A stretch of 42,294 nucleotides of DNA from an uncultured Clostridia bacterium (lineage in GTDB: Bacteria > Bacillota > Clostridia > Christensenellales > CAG-314), in contig CANQNJ010000012.1 in assembly GCA_947625185.1 (NCBI GenBank), positions 1-42,294 of the forward strand. Reading direction: 5' to 3'. The stretch's first letter is position 1; every line of letters begins with the position of its first letter. Shown here in pieces: positions 1 through 42,294 of this stretch. Position numbers and translations under genes: made by a program. The notes under the pieces were generated by a model. The model had not been told where the DNA came from and did no database searches. It saw only the letters and a program-made list of their open reading frames with translations.

Positions 1-2
1 TA

Positions 3-458
3 AACGCGGGGACGGCAACCGTTACCGTTATGGGCATACACAACTACACAGGGACGATCGCAAGAACGTTTGAAATACGCAAAGCATCGCACTTAGATAT
101 AAACACCACAATACGGTTAAGCGGTATGTTTGAAAAACTATCCGATATCAATTTGCCGGAGGGTTTTGCATGGGACGAAAGTTCTCTTGTAAAAGTATCC
201 GAAAATAAAATGACGGCAACCGCCATCTATTACGGCGGCAATTACGATATAGACAGTCTGGTATTCGAAATAATAATAGATGTAGCGGCGGAACGACCGA
301 ATACAGGCTCCGAACCGTCGGAAGCGCCTGAGAAAGGACCCGAGACGGACAAGCGGATATGGTTAGCTGTTGCTGTTTCATCAGCCGCAGTTGCAATATC
401 CGGCGTCGCGTTGACAGTGACGCTGCTACTACGAAAAAGACGTCGCAACAAACGATAA
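3..458 (+). CDS. C-terminal part of a surface repeat protein with a membrane anchor (5' partial)
   Basis: The reading frame is open from the first complete codon (position 3), so the gene begins outside the window. The visible start shows a GTATVTV-x-G-x-NYTGT pattern followed by RTFEI. This pattern is typical of the repeat domains found at the ends of Gram-positive cell-surface proteins. About 75 residues of non-repetitive sequence follow, then a Pro/Glu-rich spacer, one hydrophobic helix (around LAVAVSSAAVAISG) and a basic tail rich in Arg and Lys. This layout predicts an extracellular protein held by a C-terminal transmembrane anchor; no LPXTG sortase motif is visible. The function of the missing N-terminal part is unknown. 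A hairpin terminator follows directly. Confidence 0.7.
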   Translation, partial: NAGTATVTVMGIHNYTGTIARTFEIRKASHLDINTTIRLSGMFEKLSDINLPEGFAWDESSLVKVSENKMTATAIYYGGNYDIDSLVFEIIIDVAAERPNTGSEPSEAPEKGPETDKRIWLAVAVSSAAVAISGVALTVTLLLRKRRRNKR

Positions 459-472
459 AAAACAAATTATAT

Positions 473-501
473 GCAAAAAAGCGCCGCAAGGCGTTTTTTT
501 T
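473..501 (+). terminator. Rho-independent terminator after the surface protein
   Basis: An A-run, a CGCC-GCAA-GGCG hairpin and eight T residues follow the stop codon at 456-458. The A-run upstream means it could also act in the opposite direction. Confidence 0.7.
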
Positions 502-846
502 CGCGACTTACAGTCGCGCCGAAAGTTCGGCAATTTGATCTGTTTACCTACGTCGCGTTTTTACGCACCGACCTGCACCGTTATCGGAATTGCGACGGAT
601 TATCGGGTATTATTCACAGTCGGCGTCACTGCGTTTAGCAGGAAATTATCCGACGTTTCGGGTTTGACTTTTTCATTCGCAGTAAAAATTCTTTCATAAT
701 AAAAGATAAACAAAACTCAAAGTATTAAACGGTAATCCGTCGGAGCGACCGTACTTCACCGCGCGACGGACCGATCTTTATGTTTTCTTTATGTCTCGGA
801 CGATTTCTTTATGTATTTTTTAGCAATTCCGTTCTACAATTTGAGT
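502..846. other. Intergenic region upstream of ktrB; no gene seen
   Basis: About 345 bases without a convincing reading frame. It begins with two tight hairpins: CGCGACT-tac-AGTCGCG at 502-518 and GCCGAA-ag-TTCGGC at 518-531. A further stem CCGTCG/CGACGG lies near 737-771. I looked for a c-di-AMP (ydaO) riboswitch, which often precedes ktr genes, and could not recognise its conserved core. Confidence 0.5.
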
Positions 847-847
847 A
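835..847 (+). promoter_or_regulatory. Possible -10 box giving a leaderless ktrB transcript
   Basis: TACAAT at 835-840 lies six bases before the ATG at 847. No Shine-Dalgarno sequence precedes that ATG. The matching -35 region (about 812-817) is poor, so the call rests on the -10 box and on the same geometry seen at kdpD, uvrA and murC. Confidence 0.35.
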
Positions 848-2190
848 TGGGAACGACCGACAAAAAGAAACTTCGACTTCATCTCAATCCGTTTCAAGTA
901 ATAATAATCAGCTTTGTCGTACTGATACTATTGGGCGCGACGTTGCTTGTGCTGCCCGTGTCCTGCAAGGATCGAGTCGCGACGCCGTTCAACCAATGTC
1001 TGTTTACCTCCGTTTCCGCCGTGTGCGTGACGGGATTGGTGGTTGTGGATACGGCGACGCATTGGTCTGCGTTCGGGCAAGCGGTGATATTGCTGCTGAT
1101 ACAGATAGGCGGATTGGGCGTGATAACTTCCTTTGCGGCGCTGATGTTGCTCTTCGGGGGAAAATTCAGCCTGTTCCAAAAGACGGCAATGCAGGAAGCC
1201 ACTTCCGCCCAAAAAATGGGCGGCATCGTGCGGCTGACGATATTTATACTCATAACGACATTCGCCGCGGAGACCGTGGGCGCATGCGCGTTGATGGGCG
1301 TATTCGTGCCGCAATACGGCGGACGGGGCGTGTGGATGGCGATATTCCACTCGGTGTCGGCATTCTGCAATGCGGGATTTGACATAATGGGTACGGACGC
1401 CGCACGCTTTGCGTCGATGACGGGTTACGTCGGCGATCCGCTGCTCAACATTACACTGATGACGTTGATATTCGTGGGAGGAATAGGCTTTCCGACTATA
1501 TACGATATAGGCAAAAACAAATGCAGATTTTCTCGGTTCAACCTGCAAACAAAGATAGTATTGATCACTTCCGCCGTCATCACGCTGGCGCCCGCGCTCT
1601 ACTTCTTCTTTGCGGAATTTGCCGAAATGCCCGTCGGAGAACGAATACTTGCGTCCTTGTTTGCCGCGGTCACTCCGCGCACGGCGGGCTTCAATACCGT
1701 GGACTTAAACGCGATGTCCTCCGTAGGCAAGACTCTTACTATCGTGCTGATGCTTGTGGGCGGCTCTCCCGGTTCGACGGCGGGCGGAATCAAGACGACG
1801 ACATTTGCATTGCTGTTTGCCTGCGCGTTCTCGGTGTTCCGCAAAAGAAAAGATACGCATGTGCTCCACCGCCGCATAAGCGACGACACCGTCAAGACGG
1901 CTTCCGCACTGTTTCTGCTGTATCTGTTCCTTTTTCTTACGGGCGGAACGATCATCTCTCTGACGGAAGGTTTGCCATTGGATCAATGTCTGTTTGAGAC
2001 GGCGTCCGCCGTCGGCACGGTGGGGCTGACTCTCGGCATAACGCCCGCATTGGGGATAATCTCGCAAATCGTGCTGATGTTGCTGATGTTCGTCGGCAGA
2101 GTGGGAGGACTGACGCTGTTGTATTCGGTGCTGTCCAACGGAAACAAAAATATATCCAAACTTCCGCAGGGAAATTTGGCAATAGGATAA
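847..2190 (+). CDS. ktrB: KtrB/TrkH-family potassium channel subunit
   Basis: This integral membrane subunit forms the K+ (Na+-coupled) uptake pore of a Ktr system. The 447-residue product has the four-fold M1-P-M2 layout of the family. Four filter segments are visible: AVCVTGLVVVD, AFCNAGFDIMG, VTPRTAGFNTVD and ASAVGTVGLTLG, each supplying the conserved filter glycine. The frame is open upstream to an ATG at 811, but 847 is preferred because the basic cytoplasmic start (MGTTDKKKLRLHLNPFQ) matches family N-termini. No ribosome-binding site is visible at either. The gene lies 10 nt before ktrA and both are expected to form one complex at the membrane. Length is normal for the family. Confidence 0.93.
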   Translation: MGTTDKKKLRLHLNPFQVIIISFVVLILLGATLLVLPVSCKDRVATPFNQCLFTSVSAVCVTGLVVVDTATHWSAFGQAVILLLIQIGGLGVITSFAALMLLFGGKFSLFQKTAMQEATSAQKMGGIVRLTIFILITTFAAETVGACALMGVFVPQYGGRGVWMAIFHSVSAFCNAGFDIMGTDAARFASMTGYVGDPLLNITLMTLIFVGGIGFPTIYDIGKNKCRFSRFNLQTKIVLITSAVITLAPALYFFFAEFAEMPVGERILASLFAAVTPRTAGFNTVDLNAMSSVGKTLTIVLMLVGGSPGSTAGGIKTTTFALLFACAFSVFRKRKDTHVLHRRISDDTVKTASALFLLYLFLFLTGGTIISLTEGLPLDQCLFETASAVGTVGLTLGITPALGIISQIVLMLLMFVGRVGGLTLLYSVLSNGNKNISKLPQGNLAIG

Positions 2191-2200
2191 GGTGAAAAAT

Positions 2201-2848
2201 ATGAAAACGGTACTTCTGATAGGTTTGGGACGCTTCGGCGCCAATATGGCAAAAGAACTCAACAATCTGGGTTGTCAGGTTATGGCTGTGGATATAAGCG
2301 AAGAACGCGTAAACGACGCGCTCAACTACATTACCCGCGCGCAAATAGGCGACAGCACCAAGAGAGAATTTCTCAAAGGTCTGGGCGTAAAAAACTTCGA
2401 CCTGTGCGTGGTGACCATCAGCGACAACTTCCAAAACTCGTTGGAGACTACCTCTATGCTCAAAGAGCTTGACGCCAAATTCATCGTATCGCGCGCGGCA
2501 AACGACGCTCAGGAGAAATTTCTGCGGCTGGCAGGCGCGGACGACGTGGTCTATCCCGAGAGTCAGATGGCAAGGTGGGCGGCGATACGTTACGGATTGG
2601 ACAACATCCTGGACTACATCGAATTGGACGACAATCATGCCATCATTGAGGTAAACGTCCCAAAAGGGTGGATAGGCAAGAGCATAGGCGAATTGGACGT
2701 GCGTCGCAAATTCGGTATCAACATAATGGGAGTAAAGCAAAACAACGTCCTCAACGTGGAGATAACGCCCGATACCGTCCTTTCGGAGAACAAAACGTTG
2801 TTTGTCGTCGGAGAATACAGATCGTTGCAAAAATGCTTTAAGCTGTAA
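2201..2848 (+). CDS. ktrA: KtrA/TrkA-family regulatory subunit (RCK domains)
   Basis: This cytosolic gating subunit forms a nucleotide-binding ring under KtrB. The 215-residue protein starts with a Rossmann motif (GLGRFGANMAKEL, residues about 8-20), continues through a full RCK_N domain and ends in an RCK_C (TrkA-C) domain of roughly 75 residues that in relatives binds c-di-AMP or nucleotides. A GTG start at 2192 is possible. ATG 2201 is preferred because AAGGTG at 2189-2194 then serves as ribosome-binding site six bases upstream. It follows ktrB by 10 nt and is followed after 12 nt by a small membrane peptide gene, so the three probably share one mRNA. Confidence 0.93.
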   Translation: MKTVLLIGLGRFGANMAKELNNLGCQVMAVDISEERVNDALNYITRAQIGDSTKREFLKGLGVKNFDLCVVTISDNFQNSLETTSMLKELDAKFIVSRAANDAQEKFLRLAGADDVVYPESQMARWAAIRYGLDNILDYIELDDNHAIIEVNVPKGWIGKSIGELDVRRKFGINIMGVKQNNVLNVEITPDTVLSENKTLFVVGEYRSLQKCFKL

Positions 2849-2860
2849 GCGGAGGTTGTT

Positions 2861-3004
2861 ATGACGGTAGCTCTCGTTCTTCTGCCGCTTATGTGCGCGT
2901 TGTGTGTAGCGGGCTACTTTGCCGTGGGCAAGTTGGACAAATTTATCCGCGAAAACAAGCGCAACAAGCGCATTGACTCTCACAAATACCGAAACAAAAA
3001 ATAA
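2861..3004 (+). CDS. 47-residue single-pass membrane peptide in the ktr operon
   Basis: This short reading frame begins with a good ribosome-binding site (GGAGG, six bases before the ATG), 12 nt after ktrA. The product has one hydrophobic helix at residues 3-22 (VALVLLPLMCALCVAGYFAV) and a strongly basic, Asn/Lys/Arg-rich cytoplasmic tail ending in HKYRNKK. I do not recognise a family. Position suggests an accessory or regulatory peptide of the Ktr channel, comparable in idea to KdpF in the Kdp pump, but this is inference. The stop codon is immediately followed by a mobile element at 3005, so the operon's original 3' end may have been replaced. Confidence 0.7.
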   Translation: MTVALVLLPLMCALCVAGYFAVGKLDKFIRENKRNKRIDSHKYRNKK

Positions 3005-3403
3005 GGTTCTGTGAGAAATGTTGGGGTACGGAAGTAAATAAAATACAGAAGTCGACTTATAAATTAAAGCGGAATTTGAGCATGCGGAGATGCGCGTGTC
3101 GCGCATAGCAGCGAGTAAAGCGAAAATTCCGCCTGCAATCTCGGGCGTGAACCGAGATTGCAGCCCTTGCGGGGGATGGCGGGGCTGCGACTCCCCGCCG
3201 AAAGTACAAACAATGCAAGCCGAGGCATCCTCGGCTTCCTCAGTAGTCCGACCAAGTCTGCGCTTGCGCCCCGTCAGGGGTCGGTTGCGCAGTCAACCGT
3301 ACAGGCTTGCGTTTGGTCGGCGGCTCTAATGGCATAATGTTGGGGCAAAGCAAGCTTACTTTTCTACATAATTTGTCTTGACCCCAACATTTGCCATAGA
3401 GCC
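3005..3403 (+). mobile_element. Hairpin-rich non-autonomous element, copy 1 (MITE-like)
   Basis: This is a 399-bp non-coding copy of the repeat family also found at 11467, 32737, 35943 and 41067. Its left end GGTTCTGTGAGAAATGTTGG and the inverted right end (GGCTCTATGGCAAATGTTGG on the other strand) form imperfect terminal inverted repeats. The last 82 bases (3322-3403) form a large hairpin with arms GGCTCTAATGGCATAATGTT and its near-complement. Internal hairpins include CTGCAATCTCGG/CCGAGATTGCAG, GGCGGGG/CCCCGCC and AGCCGAGG-cat-CCTCGGCT. A near target duplication is present (AAAAATAA at 2997-3004 and 3407-3414, three bases off the right end). There is no coding capacity. Confidence 0.8.
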
Positions 3404-3416
3404 AAAAAAAATAAAT

Positions 3417-3445
3417 TTGTTGCGGAGAGTTTTTTGTGATATAAT
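3417..3445 (+). promoter_or_regulatory. Extended -10 promoter of kdpD, predicted leaderless start
   Basis: TTGTTG (3417-3422), a 17-base spacer and TGA-TATAAT (3437-3445) form a strong sigma-A type promoter. The ATG lies seven bases after the -10 box, so transcription would begin at or one base before the start codon. The promoter sits immediately outside copy 1 of the mobile element. Confidence 0.7.
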
Positions 3446-3452
3446 CACTGAT

Positions 3453-5372
3453 ATGGAACAACAAAATCGAGAACACATATTGGTGTGTCTGTCGGCGTCT
3501 CCGTCCAACGCGCACATAATAGAAACCGCGGCAAAAATGGCAAAGGCCTTTGATGCGCATTTCACCGCGCTGTATGTAAGCACGCCCGACGCGGGAGATA
3601 TGTCCGCCGAGGACAAGGACAGGCTGCAACGCAATATCGCCCTGTCCGAAAAGTTCGGGGCAACGGTAACCACCGTATACGGCGACGACGTCAGCTTTCA
3701 AATAGGAGAATTTGCCCGACTGTCTCGGGTGACGAAAGTGGTACTCGGACGAAGCAGTATCAAGCGCCGTCCGTTCGGCAACAAACCGCTGACGGACAGG
3801 CTTACCGCCATCGCGCCGGATATAGAGATACACATTATACCCGACCACGCCGCAGAGACGAAGTTTACGCGCACATTCGGAGGTCTGTCGCGCAAAATCG
3901 TCCCCGATTGGAAGAGCCTACTCATTACGATCGGTACCCTGGCTGCCGCCACGGGCATAGGAATGTTGTTTTCCTATCTGGGCATATCCGAGGCAAGCAT
4001 AGTAACGGTTTATGTGTTGAGCGTTTTGCTGACGGCGGTATTTACGCAAAACTATCTATGCGGTGCGGTCAGCGCCGTTGCGTCGGTGTTGGTATACAAT
4101 CTCCTGTTCGTGGAACCGCGTTACAGTCTGCGCGTCACGGAGGCGGGGACATATGTGACTTTCCTCGTTATGCTCATCGCTTCGCTTGTTACGAGCGCGC
4201 TTGCCAACCGCCTGCAATATACCGCCAGACAATCCATCCAAGCCGCATACCGCACCAAGGTGCTTTTCGACGCGGACAGACTGTTGCAACAGCAAACGGA
4301 TTGCGACGAACTGCTTGCCACAATGGCGCAACAGCTTGTAAAACTTATGGACAGAGACGTCGTCGTATACTCCGTCGAAGATATGCAGCCGAAGATCTTC
4401 CGCGCGGAGGGCAGCGACGGCAAAGACTTCGAGCGGGAGACGGTAAAGCGTCTGTTCGAGAGCAACGAGAGCGAACTTGAAGCAGACGGCACGTCATACC
4501 GCTCCGTCCGTATATTCGACAGAACGTACGGCGTTGTGGGTGTACGCATAGGCGACAAACCGTTGGAATCGTTGGAAAAAAGCATTTTTCAGTCCGTCGT
4601 GGGAGAATGTGCCCTGGCAATAGACAATATTCACAGCCGCGAAGAGAAAGAGCAAGTAGCTTTGAAGGCAAGGCAGGAACAGTTGCGCGGCAATATGCTG
4701 CGAGCGATATCGCACGACTTGCGCACGCCCCTTACCTCCATTGCCGGCAACGCCGACTGTCTGTTGAATACCTACGACAAATTGGACGACGACACGCGCA
4801 AACAGCTGTTTTCGGATATCTACGACGACGCGATGTGGTTGTACTCTCTGGTGGAGAACCTGCTCTCCGTCACGCGACTTGACAGCCACGTCGAACTCAA
4901 CTTTACCTGCGAATTGGCGGACGAATTGATAGACGAAGCCATACGGCACGTTCACCGCAGAAGCAACGAGTACACTATCGTCAAAGATATCCCCGACAAT
5001 CCGCTGTTGGTAAAGGTGGATACCAAGCTGATACTGCAAGTGTTGGTAAACCTTATCGACAACGCAATCAAATACACACCCAAGGGCAGCAAAATCGTCA
5101 TCTCCGCCCAAAATTCGACAGCTGGGGTGGAATTTTCCGTGGCGGACAACGGCAACGGCATACCCGAAGCCGTCAAGGAAAAAGTTTTTGAAATGTTCTA
5201 CACGGGGGACAACGCCGTAGCGGACAGCCGCCGCAGTCTCGGTCTGGGGCTTGCCCTGTGCAGATCCATCGTCGCCGCTCACGGAGGCGTTCTCAAAGTA
5301 TCGGACAATCAACCGCACGGCGCTGTGTTCAGTTTCGTTCTGCCGCAAGGCTTGGAGAAAAACAATGAATAA
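3453..5372 (+). CDS. kdpD: KdpD-like sensor histidine kinase lacking the N-terminal KdpD domain
   Basis: This 639-residue membrane sensor kinase autophosphorylates on histidine and passes phosphate to the regulator encoded next to it. Visible parts are a UspA-like domain (residues about 8-130), four close transmembrane helices of the DUF4118 type (about 150-260), a GAF-like region (about 280-400), a HisKA box AISHDLRTPL with His421, and a HATPase domain with NLIDNAIKYTP, VADNGNGIPE and GLGLALCRSI. Full-length KdpD is near 890 residues; the Walker-containing KdpD sensor domain is absent here. A longer frame opens at 3378, but it would begin inside the mobile element. ATG 3453 fits the protein, although it has no ribosome-binding site. 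Neighbouring ktr genes suggest control of K+ uptake; no kdpFABC genes are in view. Confidence 0.88.
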   Translation: MEQQNREHILVCLSASPSNAHIIETAAKMAKAFDAHFTALYVSTPDAGDMSAEDKDRLQRNIALSEKFGATVTTVYGDDVSFQIGEFARLSRVTKVVLGRSSIKRRPFGNKPLTDRLTAIAPDIEIHIIPDHAAETKFTRTFGGLSRKIVPDWKSLLITIGTLAAATGIGMLFSYLGISEASIVTVYVLSVLLTAVFTQNYLCGAVSAVASVLVYNLLFVEPRYSLRVTEAGTYVTFLVMLIASLVTSALANRLQYTARQSIQAAYRTKVLFDADRLLQQQTDCDELLATMAQQLVKLMDRDVVVYSVEDMQPKIFRAEGSDGKDFERETVKRLFESNESELEADGTSYRSVRIFDRTYGVVGVRIGDKPLESLEKSIFQSVVGECALAIDNIHSREEKEQVALKARQEQLRGNMLRAISHDLRTPLTSIAGNADCLLNTYDKLDDDTRKQLFSDIYDDAMWLYSLVENLLSVTRLDSHVELNFTCELADELIDEAIRHVHRRSNEYTIVKDIPDNPLLVKVDTKLILQVLVNLIDNAIKYTPKGSKIVISAQNSTAGVEFSVADNGNGIPEAVKEKVFEMFYTGDNAVADSRRSLGLGLALCRSIVAAHGGVLKVSDNQPHGAVFSFVLPQGLEKNNE

Positions 5373-6057
5373 GAATCTTATTTTGGTTGTCGAGGACGAC
5401 CCGTCGGTACGCAACCTGATAGTCGCCACGCTCAAAGCCAACGACTACAAATATATCGTCGCGGACAACGGCGAAAGCGCCGTCGCAAACGCCGCAAGCC
5501 ACAATCCGGATATAGTTTTGTTGGATCTCGGTTTGCCGGATATCGACGGCATAGAAGTCATCAAACGCATACGCAGTTGGTCCAATATGCCCATAGTCGT
5601 GATAAGCGCCCGCAGCGAGGACGACGACAAGATATCGGCATTGGACGCGGGTGCGGACGATTACGTTACTAAGCCCTTCTCCGTTGCGGAGTTGCTTGCG
5701 CGCGTAAGGGTGATGAAACGCCGTATCGATGCGACAGCGGGCAGCGAACAATCGGTATTCGTCAACGGGGATCTCCGGATAGACTTCGCCGCGGGCAGCG
5801 CATATCTCGGCAACGCCGAACTGCACCTTACCCCCATAGAATACAAATTGCTCAGTCTCCTTGCAAAAAACGTCGGAAAGGTGCTTACCCACACATATAT
5901 AACCCAAAACGTATGGGGCAGCAGTTGGGATAACGACGTGGCGTCGTTGCGCGTCTTTATGGCAAGCCTGCGAAAGAAATTGGAGAACTCTCAGGGCACG
6001 CAGGATTACATTCAGACCCACGTCGGCATAGGATACCGTATGAACCGCGTGGATTGA
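5365..6057 (+). CDS. kdpE: KdpE-like response regulator (OmpR family)
   Basis: This 230-residue regulator has a receiver domain with the acidic patch VVEDD near the start, phospho-acceptor Asp54 in LLDLGLPDIDG, and the conserved TKPF lysine. A winged-helix DNA-binding domain of the OmpR/PhoB type follows (TPIEYKLLSLLAKNVGKVL, and the recognition-helix region VASLRVFMASLRKKLE). The ATG at 5365 has GGAG upstream and overlaps the end of the kinase gene by eight bases, which implies translational coupling. Sequence and pairing support a KdpE assignment. Its likely targets are K+ transport genes, possibly the adjacent ktr operon; this is inferred from position only. Confidence 0.9.
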   Translation: MNKNLILVVEDDPSVRNLIVATLKANDYKYIVADNGESAVANAASHNPDIVLLDLGLPDIDGIEVIKRIRSWSNMPIVVISARSEDDDKISALDAGADDYVTKPFSVAELLARVRVMKRRIDATAGSEQSVFVNGDLRIDFAAGSAYLGNAELHLTPIEYKLLSLLAKNVGKVLTHTYITQNVWGSSWDNDVASLRVFMASLRKKLENSQGTQDYIQTHVGIGYRMNRVD

Positions 6058-6072
6058 ACCATTTCCGCCATA

Positions 6073-6281
6073 AATTTTCGCTTTCCTCACTGCTGCTGTG
6101 CGCAAAACGCGCATAGCCGACAGCTATCGCTCGGGCGTGAATAAATTACAGTACGTACTAATTGGTACGGCAAGGAACACACAGAGTACGTTTGCTTTTT
6201 TGCGCCGCGCGTTCCTATTCTGCTTGGGAGCGGCGACTTCCGTATTTCATTTACTTCTACGTCCCGATATTTCACGGAATC
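6073..6281 (-). mobile_element. Decayed relic of the hairpin-rich element (reverse orientation)
   Basis: Bases 6233-6281 match the reverse complement of the element's left 50 bases, including GACTTCCGTATTTCATTTAC and CGATATTTCACGGAATC near the terminal repeat. Bases 6073-6118 match the internal AATTTTCGCTTT...GCTGCTGTGCG...CGCGCAT segment. The intervening sequence is diverged and the right end is missing. It fills most of the gap between kdpE and the kinase gene at 6521. Confidence 0.55.
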
Positions 6282-6361
6282 GAAAAATGTACGTCTGCGC
6301 CGAACGATATCGGCGTTTTTTGTCGTTTGTTGAATTATATCAAAAAACCGTTCATTAACCA

Positions 6362-6390
6362 TTGCCTTAGTTTGAAATTTTTGTTAAAAT
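6362..6390 (+). promoter_or_regulatory. Promoter for the pyridoxal-kinase-like gene
   Basis: TTGCCT (6362-6367), a 17-base spacer and TAAAAT (6385-6390). The predicted leader is about 124 nt and contains a small GCCTTTGCAAGGC hairpin near 6479. I recognise no riboswitch in it. Confidence 0.55.
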
Positions 6391-6520
6391 AAATTACGTT
6401 CGACTGTTCCGCAAAGCGAAGCCGACATAAATCGCCGTTGTAAGAAATCATGCGCGCATAACGCACGAACGGCGCAATGCCTTTGCAAGGCAAGCAAATT
6501 GATAAAAATCGGAGAATATT

Positions 6521-7336
6521 ATGAAAGCAAAAAGAATACTGACTATGCAAGATCTGTCCTGCGTGGGACAATGCTCCCTTACCGTGGCGCTGCCGATACT
6601 ATCGCGATACGGCATAGAGACGTGCGTATTGCCCACAGCGGTGCTGTCCAACCATACGCAATTCAAAAGTTGGAGTTACCTGGATCTGACGAACGAGATC
6701 CCCGATATCTTTCGCGAATGGCAGCAAAGCGGCATAAATTTCGACGCGTTTTTGCTGGGATACCTCGGCAAAAAGGAGTTGATGACCCTTGCCGAGGAGT
6801 GTTTTGACAAATTCTCCAACCCCGACAGTCCGATAATCATCGATCCCGTTTTCGGAGACGAGGGCAGACTGTACAGCGGATTCGACGAGGAGTATGTACG
6901 CGCTATGGCGCAATTGATAACCCGCGCCGATATTATTGACCCCAACGTGACGGAGGCGTGCTTCCTTACGAACACGGTATACCGCGCGTCATACGACAAG
7001 CGTTATGTGGAAGAGTTGGCGCGCAAACTTGCCGACGCCGCCGACGCCGCAGTGGTAATAACGGGGGTGGAATTTGACGGACTTATCGGCGAACTGATAC
7101 TGCAAGACGGCTGTTTTCAATACGAGATGTTGCCCAAACTGCCCGCCAAGTATCACGGCACGGGAGACATTTTCTCCTCCGTTATGACGGCGAACGTGCT
7201 TGCCGGCAAAAGCCTCGGCGAAAGCTGTCTCGCTGCGGGACTATTCGTTGCCGACTGTATGCGCGCAACCGATAGTCAACACTTCTACGGGGTCAATTTC
7301 GAAAGCCGATTGGCAAATGACCCGTCCGACAAATAG
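6521..7336 (+). CDS. Pyridoxal/pyridoxamine kinase (PdxY-type ribokinase-fold enzyme)
   Basis: This 271-residue enzyme is predicted to phosphorylate pyridoxal, pyridoxamine or pyridoxine with ATP to make vitamin B6 phosphates in the cytosol. Family signs are the N-terminal segment MQDLSCVGQCS, the substrate-loop motif VLSNHTQF (cf. FSNHTQY in PdxY), the IIDPVFGDEGRLY stretch and the C-terminal GTGDIFSS motif that carries the catalytic Asp and anion hole. CGGAG lies seven bases before the ATG. The gene appears monocistronic. A GCCGCCCG/CGGGCGG hairpin follows the stop (about 7341-7368) but has only a weak T-run. Relatives in the same fold act on hydroxymethylpyrimidine, so B6 specificity is likely, not certain. 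Confidence 0.85.
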   Translation: MKAKRILTMQDLSCVGQCSLTVALPILSRYGIETCVLPTAVLSNHTQFKSWSYLDLTNEIPDIFREWQQSGINFDAFLLGYLGKKELMTLAEECFDKFSNPDSPIIIDPVFGDEGRLYSGFDEEYVRAMAQLITRADIIDPNVTEACFLTNTVYRASYDKRYVEELARKLADAADAAVVITGVEFDGLIGELILQDGCFQYEMLPKLPAKYHGTGDIFSSVMTANVLAGKSLGESCLAAGLFVADCMRATDSQHFYGVNFESRLANDPSDK

Positions 7337-7576
7337 AAACGCCGCCCGCGCAATCAGCACGGGCGGTACTTCTTGTCAGGCGGCGGCTTCTCTTCTCATC
7401 AAGTCCCCCTTATCGACTTGACGGAGGCTCTTTTTGTTACAAGGTCGAGGATATAATTGAAACTTCGGTTGACTGCGACGCGCGCATAATCACTATGCGC
7501 GCCCTGCTTTTTCAAACGATTGTCGTATATATTCCGTTTCCGTTCCGTACGATAACAAAATCGCCCCGCACCACGG

Positions 7577-9358
7577 CTATCGGTTCAAACCGTTAAGCGC
7601 GGTGTTCCGTTTTTGTTGCATATAATACTCCACTTTTAGATTGCTTCCTCCGCGAATATCCGTAGAGCCGTCCTCGCTGAATACAAACGCGGGGATATTG
7701 AGTCTTGCGCCGCAACTGTCGATAATTGCCTGCGACGGACGCGCGAGAGACGCATAATTGAGTTTGTATGCGTCGAATATCGACTTGTAGTAATCGTAGG
7801 TGAACCATTTGCCGCTCAATACGACGTTGAGCGCGTTGGAGTACATCGCGCGAAGTTCCGCGTCTCCGCCGTCGAGGATCGTCCGTGTATACAGCGGATT
7901 CAAACACTTGCGGCCGTTTTCGTCAATAGTACTTTCCTTTGTATACGGTCCGAACTTGACCATACTCTGCGCGGGGTTCCATTCGTAATTGACCCCGAGA
8001 CAACGGTCGTAGTCGTACGGAATAATGTACGCGGTAAATTTGCCCTTCTCGTCCGCGGGTGTAAAGTACAGATAGTAGTTGTTGGCGTGGTTGCGAATGC
8101 AGTCCGGATTGCCCAAAAGGTAATTGACGGCTTCAAAACGAGCAAAATAATCCATATCTATATATGACCGGAATTTTGCCTTGAAATCGGCGGCGCTGCC
8201 GCCCGCATTGAGCATACTTACGAATTCCTTGATATATCTGTGATTGCTCCACTCCGGCTCGGTCGGGTCGTCGTTTGTTTTGAGATCATAGCTGAAACCC
8301 TCCGTCGCCGTCTCGATACCGCAATTACGCTCGTCTATGTATGTCAGATCGGCAGGACCCTTGGCGCTGTAAGTACACTTGTACAAGTCGCCGCCCTTGC
8401 GTTGCTTGTCGAAGTTGCGCTTGACAAACTGTTTGTCGATAAGCTCGTAAAGATTGCCTACGCCGACGGACTCCATATTGTCCCGCTGCTTGATACATAT
8501 TTGCGCAAGAGTGATATGCGGCGCCAATATGCCGTACGCGCGGAACATCCTGTTGGCGTAGAGCTCGCGGATATACGTCTGATCATAGCACTTGTTCCAC
8601 TTGTAATAGAACTTCTCCATTGTGGCGAAAGTACGGTCCTTGCGCGCCTTGCGTGCGGCTTCGCCCTCGGCGGTATCGCGCTTCCAATCGTGATAACATT
8701 CCTTTCCCCAGGCGTTGCCCTCGTATTCCTCGCCGTCGAATGTCTCCGTCAGGCTGAAACGGAAATGCACCAGATTGTATATGTCGCCGTCGTCGTCGAC
8801 GAAATCCGTTCGCGACGTGTTGCCGCGCATACGGATACCCACCTCTTCGTAACGGTACGTCTCGCCGTTGACCGTTATGATCAAATTGCACTTGCGATAG
8901 GTATCCGCCTTGGTCGCGTCGCCTTTCTTCCAATCGTAAAACGCCTCGTTGAGTTTTTTCAGCTCGAACGGAGTAATATCGATCTCCACCTTGACCGTGG
9001 TGGTCTCCTTCCACAGCGTATAATAGAGTTGTTTTTCCTCTTCGGAATAATCCTCGTAGAAAGATTGGTTTTGAGCGCTTATTTCGTCGCCGAATTCATA
9101 ATCGGAAGTTGACGGCTCGGGATTGGGATTGGGCTCGTCGCCCTTGACGTATCCGCAAACGGTACATTTGTCGTCTGCAAAAACGTGCCGCCCCTCATCG
9201 CTGCGCTCGTCAACGTGATTGCATATCGCGCGGTGCCAATGGCTCGTCTCGTCGGTACTCCACAGCGTGCTGTATGTATGCTTGTGCGCGCCGCTGCAAC
9301 CGACGCACAGTGCGACAACCGTAATTAAACATAAAATAAGACAGATAAATTTCTTCAA
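7577..9358 (-). CDS. CotH-family kinase-like lipoprotein
   Basis: This 593-residue secreted lipoprotein starts at a TTG (AGGAG six bases upstream). It has a signal peptide ending in the lipobox LCVGC, so it should be anchored outside the membrane. Residues about 25-75 hold a Cys/His-rich stretch with HKHTYSTLW, HWHRAICNH and CTVCGY, a pattern seen in clostridial surface proteins. The remainder matches the CotH atypical kinase family: IRMRGNTSR near residue 175, then FEAVNYLLGNPDCIRNHANN and IPYDYDRCLG, which supply the metal- and ATP-binding residues. CotH of Bacillus phosphorylates spore coat proteins; relatives in non-sporulating gut bacteria are exported and of unknown target. No co-transcribed partner is seen. 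Confidence 0.85.
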   Translation of the reverse strand: MKKFICLILCLITVVALCVGCSGAHKHTYSTLWSTDETSHWHRAICNHVDERSDEGRHVFADDKCTVCGYVKGDEPNPNPEPSTSDYEFGDEISAQNQSFYEDYSEEEKQLYYTLWKETTTVKVEIDITPFELKKLNEAFYDWKKGDATKADTYRKCNLIITVNGETYRYEEVGIRMRGNTSRTDFVDDDGDIYNLVHFRFSLTETFDGEEYEGNAWGKECYHDWKRDTAEGEAARKARKDRTFATMEKFYYKWNKCYDQTYIRELYANRMFRAYGILAPHITLAQICIKQRDNMESVGVGNLYELIDKQFVKRNFDKQRKGGDLYKCTYSAKGPADLTYIDERNCGIETATEGFSYDLKTNDDPTEPEWSNHRYIKEFVSMLNAGGSAADFKAKFRSYIDMDYFARFEAVNYLLGNPDCIRNHANNYYLYFTPADEKGKFTAYIIPYDYDRCLGVNYEWNPAQSMVKFGPYTKESTIDENGRKCLNPLYTRTILDGGDAELRAMYSNALNVVLSGKWFTYDYYKSIFDAYKLNYASLARPSQAIIDSCGARLNIPAFVFSEDGSTDIRGGSNLKVEYYMQQKRNTALNGLNR

Positions 9359-9387
9359 TTCGGACTCCTGTGTTTGATGATACTTAA

Positions 9388-9416
9388 ATTATACTTCATC
9401 TGCGCCGAAAACACAA
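9388..9416 (-). promoter_or_regulatory. Promoter of the CotH-like gene
   Basis: On the minus strand TTGTGT, a 17-base spacer and TATAAT lie about 30 bases upstream of the TTG start. This predicts a short leader that contains AGGAG. Confidence 0.6.
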
Positions 9417-9501
9417 CAGCTGAACACACATCGCCGCGTCGACGAAACAAAAACGGCAAAATAATGCCGAACGGGACGGCGGAATTTGTATCGAAAAACA
9501 C

Positions 9502-9530
9502 TTGACAAATACGCCGCAGTGAGTTATGAT
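9502..9530 (+). promoter_or_regulatory. Strong promoter of the tRNA-fMet locus
   Basis: TTGACA (9502-9507), a 17-base spacer and TATGAT (9525-9530). Transcription from about 9537 would first cross the decayed tRNA copy and then the intact tRNA. Confidence 0.75.
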
Positions 9531-9577
9531 AGATAAGCATCTTGACAACGACATAGTCGCGAGATGCAACGGAATAT

Positions 9578-9676
9578 CGCGGGGTAGAGCAGTCCGGTAG
9601 CTCATCGAGGCTCCTCAGCCGAAGCGTAGCGAACGCCGAGCCCGACAGGGTGCGTAGTTCTAATCAAATCCGTTAA
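9578..9676 (+). pseudogene. Decayed tandem copy of tRNA-fMet
   Basis: The first 34 bases of this repeat (9574-9607) are identical to those around the 5' half of the intact tRNA (9683-9716), 109 bases downstream. After ATCG the anticodon arm reads GAGGCTCCTCAGCCGAAG where the intact gene has GGGCTCATAACCCGAAG. About 25 extra bases then separate it from a corrupted T-arm (GTAGTTCTAATC). No acceptor 3' strand or CCA is present, so it cannot be a working tRNA. Confidence 0.65.
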
Positions 9677-9686
9677 ATAGTTATAT

Positions 9687-9764
9687 CGCGGGGTAGAGCA
9701 GTCCGGTAGCTCATCGGGCTCATAACCCGAAGGTCGTGTGGTTCAAATCCCGCCCCCGCAACCA
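9687..9764 (+). tRNA. tRNA-fMet (CAT), initiator, CCA encoded
   Basis: The acceptor stem CGCGGGG/CCCCGCA has the C1-A72 mismatch diagnostic of bacterial initiator tRNA. The anticodon stem CGGG-CTCATAA-CCCG carries CAT and the three G-C pairs of initiators, and ACCA is encoded. The D arm matches the family. The T-arm reads GTGTGG-TTCAAAT-CCCGC, one base longer than usual (78 nt in all against 77), so T9739 must bulge out of the stem for it to pair. The gene stands after its own promoter and before a terminator. Confidence 0.93.
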
Positions 9765-9771
9765 TTCGTAG

Positions 9772-9812
9772 TCTCAACTGAACCGTTTGTCGGTTCGGTT
9801 GAGATTTCATTT
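9772..9812 (+). terminator. Terminator after tRNA-fMet
   Basis: A 14-bp stem (TCTCAACTGAACCG at 9772-9785 with CGGTTCGGTTGAGA at 9791-9804, one mismatch) is followed by TTTCATTTT. Confidence 0.8.
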
Positions 9813-9883
9813 TACTCAAATTTGCTTGTTTTTATCATTTTTCGCCCTATATTCCGTATTTTTTGCCTTTCTTCGTCCCGTTT

Positions 9884-10022
9884 TAGCACATTCCTCGTAA
9901 AGGTCAACGGGCGAAAAATTTTTACTTTTTAATTATGTCTGACATAGAATGTGCTACATATTTTTACTAATTTTACATTGTGTTGCCGTAAAAATTTTTC
10001 TTTTTTTTCCATTGACCTTTAC
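9884..10022. repeat. Large inverted repeat with an interlocking second pairing
   Basis: GTAAAGGTCAACGG (9897-9910) pairs with CCATTGACCTTTAC (10009-10022), 13 of 14. GAAAAATTTTTAC (9913-9925) pairs perfectly with GTAAAAATTTTTC (9988-10000). A different perfect pair, TAGCACATTC (9884-9893) with GAATGTGCTA (9947-9956), crosses the first, so both together would make a pseudoknot. No gene is seen. It may be a decayed mobile element or a structured RNA. Confidence 0.55.
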
Positions 10023-10383
10023 CTCACTACACTATTACTCACGAAACAAATCGTCCTGTGCTACTCCGTTCCTGCCGAAAGGCAAGAAAAAAATACAGAG
10101 GTATACATTGCATAAAAACGCTGCTGAACAACGGCAAACTGAAATTACCGACGGAAGATCAGCGCAAATCGCTGTCTGTCCTGATAGCAAACGAATAAGC
10201 GGCGTCCCGCGCAGCGAAATATTATCTCAAAAACGCAAGAAAGCGCCCCTCAAAGGGCGCTTCATTGCAGACTGTACACAAATCTCCCGTCGGAAAACTT
10301 TCGACGGGGGTGTATTTGTATTGGGCGGACACTTTGCAAAGAGAACGCATACTATGTTGAGACAGAAAATAAAGGAGCGAAAC
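10023..10383. other. Intergenic region before the amidase gene
   Basis: No supported gene. A hairpin AAGCGCCC/GGGCGCTT lies at 10241-10262 and a second, CCGTCG/CGACGG, near 10289-10308. One frame ending at about 10199 reads IKTLLNNGKLKLPTEDQRK and looks protein-like but has no start codon; it may be a gene remnant. No convincing promoter for the downstream gene was found. Confidence 0.4.
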
Positions 10384-11436
10384 TTGGCAACTTACTACAT
10401 CGGCGGCAACGACGAACACGGGCAAAACCCCTTTACCGCAGGCAAACGGACCCCCGTAATGCCCTATCTCAACGTGCCGTTTTACGAAAATCAATTCAAC
10501 AGACCGACTAAGATCAAATTTCTCGAAGCGTGTTTCCGAAACAACTTCGCCGTATACGACGTGAAACCGGAATTGACCGATACGCCCGTATCGACGCGCG
10601 TGCGCCGTATAAATGCGCAAAATCTGACGCTGCTGGTCTCTTTCGGATACAATGCCTTCGGCAGCGGAAACAGTTTCAACTCGGCAAAAGGCATATCCGT
10701 ATTCTACTCACGACAAAATCCTCAACCGACGCGCAGCCGAGCGCTTGCGGAAGAGATATATGAACGGCTCGTCAACGGCACCGACCAAACGGGACGGGGA
10801 GTGTCTTCCCTTGACGATATAGGCGTACTGCAAAGCGTCAATTGTCCGTCGGCGTTGGCGGAACCGGGATATATGACCAACTTCGACGAGGCAAAACTTA
10901 TGTTGGATCCCGACTATCAAACGGAAGTCGCGGAAGAAAGCTGCCGCGGCGTGTGCGAATATCTCGGAGAAAGATATCTTGCCCGCGACAATCTCAACAA
11001 CTACCCCACCCTGCGCGGCGGTTCCTCCGGCAACTATGTATACCTGCTGCAATACATACTTACGCAAAACGGCTACAACCTATCCGTTGACGGCGTATTC
11101 GGCGCAAATACGCAGCGCGCCGTGACGGAATTTCAATCGTCAAACGGTCTGACCGCAGACGGCATAGCGGGGCAAAACACTTGGCGCACGCTGCTCGTAT
11201 TGCCTCCTCGTCCCACCGTCAGGCAGGGCGACAGAAACGTATATGTGCGCTATCTGCAACAAAAATTGACAAGCAAACTGTACCCGCTCGGCAATATCGA
11301 CGGGATATTCGGCAACGCCACGCGCGACGCCGTAATCGCCTTTCAACGGGAGAACGGTTTGGACGCAGACGGCATAGTCGGACCGATAACCTGGCAAGCG
11401 GTATCCGTAATAGGAGGCGGACGTCCGTTGCCCTGA
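10384..11436 (+). CDS. Amidase_3-like protein with two peptidoglycan-binding domains
   Basis: TTG 10384 is chosen because AAAGGAG lies six bases upstream; the frame is open further but that region is non-coding. The 350-residue product has an N-acetylmuramoyl-L-alanine amidase type 3 fold (residues 1-200) and two PG_binding_1 repeats (about 205-270 and 280-345; VDGVFGANTQRAVTEFQ and IDGIFGNATRDAVIAFQ). In the catalytic part His12 (DEHG), Glu35 (YENQFNR) and Glu160 (ALAEPGY) align with metal and catalytic residues. The usual SIHAN histidine is replaced by Gly88 in SFGYN. No signal peptide is present, so export would need lysis, a holin or another route. It may be a weak amidase or a cell-wall binding pseudoenzyme. 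Confidence 0.75.
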   Translation: MATYYIGGNDEHGQNPFTAGKRTPVMPYLNVPFYENQFNRPTKIKFLEACFRNNFAVYDVKPELTDTPVSTRVRRINAQNLTLLVSFGYNAFGSGNSFNSAKGISVFYSRQNPQPTRSRALAEEIYERLVNGTDQTGRGVSSLDDIGVLQSVNCPSALAEPGYMTNFDEAKLMLDPDYQTEVAEESCRGVCEYLGERYLARDNLNNYPTLRGGSSGNYVYLLQYILTQNGYNLSVDGVFGANTQRAVTEFQSSNGLTADGIAGQNTWRTLLVLPPRPTVRQGDRNVYVRYLQQKLTSKLYPLGNIDGIFGNATRDAVIAFQRENGLDADGIVGPITWQAVSVIGGGRPLP

Positions 11437-11466
11437 CGCAAATCCGCCGTCAATAGACAATAAATC

Positions 11467-11880
11467 GATTCTGTGAGAAATATCGGGGGAGTAGAAGAAA
11501 AAGAAATACATAAGCCGACTTCTATATCAAAGCGGAATTTTCGCGCGCGGAGATGCGCGTGTCGCGCATAGCAGCGAACAAAGCGAAAATTCCGTTGCAA
11601 GCGGCGACCTGCGCGGCGCTTGCAGCCCTTGCGGGGGATGGCGGGGCATGCGACTCCCCGCCGAAAGTACAAATAATGAAAGCCGAGGTGTCCTCGGCTA
11701 CAAGGGTACCCGCACAAGTTGAGAAACGAAACTTGTGCGGGAGAGGAACAACCGAGCGACGTTGGCACCGCTTGTGCTTGCACAAGCGGTAACGTCAAGC
11801 GAGAGTTGTGACGAGTCTGCGCTTGCGCCCCGTCAGGGGTCGGTTGCGCAGTCAACCGTACAGACTTGCGTCTGGTCGGA
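11467..11880 (+). mobile_element. Hairpin-rich non-autonomous element, copy 2 (right end missing)
   Basis: This copy starts with the degenerate left end GATTCTGTGAGAAATATCGG and runs through the conserved chain of hairpins. It carries the second hairpin type (GTTGCAAGCGGCGACC...) and the long 115-bp module with CCCGCACAAGTT/AACTTGTGCGGG and ACCGCTTGTGC/GCACAAGCGGT. The match stops at 11880, just where the 82-bp right-end hairpin begins in other copies, and mntP ends 10 bases further on. It fills the gap between two convergent genes and is probably part of both transcripts' 3' ends. Confidence 0.75.
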
Positions 11881-11890
11881 TCCTTTTCTT

Positions 11891-12478
11891 TCAGAAAAAT
11901 ACTCCGGAAATAAATATTTCCAATCCGATGCCTATCAATATGCAACCGCCCAGGATCTGCGCCTTGTCGCCGAGCCTTGCGCCGAACCTCTTGCCAAGGT
12001 ACACCGCGCCTACGCATATGCCGAAGGTCATAACGGCGATGATGCCCGCGGAAATCAACGCCTTCCACCACACCGTGCCTGCCAGATCCGCCAAGGAGAA
12101 ACCCGTGGAAAGCGCGTCTACGGATGTGGCTATTGCCTGCACAAACAATACGGAAAACGTCAATTTTTTTTGCGGCGAGGCGACGTCGTTCTTTCTTGCG
12201 CCGTCAAATATCATCTTGCCCCCGATGATGACCAACAGCGTCAACGCTATGTACGGTATCCACGCTTCGAATTTGGCAAATTGTTCCACTATAAGACTGA
12301 CGCACAGCCATCCCGCCATAGGCATCAGTCCCTGAAACACGCCGAACATACCCGCGACAAGCAATACTTTGCCCGTTTTCATAGTCGGTTCGTTCATTCC
12401 GTTGCTCATAGACACGGCGCAAGCGTCCATTGCGAGACCGACGCCCAAGCCGAGACTTGCGAGAACAAGTTCCAACAT
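11891..12478 (-). CDS. mntP: MntP manganese efflux pump
   Basis: This 195-residue, six-helix membrane protein exports Mn2+. It shows the two internal repeats of the family with GLAMDACAVSMSNG in helix 1 and ATSVDALSTGFSL in helix 4. The Asp residues in these motifs are the ones required for transport in MntP. The ATG directly follows the stop codon of the upstream exchanger gene with no spacer, so translation is probably coupled. The pair lies behind a yybP-ykoY riboswitch, the usual Mn2+ sensor for mntP genes. Confidence 0.95.
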   Translation of the reverse strand: MLELVLASLGLGVGLAMDACAVSMSNGMNEPTMKTGKVLLVAGMFGVFQGLMPMAGWLCVSLIVEQFAKFEAWIPYIALTLLVIIGGKMIFDGARKNDVASPQKKLTFSVLFVQAIATSVDALSTGFSLADLAGTVWWKALISAGIIAVMTFGICVGAVYLGKRFGARLGDKAQILGGCILIGIGLEIFISGVFF

Positions 12479-13552
12479 CTAAAAACTCCACCCTAATACA
12501 GTACGCAGCACAAGGTAAACTAAGTACACCCCGTAACAGCCGAGCAGCACCGCTCCGTGAGTACGGTTGAGCCTTCCGCTCAAACCGAACAAAAACAACA
12601 TTACCGTTACCGCCAGCATTACAAAGACGTCCACAAGCACCTGACTGCCCGTCGTAAGCGGATTGACGGTGGCGGAAATGCCCAATACAAACAGCATATT
12701 GAATATATTGCTGCCTATTACGTTGCCGAGAGCGAGTTCGTTCTGCCCTTTTCTGGCGGCGACGGTGCTTGTTACGAGTTCCGGCAAAGACGTGCCGACC
12801 GCCACTATCGTCAGACCCACCAACGCCTCCGACATATCGCGGTCCAGACGAAGTGCGGCGGCGCCTTCGAGCGCCAAGCCCTTTGCGCCGAACACGACCA
12901 ACTGTCCGCCGACAATTATGCCGACCGCGCCCGCAACTACGAACAAAATTGCCTTCCACCAAGGCATATCGCCGACGGCTTGCTGTTCGTCCATTTGCTC
13001 GGGGTGTCGGCGCGCCATTATCACCAGATATGTTATGTAAATAACGATGCCGACAGTCAGTATTATACCCTCATAGCGCGTGATCGCAAGGTCGCCGATA
13101 TCCGCCGCGGAATGCAGTCCGAACAGACAAACAAACAACGTCGTCAATGCCGTAACCGCAAGCAAAATGGGCATCTCGCGACGGTTGACGCTCTTCTTGA
13201 CCGCTATGGGTGTAAACACCGTCGAGAATCCCAATACGAGCAAAATATTGCAGATATCGGAACCCACCACGTTGCCTATCGCGACATTGGCGTTGCCGCC
13301 GCGTATTGCCGTCACCGAGTCGGATACGGACACCGCAAGCTCGGGCAACGACGTGCCCATTGCCACCACCGTCAAGCCGATAATAAGCGGCGACACTCTC
13401 AACTTGGCGGCGATGACGCCGGCGCCGTCCACGAACCAATCGCAGAACTTGACGAGACAGAACACTCCCAACGCCAAGCCTACGACGAACAGCGCGATCT
13501 GAATACCTATATGCAGGTCCTTTATCCAACCGTTTAACAGATCTACCAACAT
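12479..13552 (-). CDS. CaCA-superfamily cation exchanger (YrbG-type)
   Basis: This 357-residue membrane protein of about ten helices carries the two inverted alpha repeats of the Ca2+/cation antiporter superfamily: GLTVVAMGTSLPELAVS near residue 58 and GLTIVAVGTSLPELVTS near residue 247. Each is followed by the partner motif (GNVVGSDICNILLVLG; GNVIGSNIFNMLFVLG). It exchanges a divalent cation for Na+ or H+. CGGAG precedes the ATG. It is the first gene after an Mn2+ riboswitch and directly abuts mntP, which suggests that Mn2+ is a physiological substrate or that Ca2+ and Mn2+ efflux are jointly controlled. Known relatives are usually annotated as Ca2+/Na+ exchangers. Confidence 0.92.
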   Translation of the reverse strand: MLVDLLNGWIKDLHIGIQIALFVVGLALGVFCLVKFCDWFVDGAGVIAAKLRVSPLIIGLTVVAMGTSLPELAVSVSDSVTAIRGGNANVAIGNVVGSDICNILLVLGFSTVFTPIAVKKSVNRREMPILLAVTALTTLFVCLFGLHSAADIGDLAITRYEGIILTVGIVIYITYLVIMARRHPEQMDEQQAVGDMPWWKAILFVVAGAVGIIVGGQLVVFGAKGLALEGAAALRLDRDMSEALVGLTIVAVGTSLPELVTSTVAARKGQNELALGNVIGSNIFNMLFVLGISATVNPLTTGSQVLVDVFVMLAVTVMLFLFGLSGRLNRTHGAVLLGCYGVYLVYLVLRTVLGWSF

Positions 13553-13576
13553 ATTGCTATCTCCGTTTTCCTAAGT

Positions 13577-13700
13577 AAAAAAAATGAGACCGCGCGGCAA
13601 AAAGCCTGCGCAAGTCTCGTTCTTCAATGTCGCACCCGAGCGACGACGCCCGGTATGTGGGTACGACAACTATCTTATAGCGAACTACTCCCCTGTGAGT
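13577..13700 (-). ncRNA. yybP-ykoY manganese riboswitch with terminator
   Basis: On the minus strand the leader reads AGGGGAGTAG (13685-13694), a CCGGGC element near 13650 and AACGAGACTT (13612-13621). These are the conserved blocks of the Mn2+-sensing yybP-ykoY aptamer. The last block also forms the 5' arm of a terminator, GAGACTTGCGCAGGC with GCCGCGCGGTCTC (13586-13618), followed by eight U residues (13577-13584). Mn2+ binding should stabilise the aptamer, release the GAGAC segment from the terminator and turn on the exchanger and mntP. Confidence 0.88.
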
Positions 13701-13706
13701 ACAATA

Positions 13707-13736
13707 ATCTTACCACACAAGCCGCCGCAAGGTCAA
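13707..13736 (-). promoter_or_regulatory. Promoter of the riboswitch-controlled exchanger operon
   Basis: On the minus strand TTGACC (13731-13736), an 18-base spacer and TAAGAT (13707-13712). Transcription would start near 13700, at the first base of the aptamer region. Confidence 0.65.
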
Positions 13737-13796
13737 GCCTATTTGAGCAATTCGTATTGACTGTTGTATATCGACGCGTAAACAAACCTTTACCCG

Positions 13797-14327
13797 CTAT
13801 GCCGCGGGAGCGACGGATTGCAGCAGTTTCTGCGCTATATCCACTATTATCCACTTGCCGAAGAAATTGTTGGCGTATATGTGCTGCCCCACCCAACTCT
13901 CGGCAAAGCCCTTGCCTGCAAGTTTCTTCATTAGCGGCATAAATTCGTCAGCCGTATCGTTAAACAGCGCAAACAGCACCGCGAATACCAGATACACCAC
14001 GACAAAACCCATCGCCAAACCGAGGATCTTATCCAAAACGCCGACGATTTTGAGGTGTTTGAGTATCTTGGTAAGCAATATCGCCGCAATGCCGTACACC
14101 ACGGTAAGCAATATCGCCGCGACTATCATCGCAATGACGTTGCGCGTGTTCTCGTTGTCGATGACGTTCTTAAACCAATCCTGCACATATGGCGCGACGG
14201 TGGCTGTCAACGTGGCGACGACGATGATGCCCACAATGGTCAATATCTGTCGGATAATTCCCTTGAAAAATCCCGACACGGCGCATATCGCCAGAAAAAC
14301 AAGAAAAATAATATCAATAGCGTTCAT
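13797..14327 (-). CDS. CvpA-family membrane protein
   Basis: This 176-residue protein has four predicted transmembrane helices and the CvpA family N-terminus (MNAIDIIFLVFLAICAVSGF followed by KG and RQ). In Escherichia coli CvpA is tied to colicin V production and membrane stress, while the Bacillus homologue YshB sits in a DNA-repair neighbourhood; the biochemical role is unknown. AGGAG lies seven bases before the ATG. It follows the lipoprotein gene by nine bases, so both share an mRNA. No clear terminator is seen before the convergent region at 13737-13796. Confidence 0.85.
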   Translation of the reverse strand: MNAIDIIFLVFLAICAVSGFFKGIIRQILTIVGIIVVATLTATVAPYVQDWFKNVIDNENTRNVIAMIVAAILLTVVYGIAAILLTKILKHLKIVGVLDKILGLAMGFVVVYLVFAVLFALFNDTADEFMPLMKKLAGKGFAESWVGQHIYANNFFGKWIIVDIAQKLLQSVAPAA

Positions 14328-14336
14328 AGTGTTCTC

Positions 14337-15149
14337 CTAATCGTTGTCGAAACGCACCTTTATTTCACCCGTGACGGCTCTTACCGTCAACTTGTACTCG
14401 CCGTTGCCCGTGCGATTGACGAGGTTGTTTCTGCCCGTATCGGTATGCGCGTCTATGGTATACCAATACTCTGGGTGATCTACAGTGCCGCGGATGGCGC
14501 CCGTATCCGTGGTGATGCGGATATCCTTTGCGTCAATGTCGAATTCTACGCTGCCGATGTTCGTGTCGATAGACACCGACTTTCCCGCCGCCTCGGCATA
14601 TATGCTGCCCACCGAGGTCGTCAGCTGCGTGTCGTCCGCGTGACAGTCATCCAGACGGATCGTTCCCGTGTCCGTTCGCACAAACAGCTCTTGCGCCGTT
14701 ACGTCGTCGATCTGAACGTTACCCGTCTCGGTCAATACGGTCAGGGATATCAATCCCTGCTCCATCATACGCTCAGGCAAACCGACGATCATAAAACAAT
14801 TGTCCGCCTGCGCATTGGAAATGAGCGGCTTTTCGGAAAAATTGACGCATTCGCCGGAAACGGAACTATACGAAGTCGTATAGCTGACGGCGAAATCCGG
14901 TTCCTCCGCATAATCAAGCGTAATAATATCGCGAAAATCCGACTCTGTCACATAAACGCTGTAAACGTCCGTCTGAATAAAGACGTCCGTAAACGCCGCG
15001 GCGTCGACGAGTTGTATCTCCTCGTGAGAGTTGCACTTCCTCATCAATCTATCCACGTCCGCCTCGGCGACGACGTCGCAGGCGACCAAAGCCAATGCGC
15101 ACGCCGCGAGAAAAACCGCCGTATAAATTATTGACAAAAACTTTTTCAT
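14337..15149 (-). CDS. DUF4097-like beta-solenoid lipoprotein
   Basis: This 270-residue protein begins with a signal peptide and the lipobox LVAC, so it should be a membrane-anchored exported lipoprotein. The second half is built from short, regular strands with recurring TDTG, TSVG and TNIG turns (residues about 155-265), the pattern of DUF4097 / adhesin-like right-handed beta helices. Family function is undefined; members are often linked to envelope stress regulators. AAGGTG lies six bases upstream of the ATG. It is the first gene of a two-gene unit with the CvpA-family gene. Confidence 0.78.
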   Translation of the reverse strand: MKKFLSIIYTAVFLAACALALVACDVVAEADVDRLMRKCNSHEEIQLVDAAAFTDVFIQTDVYSVYVTESDFRDIITLDYAEEPDFAVSYTTSYSSVSGECVNFSEKPLISNAQADNCFMIVGLPERMMEQGLISLTVLTETGNVQIDDVTAQELFVRTDTGTIRLDDCHADDTQLTTSVGSIYAEAAGKSVSIDTNIGSVEFDIDAKDIRITTDTGAIRGTVDHPEYWYTIDAHTDTGRNNLVNRTGNGEYKLTVRAVTGEIKVRFDND

Positions 15150-15267
15150 AAATTCACCTTCGCAACACGGTTAGTTGCGTCAACGGGCATACCGGACAAA
15201 ACGTCTGCATACCGTCGGAAAAGTCGCCCGTCGCGCGTTCTTGCGCGACAGCGCTTCCGTTATCGTA

Positions 15268-15296
15268 ATTATACCCCAAATCGCACGTTCGGTCAA
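15268..15296 (-). promoter_or_regulatory. Promoter of the lipoprotein-CvpA unit
   Basis: On the minus strand TTGACC (15291-15296), a 17-base spacer and TATAAT (15268-15273). The predicted leader is about 110 nt and contains an 18-codon frame (15154-15210, starting MQTFCPVC) of unproven meaning. Confidence 0.7.
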
Positions 15297-15340
15297 TATT
15301 ATTGCGGAGCAAAATAATGTCACAAAACCGATTTCGCCAA

Positions 15341-15365
15341 TAAAAAAGCCCCGAAAACTCGGGGC
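15341..15365 (-). terminator. Terminator of the small P-loop ATPase gene
   Basis: On the minus strand GCCCCGA and TCGGGGC form a stem around a four-base loop, followed by six U residues (A-run at 15342-15347 on the plus strand). Confidence 0.85.
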
Positions 15366-15381
15366 GAAAATGCAAACGGAA

Positions 15382-15792
15382 CTACTGTACAAACTTCGCG
15401 ATGAAATCGGGCAGCTCTTCGCGCGCGCCGCTTGCCGTAATGCAGAAGTTGACGTTGTGTTCGCGCGAGATGACTTCCATACCTTGGTACAGCTCCGCAA
15501 GTTGGCTGATGTTGCAATCCAACAAACGGGTGATACCGTCCATATATATCTGTTCTATGTCAAAATTTGCGGCTAACATTCCCTTGATAAAGGACAGAAT
15601 GTCGTGTTGGCTGTGCAAATCGTAAGCCGACGCGTCTACCAGACGGATGTTGCGATGTAGGTCGTGAAGCCGATGATTGCTGCGGTCGAGATAGACGACG
15701 ACGCCTTTGGCGGTCCTTGCGTAATCGTTGGCTTGCTGTACGATGATCTTTGTCTTGCCTGTGCCTTTTGCGCCGTAAATAACTTGTATCAA
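15382..15792 (-). CDS. Small P-loop NTPase of unknown function
   Basis: This 136-residue protein starts at TTG with GGAGG nine bases upstream. It has a Walker A motif GAKGTGKT at residues 7-14 and a probable Walker B in IEQIYMDGI (near residue 82). It ends with a strand-turn ITASG that may be a sensor segment. There is no membrane segment and no second domain. The size and the order of motifs recall minimal RecA/KaiC-like or ATP-binding accessory proteins, but I do not recognise a named family. It is monocistronic, has its own promoter and terminator, and is transcribed divergently from the uvrA-like gene, across a shared regulatory region. Confidence 0.75.
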   Translation of the reverse strand: MIQVIYGAKGTGKTKIIVQQANDYARTAKGVVVYLDRSNHRLHDLHRNIRLVDASAYDLHSQHDILSFIKGMLAANFDIEQIYMDGITRLLDCNISQLAELYQGMEVISREHNVNFCITASGAREELPDFIAKFVQ

Positions 15793-15844
15793 TTGAGTAT
15801 TCCTCCGTTAATTTCTTTGGCGAAGCAAAACTTCACCTATTAAT

Positions 15845-15873
15845 ATTTTAGCGTATTTGTCTCCGAAATTCAA
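15845..15873 (-). promoter_or_regulatory. Promoter of the small P-loop NTPase gene
   Basis: On the minus strand TTGAAT (15868-15873), a 17-base spacer and TAAAAT (15845-15850). Confidence 0.65.
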
Positions 15874-15877
15874 TAGC

Positions 15878-15895
15878 TTTTGCAAATTTGCAAAA
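15878..15895. promoter_or_regulatory. 18-bp perfect palindrome, possible operator
   Basis: TTTTGCAAATTTGCAAAA reads identically on both strands. It sits four bases upstream of the -35 box of the P-loop gene, between the two divergent promoters. A repressor or activator site is possible; no known consensus was matched. Confidence 0.4.
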
Positions 15896-15997
15896 TATTT
15901 TTGACAGGGATGACCCCGACTATAAGCAAAGCGCCGCCTCGGGCGACGCTCGCAGACGGAATAAAACGCAAAATACGCAACGGACCCGTGCGGATAT

Positions 15998-16026
15998 TTG
16001 ATTTTTCGCGCAAAAAGAATTACAAT
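15998..16026 (+). promoter_or_regulatory. Promoter of the uvrA-like/pcrA operon, predicted leaderless
   Basis: TTGATT (15998-16003), a 17-base spacer and TACAAT (16021-16026). The ATG begins at 16033, exactly six bases after the -10 box, so the expected transcription start is the A of the start codon. No Shine-Dalgarno sequence is present. Confidence 0.72.
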
Positions 16027-16032
16027 AAGATT

Positions 16033-18552
16033 ATGAATGAGAAAAATATCCCCGATAAGATAATAATTCGCGGAGGCAGAGTACACAATCTCAAAAACAT
16101 AGACGTTGAGGTGCCTCTTAACAAAATCGTCGCAATAGCGGGCGTATCGGGCAGCGGCAAGTCGTCGCTTGCTCTCGGCATACTGTACGCGGAAGGCTCC
16201 CGCAGATACCTCGAATCGCTGTCCGCCTACACGCGGAGACGTATGACTCAGGCGGAGAAAGCGCAGGTGGACGAAGTACTCTACGTCCCTGCGGCGCTGG
16301 CGTTGAGACAAAGACCCGCCGTACCCGGGATACGCAGCACGTTCGGAACGGGAACGGAACTGCTCAACAGCCTGAGGCTGATGTTCTCGCGGCTTGCCTC
16401 TCATCGCTGTCCCAACGGTCATTACGTTCCGCCCTCTTTCAACGTGGCGGCGGGTACGGAGCTTGTGTGCCCCGTCTGCGGCGAACGCTTCTTTGCGCCG
16501 AGCGCGGAAGAATTGGCATTCAACAGCCGGGGCGCGTGCAAACGCTGCGACGGCACGGGCATCGTGCGTATCGTGGACGAATCGACGTTGGTCCCCGACG
16601 AATCCCTGAGCATCGACCAGGGCGCGGTTGCTCCGTGGCAAACGCTGATGTGGTCGCTGATGAAGGACATATGCCGCGCTATGGGCGTGCGCACCGACGT
16701 CCCGTTCAACACTCTGACCCCCGAAGAACGGAATATCGTATTTCACGGACCCGCCGTAAAGAAAAACATAATTTACCAGAACAAAACAAGCGGCGCAACG
16801 GGCGATATGGACTTCACTTATTTCAACGCCACATATACGGTGGAAAACGCCCTGTCCAAGGTAAAAGACGAAAAGGGAATGAAACGCGTGGAAAAATTTC
16901 TTCGACAGGACATATGCCCCGATTGCGGCGGAACAAGACTGTCGGAAGCAGCCCGCGCCCCGCGACTGAGAGGCATATCTCTTGCCGAAGCCTGCACAAT
17001 GACCCTGTCCGAACTCGTCAATTGGGTAAAAGGCGTGCCGCAGTCTCTCCCCGAAGAAATGCGTCCGATGGCGGAGAGCATATGTCAATCCTTCCTCGAC
17101 GTAGCCAAACGGCTGACGGATCTGGGGTTGTCGTATCTGACATTGGACCGAGCCGCTTCTACCCTGTCCACGGGAGAAAGGCAAAGAATGCAGCTTGCCC
17201 GCGCCGTAAGAAACCGCACCACGGGCGCGCTGTACGTTCTCGACGAACCGTCAATCGGTCTGCACCCGTCCAATATGGAAGGACTTACGGGGGTAATGAA
17301 CGATCTGATCGCCGACGGAAACACCGTCATTCTCGTCGATCACGACGTCAACGCGTTAAAAAACGCCGACTATATGATAGAATTGGGACCGAGCGCGGGC
17401 GCAGGCGGAGGAACGGTCATCGCACAGGGGACGCTTGCCGAAATAGAAAACGACCCCTCGTCCCTCATAGGAGGGTTCCTTTCGGGCAAAAACACCGTGA
17501 TCGCAGGCGCGCATATCAGGTCGGAGGACGTGTTCGCCATAGGCAGGATACACCTGTCGACGTCGGAAATACACACCGTCAAGCCGCTTGAAGCGGACTT
17601 TCCCAAAGGTCGGCTTACAGCAATAACGGGCGTATCCGGTTCCGGAAAAACGACTATGATCCTGGAAAGCCTTATCCCCGCCCTGGAAGCCGACATACGC
17701 GGCGACAAATTGCCGAAACACATAAAGAGCATTTCCGCGCCGGGCATTGCCCGAGTCAAGTTGATAGACTCCGCGCCAATAGGCATCAACGTGCGCTCCA
17801 CCGTGGCGACTTATGCCGACGTCCACGACGAACTGCGCAAAATATACGCAAAAACGCCCGACGCAACGGAACGCGGATACAAGGACGGCGATTTCTCCTA
17901 CAATACGGGCAGATTGCGCTGTCCCGTCTGCGACGGTACGGGTTCGATAAGCCTTGACGTACAATTTCTGCCCGACGTCGAGATCACCTGTCCCGAATGC
18001 GGCGGTTCCCGTTACTCCAAGGAAGCAAGTCTCGTAAAACGCATACCCAAGCACGGAGGCGAAGCGCATACGCTGCCCGAACTTATGGATATGAGCGTTG
18101 ACGAGGCGGCAAACGCCTGTTCCGACCTGCCCGCCGTACAGCGAAAGCTAAACGTATTGCGCGAGTTGGGGTTGGGATATCTTACCCTCGGCGAAGAGAC
18201 GCCCTCCCTTTCCGGCGGAGAAGCGCAAAGGCTGAAACTCGCAAGCGAGATGGGCAAAGCGCAATCGGACACGGTATTCGTATTCGACGAGCCGACAATC
18301 GGACTGCACCCGTCGGACGTCGAGGTGCTGCTGAAAGTATTCCAAACGCTTATCGACAGCGGAGCGACGGTCATCGTCATAGAACACGACCTCGACGTAA
18401 TTGCCAATGCCGACTACGTCATCGATATGGGACCGGGCGGCGGCGAGGACGGTGGGCGAATTGTCGCCTGCGGAACGCCGCGCGAAATATGCGAAAACTT
18501 GTCGAGCATTACGGGCAAATATCTCAAATCCTACGCGAAAAATCTTGGGTGA
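16033..18552 (+). CDS. UvrA2-type ABC ATPase (UvrA paralogue)
   Basis: This 839-residue protein has two ABC modules of the UvrA class: Walker A GVSGSGKSS and GVSGSGKTT, signatures STGERQRMQLA and LSGGEAQRLKLA, Walker B LYVLDEPS and VFVFDEPT. Two zinc-binding segments are visible (CPVCGERF/CKRCDGTG and CPVCDGTG/CPECGGSR). It is about 100 residues shorter than canonical UvrA; the stretch after STFGTGTELLNSLRLMF leads straight to the first zinc finger, so the UvrB-binding domain seems to be missing. This marks it as UvrA2-like, a class tied to DNA-damage tolerance or resistance to DNA-binding drugs, and not the housekeeping nucleotide excision subunit. The pcrA-type helicase gene follows after four bases. 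Confidence 0.88.
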   Translation: MNEKNIPDKIIIRGGRVHNLKNIDVEVPLNKIVAIAGVSGSGKSSLALGILYAEGSRRYLESLSAYTRRRMTQAEKAQVDEVLYVPAALALRQRPAVPGIRSTFGTGTELLNSLRLMFSRLASHRCPNGHYVPPSFNVAAGTELVCPVCGERFFAPSAEELAFNSRGACKRCDGTGIVRIVDESTLVPDESLSIDQGAVAPWQTLMWSLMKDICRAMGVRTDVPFNTLTPEERNIVFHGPAVKKNIIYQNKTSGATGDMDFTYFNATYTVENALSKVKDEKGMKRVEKFLRQDICPDCGGTRLSEAARAPRLRGISLAEACTMTLSELVNWVKGVPQSLPEEMRPMAESICQSFLDVAKRLTDLGLSYLTLDRAASTLSTGERQRMQLARAVRNRTTGALYVLDEPSIGLHPSNMEGLTGVMNDLIADGNTVILVDHDVNALKNADYMIELGPSAGAGGGTVIAQGTLAEIENDPSSLIGGFLSGKNTVIAGAHIRSEDVFAIGRIHLSTSEIHTVKPLEADFPKGRLTAITGVSGSGKTTMILESLIPALEADIRGDKLPKHIKSISAPGIARVKLIDSAPIGINVRSTVATYADVHDELRKIYAKTPDATERGYKDGDFSYNTGRLRCPVCDGTGSISLDVQFLPDVEITCPECGGSRYSKEASLVKRIPKHGGEAHTLPELMDMSVDEAANACSDLPAVQRKLNVLRELGLGYLTLGEETPSLSGGEAQRLKLASEMGKAQSDTVFVFDEPTIGLHPSDVEVLLKVFQTLIDSGATVIVIEHDLDVIANADYVIDMGPGGGEDGGRIVACGTPREICENLSSITGKYLKSYAKNLG

Positions 18553-18556
18553 TACG

Positions 18557-20710
18557 ATGAAGGACGACCTCACACTGTTAAACGACGAACAACTTGCCGC
18601 CGTAACAACCACCGAGGGCTTTGTACGGCTAATTGCGGGCGCCGGATCCGGCAAAACGCGAGCGCTTACGCACAGGTTTGCCTTTCTGGTAAACGAATTG
18701 GGCATACTGCCGCACAATATCCTTTGCGTGACATTTACCAACAAAGCCGCCAACGAAATGAGACAGCGCATACACAACCTGATCGGAGACCGCGACACGG
18801 GATACATCAATACGTTTCACGGCTTCTGCGTATCCGTATTGCAAGAGGACGGGTACGCCGTCGGCTATCCGAAAAACTTCCTCGTGTTGGACAACAGCGA
18901 CATCGACTCGATGCTCGGCATAATCTACGAAGAACGCGGACTAACGCTGAGGGACAAGACCTTTGCCGACGCGCGCGATATGATAGAGATACAGAAGCTG
19001 TTCAAGAAACCGGATTATTACTCGGATATGATCGATATGCCGTTGGACGCCCTGCACGACAAATATCTCGCCGCCACGCAAACGGACGAGATAATCTTCT
19101 ACGGATACCTCTATCAGGAGAAAAAGTGTTTCGGATTGGATTACAACGATCTGATCAAATTTACGCTGTATATATTCTCGCAAAGCGACGAGATTCGTCT
19201 TAAATGGCAAAAACGCCTCGAATACATAATGATAGACGAATTTCAGGATATAGACAGCCTGCAATACGAATTGATGGAAGCGTTGTGCGGCTATCACAAG
19301 AATTTGTTTATCGTGGGAGACCCCGACCAGACCATCTACACCTGGCGAGGCGCCAACGTCAAGTTCTTGTCCGACTTCGACAAACGATATCCCGACACAA
19401 AGACGGTGACTATGCTGAAAAATTACCGCTCCACTCCGCAGATATTGGCTGCGGCAAATTCTCTGATAGACAAGAACTCTATGAGAATAAAGAAATCCCT
19501 CGTGCCGACGCTCGACGACGGTGAATCCGTATTGGTTCACCCCGCCGAGAACGCCGAAGCGGAAGCAAATTGGATAGTCTCGCAAATACGCCTGTTGGCG
19601 TCGCAAGGCGTCGATTACGGCAACGTCGCAGTGCTGTATCGGGCGCACTACGTCACCCGCGCCTTGGAAGAGGCTATGCTGCAAGAAAAAATGCCCTATC
19701 GCATTTACAGCGGCGTTCCCTTCTTCGGACGGGAAGAAATAAAAAACGCGTTGAGCTACCTGCGGATGGTAGTTGCCGAAGACGACCTTTCCTTCCGCCG
19801 AATAGTCAACGTCCCCAAGAGAAACATCGGCAAAAGGCGTATGGAATATCTGGAAAAATACGCGCAGGAACACAATTGTACTCTGTACAACGCGTTGAAA
19901 AAGAACCTTGACGACGAATTGTTCAAAAACACGAAGGCGAATTCGTTCGTGAACTTCGTCGAAAGATTTGCCTGCGATGCGGGCAGCTATTCCGTATCCG
20001 ATCTGCTGGCGGCGGTACTGAACGAAAGCGGATACGAGTCTTTGCTGAGGACGGAAGGCAGCAGGGAGCGATTGGACAATCTGGCAGAACTCAAACAGTC
20101 CGTACGGGACTACGAGATCACCTGCGGCGAAGAAGCCTCGCCCGCGCATTATCTCGCACATGTAGCGCTGTTTACCAATGCCGACGCGGAGGTGGGCGCG
20201 GACAAGGTAAAACTGATGACCGTCCACGCCGCCAAGGGGTTGGAATTCGACTATGTGTTTCTGTGCGGTATGGACGAGGGCATATTTCCTTCGAGGAAAA
20301 TAAAGGATATGCTCGGTATGGAAGAGGAACGCAGATTGGCTTTCGTTGCCATCACCCGTGCGAAAAAGCGGTTGTTCCTCTCCTACGCGGAGGGACGCAA
20401 CTTCGACGGTTCGCCGCGCTACCCATCCCGCTTCATACTCGATATCGACGAGAATCTGACGGAATACACGCAAAAACCCTCCGACTCGTTGATAGCAAAC
20501 GCGCGCGATTACATAAGATTTACCGAGAAATATATGCCGGAAAACGCAGACGGCTCCGTCTTTGCGATAGGAACGCGCATAAAAAACGAATACCTCGGCG
20601 AAGGCACCGTTACGGATATAGATACGGAGAGACGTTCATATATCGTACAATTCGACAATCTTACCACGCCGAGAATGATATCCTTCCGCGCAAAACTTAC
20701 CCGCGTATAG
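18557..20710 (+). CDS. pcrA: PcrA/UvrD-type superfamily 1 DNA helicase
   Basis: This 717-residue ATP-dependent 3'-5' helicase acts in repair and in removal of bound proteins from DNA. Motifs in order: Q-motif LNDEQLAAV, motif I GAGSGKT, motif II DEFQD, motif III GDPDQTIYTWRGA, motif V TVHAAKGLEFDYVF and motif VI AFVAITRAKKRL. A Tudor-like C-terminal segment (GTRIKNEYLGEGTVTDID...) resembles the RNA-polymerase-binding tail of PcrA. The longer open frame reaches back into the uvrA-like gene, but ATG 18557 matches family starts. The four-base gap suggests translational coupling with the UvrA2-type protein. Confidence 0.93.
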   Translation: MKDDLTLLNDEQLAAVTTTEGFVRLIAGAGSGKTRALTHRFAFLVNELGILPHNILCVTFTNKAANEMRQRIHNLIGDRDTGYINTFHGFCVSVLQEDGYAVGYPKNFLVLDNSDIDSMLGIIYEERGLTLRDKTFADARDMIEIQKLFKKPDYYSDMIDMPLDALHDKYLAATQTDEIIFYGYLYQEKKCFGLDYNDLIKFTLYIFSQSDEIRLKWQKRLEYIMIDEFQDIDSLQYELMEALCGYHKNLFIVGDPDQTIYTWRGANVKFLSDFDKRYPDTKTVTMLKNYRSTPQILAAANSLIDKNSMRIKKSLVPTLDDGESVLVHPAENAEAEANWIVSQIRLLASQGVDYGNVAVLYRAHYVTRALEEAMLQEKMPYRIYSGVPFFGREEIKNALSYLRMVVAEDDLSFRRIVNVPKRNIGKRRMEYLEKYAQEHNCTLYNALKKNLDDELFKNTKANSFVNFVERFACDAGSYSVSDLLAAVLNESGYESLLRTEGSRERLDNLAELKQSVRDYEITCGEEASPAHYLAHVALFTNADAEVGADKVKLMTVHAAKGLEFDYVFLCGMDEGIFPSRKIKDMLGMEEERRLAFVAITRAKKRLFLSYAEGRNFDGSPRYPSRFILDIDENLTEYTQKPSDSLIANARDYIRFTEKYMPENADGSVFAIGTRIKNEYLGEGTVTDIDTERRSYIVQFDNLTTPRMISFRAKLTRV

Positions 20711-20737
20711 TCATTACGAAAGAGCCTACAAATTATT

Positions 20738-20769
20738 CAAGACGGCCTGACATATGTCAGACCGTCTTG
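20738..20769. terminator. Hairpin between convergent pcrA and hydA
   Basis: CAAGACGG and CCGTCTTG flank the palindrome CTGACATATGTCAG. The long stem could end transcription from both sides, although only weak T-runs follow. An outer pair ATTACGA/TCGTAAT extends it. Confidence 0.5.
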
Positions 20770-20879
20770 TCGTAATTGCATACCTGAGTAATATTACTTC
20801 GGCGATACCGAATCGCGCGAAAATTTCGGACGGAAAACAGTCGAAATTCAACGCAAATGGCACAATGGGGTCGGGTTTT

Positions 20880-22619
20880 TTATTCCTTGATATACTTGGG
20901 AAGCGCCTGATAACGGGTGTGAAGCAGCCTATGCGCTTCCTCGCCGCACGGCTCTCCGATGTAGTCGGCGTACAGCTTGACGAGGCTGTGATTGTCGTGA
21001 CTGCGGCGCATATACATAGACTTATCCGCCGCGTACAGCACGCCCGCGCGCGCCGCGGCTATCTCCGTCTTGTGCTTGACTATCGTCGCACGTATCGGCT
21101 GTCCGCCGCCCATTACGCAGCCGCCCGGGCAAGTCATAACTTCGATGAATTGATAGTCGGACTCGCCGCGTTTGACGGCGCTGCATATCTCGTCGACGTT
21201 GTTGAGTCCGTTGACGACGGCGACATTGACCGTCCTGCCCCCTATATTGTAGCTTGCCGACTTTACTCCCGCAAGTCCGCGCACTTCGGCAAACTCCAAC
21301 GGCACAAAGCGCGCGTCGGGATCCAAAATGCTTGCCGCGGTACGCAAAGCCGCTTCCATAACGCCGCCCGTCGCTCCGAAGATCATACCCGCGCCGCTGT
21401 ACTCTCCGAACGGATTGTCTGGCTCGCTGTCCGGCAGTTCATTGAGCAAAATACCGTTTTCCTTGCACATGCTGCTCAACTCTCTTGTGGTGATGACGGC
21501 GTCCACGTCGGCGTATTTGTCCGTAAAAGTACGATGTTTCTCGCCCTTCTTGGCGGTGCAGGGCATAACGGTGACTACAAACAAATCTTCGGGGGCTATA
21601 CCCTCGATCTTTCCGAAAATATGCTTTACGAGCGCGCCGAACATCTGTTGCGGCGACTTGCAGCTGCTGAGATTGTCAAGCAATTCGGGATGGTTCTTGC
21701 GAATATAATTGATCCATCCGGGACAACAGCTTGTAAACATAGGCAATTTGCCGCCGCGGGTAATACGCTCTACGAGTTCGTGCGCCTCTTCCATAATGGT
21801 AAAGTCGGCGGATGCGTTGACATCGAACACCTTGTTGAATCCGAGGTACCTCAGCGCGGTATTTATCTTGCCCTGACAGTTGGTGCCGACGGGCATATCG
21901 AATGCTTCGGCAAGCGCGGCGCGCACCGACGGAGCGTATCCGACAACCACATATTTATGCGGATTGGCAAGGGCTTCCTGCACGCGCGTGATCTCCTCCT
22001 TCTCCTGCAAAGCGCCCGTGGGACAGACGTTGATGCACTGACCGCAACCCACGCAGGGAGTATTGACCAATTTCATATCGAACGGACAGGCGACGTGGGT
22101 GGCGAAACCGCGTTCGTTGGCACCGATAACGCCCACGCCCTGTTGCCGCCGACATACGGCGATACACCTGCGGCAAAGTATGCACTTGCTGTTGTCGCGG
22201 ATAAGGTAGTCGGTGCTGTCGTCATAGACGAATTCGCGCGGGGTGCCTTCGAAACGGTGACTGTCGCAATCATATTTGTGCGACAGACGCTGCAACTCGC
22301 AGTTGGTATTGCGCTCGCAACTGAGGCAATCCTTGCGATGATCGCTCAAAATCAATTCTATCGTTGTCTTGCGGCTGTTGAGTACGCGCGGCGTGTTGGT
22401 AAACACTTCCATTCCTTCGCGAACGGGGTATTCGCAAGCGGCGACGAGGGTGTTCATCCCCTTTACCTCCACAACGCACACGCGGCAGGCGCCGAGTTCG
22501 CTGATGCCTTTGAGATGGCACAGCGTAGGTATCTTGATGCCGATACTGCGGGCGGCTTCGAGCAAAGTACTGCCTTCCTTGACATATACGGGAATATTGT
22601 TTATTTTAAGTCCTATCAT
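20880..22619 (-). CDS. hydA: [FeFe] hydrogenase catalytic subunit HydA
   Basis: This 579-residue cytosolic enzyme makes or oxidises H2. The N-terminus holds a [2Fe-2S] domain (Cys34, 45, 48, 62), a His-ligated [4Fe-4S] cluster (His94, Cys98, 101, 107) and two ferredoxin clusters (CILCRRCIAVC at 146-156, CVGCGQCINVC at 189-199). The H-cluster motifs are TSCCPGW (296-302), MPCTAKKGE (352-360) and EVMTCPGGCVMGGGQP (493-508). A small-subunit-like C-terminus follows. The ATG at 22619 has GGAGGAG upstream. Linkage to hydB and hydC indicates the trimeric group A3 type, which couples NADH and reduced ferredoxin to H2 (electron confurcation/bifurcation). Confidence 0.96.
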   Translation of the reverse strand: MIGLKINNIPVYVKEGSTLLEAARSIGIKIPTLCHLKGISELGACRVCVVEVKGMNTLVAACEYPVREGMEVFTNTPRVLNSRKTTIELILSDHRKDCLSCERNTNCELQRLSHKYDCDSHRFEGTPREFVYDDSTDYLIRDNSKCILCRRCIAVCRRQQGVGVIGANERGFATHVACPFDMKLVNTPCVGCGQCINVCPTGALQEKEEITRVQEALANPHKYVVVGYAPSVRAALAEAFDMPVGTNCQGKINTALRYLGFNKVFDVNASADFTIMEEAHELVERITRGGKLPMFTSCCPGWINYIRKNHPELLDNLSSCKSPQQMFGALVKHIFGKIEGIAPEDLFVVTVMPCTAKKGEKHRTFTDKYADVDAVITTRELSSMCKENGILLNELPDSEPDNPFGEYSGAGMIFGATGGVMEAALRTAASILDPDARFVPLEFAEVRGLAGVKSASYNIGGRTVNVAVVNGLNNVDEICSAVKRGESDYQFIEVMTCPGGCVMGGGQPIRATIVKHKTEIAAARAGVLYAADKSMYMRRSHDNHSLVKLYADYIGEPCGEEAHRLLHTRYQALPKYIKE

Positions 22620-22630
22620 AATCTCCTCCG

Positions 22631-24496
22631 TTACGCCTTTACTATCGCGCCGAATCGGCAATTGGACGCGCAAAGACCGCACTTGATACATTTATCGGGA
22701 TCGATACGGTGCGGTTCGCGAACGGCGCCGTCGATAGCTCCGACGGGACAGTTGCGTGCGCATAACGTACAGCCCTTGCACTTGGACGGATCTATCTCGT
22801 ACTTCAACAACGCCTTGCACACTCCGGCGGGACAACGCTTCTCCACGATGTGCGCGATATATTCCTCACGGAAGTACTTCAACGTGGACAGTACGGGGTT
22901 GGGCGCGCTCTGTCCCAATCCGCACAAAGAGTTATCCTTGATGTAGTAGCACAGCTGCTCCATTTTGTCCAGATCTTCGAGAGTGGCTTTGCCATCCGTC
23001 ACCTTGCACAGCATCTCGTACAATCTGCGCGTACCTATACGGCAGGGCGTGCATTTGCCGCAGCTCTCGTCCACGGTAAATTGCAGATAGAACTTGGCGA
23101 TATCCACCATGCAGTTGTCCTCGTCCAATACGATAAGACCTCCGCTGCCCATCATAGAGCCGATAGACGCAAGACTCTCGTAATCGATGGGGATATCCTG
23201 ATAACTTGCGGGGATACAGCCGCCGCTCGGTCCGCCCGTCTGGGCGGCTTTGAACTTCTTGCCGTTGGGAATACCGCCGCCTATGTCGTATATGATCTCT
23301 TTCAGAGTGGTCCCCATCGGGATCTCGACAAGCCCCGTATTGTTGATCTTGCCTCCCAACGCAAACACCTTGGTCCCCTTGCTGCGCTCGGTGCCTATCG
23401 TATTGTAACTCTCCGCGCCGTTGAGTATTATCTGCGCCACGTTGGCATATGTTTCCACGTTATTGAGCAACGTGGGCTTGCCGAACAGACCTTTCTCCGC
23501 GGGAAACGGCGGACGAGGACGCGGTTCGCCGCGATGTCCCTCGATACTCGTCATAAGCGCCGTCTCTTCGCCGCACACGAAAGCTCCCGCCCCGAGACGT
23601 ATTTCCAGATCGAAGCTGAAATCCGTACCGAATATGTTTTTGCCGAGCAATCCGTAATTACGCGCCTGCTCTATCGCGATGGCGAGACGCTGAACGGCGA
23701 TCGGATACTCCGCGCGCACATACACATACCCTTGATCCGCGCCCACGGCGTAGGCGGCTATCTCCATAGCCTCTATCACGCAGTGGGGATCGCCCTCCAA
23801 TACGGAACGGTCCATAAACGCGCCCGGGTCGCCCTCGTCGGCGTTGCAGCAGACGAACTTCTTGTCGCCCTGCGCTTCCTTGGTAAACTTCCATTTTCTG
23901 CCCGTAAGAAAGCCTGCGCCGCCTCTGCCGCGCAAACCCGAAGCCGTCACCGTGTCTATCACTTCGTCGCGCGACATCTCCGTAAGCGCCTTGTACAGAG
24001 CGAAATATCCGTCCCGCGCGATATATTCGTCTATATTCTCGGGGTCGATCACGCCGCAGTTGCGCAATGCGTGCCGCAATTGACGGCAATAACTTTCTAT
24101 CTCGTCAAAAGGCTTGGTTTTGCCGTCGGCGTCGACATACAACAGCCTCTGCACCTCGACGTTGTTGACGAGGTGGCTGTCCACTATCTCCTCTGCGTCC
24201 TCGGGCTTGACGTGACTGTAAAATGTGCCGTCGGGATACACCACGACGACGGGACCTGCCGCGCACAGTCCGAAGCACCCCGTCTGTCCGACGTGTACGC
24301 GATCGAGTCCTCTCTCGGCGACAAGCTCCGCCAGACGTTGACGTATCTTCTGCGAATTGTTGGACGAGCAGCCCGTCGATCCGCACACCAACACCTGACG
24401 GTCGTAATTCATCCCCGTAAGAGCGGAATGCGTCGCTCGGTTGCCTACGCTTTTGAAGGTTTCTTCTTTGATTTGCCGCAATCTGTTTATATCCAT
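22631..24496 (-). CDS. hydB: NADH-binding flavoprotein subunit HydB (NuoF-like)
   Basis: This 621-residue subunit binds FMN and NAD(H) and exchanges electrons with HydA. An N-terminal thioredoxin-like [2Fe-2S] domain (VLVCGSTGCSS, GQTGCFGLC) is followed by the NuoF core with GRGGAGFLTGRKW and NADEGDPGAFMDR. The [4Fe-4S] motif CGKCTPCRIGTRR follows, and the C-terminus adds two ferredoxin clusters (CKGCTLCARNC, CIKCGLCASNC). This domain order is that of HydB from bifurcating hydrogenases. It follows hydC by four bases and precedes hydA by 11. Confidence 0.96.
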   Translation of the reverse strand: MDINRLRQIKEETFKSVGNRATHSALTGMNYDRQVLVCGSTGCSSNNSQKIRQRLAELVAERGLDRVHVGQTGCFGLCAAGPVVVVYPDGTFYSHVKPEDAEEIVDSHLVNNVEVQRLLYVDADGKTKPFDEIESYCRQLRHALRNCGVIDPENIDEYIARDGYFALYKALTEMSRDEVIDTVTASGLRGRGGAGFLTGRKWKFTKEAQGDKKFVCCNADEGDPGAFMDRSVLEGDPHCVIEAMEIAAYAVGADQGYVYVRAEYPIAVQRLAIAIEQARNYGLLGKNIFGTDFSFDLEIRLGAGAFVCGEETALMTSIEGHRGEPRPRPPFPAEKGLFGKPTLLNNVETYANVAQIILNGAESYNTIGTERSKGTKVFALGGKINNTGLVEIPMGTTLKEIIYDIGGGIPNGKKFKAAQTGGPSGGCIPASYQDIPIDYESLASIGSMMGSGGLIVLDEDNCMVDIAKFYLQFTVDESCGKCTPCRIGTRRLYEMLCKVTDGKATLEDLDKMEQLCYYIKDNSLCGLGQSAPNPVLSTLKYFREEYIAHIVEKRCPAGVCKALLKYEIDPSKCKGCTLCARNCPVGAIDGAVREPHRIDPDKCIKCGLCASNCRFGAIVKA

Positions 24497-24500
24497 AACG

Positions 24501-24995
24501 TTACGCCCTCCTGTATTTGTCCAGGATCTTTTCCACGTCGTCCGGCTTGATACGTCCGTAAACGTCGTCGTTGACCGTCATAACGGGCGCCATACCGCAA
24601 CAACCAACACAACGGGTGGCATCCAGACTGAACAGTCTGTCCTCGGTACACTCGCCGCTGTCTATCCCCAATATCTGCCGCAGCCTGTCGTATATTGCCT
24701 GACTGCCGTTGACATAGCACGCCGTGCCTAAACATATGCCGATACGGTACTTTCCCTTGGGATAAAGGGAGAATTGCGAATAGAACGTGGCAACGCCGTA
24801 AACTTCCGACAGAGTAACGCCCAATTCGTCGGCGATAATGCTCTGCACCTCGTACGGCAGATATCCGTACAATCCCTGCGCAAACTGCATTGCCGGCATA
24901 AGCGCGCCCTCTTTCGTTTTCAGTTCGCGCAATTTGAGACGGAGCGCCTGTTCCTGTTCGGGCGTTCCGTCAAACGGCAAAGTAGAACCCTTCAT
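24501..24995 (-). CDS. hydC: [2Fe-2S] subunit HydC (NuoE-like)
   Basis: This 164-residue thioredoxin-fold ferredoxin completes the HydABC complex. Its cluster ligands are in ICLGTACYVNGS and RCVGCCGMAP. The N-terminal helical part (LMPAMQFAQGLYGYLP) is typical of NuoE. It is the first gene of the hydCBA operon, with GGAGGATG just before the start. Confidence 0.95.
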   Translation of the reverse strand: MKGSTLPFDGTPEQEQALRLKLRELKTKEGALMPAMQFAQGLYGYLPYEVQSIIADELGVTLSEVYGVATFYSQFSLYPKGKYRIGICLGTACYVNGSQAIYDRLRQILGIDSGECTEDRLFSLDATRCVGCCGMAPVMTVNDDVYGRIKPDDVEKILDKYRRA

Positions 24996-25022
24996 TTGTC
25001 ATCCTCCAAAAGCGTATTTTGC

Positions 25023-25034
25023 GTAATATATTAC
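25023..25034. promoter_or_regulatory. 12-bp palindrome between the hyd promoter and hydC
   Basis: GTAATATATTAC is a perfect palindrome just downstream of the -10 box, where a repressor would block hydCBA. It does not match the Rex consensus that often controls hydrogenases. Confidence 0.35.
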
Positions 25035-25040
25035 TTGGTA

Positions 25041-25070
25041 ATTATAACAAAAAATGACAAAACCCGTCAA
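25041..25070 (-). promoter_or_regulatory. Promoter of hydCBA
   Basis: On the minus strand TTGACG (25065-25070), an 18-base spacer and TATAAT (25041-25046). The -35 box lies inside the terminator hairpin of the upstream ABC genes. Confidence 0.65.
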
Positions 25071-25082
25071 CTTTATGACGGG
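25050..25082 (-). terminator. Terminator of the ABC importer genes
   Basis: On the minus strand CCCGTCA and TGACGGG form a stem with a six-base loop, followed by UUUUGUCAUUUUUU. It ends the long minus-strand unit that includes prfA. Confidence 0.65.
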
Positions 25083-25163
25083 CGAGGCTGCATATGTAAA
25101 AATTATACGTTTATAAATTTTTCCTATGCACAGATCAAAAACCGAACTTGGGCGACAAAATTC

Positions 25164-25841
25164 TCAACCTGCCGTCAGATCCCGCAACTTTTTGCGCAGG
25201 GCGATAAAGGCGTCGGAATATTCGTCCCTCGAACCGCGCGCTTCGGCTATTTCCGCAACGGATTGAAGCCGCGCGGGACGTCCGTCAAGCAGATATATGC
25301 GATCGGCAAGCATAAGCGCCTCGTCGATATCGTGCGTCACCAACAGCACCGTCTTGGGATAATGCGCAAGCAATCCGTCCAACGTGGCATACAACTTGCG
25401 CTTGACCCCGAGGTCGAGACTGTGAAATGGTTCGTCCATCAGCAAAACGGGTCTGTTTGCCGCAAATGCGCGCGCAAGCGATACGCGCTGCCGTTCTCCG
25501 CCCGACATACGCGTTACGTTGTCGTTTGCCTTGTCTCCGATATTGCACAACCGCAGCATTTCCGCTGCCCGCGACTTGGCGTCCTTGCACCGCAATACCG
25601 CGGCGACGTTGCCGAGAGCGGATACGGGCGAAAGGGACGGCTCCTGAAATACCGTTGCTACGGGGTCGGCTATGCAGTCGCCCTCGTAATCTACCAATCC
25701 GCAGATCACATTGAGAAGAGTCGTCTTGCCGCTGCCCGACGCGCCCACAACGACGTTGACGCCGCGATCGAATTGAAAGTCAAACCCGTCGTATATGACG
25801 TTGTCGCCGTAGGCGACGCGTATACCCTTTAATTTAATCAC
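25164..25841 (-). CDS. ABC importer ATP-binding protein (SsuB/TauB class)
   Basis: This 225-residue ATPase energises a small-molecule importer. Motifs are Walker A GASGSGKTT, signature MSGGERQRVSLA, Walker B VLLMDEP and the switch His in LLVTHDIDEA. Its start overlaps the permease gene by eight bases. The class serves nitrate, sulfonate, taurine, riboflavin or thiamine-precursor uptake; substrate cannot be read from the ATPase. Confidence 0.9.
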   Translation of the reverse strand: MIKLKGIRVAYGDNVIYDGFDFQFDRGVNVVVGASGSGKTTLLNVICGLVDYEGDCIADPVATVFQEPSLSPVSALGNVAAVLRCKDAKSRAAEMLRLCNIGDKANDNVTRMSGGERQRVSLARAFAANRPVLLMDEPFHSLDLGVKRKLYATLDGLLAHYPKTVLLVTHDIDEALMLADRIYLLDGRPARLQSVAEIAEARGSRDEYSDAFIALRKKLRDLTAG

Positions 25842-26586
25842 CGCTACGCCTCCGAAAATATCCCAATATGCCGCTTATCGCAAAGCATAACACAAGCGAA
25901 AGCAGCGTCAGCGCCGCTACGCGAGCCGTCTCCACGCTTATCTTGGAAATGTACATTTCTCTGCCGACGGCTTTCAGCGGCAAAGCCAACACTTCGCCCG
26001 CGATGACCACCTTGACGCAAAGAGACACGCCTTCCTCCGAAACGGACAGCATCTCTCTGCCGATAAGCGGCAACAGGTAGAACCTGACCTTGTTGGCGGC
26101 GGAGACATTGTACACCTTGCAAACGTCGAACAAACCCGCATTGCGGTCGAATTGCCGCTCAAATGCGCCGTACGCAACGGGAAACTCCACCAAAAACGCC
26201 ACCACGACGGGCACCGCGGAAGATCGGAAAACCACCAACATCGTGAGAATTGCCGCAATGGTCGGCAATGCGCGCAAAAAAGTTACCGCGGCGTCAACGC
26301 AAAACCGCGTCTTGGGAAAAACTCCCGTAAGAAGCGCCGCTCCGAACGCGAACGCGACGGAAAGCGCGAACGCCGCCGCCGAACGGGCGAGAGTGGCAAG
26401 CAACGCCAACCATATTTCTCCGCTGCCGAGCAGTCGAAAGGCGAGAACTATCACCGTCCGCGGGTCGGGAATTATCAATTCGCTTCCGCTGACGGCAGAA
26501 GCGGCGTACCACAAAAGGAGCGCCGCAACCGTCAAGCCCGCAATCTGAGCGGTATTTATGAGAAATTTTTTCGTCGATTTGTTCAT
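25834..26586 (-). CDS. ABC importer permease (SsuC/ThiX class)
   Basis: This 250-residue membrane subunit has about six helices. The cytoplasmic coupling region follows the EFPVAYGAFERQ segment and includes a degenerate EAA loop near NVSAANKVRFYLLPLIGREM. It is coupled to the ATPase gene by overlap and follows the substrate-binding gene after 30 bases, forming one importer. Confidence 0.85.
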   Translation of the reverse strand: MNKSTKKFLINTAQIAGLTVAALLLWYAASAVSGSELIIPDPRTVIVLAFRLLGSGEIWLALLATLARSAAAFALSVAFAFGAALLTGVFPKTRFCVDAAVTFLRALPTIAAILTMLVVFRSSAVPVVVAFLVEFPVAYGAFERQFDRNAGLFDVCKVYNVSAANKVRFYLLPLIGREMLSVSEEGVSLCVKVVIAGEVLALPLKAVGREMYISKISVETARVAALTLLSLVLCFAISGILGYFRRRSGD

Positions 26587-26616
26587 TTCGATGATTTATC
26601 CGCTGCCGAAAGCCGA

Positions 26617-27639
26617 CTACGCCTCTGCCGCAGGAAACATTTCCGGATCGAGAGGCAGCAAACTTTCCATTCCCGCAAATTTGGCAAGATACTTCTCTAT
26701 ATCCGACCTGGCTTCGTATGCGTCGGTATAAACAAGATTGCAGCGTTTGATCACTTCCGCCGTGAAGTCAACGGTAAGCAAACTGCCCGCCGATTGCAAA
26801 ATGTCCTTTATTTTGTCGGCATTCTTATCCAGGAACTGTTTGTTGTCGCCAAGCGTTTTGTCCAATCTGCGACGGAAATCCGATTCGCGCAAAAGCGACT
26901 TCTTGACTATCAGACTTGCCTGCGGATAGCCCTCTTTGTCGCTGCCTACGGCGTCCTTCCACATCTGCTGCAAATCGAACAGGTTAAAAGCGCTCTTGCC
27001 CTTTTCCAACAACTTGCCCACAAGCTGCGTGGCGGCGGGTTCGCCCACCAATGCGAAATCCGCCTTGCCGTTGAGTATTTGCGGAATGATCTCCGACGCG
27101 TCGGTGAAATATTTGAGCATCACCTTGCCGTAAAGGGTATTGTCGCCGTCATACTCCTCGTATTCGACGCCCTGACTGTCACATATCGTCTTGAACACAT
27201 ATTCGGGGGTATTGCCGAGACCGATACTGTACAACCGCTTGTCTTCCAACTGTTTGAGGCTCGTCAGCCGCTCGGTGCCCACTATATAAAGCACGCCGTA
27301 TACGTTTACGGAAAAGAGCGCATACTCGCCGCCCGCGGAACATATCTTTACCGCCGCGTTTGTGGGAAGTATCGCCATATCCGCTTCGCCGCTGCCGCAT
27401 TTGGCGATGACGTTCTCTCCCGTGGTGACCACGGTATCTACAGGCTGCGAACCGAGCGTTCCGCCGCCAATTTTGCCGCCGTCGATAATATTGGCAACGG
27501 CTAACGCGGGCGCGCCGTCGGGAACGTACAACGAAAGTTTTTCGCCCTGCCTGCACGACGCCGCAACGCACAGAGTCGCCGCGATCACAGCCAAAGTCAA
27601 AACAAAACAAATGATTTTCTTGATATATGTTTTCTTCAT
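26617..27639 (-). CDS. ABC importer substrate-binding lipoprotein
   Basis: This 340-residue lipoprotein is the extracytoplasmic receptor. The start at 27639 is chosen because AAGAGGA lies upstream and a signal peptide ending in VAASC follows. The body resembles the NMT1/SsuA-like type 2 binding proteins: YVPDGAPALAVANII near the start and GEADMAILPTNAAVK around residue 105. The ligand is unknown; small organic anions or vitamin precursors are typical of the class. It is followed by its permease and ATPase genes. Confidence 0.85.
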   Translation of the reverse strand: MKKTYIKKIICFVLTLAVIAATLCVAASCRQGEKLSLYVPDGAPALAVANIIDGGKIGGGTLGSQPVDTVVTTGENVIAKCGSGEADMAILPTNAAVKICSAGGEYALFSVNVYGVLYIVGTERLTSLKQLEDKRLYSIGLGNTPEYVFKTICDSQGVEYEEYDGDNTLYGKVMLKYFTDASEIIPQILNGKADFALVGEPAATQLVGKLLEKGKSAFNLFDLQQMWKDAVGSDKEGYPQASLIVKKSLLRESDFRRRLDKTLGDNKQFLDKNADKIKDILQSAGSLLTVDFTAEVIKRCNLVYTDAYEARSDIEKYLAKFAGMESLLPLDPEMFPAAEA

Positions 27640-27676
27640 AAAAATCCTCTTAAACGTATCACATGCGCGCGGCAAG

Positions 27677-28747
27677 TCAATCTTCCGACGATTGCAATTT
27701 CTTCGTCTGATCCGCAAGTCTAAGCGCTTCCACCATTTCGCCGATGTCGCCGTTCATAAACGTATCTATGGAGTACAGCGTAAGCCCTATGCGGTGATCC
27801 GTAACGCGTCCCTGCGGAAAGTTGTAAGTGCGTATGCGCTCGCTTCGATCTCCCGTGCCTACCTGTGACTTGCGCGCGGCGGCATACTCTGCGTCGGCTT
27901 GCGATTGGTAGTAATCGTACAGTTTGCTTTTGAGAATGCTCATCGCCCGTTCGCGATTCTTGATCTGACTGCGTTCGTCCTGACAATTGACCACTATGCC
28001 CGTGGGCAGGTGAGTAATGCGAATGGCGCTCTCCGTCTTGTTGACGTGCTGACCGCCCGCGCCGCTTGACCTGTAAGTATCTATTTTGAGATCCTTGTCC
28101 TGAATATCTATATCCACATCCGGAGCTTCGGGCAATACCGCGACGGTGATCGTGCTTGTGTGTATCCGTCCCTGACTCTCGGTATCGGGTACGCGCTGAA
28201 CGCGGTGAACGCCGCTTTCGAACTTGAACTTGCTGTACGCGCCCTCTCCGACCACCATAAAGCTGCCTTCTTTCAGTCCGCCGAGTTCGTTTTCTTCGAT
28301 GTCTATCTCTTCTATCTTCCAACGGTTCTTCTCGGCAAACATATAGTACATACGGCGGATCTCGTTGGCGAACAACGCCGCTTCCTCTCCGCCCGCGCCG
28401 GCGCGGATCTCGACGATGACGTTCTTGTCGTCATTGGGATCCTTGGGCAACAGCAACACTTTAAGCTGTTCTTCGAGTTCTTCCAGACGCTTCTTCTGCA
28501 AAGCGACGTCCTCGTGCAGCAGCGACAGCATTTCTCTGTCCGTCTCGGTGTCGATAAGTTCCATATTGGCGTCAAGTTCCTTCTTTGCGTTGCGATAGTC
28601 GCCGTAGCACTCAACGATAGGGGTAAGATTGCTGTGTTCCTTGACAAGCTTCTTCCAACCGTTGTTGTCCGCGATGACTTCCGGCTTGCTTATTTCGTCC
28701 GTAAGAAAGTCGTAACGTTCTACCAATTTTTCGAGTTTTTCTAACAT
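27677..28747 (-). CDS. prfA: Peptide chain release factor 1
   Basis: This 356-residue factor reads UAA and UAG on the ribosome and releases the finished protein. The catalytic GGQ loop is in [15 protein letters not shown], and the region [15 protein letters not shown] is typical of RF1. The upstream gene encodes a PrmC domain, the enzyme that methylates the Gln of this GGQ motif, so modifier and target lie side by side. CGGAG lies seven bases before the ATG. Confidence 0.96.
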
Positions 28748-28790
28748 ATATTCTCCGTTTGGGTATGTTTTGCTTATATGGGGTAGATTT

Positions 28791-30626
28791 TTACTTCAAG
28801 CGCGCCGTGACGATACGGTCGTTGCCGCCGTAATCCTTGCGCACGCTTACGTCGAATCTGTCTTGCAGCAACGCCGCGACGGACTTGCCCTGATCGTAAC
28901 CTATCTCCAACACCATAACCGCGCCGGGTTTGAGATGCGCGGGAGCTTCCTTGGCGAGAACGCGATAGAAATCCAACCCGTCCGCGCCGCCGTCCAGAGC
29001 CGAACGGGGTTCGTAGTCTTTGACGCTTGCGTCCAACGTGTCGATAACGTCCGTCGCCACGTAGGGCGGATTGCACACTATAACGTCGTACTTGCCGCCT
29101 GTTTTCTCAAACATATCCGAGCGCACGAACCTCGCGCTTGCCTTGTTGAGCTTGGCGTTGAGCTTGGCGACTTTGAGCGCTTTCTCATCGATATCCGCCA
29201 GAGTCACATTGCAATCCTTCGTAATGGCGGCGGTCAAGCCCAACACTCCGCTTCCGCAGCAGCTATCCAGCAATTTGGTATCCTTGCCGACGTATTTCAA
29301 CATTTCCTCGCACACAAGTTCCGTTTCCATACGGGGTATGAGTACGCTGTCGTCCACCCTGAACGTATTGCCGAAGAATTCCGTTGCGCCCGCGACGTAT
29401 TGCCACGGTTCGCCTGCGGCAAGCCGTTCGGACAACTTGTCCAGACGTATCAGCCAACCGAACGGTATCTTGACCTTGGGATTGGACAGATCTTCCTTCT
29501 TGATATTGAGAATGGCGCATATCAGCCAATCTTCGTCTCCCTTGACCTCTTCGAGAAGCTGCGGACACTTGCTTTCGAGCGCCTTGCGGAATTCCGTCAG
29601 GTTTACGGGCTCGGGGAAGTGCTGCTCGGGTATAGTCGGATCCGCGTCCATCTCCAACACCTTGTCAAAGGCGGCGATAGCCACCTCGCACATTCCGTCA
29701 TCCGGCTCGCGCGTGGTAAGTTTCTGAAATTGCTTGCCCAACCATTTGAGCGGGCGGAACAGAATGAAATTGCTGCACGCAAGCAGCATAAGCACCTCGT
29801 AACTTATACCCGCCACTACGGGCAGCAGCGCGATTTTAAGCAGCGCTCTCAGCCACCAATTGCCGTCCGAAAGGAACAGCGTCCAATTGCAGGCGGCGCA
29901 CACTATATCCAGCGCCATCATCAGCACGACGGACAGCACCACCACGAACACAATGAAGCTCGTGCCGCAGCGGTCGTGATAACGGCTGCATTTTTTTACG
30001 TTCTCCACGGTGAGGGGCAGGTTGGCTTCGTAACAGGCGATTGTCTTATGCTCGGCGCCGTGATACATAAATACGCGCTTGATCTCCTTCATACAGGAAA
30101 TGACGGACATATACGTTACCAATACGATTATCTTGAACACGCCTTCCAGCAGCGATTTGAGCCAAGCCCATTTGAGGTCCTCCGTACTCAGTTTGACCAA
30201 GGCGAATATGCCGCGGGTAAGATATGTGGGCGCGACGATAAACAAAGCGATAGCCAACGCCAATCCCAAAATAGTGGAAACAAACATCATCCAACCCATT
30301 CCGCCGCCGTCGCCCTTGGTATCCACGTCCTCCACCATAACCTCGGCGGATTTGCCTATGATGCGCACTCCGCTTATCATCGAGATCACGAGATTGACTA
30401 CGCCGCGAATAAACGGCACCTTTCTGTACCAAGGTTTCTTTGCGGGCAGACGGGTGGTATCGAGACGTATCGTCCCCGTTTCGTCGCGGCAGGCAAGCGC
30501 AATACTGCTCGCTCCGCGCATCATTACGCCTTCGAGTACAGCCTGACCGCCTATTTTGGTTTTTCTGACCGCTTTTATTTTCTCGCAAGACTTGCAAGAA
30601 ACGTCTGTTTGATTGTTTTTGCTCAT
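28791..30626 (-). CDS. prmC: DUF1385 (YqhQ-like) membrane domain fused to PrmC methyltransferase
   Basis: One 611-residue reading frame joins two proteins that are usually separate neighbours. Residues about 20-305 are a DUF1385 membrane protein ([27 protein letters not shown], five or six helices). After a linker of about 40 residues, residues about 346-611 form PrmC/HemK, with [25 protein letters not shown], the SAM-binding [11 protein letters not shown] and the catalytic NPPY at 519-522. PrmC methylates the GGQ glutamine of release factors; prfA follows after 43 bases. The start at 30626 has GGAG six bases upstream. The membrane tether would place release-factor methylation at the membrane; this is inference. 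Confidence 0.9.
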
Positions 30627-30691
30627 AATAACTCCGCGCAAACGGACTCGCCGCTTGCAGACGCTGCGCCGCGTCCGATATTTCGGTATAT

Positions 30692-30720
30692 AGTATATCA
30701 AAAAAGCAACAATATTTCAA
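30692..30720 (-). promoter_or_regulatory. Promoter of the DUF1385-prmC/prfA unit
   Basis: On the minus strand TTGAAA (30715-30720), a 17-base spacer and TATACT (30692-30697). Between this promoter and the plus-strand one at 30979 about 258 bases hold no supported gene. Confidence 0.7.
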
Positions 30721-30978
30721 CTGTTTGAAAGAAGTGTCGGCGGAAGTCCCGTTTCGCCCTCAAACATCGGCACATAGAACGTATCGTCCTTTTGAACGAC
30801 AAAGTATCCCCACTGCCGACATATCCGCCGACATCCGCGCCCCGTACGTTTTTTGCAAAGATATCAAGACGCGACCCCGACAAACGCAAAACTTGACCGC
30901 GTTGCTGCCGACGGATAACGGAGACCTTTTGCTTTATCGAAAAGTAATAAAACATACTCCTTCATACGTTCATTTTCT

Positions 30979-31007
30979 TTGACAAATAAAAACAATTTTT
31001 GTATACT
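30979..31007 (+). promoter_or_regulatory. Near-consensus promoter of the transporter-SDR unit
   Basis: TTGACA (30979-30984), a 17-base spacer and TATACT (31002-31007). The predicted leader is about 95 nt and ends in the candidate riboswitch. Confidence 0.8.
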
Positions 31008-31063
31008 GAAAAGGCAAAAAGATGTTGTCCTTGCGTAAACCATCTGTTTTGCGCCCGCGTGTT

Positions 31064-31102
31064 GCGGGAAGTCTCCCCTGCGGGGAAATAAAAAACAAGG
31101 AG
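31064..31102 (+). ncRNA. Candidate preQ1-like pseudoknot controlling translation
   Basis: GCGGG (31064-31068) can pair with CCTGC (31077-31081). The loop segment CTCC (31073-31076) can pair with the ribosome-binding site GGAG (31099-31102), across an A-rich strand AAATAAAAAACAA. This is the H-type layout of preQ1-I riboswitches, whose 3' part reads AUAAAAAACUA before the Shine-Dalgarno. The downstream gene is a queuosine-precursor-type transporter, the expected target. The loop-1 consensus is not clearly present, and a competing CCCC-TGC-GGGG hairpin exists, so this is a candidate only. Confidence 0.4.
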
Positions 31103-31109
31103 TTTTTTT

Positions 31110-31859
31110 ATGAAAAAAATCGGGAATTTCTTCCGAGAATACCGTATTCTGCTCAAATCGGTACCCTCAACTGTAATTTGCTTTTTTGTTTTATCCGTAT
31201 TTACGATGAATCTGCTTGCGAATAAAAGCATCGATCTCGGCGTCGATTGGTTGGCGCTGGATTGCGGCATAATAGTATCCTGGGCGGCATTTCTGTGCAT
31301 GGACATCCTCACCAAGAGCTTCGGTCCAAAAGCCGCCACTATGGTATCGCTATTTGCAATAGCAGCCAATCTGTTGTGCTGCCTTACGATGTTTGTGGCG
31401 AGCATTATCGGCGGAACCTGGGGCGCATACTTCGACTACGGCGAACTGCCCGTGATCAACAACGCGCTTGACGGTACGTTCGGCGGAACCTGGTATGTGG
31501 TATTGGGAAGCACCGTCGCGTTCGTCGCTTCGGCGGTAATCAACAACTTCTCCAATTGGGGCATAGGCAGAACGTTCAAAAAAAATCCCGACGGGGCAGC
31601 CGCCTACATCTGCCGCGCATATGTCTCCACCGCCGTCGCGCAGTTTGCCGACAATCTGATATTTGCGCTGATAGTAAGTCACTTCTTCTTCGGGTGGACG
31701 ATAGTACAGTGCCTCACCTGCGCAGCCACGGGTATGATCGCCGAACTGCTCTGCGAAGCCGTATTCAGCCCGTTGGGGTATGCCGTGTGCAAACGTTGGC
31801 AAAAAGAAAACGTAGGCAGACAATACTTCGACTATGTGAAGGGAGAACGCGCGTTATGA
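31110..31859 (+). CDS. Queuosine-precursor transporter family protein (YhhQ/VUT, COG1738)
   Basis: This 249-residue protein has about six transmembrane helices. The MDILTKSFGPKAATMVSL segment corresponds to the conserved D-x-x-x-K/E-x-x-G-x-K region of the YhhQ/VUT family, which imports queuosine precursors (preQ0/preQ1) in bacteria that salvage them. The C-terminal helices contain ISH-like and PLGYAVCKRW segments near the end. AAGGAG lies seven bases before the ATG. Its stop codon overlaps the start of the SDR gene (ATGA). The family is firm, the exact substrate is inferred. Confidence 0.82.
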   Translation: MKKIGNFFREYRILLKSVPSTVICFFVLSVFTMNLLANKSIDLGVDWLALDCGIIVSWAAFLCMDILTKSFGPKAATMVSLFAIAANLLCCLTMFVASIIGGTWGAYFDYGELPVINNALDGTFGGTWYVVLGSTVAFVASAVINNFSNWGIGRTFKKNPDGAAAYICRAYVSTAVAQFADNLIFALIVSHFFFGWTIVQCLTCAATGMIAELLCEAVFSPLGYAVCKRWQKENVGRQYFDYVKGERAL

Positions 31860-32503
31860 AAACCATCGTTACGGGTTCGAGCAGCGGTATCGGCAAAGCC
31901 GTTGCGCTCAAATTTCTCAATGAGGGGTACGACGTCGTCGGGATAGATATATTGCCCGCGACTATATCTCATCCGCGATATACGCATTTCGTTGCGGACG
32001 TCGTTGCGGACGAACTGCCCGACATAGAACACGCCGACATACTCGTCAATAACGCCGGCGTGCAAAACAGCGGCAGGGATATAGACGTCAATCTGAAAGG
32101 CGCAATACGCACAACGGAACGATACGGCATACGTCCCGACGTCAAGAGCATAGTGTTCGTCGCTTCCGCAAGTGCAAGTACGGGAGCGGAGTTTCCGGAA
32201 TACGCGGCAAGCAAAGGCGGAGTAGTATCCTATATGAAGAACGTCGCCCTGCGTATAGCGCCTTACGGCGCCACCTGCAACAGCATTTCGCCCGGCGGAG
32301 TCACCACCGCTCTCAACAAACGCGTGATGGATGATCCCGAGCTGTGGGCGCAGATAATGGACGAAACGCCCCTCCGCAAATGGGCAAGCGCGGAAGAAAT
32401 AGCCGAATGGGTGTACTTTGTATCCGTCGTCAACAAGTCGATGACGGCGCAGGATATCCTCATCGATAACGGCGAAGCCGCCCGCGCCAAGTTCGTGTGG
32501 TAG
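31856..32503 (+). CDS. Short-chain dehydrogenase/reductase (SDR)
   Basis: This 215-residue NAD(P)-dependent oxidoreductase has the classical SDR set: TGSSSGIG at 6-13, NNAG near 65-68, the catalytic Ser in FVASASAS, YAASK with Tyr116 and Lys120, and SPGGV after it. It is shorter than most FabG-like enzymes (about 245 residues), having lost parts of the region between NNAG and the Ser. The start overlaps the transporter stop by four bases (ATGA), so expression is coupled. The substrate is unknown; coupling suggests a step in processing the imported compound. Confidence 0.88.
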   Translation: MKTIVTGSSSGIGKAVALKFLNEGYDVVGIDILPATISHPRYTHFVADVVADELPDIEHADILVNNAGVQNSGRDIDVNLKGAIRTTERYGIRPDVKSIVFVASASASTGAEFPEYAASKGGVVSYMKNVALRIAPYGATCNSISPGGVTTALNKRVMDDPELWAQIMDETPLRKWASAEEIAEWVYFVSVVNKSMTAQDILIDNGEAARAKFVW

Positions 32504-32510
32504 AGGGCGA

Positions 32511-32623
32511 TTGCCGCAAAGCGGCAAGTGAAGTTGCCTACGGCAGTGAAGGTCGCGCAGAGCGCGAGTGAAGTAATTCGACGTTTGTCAAATGTGAAGT
32601 TTTGCGCGAGGCGCAAAGTTAAG
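32511..32623. repeat. Array of five small three-base-loop hairpins joined by GTGAAG linkers
   Basis: Starting eight bases after the SDR stop: TTGCCGC-aaa-GCGGCAA, TGCC-tac-GGCA, TCGCGC-aga-GCGCGA, ACGTTT-gtc-AAATGT and TTTGCGC-gag-GCGCAAA. Each stem has a three-base loop. Each is followed by GTGAAG (GTTAAG in the last), at 32528, 32546, 32568, 32594 and 32618. Stem sequences differ, while loop size and linker are kept, so structure seems to be the conserved feature. A sixth such hairpin (CACCGA-cta-TCGGTG) lies at 32660-32674. Confidence 0.75.
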
Positions 32624-32659
32624 GTCGGAAAGTTTAGTAAAATTCACTCTGTCAATCCT

Positions 32660-32720
32660 CACCGACTATCGGTGTCCCTCCCTTTATGCCACTCAAAGGG
32701 GCATAAAGGGAGGCTTTTTT
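32660..32720 (+). terminator. Strong terminator after the SDR gene
   Basis: A 14-bp perfect stem CCTCCCTTTATGCC (32677-32690) with GGCATAAAGGGAGG (32700-32713) is followed by CTTTTTT. It is preceded by the small hairpin at 32660-32674. Confidence 0.85.
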
Positions 32721-32736
32721 ATGATACAAGATTTAT

Positions 32737-33331
32737 GGTTCTGTAAGAAATGTTGAGGTGCGGAAGTATATAAAATACAAAAGTCGACTTTCATATCAAA
32801 GCGGAATTTGAGCATGCGGGGATGCGCGTGTCGCGCATAGCAGCGAGTAAAGCGAAAATTCCGCCTGCAATCTCGGGCGTGAACCGAGATTGCAGCCCTT
32901 GCGGGGGATGGCGGGCGTGGCGCGTAAAACCAATCACCACTGTGTGGTGTTGGTAGCTGCCACGAGAGGGCGCACAAGTATATAAATGTACCCGTGCGCC
33001 CGTATACCTTAAAATATGCGACTCCCCGCCGAAAGTACAAATAATGCAAGCCGAGGTGTCCTCGGCTACAAGGGTACCCGCACAAGTTGAGGAACGGAAC
33101 TTGTGCGGGAGAGGAACAACCGAGCGACGTTGGCACCGCTTGTGCTTGCACAAGCGGTAACGTCAAGCGAGAGTTGTGACGAGTCTGCGCTTGCGCCCCG
33201 TCAGGGGTCGGTTGCGCAGTCAACCGTACAGACTTGCGTTTGGTCGGAAGGCTCTGATGGCATAATGTTGGGGCAAAGCAGGCTTACTTTTCTACATAAT
33301 TTGTCTTGACCCCAACATTTGCCATAGCGCC
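32737..33331 (+). mobile_element. Hairpin-rich non-autonomous element, copy 3, with 8-bp target duplication
   Basis: This is the most complete copy (595 bp). The perfect direct repeat AGATTTAT lies at 32729-32736 and 33332-33339. The left end GGTTCTGTAAGAAATGTTG and the inverted right end GGCGCTATGGCAAATGTTG form terminal inverted repeats, and the last 82 bases make the end hairpin. Compared with copy 1 it has two extra modules, a 102-bp one (about 32914-33015) and a 115-bp one (about 33067-33181), each built of hairpins. GGYTCT-like ends and 8-bp duplications are typical of ISL3-family elements, so an ISL3 transposase elsewhere may mobilise it. Confidence 0.88.
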
Positions 33332-33335
33332 AGAT

Positions 33336-33369
33336 TTATCCCCTCCCTTTTGCACTCGGGAGGGGATAA
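33336..33369. repeat. Perfect 12-bp hairpin beside the copy 3 insertion site
   Basis: TTATCCCCTCCC and GGGAGGGGATAA flank a 10-base loop. No T-run follows on either strand. The element's target site overlaps the edge of this stem. Confidence 0.6.
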
Positions 33370-33390
33370 TATCACACCAAATAATTTTTT

Positions 33391-33473
33391 AATGCGCCGC
33401 GTTCTCAAATTTCGCTTCAATATGGAAGTCGGCTGCTATATTTTATCTACTTCTGCACCACGACATTTGTTAT
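33391..33473 (-). mobile_element. Relic of the left end of the element (reverse orientation)
   Basis: The reverse complement of this stretch follows the first 85 bases of the element family with about three-quarters identity, including GGTGCAGAAGTAGATAAAAT and AAGCGAAATTTGAG. It ends 15 bases before the stop codon of the GH13 gene. Confidence 0.6.
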
Positions 33474-33488
33474 AAAGTTTTTTTATTA

Positions 33489-34772
33489 TTACTTTTCGAT
33501 GATTATAGGCAGACTGCCTACGGGCAACTTGCCGTTGCGGACGGTGACGCGCGTGCCGTCTATCAAGTTGGTATATCTGCCGTCGGCAAGAGGCACCTCT
33601 GCGACAAAAGATTCACCGAGATTGAACACTCCGACGGAACGCTTCTTGGCGGAGACGTAACTGCACACCGCAACGTCCTCGCCCTGCACTGCCGCGTCAA
33701 AAACGCCGTCACGGTATACAGCGTGTTTCTTGATGGCGGCAAGACGCGCGATAAATTCCGAAATGTCGTTGTCGCCGCCGAAATTCCATTGCACCTCGTC
33801 CACCTCGAACAAACTCGGTTGATGACTTGCCGACACTTCGTCGCCGGCATACACAAATGCCATTCCTTTTAGGTAGAAATCAAGCGCCCACAGCGATTTG
33901 AGTTTGTCCCCCTGCCAGAACTCCGCAACACGCTTGCGATCGTGATTGTCGAGATACCTTGCCTTGACATAGTCGGCGGGATATCTGCCCTCCTGGTCAA
34001 GGACTTCCTGTATCCAACGGGCAAGAGTGCCGCCCTTCTTCTCCAAGAAAGAATGTTGAGCGCGCCCGATATCGTAACAGTACAGCACGTCGAAATAATC
34101 GTAACACTGACTGTCGCTCAACACCTCGCAGCCGCAATTGCGCAGATATCTCACAAAACCGAGATCCACGCTCTCGCCGAGCAGCAGAATATTGCGATTG
34201 AGCTTGTGAAGCGCCTTGTGAGCGTGCTTCCACAACTTCTCCGATACAAGACTGCACACATCCATACGGAACCCGTCTACGCCAAGCTTCACCCAATAGC
34301 ACAACGTGTCGGTGATTTCCTGCACCAAGCCCTTGTCGGAGTAGTCCAGATCGCACACATCGCTCCAATCGCCCACGCGGTTGCCCGCATTGCCGTCGGC
34401 GTCGTGCCAGAACCACTCGGGGTGCTTCTGCAACAATACCGAATCGCGCGACGTATGATTGAGCACCATATCTATGATGACCTTCAAACCGCGGCAATGG
34501 GCTTCGGCAAGCAAGCGTTCGAAGTCCTCCAAAGTTCCGTTCATCGGATCTATCGCCCGATAATCGTAGATACTGTAAGGACTGCCTACGCTGCCTTTGC
34601 GTCCCGCTTTGCCTATGGGATAAAAGGGCAGTAAGTACAATACGTCAGCGCCGAGCGCCTTGATACGGTCCAACTGCGCCGTCACGCCGTTAAAATCGTG
34701 CGTAGCGGAGAACTGCCGCACGAATACCTGATAAATCGTTTGATTGTTAAGACTTTTTTTATTCTTGATCAT
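33489..34772 (-). CDS. GH13 alpha-amylase-family glycosidase
   Basis: This 427-residue enzyme acts on alpha-glucans or alpha-glucosides. The GH13 regions are present: IDMVLNH (region I), GFRMDV with the nucleophile Asp (II), LLGES with the acid Glu (III) and YLDNHD with the third Asp (IV). It lacks a signal peptide, so it should be cytosolic, working on imported oligosaccharides or glycogen. It is short for the family, with a reduced C-terminal beta domain. GGGAG precedes the ATG. Exact specificity cannot be read from the sequence. Confidence 0.9.
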   Translation of the reverse strand: MIKNKKSLNNQTIYQVFVRQFSATHDFNGVTAQLDRIKALGADVLYLLPFYPIGKAGRKGSVGSPYSIYDYRAIDPMNGTLEDFERLLAEAHCRGLKVIIDMVLNHTSRDSVLLQKHPEWFWHDADGNAGNRVGDWSDVCDLDYSDKGLVQEITDTLCYWVKLGVDGFRMDVCSLVSEKLWKHAHKALHKLNRNILLLGESVDLGFVRYLRNCGCEVLSDSQCYDYFDVLYCYDIGRAQHSFLEKKGGTLARWIQEVLDQEGRYPADYVKARYLDNHDRKRVAEFWQGDKLKSLWALDFYLKGMAFVYAGDEVSASHQPSLFEVDEVQWNFGGDNDISEFIARLAAIKKHAVYRDGVFDAAVQGEDVAVCSYVSAKKRSVGVFNLGESFVAEVPLADGRYTNLIDGTRVTVRNGKLPVGSLPIIIEK

Positions 34773-34802
34773 TTTCTTCTCCCGTAAGCGTTATTTGTTC
34801 AT

Positions 34803-34831
34803 ATTATACTCCCGTCGCCGCGGCAATTCAA
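34803..34831 (-). promoter_or_regulatory. Promoter of the GH13 gene
   Basis: On the minus strand TTGAAT (34826-34831), a 17-base spacer and TATAAT (34803-34808), about 30 bases before the start codon. Confidence 0.75.
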
Positions 34832-34904
34832 GCGTAGAGAGGCAATTTTTTTGCGCCGCATATTACAATATCCTGCTAATTGTAAGTTTTTGTGCAAAAA
34901 CAGT

Positions 34905-34933
34905 TTGACAGAAAATTGACGATATTTTATACT
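34905..34933 (+). promoter_or_regulatory. Near-consensus promoter of the degV-family gene
   Basis: TTGACA (34905-34910), a 17-base spacer and TATACT (34928-34933). The leader is about 70 nt. Confidence 0.8.
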
Positions 34934-35010
34934 GTTTGTGTTATCGTTGCGCTCAAAGACAAATACAATATTTCGGGCGCGACTGCACAAACTTGATACC
35001 GGAGATAAAT

Positions 35011-35877
35011 ATGAAGGATTATTTGCTGTTTATGGATGTATCCGGCGACGTGGCGCGAAACTACGTTGACGAAGGCAAAATATCGTTGATCCCGATGGAA
35101 TTCATCATCAACGGCGAAGTAAAACAATACACGGACGACGACAATGGAATGGACCCTGTGGAATTCTATGAATTTGTCAAACAAAAAGCGCCGATGAGTA
35201 CCACGCAGATATCCCCGGCAAAATGGACGGAGTTCTTCGAGCCTTATCTTGCCGAAGGACACAGCGTGCTGTGTTTGTGTCTCAGCAGCGGACTGTCCAA
35301 CTCCTACAACTCGGCGGCAACGGCGGCAACGGAGTTAAACGACAAATACCCCGACGCAAAATTCGTCCCCGTGGATTCTATCCGCGCAACGGGCATAACG
35401 GGCATAATTGCCGAACGAATGATAGAAAACAAAGACAAGGGTCTCACCATCGAAGAGAACTTTGCCGATATCGAACAATTTAAGCACAAGACCTTGGCGT
35501 GCGCGTATGTAGACGACCTCGACAGCCTCAAACGCGGCGGACGAATCAGCAGAACGGTTGCGTTCTTCGGCGGACTGATGGACATAAAGCCCCTTATCCA
35601 ATTCAACGCGGACGGAACGCTCTCGATGTGGGGCAAACAGCGCGGATACAAGAAATCCATTGCCAATATGATACAATATTATCTGGACAAGGCGGATACG
35701 GATAACGTACAAACGGTATACATTACTCACGCCAACGACATAACTTATGCCAACGAATTGGCGGACAAGGTGCGCGAGGCAAACCCCAAAGCCAACGTCA
35801 AGATACGTCTGCTGTCCCCGATAATAGGCGTTCACCTCGGACCGAGCGCAATGGTACTCGGATTTGTCGGAAAATGA
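35011..35877 (+). CDS. DegV-family fatty-acid-binding protein
   Basis: This 288-residue cytosolic protein belongs to the DegV family. Members bind a fatty acid and in Firmicutes act with fatty-acid kinase (FakA) as FakB, delivering exogenous fatty acids for phosphorylation. The family blocks are STTQISPAKW (near 52), LCLSSGLSNSYNSA (near 88) and the RGGRISR motif (near 178). CCGGAG lies eight bases before ATG 35011; the frame opens further upstream, but that start lacks a ribosome-binding site. No fakA is in view. Confidence 0.92.
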   Translation: MKDYLLFMDVSGDVARNYVDEGKISLIPMEFIINGEVKQYTDDDNGMDPVEFYEFVKQKAPMSTTQISPAKWTEFFEPYLAEGHSVLCLCLSSGLSNSYNSAATAATELNDKYPDAKFVPVDSIRATGITGIIAERMIENKDKGLTIEENFADIEQFKHKTLACAYVDDLDSLKRGGRISRTVAFFGGLMDIKPLIQFNADGTLSMWGKQRGYKKSIANMIQYYLDKADTDNVQTVYITHANDITYANELADKVREANPKANVKIRLLSPIIGVHLGPSAMVLGFVGK

Positions 35878-35908
35878 TAAATCAAAATAGACGATAAATT
35901 GCAACCCG

Positions 35909-35941
35909 ACGGCTTGACTGTGCGTTCAAGTCGTTTATTTT
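35909..35941 (+). terminator. Terminator of the degV-family gene
   Basis: ACGGCTTGA (35909-35917) pairs with TCAAGTCGT (35926-35934), followed by TTATTTTA. A second copy of this terminator lies at 36380-36412. Confidence 0.75.
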
Positions 35942-35942
35942 A

Positions 35943-36376
35943 GGCTCTATTCAAATGTTTGGGTAAAAAATTATGAAAAATTAAGACTGCTTTACCTCAA
36001 CATTTTGCCATTTGAGCTACCGCCCAAACGCAAGTCTGTACGGTTGACTGCACAACCGACCCCTGACGGGGCGCAAGCGCAGACTTGGGCGGACTACTAA
36101 GGAAGCCGAGGACACCTCGGCTTCCTTTTTTTTGACTTTCGCCGGGGTCTCCCCTATTTTAAGGTACACGGGCGCACGGGTACATTTATATACTTGTGCG
36201 CCCTCTCGTGGCAGCTACCAACACCACACTGTGGTGATTGGTTTTACGCGCAACGCCCACGCATCCCCGGGGTGGGCTGCAAGCGCCGCGCAGGTCGCCA
36301 CTTGCAACAGAATTTTCGCTTTTTTCGCTGCTATGCGCGACACGCGCATCTCCGCGCGCGTAAATTCCGCTTTAAC
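35943..36376 (-). mobile_element. Hairpin-rich non-autonomous element, copy 4 (reverse, left end missing)
   Basis: Read on the minus strand, this copy contains the conserved hairpin chain, the 102-bp module (about 36157-36254) and the short form of the later module. It ends in the right-end hairpin at 35943-36016, whose terminal sequence is GGCTCTATTCAAATGTTTGG. The left end is replaced from 36377 on by a second copy of the degV terminator and end hairpin. Confidence 0.75.
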
Positions 36377-36378
36377 CT

Positions 36379-36488
36379 GACGGCTTGATTGTGCGTTCAA
36401 GCCGTTTATTTTAGGCTCTATTCAAATATTTGGGTAAAAAAGATGAAAAAATAAAACTGTTTTACCTCAACATTTTGCCATTTAAGTC
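36379..36488 (+). repeat. Duplicate of the degV terminator plus element end hairpin
   Basis: Bases 36379-36488 repeat 35908-36016 (about 110 bp, roughly 85-90 percent identical). Each unit has the ACGGCTTGA hairpin, TTATTTTA, then GGCTCTATTCAAAT and the inverted arm ending in TTGCCATTT. The two units flank copy 4 of the element as direct repeats. Confidence 0.75.
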
Positions 36489-36518
36489 AAAAAATCGACC
36501 CCGATGGTGCGGGGTCGA
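36489..36518 (-). terminator. Terminator of the YbjN-type gene
   Basis: TCGACCCCG and CGGGGTCGA form a nine-bp stem with a six-base loop; on the minus strand it is followed by a run of U residues (A-run at 36489-36494). Confidence 0.85.
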
Positions 36519-36533
36519 AGTTCGCTGAAAATG

Positions 36534-37013
36534 TCAATTGGCGTTGATGAAACGTTGCAATTCGCCCAACGTCATACGTCCCTCGGCTATCGCTTTGAGT
36601 TTATCGTTGAACTTGTCTATCATCTCGCAGGAAACTATGATCATATATTTGCATGCTTCGGTGCTGAGCATACTCTGCATATACGGGATAATGAGCTTAA
36701 ACCCGACATACCCGTCCGAATAGTCCATCTCGAAACTGCCGTTGAGCATATACCAATTGGCTCTGATTATTGCGCGAGCCATCGTGTCGCGCATAGCCTC
36801 CGGTACGTCAAAGGGCATCGGCGATTTGAGATACATAACCTGACGGTCGACGTCTATGTGGATAGCCAACTTTATCAAAAGATCATCGCTGATGGAGGAC
36901 GTGAACACGCTAAACTCATCTTCGTGTTCTTCCTTGTTGTATCTCCATCGCATATTGTCAAGAGCCTGACATAGCGTATTGTACATAGCCTTTGCTTCGT
37001 CGTATTTTGCCAT
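36534..37013 (-). CDS. YbjN-domain protein
   Basis: This 159-residue cytosolic protein fits the YbjN family, whose fold resembles type III secretion chaperones. Signs are the strand-rich middle with IDVDRQVMYLKSPMPFDVPE, then RANWYMLNGSFEMDYSDGYVGFK, and helices at both ends. Family members act as regulators or protein-binding factors; no specific partner is evident. GGAGGTG lies five bases before the ATG. It is monocistronic, with its own promoter and terminator. Confidence 0.75.
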   Translation of the reverse strand: MAKYDEAKAMYNTLCQALDNMRWRYNKEEHEDEFSVFTSSISDDLLIKLAIHIDVDRQVMYLKSPMPFDVPEAMRDTMARAIIRANWYMLNGSFEMDYSDGYVGFKLIIPYMQSMLSTEACKYMIIVSCEMIDKFNDKLKAIAEGRMTLGELQRFINAN

Positions 37014-37041
37014 ACGTCACCTCCGAAATGTCTTTTTTATG

Positions 37042-37070
37042 ATTGTAGCACAATGCGGCTTTTTTTGCAA
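37042..37070 (-). promoter_or_regulatory. Promoter of the YbjN-type gene
   Basis: On the minus strand TTGCAA (37065-37070), a 17-base spacer and TACAAT (37042-37047). Confidence 0.65.
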
Positions 37071-37185
37071 TAGCGTCGGCGAAATTGCCTTCGCAAAACA
37101 GAAAAAACGCAATATGGGTAATTATTTTTTTCGTTTTTTGCAAAAAATCGTACGCGTTGGCAAGAATTGTAAAGAGGTGATGGCA

Positions 37186-37332
37186 ATGAAATGCTCCGGC
37201 TGCAATAACGAAATAAATCCCAACGATTACTGCATATGCACCAAATGCCGCAAAAAGATGTGTCCGTCCTGCGCGGAGAAAAACTCCTTCGTGTGCAACG
37301 ACTGCGGCGGCGACGTGGCGTATCTGTCCTGA
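37186..37332 (+). CDS. 48-residue zinc-ribbon-like protein
   Basis: ATG 37186 is preferred over 37180 because AGAGGTG then lies at a normal distance. The product has eight cysteines in four C-x2-C or near pairs (CSGC, CICTKC, CPSC, CNDC), the arrangement of a double zinc ribbon or treble-clef mini-protein. The sequence has little else: NNEINPNDY and KNSFV. Its function is not known. It is transcribed divergently from the YbjN-type gene. A CCGCGCC/GGCGCGG hairpin follows at about 37344-37362. Confidence 0.7.
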   Translation: MKCSGCNNEINPNDYCICTKCRKKMCPSCAEKNSFVCNDCGGDVAYLS

Positions 37333-37404
37333 AACAGAACACCGCGCCCATAAGGCGCGGCGATTGAAAAAAAGGAAGAAAAAAACAATTTTCGTCTTTG
37401 GTAA

Positions 37405-38715
37405 CTACAACAATCCGACAAGTTTGTTGACGTCGCCCGCGCCCAATATCAACAAAATATCTTCACGGGAGGCGTTGCCGTATATCCACCGCTTTGCCGA
37501 GAGGAAATCCGCCAAAAAACAGGCGTTGATCCCCTTTGCCGCGGCGGATTGAGCGAGAAGATAGGAATTGACTCCCGCGAGGGGCTTCTCTCTGGCGGAA
37601 TATACGGGCAAGTATCCCACGGCGTCAGCCTCGCGGAAGCACTCCGCAAAATCCGACCAAAACGCCTTGGTACGTGTATAGGTGTGCGGCTGAAATACAC
37701 ACAACACGCGCCCCTTAGTCATACTCTTGGCGGTGGCGACGCTGCAAGCGAGTTCTGTCGGGTGATGCGCGTAATCCAACACCGTGCGGCAGAGATCGGG
37801 TATCGTCGCTTCCGTCCAACGTCTGTCCACTCCGCAAAAATTTTCCAACCCCGTCTTGGCGATTTCCATCGGCAAACCGAGTTGCTCGGCAACGGCGAGA
37901 GTCGCCAAAGCATTGCGCACGTTGTGTTCACCGGGGACAGCCAATCGGATACGGACCGTTTCGTCCGACAGAACGTCAAATTGCGGTTTGCCGCCATCCG
38001 ACGACAGATTTTGCACGGTATATGCCTTGTCGAAGAGGGTACGGTTGCGATGAGGATACAACCCTTTGAGTTCGCTCGGAAGTATTACATGTCCCGAGTC
38101 GTCCACGCCGGACAGAAACTGCGCGAATGCGCGCCTGACGTCCTCTTCGTCCCGATAGCAATCGGGATGATCGTATTCGGCGTTGAGACATACGCACAGA
38201 GTCGGATGCAGATAAAGGAAACTTCTGTTGAATTCGCAAGCCTCCGCCACCACTGTACCGCTGCCGCCGTACCAATTGTTGCCGCGATACACGCCTCCTA
38301 TCAGCGCGGTATGTTCCGTCCCCGCCGCCGACAACACTTCGTGTATCATCGCAGTGACGGTGGTTTTGCCGTGCGTGCCGCAGATCGCTATGCGCCTGTC
38401 GAAGCTGTTGAAAACAGCTCCCAACAACTCTTCGCGAAGCACTACCGGCACGCCGCGTCTGTGCGCCTCGGCGATTTCTTCGTTGCTCTCGGTAACGGCG
38501 GACGTTCTTACCACGAGACGTGCGTCCCCGATATTTGCCGCGTTGTGCCCTATATGCACTGCTATACCGAGCGCGGAAAGCGCGTCCGTTCTGTCCGAAT
38601 CCGTTCTGTCGCTGCCGCTGACGGAGTAGCCGAGACTGTGAAGGTGCTGCGCCAAACCGCTCATGCTCACCCCTCCGACGCCGACAAAATGCACTCGGCG
38701 CGGGATCTCTTCCAT
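37405..38715 (-). CDS. murC: UDP-N-acetylmuramate-L-alanine ligase
   Basis: This 436-residue cytosolic enzyme adds L-Ala to UDP-MurNAc with ATP, the first peptide step of peptidoglycan synthesis. Motifs are the N-terminal HFVGVGGVSMSGLA, the P-loop GTHGKTTV, EACEFNRSFL, the GEHNVRNALA segment and the C-terminal DYAHHPTE. The frame continues upstream to other starts. ATG 38715 is preferred because it lies six bases after a TACAAT box (38722-38727) and gives the family-like start MEEIPRRVHFVG. No Shine-Dalgarno sequence is present, so this is probably a leaderless message. The gene stands alone, away from other mur genes. Confidence 0.94.
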   Translation of the reverse strand: MEEIPRRVHFVGVGGVSMSGLAQHLHSLGYSVSGSDRTDSDRTDALSALGIAVHIGHNAANIGDARLVVRTSAVTESNEEIAEAHRRGVPVVLREELLGAVFNSFDRRIAICGTHGKTTVTAMIHEVLSAAGTEHTALIGGVYRGNNWYGGSGTVVAEACEFNRSFLYLHPTLCVCLNAEYDHPDCYRDEEDVRRAFAQFLSGVDDSGHVILPSELKGLYPHRNRTLFDKAYTVQNLSSDGGKPQFDVLSDETVRIRLAVPGEHNVRNALATLAVAEQLGLPMEIAKTGLENFCGVDRRWTEATIPDLCRTVLDYAHHPTELACSVATAKSMTKGRVLCVFQPHTYTRTKAFWSDFAECFREADAVGYLPVYSAREKPLAGVNSYLLAQSAAAKGINACFLADFLSAKRWIYGNASREDILLILGAGDVNKLVGLL

Positions 38716-38721
38716 CTTCAT

Positions 38722-38727
38722 ATTGTA
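38722..38727 (-). promoter_or_regulatory. -10 box of murC, predicted leaderless
   Basis: On the minus strand TACAAT lies six bases before the murC ATG at 38715. The -35 region (TTTTTA, 38745-38750, 17-base spacer) is weak. Confidence 0.45.
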
Positions 38728-38768
38728 CTGTATGCGCAGCGCCGTAAAAATTGTTACACGCACAAAAA

Positions 38769-38807
38769 AAAGAACAACCGAAATATATCGGCTGTTCTGA
38801 TTTTTTT
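38769..38807. terminator. Bidirectional terminator downstream of rpmE
   Basis: AGAACAACCGA (38771-38781) pairs with TCGGCTGTTCT (38788-38798). It has an A-run on one side and a T-run on the other, so it can act in both directions; it ends rpmE on the minus strand. Confidence 0.85.
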
Positions 38808-38811
38808 ACCG

Positions 38812-39018
38812 CTATTGCAGGCCGTATTTCTTCTTGAACTTGTCAACTCTTCCGCCGGCGTCTACCAACTTCTGCTTACCCGTAAAGTAGGGATGGCATT
38901 TGTTGCAAATTTCCACCTTGATTACGTCGGTATCCTTGGTGGTTCCGGTTTCGAAGGTTGCTCCGCAAGCACATACAACAGTCGCAGCGTGATAGTTGGG
39001 ATGTATACCTTGTTTCAT
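38812..39018 (-). CDS. rpmE: Ribosomal protein bL31 (zinc-binding form)
   Basis: This 68-residue ribosomal protein has the C+ type zinc ligands CACG near residue 16 and CNKC near residue 37, followed by [13 protein letters not shown] at 39027 is in frame, but ATG 39018 has AGAGGTG at the right distance and gives the normal start [10 protein letters not shown]. Upstream, TTGACA (39059-39064 on the minus strand) and AATAAT 18 bases later may be the promoter, with a very short leader. Confidence 0.96.
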
Positions 39019-39132
39019 ATAGCTCACCTCTCAAATTATTTGCTATCATATTGTACTATGTCAAGATAAATCCGTCAAGCGTTTTTTTGGATTAGTACAA
39101 GATACGCGGGCAAAGTTTTTTAGACGTAATTG

Positions 39133-39162
39133 TTGCAAAACGCCTTGCGTATGGTATATAAT
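39133..39162 (+). promoter_or_regulatory. Promoter of the ABC exporter genes
   Basis: TTGCAA (39133-39138), an 18-base spacer and TATAAT (39157-39162), with CGGAGG about 17 bases after it. Confidence 0.65.
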
Positions 39163-39189
39163 TAAATTCAACAAATATCGGAGGTTATT

Positions 39190-40098
39190 ATGTCGGAAGC
39201 TGTTATCACAACGACAAACTTAACTAAGACGTACAATAACGTTTGCGTCGTCGACCACGTCGATATGACGATAAACAAAGGCGCTATTGTCGGTCTTGTG
39301 GGCAAAAACGGAGCGGGCAAGACGACGCTTATCCGATTGCTGACGGGACTTGCAAAGCCGACGGAAGGCAGCTGCGAACTGCTGCCCGACAAGCGTACGA
39401 GTACCGCCGTGGCGGCGATCGTGGAACAGCCCTCTTTGTACAACGACGTATCCGCAATGGACAACCTGGAATTGCAATGCACCCTGTTGGGGGTATCCGT
39501 CGAAAAACGGTATCTCGCACAGACATTGATCCTTGTGGGACTCGATCCCAACGTCAAGAAGAAGGTAAAGGATTACTCTCTGGGAATGCGCCAACGCCTC
39601 GCCATCGCAATGGCTCTCGTCGGCAAGCCCGAGGTGCTGTTATTGGACGAGCCCACCAACGGACTCGACCCCGAAGGCATAAAGCAAATACGCGACCTCC
39701 TCGTCAGGCTCAATCGCGACAACGGCGTTACCGTGCTGATATCCAGCCATATCCTGTCGGAATTGAGTAAATTTGCGACGGAATTCTACATTATGGACAA
39801 AGGAAAGTTGCTCAGACACGTCACCGCGGAAGAATTGGATCGCTTTACTCAAAAGAAATACAGACTGACGGTAGACAAGACGGGCGTGGCGAAGGAAGCG
39901 CTTGACAAGCTCGGCCGCGCGGAAATAGTCGGCGCAACTCAACTTGAAATAGTATCCGACGCGCCCACGACGGAATTGGTGCTGACGCTGTCCTCCGCCG
40001 GCGTGGAAGTACTCGCCATAACGCAGGTGGGGGATTCGTTGGAAGAATACTATATGCAGACCCTATCCGACAACAACGGCGAAGGAGGCGCACAATGA
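39190..40098 (+). CDS. ABC exporter ATP-binding protein (BcrA/CcmA type)
   Basis: This 302-residue ATPase has Walker [10 protein letters not shown], signature [12 protein letters not shown], Walker [16 protein letters not shown] and the switch His in [10 protein letters not shown]-terminal extension of about 80 residues is typical of the bacitracin/lantibiotic-immunity exporter class. GGAGG lies six bases before the ATG. It overlaps the permease gene by four bases. Likely role: export of, or immunity to, an antimicrobial peptide or lipid; the substrate is not known. Confidence 0.9.
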
Positions 40099-40919
40099 CA
40101 AACATTCTCAAAACGCAATTTTACCGTCTCAAAAAAAGCAAACTTTTCTGGACTCTGTTCGGCGTTACCGCGGTGTTGCCCTTGATAACCATGCTTTTGT
40201 TATGGGGCATGTTGGGGTTATTGAATACACTTGAACAAACCGACTTCGACATAGCGGAATTCGGACGCAGTCTCGGGCTGTCCTCGGCGGCACTGTCCGA
40301 ATACGGTCAATTGGTACATATGTCCGCATTGCTTGCGGTGATTTGTTCGGCGATATTCCTCAGCAGAGATTTCTCTTACGGCACTTTCCGAAACGCAATC
40401 GTCGCCAACCACAGCAGATTGGAGCTGTATCTGTCTCATCTGCTCATCGCCCTGACGATAGGCGCAAGCTTTATGTGCGTATCTATGCTGTCCACGATAA
40501 TATTCTTCGGCGCGTCCTTCGGCTTCGTGGGTATGTCGGCGGCAAAAGTGTTCGGCGCCATCGCCCTTGCGTTTGCGATGGGGTTGATAACGACGATATT
40601 CGTACAATCTATGATGTGTATGTTCCTCTTTGCCACGCGCAGATTGGCTCCGACGCTCGCCTGCACCATCGTCATTTGCCTTGTGGCGCCGAGCGTATTC
40701 GAGACGATCGTGCAACTGCTGCAATTATTTGAGATATTTGCTCCCGACAACGCAATGAACCTCAATCTGACCTGGCTTCCCCTGTATAACGCGACGTTAT
40801 TGGACGTCGGCCGTCCCGAAGGCACGCTCGTCGGCAAAATATTGCTCTACATCGTTCCGCTCGAAATACTGTTCGTATTTCTCGGTTGGATAAGCTTCCG
40901 CAAGGCAGACTTGAAATAA
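40095..40919 (+). CDS. ABC exporter permease (BcrB/ABC-2 type)
   Basis: This 274-residue protein has six predicted helices and the usual short N-terminus ([19 protein letters not shown]). The segment [15 protein letters not shown] (near residue 95) is the conserved loop of ABC-2/BcrB permeases. Its start overlaps the ATPase stop (ATGA), so the two are coupled and form one exporter. A strong terminator follows about 100 bases downstream. Confidence 0.87.
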
Positions 40920-41019
40920 TTTTTATTTACACTCAAACACATAACCGTACTTACCGTAAAGCGGAATAACCGCACATTCTCTTTTCGGAAATCAAAACAT
41001 CATCTATCAAATACTTAAA

Positions 41020-41054
41020 AGAGCCGAGCCCCGCAACGGGGTTCGGTTCTTTAT
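41020..41054 (+). terminator. Terminator of the ABC exporter genes
   Basis: AGAGCCGAGCCCCG pairs with CGGGGTTCGGTTCT around a CAA loop, followed by TTTAT. Confidence 0.8.
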
Positions 41055-41066
41055 GCAGTGTTATTT

Positions 41067-41700
41067 GTTTCTGCTAAAAATGTCGGGATGTGGAGGTGAA
41101 CGAAATACAAGTCTGCATCTTATCCAAGCGGAATTTTCGCGCGCGGAGATGCGCGTATCGCGCATAGCAGCGAACAAAGTGTAAATTCCGTTGCAAGCGG
41201 CAACCTGCGCGGGGCTTGCACAAAGTGCAAATTCCACTTTCTTCCCGTCAGTCCCTTCCACCGCAAGCGGTCCCCCTTCCCTTAGGCGCAATATATTTAT
41301 TTTACGATAAAGCCTATGCGCACCGAAGGGACGGCTTTATATACGCAGGTTCCGACCTTGTCCCTGCGGACAGGGGTGGGTGGACGGGGACCTTGTGACA
41401 CCACGAGGAAGGGTATTCGGTGCAAAATAATCTGCAACGAGGGCACGCCGTGCGCGAAGTGAAGCCTTTTTGCAGGGTATACACGGTCAACTAAGTTTTA
41501 ATAACACCCCCGACCTTGTAACACCACGAGGAAGGGTATTCGGTGCAAAATAATCTGCAACGAGGGCACGCCGTGCCCGAAGCGAAGCCTTTTTGCACCG
41601 AATACCCGAGCGACCGTCGGAAGGCTCTTATGGCATAATGTTGGGGTAAAACAGGCTTATACCTCTTTATGACCTTTACCCCAACATATGGCATAGAGCC
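41067..41700 (+). mobile_element. Hairpin-rich non-autonomous element, copy 5 (diverged, with unique insert)
   Basis: The left part (41067-41220) matches the family, with a degenerate end GTTTCTGCTAAAAATGTCGG and the GTTGCAAGCGG-type hairpin. The right-end hairpin at 41623-41700 is intact (GGCTCTTATGGCATAATGTT and its partner ending in GGCATAGAGCC). The middle (about 41220-41620) is not shared with other copies and contains two 85-bp direct repeats. TGTTATT occurs at 41059-41065 and 41703-41709, two bases off the right end, a probable decayed target duplication. The stop codon of the next gene is at 41705. Confidence 0.7.
41389..41607. repeat. 85-bp direct repeats with a 17-bp inverted repeat inside copy 5
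   Basis: Bases 41389-41473 and 41512-41596 are near-identical (from GACCTTGT to CCTTTTTGCA). In the second unit GGGTATTCGGTGCAAAA (41534-41550) pairs perfectly with TTTTGCACCGAATACCC (41591-41607), enclosing GGGCAC-gcc-GTGCCC. In the first unit the right arm is decayed. Confidence 0.75.
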
Positions 41701-41704
41701 GTTG

Positions 41705-42294
41705 TTATTCGGTGCGCAGGGCGACGACGGGGTCTTTCTTGGCGGCGCTGCGCGAGGGGATAAGCCCCGAGAACAGCGTCAGCACCATACTGATCGCCAC
41801 AAGTATCACCGCGGCAAGGGGCGGCAAAACGGCATTGAGGCTGCCTATGCCCGTAAGCACGTGCAGTATGAGGTTGATGGGTATACACAACAGATATGTG
41901 GCAAGCACGCCTATCAGCCCCGCCGCAAAGCCGATAATGATGGTCTCGGCGTTGAACATGCTCGACACGTCTCTCTTGGACGCGCCGATCGCACGCAGTA
42001 TGCCTATCTCCTTGGTGCGCTCCTGTACGGATATCAGCGTAATGACGCCGATCATTATCGACGAAACGATGAGCGAGATAGCCACAAACGCGATAAGCAC
42101 ATAGGTTACGGCGTTGATAATGCGCGTGACGGCATTCATCATAATGGCGACAAAGTCGGTTGCGTCGATCTGTTGTTCCTCATCGACGCCGGCATTGTAT
42201 CTATCGATCTCGTCTGCGATAACTTCCTTTGCGTCAAAGCTGCTTGCGTAAATATCCACCGCTATGGGCGTGTTGAGGTCCACATTGCACAGCA
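41705..42294 (-). CDS. FtsX-type ABC transporter permease, C-terminal part (3' end; 5' partial)
   Basis: The frame remains open to the window edge, so only the last 196 residues are seen. A short extracytoplasmic piece (around DIYASSFDAKEVIADEIDRY) leads into three helices of the FtsX/MacB domain. The hallmark QERTKEIGILRAIGASKRDV lies between the first and second helix, and the protein ends RSAAKKDPVVALRTE. Such permeases act in lipoprotein release, peptide efflux or antibiotic sensing. The stop codon lies five bases from the right end of mobile element copy 5. Confidence 0.88.
   Translation of the reverse strand, partial: LCNVDLNTPIAVDIYASSFDAKEVIADEIDRYNAGVDEEQQIDATDFVAIMMNAVTRIINAVTYVLIAFVAISLIVSSIMIGVITLISVQERTKEIGILRAIGASKRDVSSMFNAETIIIGFAAGLIGVLATYLLCIPINLILHVLTGIGSLNAVLPPLAAVILVAISMVLTLFSGLIPSRSAAKKDPVVALRTE

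Follow-up and report, generated by a model that had tools for sequence, protein, structure and literature searches.

The hairpin array at positions 32511-32617 of the window, i.e. the whole 42,294-nucleotide stretch of clostridial DNA analysed here, probably represents a decayed copy, with one arm only, of a selfish non-autonomous element that resembles the Gut-1 RNA of Rfam (RF01706). A small element would have inserted behind the stop codon of an SDR gene and decayed thereafter. Complete members of the family in related bacteria consist of two inverted arms, each a chain of freely varying self-complementary hairpins strung on one constant linker. Below, G-numbers denote genomes and L-numbers fetched loci, G000 being the window's own genome.

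The window array and its copies in the same genome

The SDR gene (31856-32503, forward strand) ends just before the array and is a neighbour that lies outside the element. The array, also on the forward strand, is made up of five stems and, in between, four exact GTGAAG linkers (32528-32533, 32546-32551, 32568-32573 and 32594-32599). Hairpin 1 (32511-32527, TTGCCGC-AAA-GCGGCAA) is the outermost module and has a 7 bp stem with loop AAA; the linker expected to precede it is degenerate, and the same module also occurs in L041, L042 and L033, there with an intact linker. The hairpin 2 module (32534-32545, TTGCCTACGGCA; stem 32535-32545, TGCC-TAC-GGCA, 4 bp, loop TAC) has an identical copy in each of L033, L042 and L035, while the stem of the hairpin 3 module (32552-32567, GTCGCGCAGAGCGCGA; stem 32553-32567, TCGCGC-AGA-GCGCGA, 6 bp, loop AGA) recurs in L041, L043 and L049. 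The hairpin 4 module (32574-32593, TAATTCGACGTTTGTCAAAT) is damaged; its intact counterpart, TATTTCGACGTTCGTCGAAAT, is found in sister copies elsewhere in the genome. Hairpin 5 (32600-32617, TTTTGCGC-GAG-GCGCAAA), the innermost module, has a 7 bp stem (32601-32617) with loop GAG and is followed by the variant linker GTTAAG (32618-32623), which closes the arm in sister copies. The arm mixes modules of two sister types (GCCGC-GCC-CGCGC-TTTCGAC-TTTGCGC), and the damage to its fourth stem and first linker makes it look old. Only this single arm is present in the window, where complete relatives have terminal inverted repeats.

The variant linker is followed by a tail (32624-32713, forward strand) of the genomic family's 'type B', diverged in sequence; about eight other copies of this tail are present in the genome. 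The tail contains a hairpin (32660-32674, CACCGA-CTA-TCGGTG) and a strong 17-nt inverted repeat (32677-32713) that is followed by a T-run and is terminator-like. The fold of 32500-32720 has a z-score of -4.26, none of 200 shuffles being equally stable. Together with the genome-wide pattern and the spacer test described below, this confirms the original prediction of a structured array in which stem sequences vary freely around a constant GTGAAG linker while pairing is kept, and the further three-base-loop hairpin predicted ahead of the terminator is present at 32660-32674. The five stems were also said always to have three loop bases, which is true of hairpins 1, 2, 3 and 5 and fails at hairpin 4 because its loop has four. 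Downstream of the array, a separate repeat of ~700 bp (32757-33461) has inverted ends GGTGCGGAAGTATATAAAATA.../...TATTTTATCTACTTCTGCACC, and a second related copy of it lies at about 36100-36400, with the overlapping translation SPILRYTGARVHLYTCAPSRGSYQHHTVVIGFTR.

A second array elsewhere in the genome had been proposed as a check, and about 30 arrays are present in the 1.73 Mb of G000 (19 stretches fetched). The pattern GTGAAG-N(8-26)-GTGAAG occurs there 78 times, against 5 for the reversed pattern, and GTGAAGT on both sides of a spacer 74 times, against 0. The arrays follow the grammar GTGAAG-hp-GTGAAG-hp-GTGAAG-hp-GTGAAG-hp-GTT(A/G)(A/C)G, hp being a hairpin, and then end in one of several tails. 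Their stems are drawn from a limited vocabulary whose combinations reassort: four-module arms come in 17 distinct combinations, and a four-gamete test on hairpin modules returned all four combinations at 5 of 6 position pairs. Some of the arrays face each other (265-820 bp). At five loci of this genome (L031, L036, L041, L044 and L047) a palindromic segment, CGGGTATTCCACGCAAAA...TTTTGCGTTGGAATACCC, lies next to two-hairpin ends.

The array had been read as a possible 3' tail of the transporter-SDR message, and this reading was rejected. An SDR homologue of some kind is present in 25/25 genomes of the genus, and none of 19 fetched relatives (protein 61-78% identical) has a GTGAAG array within 520 nt after the SDR gene; with the SDR gene thus present in relatives and the array missing there, the array is no conserved tail of the SDR mRNA. 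A tail segment of the repeat family, without an array, follows the SDR gene in only two of these 19 relatives, G016 and G025. By crude ORF calls, arrays run in the same direction as their 5' neighbour gene in 13 cases and in the opposite direction in 11, so that their orientation to the gene is not fixed. The palindromic segment noted above recurs behind the SDR gene in G016 and G025.

Two-armed elements and the Gut-1 RNA

Across the order, arrays form compact inverted-repeat elements of about 160-215 bp, which are common in other families. In 90 convergent arm pairs the core is mostly 11-147 nt long, and in none is there a gene between the arms. The linker varies between elements (GTGAAG, GTGAAAT, GTGATAT, GTTATAT or others) and is the same in both arms: 85 pairs are GTGAAG/GTGAAG, 4 GTGAAAT/GTGAAAT and 13 fall within GT[GT]ATAT, against 3 mixed pairs, a few overlapping loci being counted twice. 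The inverted arms and their common linker favour a joint role of both ends. From 34 aligned complete elements the canonical form is ACTAAG-hp-GTGAAG-hp-GTGAAG-hp-GTGAAG-core-CTTAACTTCAC-hp-CTTCAC-hp-CTTCAC-hp-CTTCAC, in which the 5' half of the first stem is complementary to two segments, the 3' half of the same stem and a distal copy directly in front of CTTAA. The match to the distal copy is specific to the element (6.72 of 8 for the element's own copy vs 5.97 when permuted, 0/5000 permutations reaching the own value), so an alternative pairing is possible.

No target-site duplication was found in 78 elements, the longest exact flank match being 3 nt, the same as in shuffles. The left end (A|ACTAAG) adjoins a hairpin in 20/23 distinct flanks (0.6 in shuffles) and the right flanks do so in 5/23; the hairpin at the left end may be either the target or a part of the element. 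One phage contig (L145) carries two complete elements, one directly after the portal gene and the other at the end of a tail gene, whose stop codon is supplied by the inserted element; no exact empty site was found for either insertion. In phages related to L145 the intergenic spot behind the portal gene is occupied by other short-unit array elements, with units AATTGAC, AATGGAC and AATTAAG and a similar core (GTGTCGCC..GGCGAC); the loci concerned are L145 (3845-4061 and 7848-8064) and, after the portal gene, L231-L233, L240 and L246. In several families (L178, L179, L180, L182 and L186) a conserved stretch, ATGGGTGATGTTCTTAGCGGAGAATTTG...GAGCATCGCATTTGACT...ATGGGCTAAGCCCAAACC, lies upstream of a terminator-element unit and has no Rfam match above threshold.

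The distribution of the arrays is uneven. Linker pairs number 52-74 in three of the genus's 25 genomes (G000, G016 and G020) and are absent from most of the rest; reversed-pattern controls are nearly empty. Triple arrays are present in 24/396 genomes of the order, and the 1/398 sampled genomes from the rest of the phylum that matches the triple pattern does not have a hairpin array. Of the 118 stretches that a scan of GTDB representatives yielded, almost all come from Clostridia of the ruminant and deer gut; the few others include Butyrivibrio and one Prevotellaceae bin. Matches in a viral pattern scan were mostly coding repeats, with clear arrays only at L068 and L145, and GenBank phages and plasmids held no DNA similar to the array elements. 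One genome, G049, has 58 Gut-1 matches, and the arrays at three of its loci (L379, L381 and L382) are long, having linkers GTGATAT/GTTATAT and as many as a dozen hairpins.

In its original description Gut-1 is a noncoding RNA listed for the human gut alone and is rated certainly an RNA (Weinberg et al. 2010, PMC2864571); a literature search for the accession RF01706 found it named only in that report, and in Rfam it carries the label 'sRNA', its function being unknown. Positions 32503-32579 of the window align to the whole Gut-1 covariance model (1-77), with three hairpins and GUGAA(A/G) linkers, at 20.3 bits (E 0.11). This is far below the model's cut-off of 50 bits, and the window array is therefore named Gut-1-like and is no Gut-1 member. 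The 13 Gut-1 matches in its own genome also stay below the cut-off (best 44.4 bits), and two genomes of the same genus, G020 (53.5 bits) and G006, exceed it. The original prediction that no known family matches was thus mistaken in part: the anatomy is that of RF01706, with scores over threshold in relatives, and the window itself remains sub-threshold. Over 32 genomes, Gut-1 matches at E <= 0.001 occur in 19/20 array-bearing genomes, G025 being the exception, and in 0/12 array-free genomes. The weak Rfam matches of the window to mir-183, MIR160 and U4 were set aside as eukaryotic families that fit the terminator or arise by chance.

The arrays share with Gut-1 RNA the three hairpins joined by GUGAAAU linkers, and, unlike the published Gut-1, they belong to a dispersed element that has a second arm and whose hosts are ruminant and other gut Clostridia. 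In the compact elements the Gut-1 model covers a single arm (51.0 bits at L186, 38-49 bits at others). Gut-1 RNA is probably the left arm of such elements.

It is unlikely that Gut-1-type arrays are functional structured RNAs, either small RNAs or 3'-UTR elements, that have been copied for host regulation. Of 474 distinct GTGAAG..GTGAAG spacers from all fetched loci, 361 form a hairpin with at most a single non-Watson-Crick pair (269 are perfect; loops of 3 nt in 229 and 4 nt in 132), compared with 0/39 for spacers flanked by eight anagram words and 1.9% for shuffled ones. The hairpins are strong and often lie beside terminators and gene ends, their loops on the GTGAAG strand are mostly T-N-N, and hairpins of that strand are slightly more stable as RNA, by about 0.3-0.4 kcal/mol each, all of which agrees with an RNA role, as does the published rating of Gut-1. 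However, when spacer hairpins are chosen strand-symmetrically, the GTGAAG strand has 36 single A-C mismatches against 17 of G-U (p = 0.013), the reverse of the bias expected from RNA selection on that strand. Furthermore, the complete element has arms on both strands, the Gut-1 model matches both strands of one element, and the arrays are patchy among congeners, not kept at the SDR locus and present in phage.

Quite unlikely, too, is a mobile or recombining terminator cassette that is spread by homologous recombination of adjoining repeats without a dedicated enzyme. In the window's own genome many arrays do have the same terminator tail and lie within further repeats, and module reassortment could itself be homologous exchange, but similarity between the repeats has a sharp left border at the first GTGAAG, beyond which the flanks are unrelated, and the compact element is found with unrelated flanks in many species and a phage. 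That the arrays are REPIN- or BIME-like elements moved by a RAYT (Y1 HUH) transposase, GTGAAG being the REP foot, is highly improbable. Inverted hairpin ends, the lack of a target-site duplication, the intergenic position and a left end next to hairpins would all suit such elements, yet most array-rich genomes lack the Y1_Tnp domain (PF01797), among them G056, which is 100% complete, so that this explanation is largely refuted; G000 has only a broken PF01797 remnant. Reverse transcriptase (RVT_1), IS110, DDE_Tnp_1 and TnpB were rejected as movers, being absent or uncorrelated with the arrays, the DDE test taking in DDE_Tnp_1 among the DDE families. A non-autonomous selfish element remains the preferred reading.

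A four-helix-bundle protein beside the arrays

At six loci (L258, L285, L329, L337, L338 and L339) a gene for a protein of 117-121 aa lies about 8-25 nt behind the right end of the element. By family assignment the protein is PF05635, 23S_rRNA_IVP (TIGR02436, four helix bundle protein), referred to here as S23. Near-identical copies of the element or of its left arm flank the PF05635 gene on both sides, in direct orientation, at L316, L329 and L338. Over the 118 blindly fetched loci, 8/9 PF05635-like genes have an arm no more than 400 nt away (12% for random positions), and three are flanked by arms on both sides. Among 80 genomes, PF05635 is present in 14/23 array-bearing and 13/57 array-free ones, counts that ignore phylogeny. 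Four array-bearing genomes (G000, G016, G020 and G025) have no PF05635 gene; for G000, the window's own genome, the link to S23 therefore gives no explanation, except if the factor has been lost or works from another place. The positional tie is well supported in relatives only, and the protein is a candidate for the functional role. A search for GTGAAG-binding proteins had been suggested, and the four-helix-bundle S23 protein is now a possible one.

Short-unit arrays are also found around S23 genes more widely. At the PF05635 genes of the order, the unit of the flanking arrays changes by locus and agrees between the flanks where both are seen. The units form AATGATG hairpin arrays at L402 and are GTGATGC at L407 and GTTATAT at L399/L406, with plain tandem units beside the gene at L400 and L409. 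Over 22 PF05635 loci of the order, the commonest 7-mer of the flanks has a mean of 6.2 copies vs 3.0-3.5 in the controls, which were of three kinds (p values between 2e-8 and 1e-14). At eleven plasmid and phage S23 loci short-unit arrays surround the gene, clearly so in most. Those on plasmids of other phyla include TTGCGAC in Nostoc (about 30 copies), TTAGTGA in Bernardetia, CACTGGT in Euhalothece and GATTTAC in Planktothrix, with arrays also in Chlorohelix and Treponema; they are weaker in Gloeocapsa, and the Monoglobus locus has no array by 7-mer count, although longer repeats can be made out there on inspection. In gut phages, hairpin arrays lie directly 5' of the S23 gene. The S23 loci examined lie between protein-coding genes and the window array behind the SDR gene, none being inside 23S rRNA. 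At L436 (1430-1897) a four-helix-bundle gene with TAATTAGGAATGAG-like flanking units separates hsdS from hsdR within a type I restriction operon, and at L433 and L439 such a gene lies between a DUF1156 gene and a Swt1-HEPN gene.

In the mechanism proposed here, the elements would move as DNA, their ends being recognised via linker and hairpins, and the recognition or mobility factor may be the S23/IVP protein or a related one provided in trans. With one arm, a damaged fourth stem and first linker and a genome without PF05635, the window copy has probably lost its mobility.

Relation to known repeats and implications

Several known systems resemble the arrays in part. REPINs and BIMEs are likewise short, dispersed and intergenic with inverted hairpins (PMC3116915), whereas the arrays described here have no Y1 transposase partner, and each of their arms strings several hairpins of freely varying stem sequence on one linker. 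They also differ from a MITE, as they lack a target-site duplication and no tested transposase family shares their ends or tracks them. The BOX elements of Streptococcus pneumoniae (PMC3049150) are also modular, dispersed and stem-loop forming with a variable number of modules; compared by description only, the present arrays are set apart by many different hairpins around one linker and by inverted arms. The 23S rRNA intervening sequences with S23 protein (IVS) are likewise selfish, patchy and located at hairpins (PMC4990558), and the same protein family is found beside or between the arrays of relatives. IVS sit in 23S rRNA genes, whereas the loci here are intergenic, many of them having hairpin-separated linkers and no gene. 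In the Coxiella IVS, heptamer repeats (GACAGAT) precede the S23 gene, and the IVS has been termed selfish (PMC4990558). The TAACTGA heptamers of Beggiatoaceae, whose binding protein was left unnamed (PMC4679880), are intergenic 7-nt units too. Like them, other plain heptamer arrays have units without an intervening hairpin, unlike the GTGAAG arrays. The STRR repeats of cyanobacteria are such heptamer arrays, and S23 genes of cyanobacteria and of other bacteria are flanked by arrays of this kind. No published tie between heptamer arrays and S23 was found in the literature searched.

These comparisons lead to a broader proposal, to which an even chance is given: Gut-1 RNA, GTGAAG hairpin arrays and the plain heptamer arrays that flank S23 genes may be the ends of one widespread superfamily of selfish elements that would move without any known class of transposase. 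Its sole encoded protein would be the four-helix-bundle (S23/IVP, Avd-like) protein, its ends would be short-unit arrays, plain or hairpin-separated, with free sequence as long as both arms match, and the intervening sequences of rRNA would be those members whose insertion hit a hairpin of 23S rRNA.

Gut-1 has been in Rfam since 2010 without a function. If these readings are right, Gut-1 is an arm of a dispersed element with named hosts and no stand-alone RNA, and the puzzling short-unit arrays of cyanobacteria, Beggiatoaceae and the Coxiella IVS would share a partner protein that can be purified and tested. The older idea that mobility is the purpose of the S23 reading frame in rRNA intervening sequences would thereby be reopened.
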